6,586 nucleotides of DNA. Source: Gammaproteobacteria bacterium (GTDB lineage: Bacteria; Pseudomonadota; Gammaproteobacteria; GRL18). Each line of letters starts with the position of its first letter. The stretch's first letter is position 1. The DNA lies in assembly GCA_030632625.1 (NCBI GenBank), contig DAOVUK010000190.1, positions 1-6,586 on the forward strand, in the 5' to 3' direction. Of the stretch, positions 1-6,586 are shown in pieces. Under the pieces are notes generated by a model, which saw only the letters and a program-made list of their open reading frames with translations, was not told the origin of the DNA and ran no database searches. Both the position numbers and the translations under genes were made by a program.

Positions 1-3000
1 GTATCCATCACTTGCGAGGATTGCTCTAATAGTGCATTTAAATCGACCTGACGTGTTTTTACATCAGATAATTTTTCAGCCAGATGAGTCAGATTGTCGG
101 TAGGCAGAGCTTCAGACAAAGAGGCATTGATTGCCTGTTTTAAGTCATTTCGTAAACTGTCAAGCTCAGCAATAAATTGATGCAGCAGCGGTTGTTGATG
201 GTATTCGGTGGCACTTAATAATTGGCGCATGGCAATTTTTTCGCCGGAAGCCAATTCGCCATGATCACCGCCAGACAATGAGAAAGCATTATGACGTGAC
301 AACATCAGTGCAGCACCGGCATTGATTGTGTGTTCCTGCAAAAGGCGTTCAATGGTGGCTGATGACGTATCAGGCGTTTGCTGCCATATTTTCCATTGCT
401 GCTTTAATTGACAGTTTGAACTAAATTGATAGTTTGAACTAAATTGATAGTTTGAGCTAAACGAGTCTTCAGCAGCATGAGTTAAGGCACTGCTTTGATT
501 TTGCTCAGCGTCACTATTCTGCTGCCCGGCTTGAGTGATCGAATCACACAGTTCTACACAAAGACCACAGCCTTTGCAGCTGTCAGGATTAATAATCAGA
601 CTAAATAATTCACCACTATCATTTTGTCTCTTTTCTTGCGAATAAAACAATAGTTCTGTGGTCACAACAGGTAGATCGGCTATGGCCAGGTGGACCTTTT
701 CAAAATCAGTTTCGATATTCAGCATGCGTTCTTCAGGCAGGCCTGATTTTTCTTTGAACCAGTCAAAAGCATCACTGATTAATTCACCGGCATTATTCGC
801 TTCGATTTCATTATTTCGACAGCGTTTTGCCATTCGCGAAGCCAGTTTAGCAGTGACACTGCGCAGCGCATCTGCCCCGGTCATGTTAATACCTGTTTCA
901 ATTAATGCTTTGGGTGTGATTGCAACAACCGCAATGGCACTATCAGGACAGTTTGCCCAGCATGCACCACAGGCGGTACATTTTTGCGGATTAAACACCG
1001 GGACATCAAAATCAGCGCCATTAATGGTATGACGATGGCGGCTCATATCATTAAATGTAGCGCTTAAAGAAGGTATTGTACCCGTAGCAAGATAAGGGTC
1101 TGCCGTTAGCTGATCGGACTCATCCGCTTGCAATAAAACACCGACCTGATCCCAAAAACGGGGTAAACTATCATATGATTCACTTGCCTGACCTAATTTT
1201 TTGACCATCTCTGGTACTGCAGATATTGTTAACTGTGTATTGGCAGTTTTAACCGAGTCTGATAACACCATTTGGTAATTGTCAAATTCGACTGAATTTT
1301 CAATAATGGCATCAAGCGTCTCTTTAAATATCTCCGTTAAGGAAGTTTTCTTTTCTTCAGAAGCAGCATTGATTAAGGATTCACGAATAGAAACGACTTT
1401 GCGCTGCTTGATATTTAACTGGTTATTATTAAGTAAGCTTGCAATCAGTGTTGCCAGAATTTTTTCCCATTGAACGTCAATCTGGATGATATCATTATCT
1501 GCCGGTGTATCAACTTTATGCAGAGTAATATTATTATCCTGAATCAGCATAATACACTCTTCCAGTATACTCTCAGATGAAAAGGAATCCGGTAAATTGT
1601 CAGTATAGATCAGCACACCATTGTCAGCTAATTGCTGACAGGCACTGAGTAAAGATTTTTCATCAGCTGATATGACCATAAAGAAATCAACCAGACTCGA
1701 ACTACCCGCATTATAGGGCTGATCTGCCTGTGTGATATAATCTGTTTGTCGCGTTGCCCATTGTTCCCATGAAGATGAAATTGAACTGCGCAGATATCCG
1801 CCTTTAAGTTTATGCAGGCTTGCTGACAGGTCCAGAGCATAAGCAATATTGTCACTGCCATCGCTCATATGGCTTATAGCAAAACTGATTGCGTTGCCGG
1901 CAGCAGAACACACAGACAATCCTTTTCCTTTTGCATTGATACCCAATTCACTAATTTGGGGGTAATAACGTACCAGAGTGTCTAACATCACCTGTCGTTT
2001 CGGGTAATCCTCTTTTGTCTTACTGCGGGCATTTCTTACATCATAGGAAACAAATGGCACACCCAGATACCTGCCCTTAGCAACGTTAGCTTTAGAAGCA
2101 ATAGATTTTGAGCCTGAATTTTTTATTTCCTGACACAATACCCATAAATCTTCCAGATTGAGAGAAACACCACCCAGACCATAAATGATTGAACGTAGTT
2201 GTGGAAAATCACTGATACCTGTGCCCTTTTCAGTGGATAATTTTTTATGTATGGCAGCACGAATTTCACGCATCAACGGCGCGTCATCGGCTAAAGGTAC
2301 AGTCATTCGTTCAAGAATAATAAGTTGCTGTGTGCTGCTTTTATTTTTTTGCAGTATGTCGATTAACTGACTGGCATTAAACGGACGTAGGCTGTGTAGA
2401 CCAATAACGCCTATATTTATTTCTTTAAGGCCCTTCAGATAAGTGCTTAAAGTTCTGACCGTTTCAATGGCACTACCCTGGGCAACAATAATTATATCGG
2501 CTTTTTTAAGACCAAATGAAGAGACGGAGGAATATTTTCGAGCAGTTAATTGAGCGTATTCAGCAAAGGCTTGTTCAAGTATATTTGCCACTAAATCTTC
2601 AAAATAAATTTCTCTTGCAGCATTACCCAGTGCATAAATTTCAGGTGTCTGCAGCGCCCCCTGTAACACAGGCTTATCCAGATCATGCCATCTGTGAACT
2701 CTATTTCTTTGTTCTGAAAATAACTGTTTTTGTGCAACCGAGGGAGAATTAATGGCTTCATCTGCAGCGCCGATAAACAACTTAACCAGTTCAGCTGAAG
2801 GCAGACGAACATCCTGTGCCGAAAGGGCTGTTTCTGTACCATCCACAACCACTATACCCGGAGTCAGTGTCAATTCTGCAACATGACGAGCGATCAAAGT
2901 AAAATCAACTGCTTGCTGAACATTTTCCGCAAATAAAACAAAACAACCGCTATCCATCAACTGATGCAGAGCATCATGACCACTGCCCGGACTATTGCTA

Positions 3001-3431
3001 TGCGTTGCAGATAAACGATTATCAAGATGAATAACTAATGGCAGACGCCGGCCAACTGCAGTTTGCAATAAGTCCTGACAGGCAGTGAGATCATGAGCAG
3101 CAAGAAAAACTGTGCTTCTATGGCCGGACAAGGTAACACCCATTGCTGAAGCCAGTGCCCCTCTGGGTGAATCAGCATATTGGATACTCAGTTTTTCATC
3201 AAACAGGTTATTCCTTACCCGTTGCTGTTCGGACAACCAGGCAAGTGCTGCACCCTGCTGCAGAAAACCGCCACCCAAAGCGGCCACTTCGGTGATACAG
3301 GCCTCAGTCACTGCAATCGCAGTATTGCCATCTAATACAGTTTCGATACCATCAGCTAATTGCCCTGCAAATTCAGGTGAACCAAAAATTTGACGGTACA
3401 GACGAATTGCAGCTTCAGTAAGGTTTAACAT
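1..3431 (-). CDS. Large PFOR/NifJ-like oxidoreductase fusion, divergent (3' partial)
   Basis: The frame is open from ATG at 3431 to the window edge, giving 1143 codons plus two bases; the C-terminus lies outside. An in-frame TAA upstream makes this ATG the natural start. Pyruvate:ferredoxin oxidoreductases cleave 2-oxoacids with TPP and CoA and pass electrons through 4Fe-4S clusters to ferredoxin. Domain order fits: POR_N about 30-235 (LDGNTAIA at 33-40, RLSATHSNSPGSGHD at 139-153, VQQAVDFTLIA at 171-181); domain II about 260-440 (ADIIIVAQGSAIETV, IGVIGLHSLRPF); a gamma-like domain about 450-690; an EKR-like linker about 740-812 (ATGTIPSLS); 4Fe-4S motifs C818, C821, C824, C828 (CTACGACWANCP) and C952, C955, C958, C962 (CKGCGLCVELC); a low-complexity linker 965-1010; and the start of a TPP-domain-like region from about 1040 (SGGDHGELASGEK). 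The catalytic signatures of domain I and the gamma domain are not recognisable (see findings), so activity is doubtful. It is the third gene of the apparent operon, 64 bases after the RnfB-like gene. PFOR-family membership is well supported; the substrate is unknown. Confidence 0.85.
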   Translation of the reverse strand, partial: MLNLTEAAIRLYRQIFGSPEFAGQLADGIETVLDGNTAIAVTEACITEVAALGGGFLQQGAALAWLSEQQRVRNNLFDEKLSIQYADSPRGALASAMGVTLSGHRSTVFLAAHDLTACQDLLQTAVGRRLPLVIHLDNRLSATHSNSPGSGHDALHQLMDSGCFVLFAENVQQAVDFTLIARHVAELTLTPGIVVVDGTETALSAQDVRLPSAELVKLFIGAADEAINSPSVAQKQLFSEQRNRVHRWHDLDKPVLQGALQTPEIYALGNAAREIYFEDLVANILEQAFAEYAQLTARKYSSVSSFGLKKADIIIVAQGSAIETVRTLSTYLKGLKEINIGVIGLHSLRPFNASQLIDILQKNKSSTQQLIILERMTVPLADDAPLMREIRAAIHKKLSTEKGTGISDFPQLRSIIYGLGGVSLNLEDLWVLCQEIKNSGSKSIASKANVAKGRYLGVPFVSYDVRNARSKTKEDYPKRQVMLDTLVRYYPQISELGINAKGKGLSVCSAAGNAISFAISHMSDGSDNIAYALDLSASLHKLKGGYLRSSISSSWEQWATRQTDYITQADQPYNAGSSSLVDFFMVISADEKSLLSACQQLADNGVLIYTDNLPDSFSSESILEECIMLIQDNNITLHKVDTPADNDIIQIDVQWEKILATLIASLLNNNQLNIKQRKVVSIRESLINAASEEKKTSLTEIFKETLDAIIENSVEFDNYQMVLSDSVKTANTQLTISAVPEMVKKLGQASESYDSLPRFWDQVGVLLQADESDQLTADPYLATGTIPSLSATFNDMSRHRHTINGADFDVPVFNPQKCTACGACWANCPDSAIAVVAITPKALIETGINMTGADALRSVTAKLASRMAKRCRNNEIEANNAGELISDAFDWFKEKSGLPEERMLNIETDFEKVHLAIADLPVVTTELLFYSQEKRQNDSGELFSLIINPDSCKGCGLCVELCDSITQAGQQNSDAEQNQSSALTHAAEDSFSSNYQFSSNYQFSSNCQLKQQWKIWQQTPDTSSATIERLLQEHTINAGAALMLSRHNAFSLSGGDHGELASGEKIAMRQLLSATEYHQQPLLHQFIAELDSLRNDLKQAINASLSEALPTDNLTHLAEKLSDVKTRQVDLNALLEQSSQVMD
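407..460 (-). repeat. Three tandem 18-bp units inside the PFOR-like gene
   Basis: Three copies lie end to end at 407-424, 425-442 and 443-460. The plus-strand unit reads attgatagtttgaactaa; the first copy has one change (c for t) and the third has one change (g for a). Because 18 is a multiple of three, the gene stays in frame and encodes FSSNYQ, FSSNYQ, FSSNCQ (residues 991-1008). It sits in the polar Ser/Gln/Asn-rich linker between the second 4Fe-4S motif and the TPP-like region, where length changes should be tolerated. The near identity of the copies suggests recent slippage expansion. Confidence 0.95.
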
Positions 3432-3450
3432 AAAATTTTTAGTTATCAGG

Positions 3451-3496
3451 TTTGTATGTTTATAAGTTTATATGTTTGTTTGTATGTTTATAAGTT
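3451..3496 (-). repeat. 18-bp direct repeat in the spacer between the RnfB-like and PFOR-like genes
   Basis: The 18-base plus-strand word tttgtatgtttataagtt occurs exactly twice, at 3451-3468 and 3479-3496, separated by ten bases that repeat part of it (tatatgtttg). The second copy touches the last base of the RnfB-like stop codon. It fills most of the 64-base spacer, which is strongly AT-rich. Read on the coding strand this gives an A-rich, G-poor leader just before the ATG at 3431, with no Shine-Dalgarno-like GGAG or GAGG. It could be a protein-binding site, an unstructured translation leader, or simply a slippage product; the sequence does not decide between these. Confidence 0.9.
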
Positions 3497-4365
3497 CAAC
3501 TGCGAGATGCAAAGCGTTTTTCTGCATTCGACTGTGCAGCAAACTGGTCTCCTTCCAGCCATTGAATCGAATTGGTAGGACAGCGATCAATTGCTTTGCG
3601 AGTAGCCTTATCTGTGCTAAAGAGACCTGATGCATAATTAACAACCGGCAGCTCATTAACCATTGTCATTAATCCAGGCGGAGCGTCTGCAACACATTTG
3701 CCACAGGCATCACAGCCCGCACTACACAAAGCTGTAACAGACTCCCCTTCTAATGGGATATTACACTGCACATAAAGCTTTTCAGCCAGTGGCCGCAACT
3801 CAAAAATATCTTTAGGACAGATATCAACACAGTCTGCACAAGCTGTGCAGTTAGCCGTATCCACCACAGGCAGACCATTGTCGTTCATATGGATCACATC
3901 AAAAGTACAGGCAACTTCACAATCACCCAAACCCAGGCATCCCCAGGAACAGCCTTTGCCGCCGCCGGAAATAACCGCAGCAGCCCGACAGCCTTCAAAG
4001 CCATGATACTCTGCAATTTGAAAAGCCTGTCCCTTACCACCGGCACATTTCAAACGTGCGACAATTTTTTCCTGCTCACCGGCATCAACACCAAGAAATT
4101 CTGAAAGGTTGTCAATATCATCTTCTGAAGCCACTGTGCAGCCGCTGGGAGTCACTTCACCAGCGACCAGTTTTATGGCAAAGGGTAAACATCCCGGTTC
4201 GCCGCAAGCACCGCAGTTTGTACCTGGCAGCAATTCCTCTGTTTCAGCAATTCTTGGATCTTCATCCACTTTAAGATAATGATAAGCAACAGCAAGAATG
4301 CCTCCGAAAAGTAATCCTAAACTGGTCATAATGACGGGTGCTGTAAGAAAATCAGTTAAGTTCAT
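3496..4365 (-). CDS. rnfB: RnfB-like membrane-anchored polyferredoxin, long type
   Basis: 289 aa, complete. ATG at 4365 is supported by an in-frame TAA 15 bases upstream and by the membrane helix that follows at once; no strong Shine-Dalgarno is visible. Residues 9-31 form one hydrophobic segment, a membrane anchor. Next comes the RnfB/PF04060-type Fe-S motif, C51, C54, C59 and C76 (CGACGEPGC then C). Further cysteines are C107, C126, C139, C143, C149 and C153, the last four within CSWGCLGLGDCEVAC. A ferredoxin motif follows, C173, C176, C179 and C183 (CTACADCVDICP), and a last group C214, C218, C221, C224 and C262. RnfB passes electrons between ferredoxin and the membrane Rnf complex. The length and cysteine layout match the long RnfB of anaerobes such as Clostridia and Thermotoga rather than the roughly 190-residue RnfB/RsxB of enteric bacteria. 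No other rnf gene is in view, so it may serve as electron partner of the flanking PFOR-like proteins rather than of a true Rnf complex. The family call is firm; the symbol is by family only. Confidence 0.87.
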   Translation of the reverse strand: MNLTDFLTAPVIMTSLGLLFGGILAVAYHYLKVDEDPRIAETEELLPGTNCGACGEPGCLPFAIKLVAGEVTPSGCTVASEDDIDNLSEFLGVDAGEQEKIVARLKCAGGKGQAFQIAEYHGFEGCRAAAVISGGGKGCSWGCLGLGDCEVACTFDVIHMNDNGLPVVDTANCTACADCVDICPKDIFELRPLAEKLYVQCNIPLEGESVTALCSAGCDACGKCVADAPPGLMTMVNELPVVNYASGLFSTDKATRKAIDRCPTNSIQWLEGDQFAAQSNAEKRFASRS

Positions 4366-4376
4366 AGCATTCGTTA

Positions 4377-4396
4377 CTTACATGATGCTTACATGA
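4377..4396 (-). repeat. Two 9-bp repeats creating start-stop ATGTAA words
   Basis: The 38-base spacer between the ferredoxin-tailed gene and the RnfB-like gene holds the plus-strand word cttacatga at 4377-4385 and again at 4388-4396. On the coding strand each copy contains ATGTAA, a start codon directly followed by a stop, and the two are in different frames. They lie just upstream of the RnfB-like ATG. The repeat is directly visible; any role in translation is speculative. Confidence 0.75.
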
Positions 4397-4403
4397 GTGA
4401 ACG

Positions 4404-6586
4404 TTAATTGTAAGTTTTCGCACGTTCGACAAGCTCATCAAGATCAGATTCATTTTTATCCCAGGGTTGTCCGGGATGTATGCAATTTGAAGGGCAGATT
4501 TCAGCCGCTTCAATCATTTGCAAATAAGTACCGGCACTCAGATCGGCAATAATGGCCTGATTGCTGTCATTGTAAACAAACATTAACGGGTTCATATCTG
4601 TACAGTCATTACAGGTTGTACACAGAGGTGAATCAATCCACGCATCTTCAAAGCTTTCCTGTTCCTCTTCAACAAGCACTTCGTCAGGCGTTTCTTCCAC
4701 CATCTCAGTCTCGTCAATAAATTCACTTTGTGCAGCGGCAGCAGATACGGGTCTGACTGCAGCACCTCCGGCAGACAAATCCATCCCCAGTAACATATCA
4801 GTTAATCGACTCATCACTTCTGCAGCAGTTTCAGTTCTAACACGTTCCAGTTCAGCATCAAATTCAGCTTTGGCCTGAGCAACCTGTTTTGCCACTTCCA
4901 TTTCAGCATCTGCCTGAAACCGAACTTCGGCATCATCAATATACTGGCTGCGAACACCTGCCATTTCCTGCAGCGTATGCCAGAAATTTAAGCGGTCCCG
5001 GCAAGCATGAATGAGAACTCTGGAAACAACCAGTTTGCGTAATACATTATCTTTATTAACACCCCAGACATAGGGTATAACAGTATCAATTTCATTCTCA
5101 GGTAAAGACAAATAGTCTGCAACAGGTAATAAATCATCGGCCTCACAGTCATCAGGCACAAGACCAAAATGGTGATTCAACCGGGGTATCAGTAACGCAT
5201 AATCAGCAAAAGTAAAATCCAGTTCAATTTCACTGAACTCACCTTTTTCGTTTTGATAGTTAAAGGTGTGCACAGGCCAGTCTTTGTCTGCTTGAGGGTT
5301 ACCACTGAAATCAACGCGTTCGGCAGCTGAATCACCAGCGCCCGGATCAACTGAGAAGGATGGATGGGCTCTTCCCTCTAATGCCGCACCAGCGACTAAC
5401 CAGGCATTTAAATCTAATTTGTCCTGATCATCCCGAATGCCCACATTAATCAGATGCAGACTGGTTCGAGTCGCATCTAATGCAGTATTCAGGTGAGATA
5501 ACAGATGTTCATGACGTGCAGCTGAAGATTGAGACACAACCGCTTGTCGATGGCTGATAGCAAAATAGCCCAGCTCGGTACGATAGCTTTGAAAAGGATC
5601 TTCATCTACCCCGATACCAGGGTTATTATGTGCCTGAACACGAGCAATAATATTAACAGGTCTGCCGGAATTGAGCAGGTGTGAAAAAGACACCATACTT
5701 TCATGGGCCAGACGATCAGATGATTCTAATATAATAACAGAGGGAACCAGGGTGAGTTCTTTCTTAGAAAAAGCTTCCCAGTTAAAGTTATTGAACCAGG
5801 GGTCATGAATATTTTCATCATATAGATGGTCAATTTCCAATTTAGCAATACGTGCCGCAGCAAATACTTTTGCCAGTTGCTGGGCTTCCTGATCAAAAAC
5901 TTCCGTTGCTCTTATGCAGGGCTCCTCATGATGTTCTGTGGCAAAACAGGCACTTTGATTTAAGACTTTATCCAGTGAATAATTTGCGTGAATAATATGA
6001 ACTAATACTTCTTTTTCTTTAAATTTCTGTAATACAGCCACTGCATCCTGAATTCTTTCACGACGAGATGCTGACATGGAGAGAGAACCAGAAGAGTGCT
6101 TTACCACTTTAGACAAAGATTCTGTATTAAAGAATTGATTAGAAGATATATTTGATTTTAAAGAATTTGAAGATTTTGCTGCATCTTGTTTAGTATCATC
6201 AACATCCAGTAAAGTCTGCAATTTCTGGATGTATTGTACGCTCTCTTTTTTAAATAAGGTTAATTGTGGTATCACTTTAGAACGTATTAAATGCATGAGT
6301 AAATGTAATGCAGGAAAACGCCCATACGCTAACAACAAACCGTCTTCAGGCGTTGCTGCAAGCAGTTTATCCATATCAGCCTGCAGACGTTCCCGATAAT
6401 TTTCATCCAGATGCAGATGCTCGGTTAAAGCCTGACAGGCATCTGACATCAATGCTTTAATCGCTATCGGGCCTTCAACTTTATTGGCCTTTTCACCTAA
6501 GTAACGTTCAATCCAGGGTAAATTATCTTTTAACACAATCGCACTGGCCTGATCGGCTGCAAAAGCTTCTATGGTTTTATGCAAAA
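4404..6586 (-). CDS. PFOR-like pyrophosphate-domain protein with C-terminal ferredoxin (5' partial)
   Basis: The frame is open to the window edge. The first possible start is a TTG two bases from the edge, with no ribosome site visible, so the N-terminus is almost certainly outside; residues are numbered from that TTG (726 aa visible). Layout: helical region 1-130; Ser/Asn/Lys-rich linker 131-172; region 175-280 with DPWF (261-264); residues 281-385 resembling the PFOR C-terminal TPP-binding domain, with LNSGRPVNI (304-312) and LGYFAISH (338-345) where PFOR has LASGRNVNV and LGxMAMSY; a domain containing FSGNPQ, DWPVHTF and FTFADYA (about 400-545); a charged helix likely to form a coiled coil (550-595); an Ala-rich then very acidic linker (605-650); and a single-cluster ferredoxin with C655, C658, C661 and C697. 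The GDG motif for Mg-TPP is not present; ESSDR stands there. Presumably a cytoplasmic electron carrier or scaffold working with the two downstream genes. The family assignment of the middle part is by eye and uncertain; the ferredoxin is clear. Confidence 0.72.
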   Translation of the reverse strand, partial: LHKTIEAFAADQASAIVLKDNLPWIERYLGEKANKVEGPIAIKALMSDACQALTEHLHLDENYRERLQADMDKLLAATPEDGLLLAYGRFPALHLLMHLIRSKVIPQLTLFKKESVQYIQKLQTLLDVDDTKQDAAKSSNSLKSNISSNQFFNTESLSKVVKHSSGSLSMSASRRERIQDAVAVLQKFKEKEVLVHIIHANYSLDKVLNQSACFATEHHEEPCIRATEVFDQEAQQLAKVFAAARIAKLEIDHLYDENIHDPWFNNFNWEAFSKKELTLVPSVIILESSDRLAHESMVSFSHLLNSGRPVNIIARVQAHNNPGIGVDEDPFQSYRTELGYFAISHRQAVVSQSSAARHEHLLSHLNTALDATRTSLHLINVGIRDDQDKLDLNAWLVAGAALEGRAHPSFSVDPGAGDSAAERVDFSGNPQADKDWPVHTFNYQNEKGEFSEIELDFTFADYALLIPRLNHHFGLVPDDCEADDLLPVADYLSLPENEIDTVIPYVWGVNKDNVLRKLVVSRVLIHACRDRLNFWHTLQEMAGVRSQYIDDAEVRFQADAEMEVAKQVAQAKAEFDAELERVRTETAAEVMSRLTDMLLGMDLSAGGAAVRPVSAAAAQSEFIDETEMVEETPDEVLVEEEQESFEDAWIDSPLCTTCNDCTDMNPLMFVYNDSNQAIIADLSAGTYLQMIEAAEICPSNCIHPGQPWDKNESDLDELVERAKTYN

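Follow-up and report, generated by a model that had tools for sequence, protein, structure and literature searches.

What does a gene for RnfB do between two genes for PFOR-like proteins with eroded active sites? This question is posed by a 6,586-nt stretch of DNA (the window) that makes up an entire contig of a gammaproteobacterial MAG and carries P3, rnfB and P1. Both flanking proteins are PFOR-related, lack the TPP motif and retain their Fe–S motifs, confirming what an earlier note on this DNA had observed. That note took the trio for a candidate complex, but the trio does not stand alone: it is the centre of a larger operon that brings an intact-motif KorAB. Our reading, which we hold at about even confidence, is that the trio sits midway along a conserved row of genes predicted to encode an Rnf pump together with KorAB, in which P1 and P3 are a likely fixed Fe–S wire between RnfB and KorAB. 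The features of the window are as follows.

4404..6584, minus strand: P3, the C-terminal 726 residues of a protein of ~820–850 aa; degenerate PFOR domain VI fold plus a C-terminal single [4Fe-4S] ferredoxin domain, with motif CTTCNDC at residue 655
3496..4365, minus strand: RnfB, the polyferredoxin subunit of Rnf, with 20 Cys but no C-terminal CxxCxxCxxxC motif as in ordinary RnfB
3..3431, minus strand: P1, the first 1143 residues of a PFOR-like pseudo-enzyme of ~1,580 aa, the rest being on contig C531; all of domains I–V, with two [4Fe-4S] motif sets, and the start of domain VI
948..980, minus strand: first domain V cluster motif of P1, CTACGACWANC, residues 818–828 (position computed from residue number)
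546..578, minus strand: second domain V cluster motif of P1, CKGCGLCVELC, residues 952–962 (position computed from residue number)
1..110, no strand: 110 bp shared, letter for letter, with the end of the same genome's contig C531

On contig C531 (locus L022), P1 goes on and is followed by rnfC-D-G-E-A.

Lost active sites and retained clusters in P1 and P3

Predicted structure models, made as single chains (pLDDT 79–80), revealed the fold of PFOR domains I–V in P1, which carries an insert of ~100 aa in domain VI relative to PFOR. We counted conserved residues in 58 P1 rows, leaving out two of 60 that were cut by contig ends (L079 and L100, <800 aa). The catalytic Glu of domain I and the TPP-side Asn were each kept in 0 of 58 rows, compared with four of four in the sister type with intact motifs, and the window genome's own P1 reads GGDDLLG at the TPP motif site and contains no SNTGG. 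Cysteines were likewise missing from the four columns of the proximal [4Fe-4S] cluster (0, 1, 0 and 0 of 58), while the first domain V cluster was intact in every row and the second in 57.

P3 has the domain VI fold of PFOR and follows the same pattern. Its proximal-cluster columns held Cys in 0, 1, 0 and 0 of 50 rows, versus 13/13 in the sister type, and neither the Asp of GGDG nor SNTGG was found in any of the 50. Of 51 P3 sequences, two shorter than 700 aa were left out; the ferredoxin-domain cysteines were kept in 47–49 of the other 49. Some P3 proteins are annotated as 'pyruvate decarboxylase' in their sources.

P1 is under purifying selection, with dN/dS of 0.10–0.24 in eight of eight pairs (one pair saturated), in line with the earlier proposal that the PFOR-like proteins are maintained by selection. 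Together, the active-site residues lost from P1 and P3 and the dN/dS of P1 reject both an ordinary PFOR and a decaying pseudogene. In a FastTree phylogeny, which carried long-branch and composition warnings, P1 grouped as a clade (99), with the intact PFOR type (97) as its sister; six of 60 sequences were left out (L079, L089 and L100 as too short, and L052, L058 and L094), and the placement of L102 and L091 is unsure. P1 may have descended from a working PFOR of the sister kind, with the wire retained once KorAB took over catalysis.

Could P1 and P3 instead still work jointly as a divergent TPP enzyme acting on some other 2-oxoacid, perhaps as a hetero-complex where domain VI for P1 comes from P3? 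The fold of P3 would suit this role, the aligned Asn at the TPP place is kept in 44 of 50 P3 rows, a conserved Arg of domain I is still present in most P1 rows, and the 'pyruvate decarboxylase' label points the same way. We consider such an enzyme highly improbable given the complete loss of Asn and catalytic Glu from P1 (0/58 each) and of the GGDG Asp and SNTGG from P3 (0/50 each).

A conserved operon with Rnf and KorAB genes

P1 was found at 60 named loci across numerous gammaproteobacteria, which rules out a chance neighbourhood in a single MAG; four of 64 loci (L105–L108, Omnitrophota, ~25% identity, PFOR-like pieces only) were excluded before all counts. Where visible, the usual gene order is korA-korB-P3-rnfB-P1-(sucCD)-rnfC-D-G-E-A. 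Counting named P1 loci, on the same strand and only where the contig reaches far enough, we found P1 linked to RnfB at 55/57 and to P3 at 47/50, so the trio is conserved together, one half of the check proposed in the earlier note. KorB (43/46) and KorA (36/38) were linked at similar frequencies, followed by RnfC (38/45), RnfD (37/44), RnfG (34/41), RnfE (33/40) and RnfA (32/38), and all six Rnf subunit genes are present in the operon. That rnfC-D-G-E-A follow at most loci, and on the genome's own contig C531, lends support to the coupling to the membrane suggested in the earlier note, with a wire as the likeliest role. GC-rich loci were annotated with tblastn, and one operon survey scored at most two candidates per genome, so its count of the less similar operon may be too low.

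Several loci depart from this order. At five tubeworm-symbiont loci rnfC is absent from the 10 kb flank; of four of these genomes that were searched, three have it on the same strand ~11 kb downstream and the fourth has it far away. The row is broken at Thiomargarita-type loci (L065, L091) and a Thiosymbion locus (L069), and at L093 the row rnfB-P1-rnfCDGEA has neither korAB nor P3 alongside. The operon is patchy within the window's genus (10 of 15 genomes), where it is headed by genes for a fumarate reductase-like flavoprotein and a NuoF-like protein.

KorAB is a predicted two-subunit 2-oxoacid oxidoreductase with intact motifs that belongs to the operon itself. The TPP motif GDGD..N and the cluster cysteines were kept in all 44 KorB rows of at least 300 aa (two of 46 were shorter and left out), and GDGD..N is present in the window genome's own KorB part. 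KorA of the relative at L018 contains POR and POR_N domains (a gamma+alpha fusion) and scores 489.9 bits to OAFO_sf, above the cut-off of 482.75. The neighbouring genes suggest 2-oxoglutarate as the substrate and a reductive direction: sucCD is in view at 8/60 loci, a fumarate reductase-like gene at 13/60 (not counting an opposite-strand match at L090), and a malate dehydrogenase gene adjoins at some loci only. The reductive reading therefore rests on a minority of loci.

A candidate wire from Rnf to KorAB and its direction

RnfB of the window matches 7zc6 RnfB at 167 bits and TIGR01944 at 69.2 bits (cut-off 68.7), and the Rnf of the P1 operon is a predicted member of the family that couples ferredoxin:NAD oxidoreduction to ion pumping. 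A search for RnfC in 13 genomes recovered the operon's own type in 13 and an additional, distant type (37–42% identity) in 12, indicating that this Rnf is an additional one. The C-terminal CxxCxxCxxxC motif of clostridial and Bacteroides RnfB was found in 0 of 57 RnfB of the P1 operon, versus five of five ordinary RnfB; it was also found in 0 of 15 RnfB of the sister, intact-PFOR operon (one of 16, L150, was left out, and L102 is also among the 57). In Acetobacterium woodii RnfB, ferredoxin is thought to dock near clusters of this C-terminal type (PMC11889175).

We infer that P1, P3, RnfB with the rest of Rnf, and KorAB form one membrane-bound assembly, in which the P1/P3 pseudo-enzyme wire would join Rnf to KorAB and replace soluble ferredoxin. 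Electrons would pass from NADH to RnfC, the membrane subunits, RnfB, the P3/P1 clusters and finally KorAB, driven uphill along this path by the transmembrane ion gradient. KorAB would then, probably, convert succinyl-CoA and CO2 to 2-oxoglutarate without a diffusing ferredoxin. The electron bifurcation suggested in the earlier note gained no support, with no flavin domain match in any of P1, RnfB and P3.

Co-transcription without a shared complex would be another arrangement, with KorAB and Rnf communicating through soluble ferredoxin and P1 and P3 serving as assembly factors, regulators or an unrelated electron store. P1 stands apart from korAB in L069, L091 and L093, and a dedicated Rnf serving a ferredoxin-using enzyme through soluble ferredoxin is known from Azotobacter RNF1 (PMC12174285). 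We nevertheless judge this arrangement unlikely: the eight domain V cysteines of P1 and the ferredoxin cysteines of P3 are almost completely kept while catalytic residues are lost, and RnfB here lacks the C-terminal cluster motif carried by ordinary RnfB.

In the sister operon the gene between rnfB and rnfC encodes a PFOR whose motifs are intact. This operon often adjoins PEP synthase (7 of 10 loci reaching past rnfA) and may be the same machine for pyruvate. In Gemmatirosa, korAB, rnfB, an intact PFOR and rnfCDGEA stand in a single row. P1 and the intact PFOR type have inserts in common, but these do not prove docking to Rnf: they also occur, the one in domain VI being shorter, in a third kind of PFOR that was not observed between rnf genes.

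The same assembly might also run in reverse, with KorAB oxidizing 2-oxoglutarate in an ordinary TCA cycle and Rnf producing NADH and an ion gradient, thereby saving energy that is wasted by 2-oxoglutarate dehydrogenase. The aerobic, heterotrophic lifestyle of Gemmatirosa would fit this direction, and so would the small number of loci with sucCD or a fumarate reductase-like gene in view. The citrate lyase domain was not found in the window's genome (G000, 82% complete) or in five same-genus genomes, nor in 14 control genomes, which were silent, while the same search was positive in G052, G062 and G071; a full citrate-lyase rTCA cycle in the window's genome, at this completeness, thus has no support from the domain search. 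Rnf is also reversible (PMC12174285), and a 2014 paper takes a Rnf-linked PFOR as electron donor to Rnf (PMC4287430). Against oxidation, RuBisCO was detected in 14 of 24 genomes searched, including the window's own, PEP synthase beside the sister operon points to an anabolic direction there, and in the window's genus the operon opens with the genes for the flavoprotein and the NuoF-like protein. For oxidation, moreover, a 2-oxoglutarate dehydrogenase is already available: the window's genome encodes its E1 component. Oxidation by the assembly is therefore possible but, in our assessment, rather doubtful.

The same genome also encodes an ordinary PFOR with intact motifs (that of a same-genus relative scores 1371 bits to 6cin), contrary to the other half of the earlier note's check, a trio without genes for a standard PFOR. 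In its fullest form our proposal is tentative, at somewhat less than even confidence: with a dead PFOR kept as a permanent Fe–S wire, Rnf would become a 2-oxoglutarate synthase that is driven by the ion gradient and needs no ferredoxin, pyruvate would be made by a parallel Rnf whose PFOR is alive, and each hard carboxylation would have a separate membrane engine.

PFOR and OGOR need electrons near −500 mV, and research on the symbionts of tubeworms and clams still asks where aerobic or microaerobic sulfur oxidizers obtain electrons at this potential. For the Riftia symbiont, a study from 2024 counts RNF and the OGOR/PFOR isoforms among the complexes whose in vivo function or direction is unknown (PMC11636981). 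If the proposal is true, a dedicated Rnf wired straight to each carboxylase would answer this question, and P1 would clearly exemplify the reuse of a large TPP enzyme as an electron conduit.

Relation to known systems

The earlier description of the complex as undescribed holds with one exception. No account of the KorAB-P3-RnfB-P1 operon was found in the open-access literature searched, as far as the available text of these sources extends, but a single sentence on the Solemya velum symbiont mentions PFOR genes lying between rnfB2 and rnfC2 (Dmytrenko et al. 2014, PMC4287430). The available part of that account contains nothing on the lost active site, KorAB, P3, conservation or the change in RnfB, and may concern either operon type. 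A study of tubeworm symbionts placed Rnf genes within the rTCA gene clusters, suggested a helping role for them and noted a dimeric KorAB elsewhere in the genome (Rubin-Blum et al. 2019, PMC6315080); the complex proposed there comprises a four-subunit KorABCD, TfrAB and Hdr-Flx, and the available sections contain no KorAB–Rnf operon.

Compared with PFOR (1b0p, 6cin), P1 is without the TPP motif, catalytic Glu and proximal cluster, and a second copy of domain VI, fused to a ferredoxin domain, occurs as the separate protein P3. The operon resembles the Rnf complex (RnfABCDGE; 7zc6, 9eri) in its six subunit genes and its RnfB, but differs in having a PFOR-like gene between rnfB and rnfC, korAB upstream, and an RnfB without the C-terminal cluster motif. 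A parallel in function would be Azotobacter RNF1 and nitrogenase, where a dedicated Rnf runs in reverse for one demanding reductase (PMC12174285); there the electrons are carried by ferredoxin, whereas here we propose a fixed protein.

Genes and spread of the P1 operon

The genome holding the window, a gammaproteobacterial MAG (3.36 Mb, 82% complete; class taken from named relatives), comprises 533 contigs, and the 6,586-base window is one of them in its entirety (C155). Its left end has 110 identical bases in common with contig C531 (locus L022), on which P1 resumes; there RnfC was confirmed by a separate search, and RnfD, RnfG, RnfE and RnfA are named from likeness to relatives' genes.

Gene orders in the window's genome
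C155, minus strand throughout: P3, RnfB, P1, with P3 and P1 truncated by the contig ends
C531: remainder of P1, rnfC, rnfD, rnfG, rnfE, rnfA
C203 (L029): malate dehydrogenase, unknown 226 aa protein, fumarate reductase-like flavoprotein, NuoF-like protein, KorA, KorB (first 252 residues)

In G003, a genome of the same genus, the row from malate dehydrogenase through P1 lies on one uninterrupted piece (L033). An alignment of ten P1 proteins, used as the query against contigs of named genomes, returned 64 loci, of which 60 are real relatives. The carriers are symbionts of lucinid clams, tubeworms (Escarpia, Lamellibrachia) and a nematode (Thiosymbion), together with Thiodiazotropha, Sedimenticola, Achromatium, Thiomargarita, Woeseiaceae, Chromatiales and one Gemmatimonadetes; within the window's genus, 10 of 15 other genomes carry the operon. 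The recurrent row is korA-korB-P3-rnfB-P1-rnfC-D-G-E-A, and sucC and sucD follow P1 at 8 of the 60 loci. At five tubeworm loci rnfC is missing from the 10 kb flank; four of these genomes were searched, and three have the gene ~11 kb downstream, on the same strand. Three other loci (L069, L091 and L093) have no adjoining korAB and P3, with a P3-like protein encoded elsewhere in all three genomes.

At the operon head, genes for an unknown protein (~226–255 aa), a fumarate reductase-like flavoprotein and a NuoF-like protein occur at L026:1147-4879 and L029:2986-6608; the three products may form a soluble NADH:fumarate reductase. Two frames each for korA, korB and P1 at L079, from a Thiodiazotropha MAG (ex Ustalcina), reflect either assembly errors or decay. 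The RnfC frames of two Thiotrichaceae/Thiomargarita genomes (G055:C441:2863-4203 and G057:C103:2531-3871) contain one in-frame TAG each.

A sister operon and the relationships of P1

The sister operon consists of rnfB, a PFOR (~1,650 aa) that ends in a fused P3-like region with a ferredoxin domain, and rnfC-D-G-E-A. PEP synthase follows at 7 of the 10 loci extending past rnfA (L023, L032, L042, L043, L139, L141 and L149) and is absent there from L140, L142 and L147; L040 has rnfB and the PFOR, with no rnfC in the 2.9 kb visible. The PFOR motifs are kept in all four rows compared alongside P1, and 13 of 13 sister-type rows retain CxxC and NATGC as well as the GGDG, Asn and final Cys columns. 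With PEP synthase behind it, this operon is a candidate Rnf-linked pyruvate synthase.

Related PFOR loci
L023:8353-20000 (also L032, L141, L149): sister operon including the 1,650 aa PFOR, then PEP synthase
L150:10138-25475, Gemmatirosa kalamazoonensis plasmid NZ_CP007129.1: korA-korB-rnfB-intact PFOR-rnfC-D-G-E-A in a single row
L143:2830-7413 (also L144, L146): third related PFOR type, 1,666–1,710 aa, with GGDG and SNTGG kept and an unusual C-terminus containing CTNCKTCYQDL

Among 35 named genomes searched, drawn from those of the 60 loci, 17 (including the query's own) encode a sister-type PFOR at at least 60% identity, split across contigs in two; the window's own genome, which is incomplete, yielded no copy. 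Of 369 Gammaproteobacteria sampled, 31 gave a match at 1e-70, and 20 of those were counted as sister type (identity at least 52%). Plasmids of Persicobacter psychrovividus (59%; rnfB placed after rnfA) and G. kalamazoonensis (49%; korAB in the same row) also encode this type, and the Gemmatirosa arrangement, with both oxoacid enzymes on one Rnf, is possibly the ancestral state. No adjoining PFOR gene is annotated in the ordinary Rnf operons of Bacteroides finegoldii, Vescimonas, Monoglobus and Parabacteroides.

In a FastTree phylogeny of 73 rows, P1 forms a single clade (support 99) that is sister to the intact type (97), and within it the Gemmatimonadetes P1 (L102), whose motif is half eroded, appears to branch first. 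The domain VI stretch spans 115–138 residues in P1, 104–123 in the sister type and 83–85 in the third type, versus 21 in three ordinary PFORs, and domain V motif spacing is 127–148 in all three types versus 57 in ordinary PFORs. Since the third type has these inserts and was not seen between rnf genes (at L143 it lies upstream of fumarate reductase-korAB genes), the inserts by themselves do not establish docking to Rnf.

Proposed partners and direction, and precedents

The C-terminal CxxCxxCxxxC motif of RnfB is missing from all 57 P1-operon and all 15 sister-operon proteins and present in 5 of 5 ordinary ones. In Acetobacterium woodii Rnf, ferredoxin docking is thought to occur near the B1–B2 clusters, and the C-terminal region has been called a possible hook for ferredoxin (PMC11889175); the missing motif would lie at that docking place. 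The RnfC type accompanying P1 occurs in 13 of 13 genomes searched with RnfC, an additional 45–48% type in 8 (the sister operon's RnfC in genomes G005, G052, G059 and G073) and a more distant one (37–42% identity) in 12.

P1 and P3 fit a fixed Fe–S connection between Rnf and KorAB; the physical contact, the substrate and the direction are what we infer. Reductive synthesis is favoured because PEP synthase adjoins the sister operon and because sucCD and genes for malate dehydrogenase and a fumarate reductase-like protein surround the P1 operon in some genomes. However, these last neighbours are visible at a minority of loci, no citrate lyase domain was found in the six genomes of the window's genus that were searched, 2-oxoglutarate dehydrogenase is present and Rnf is reversible. 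Sulfide-limited Endoriftia showed a joint drop in the transcripts of dimeric korAB and of a gene called 'PFOR-like' (PMC11636981), which may or may not be those of the P1 operon.

Sources name P3 'ferredoxin' or 'pyruvate decarboxylase' and the Riftia symbiont's P3 a putative pyruvate flavodoxin/ferredoxin oxidoreductase, in part of the 120 of 508 matches listed. As far as the accessible portions of the literature extend, our search found no description of the loss of the active site, of a link to KorAB or of two parallel operons. The closest precedent is the Solemya velum symbiont, in which PFOR genes were reported between rnfB2 and rnfC2 and pyruvate was suggested as a possible donor (Dmytrenko et al. 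2014, PMC4287430).
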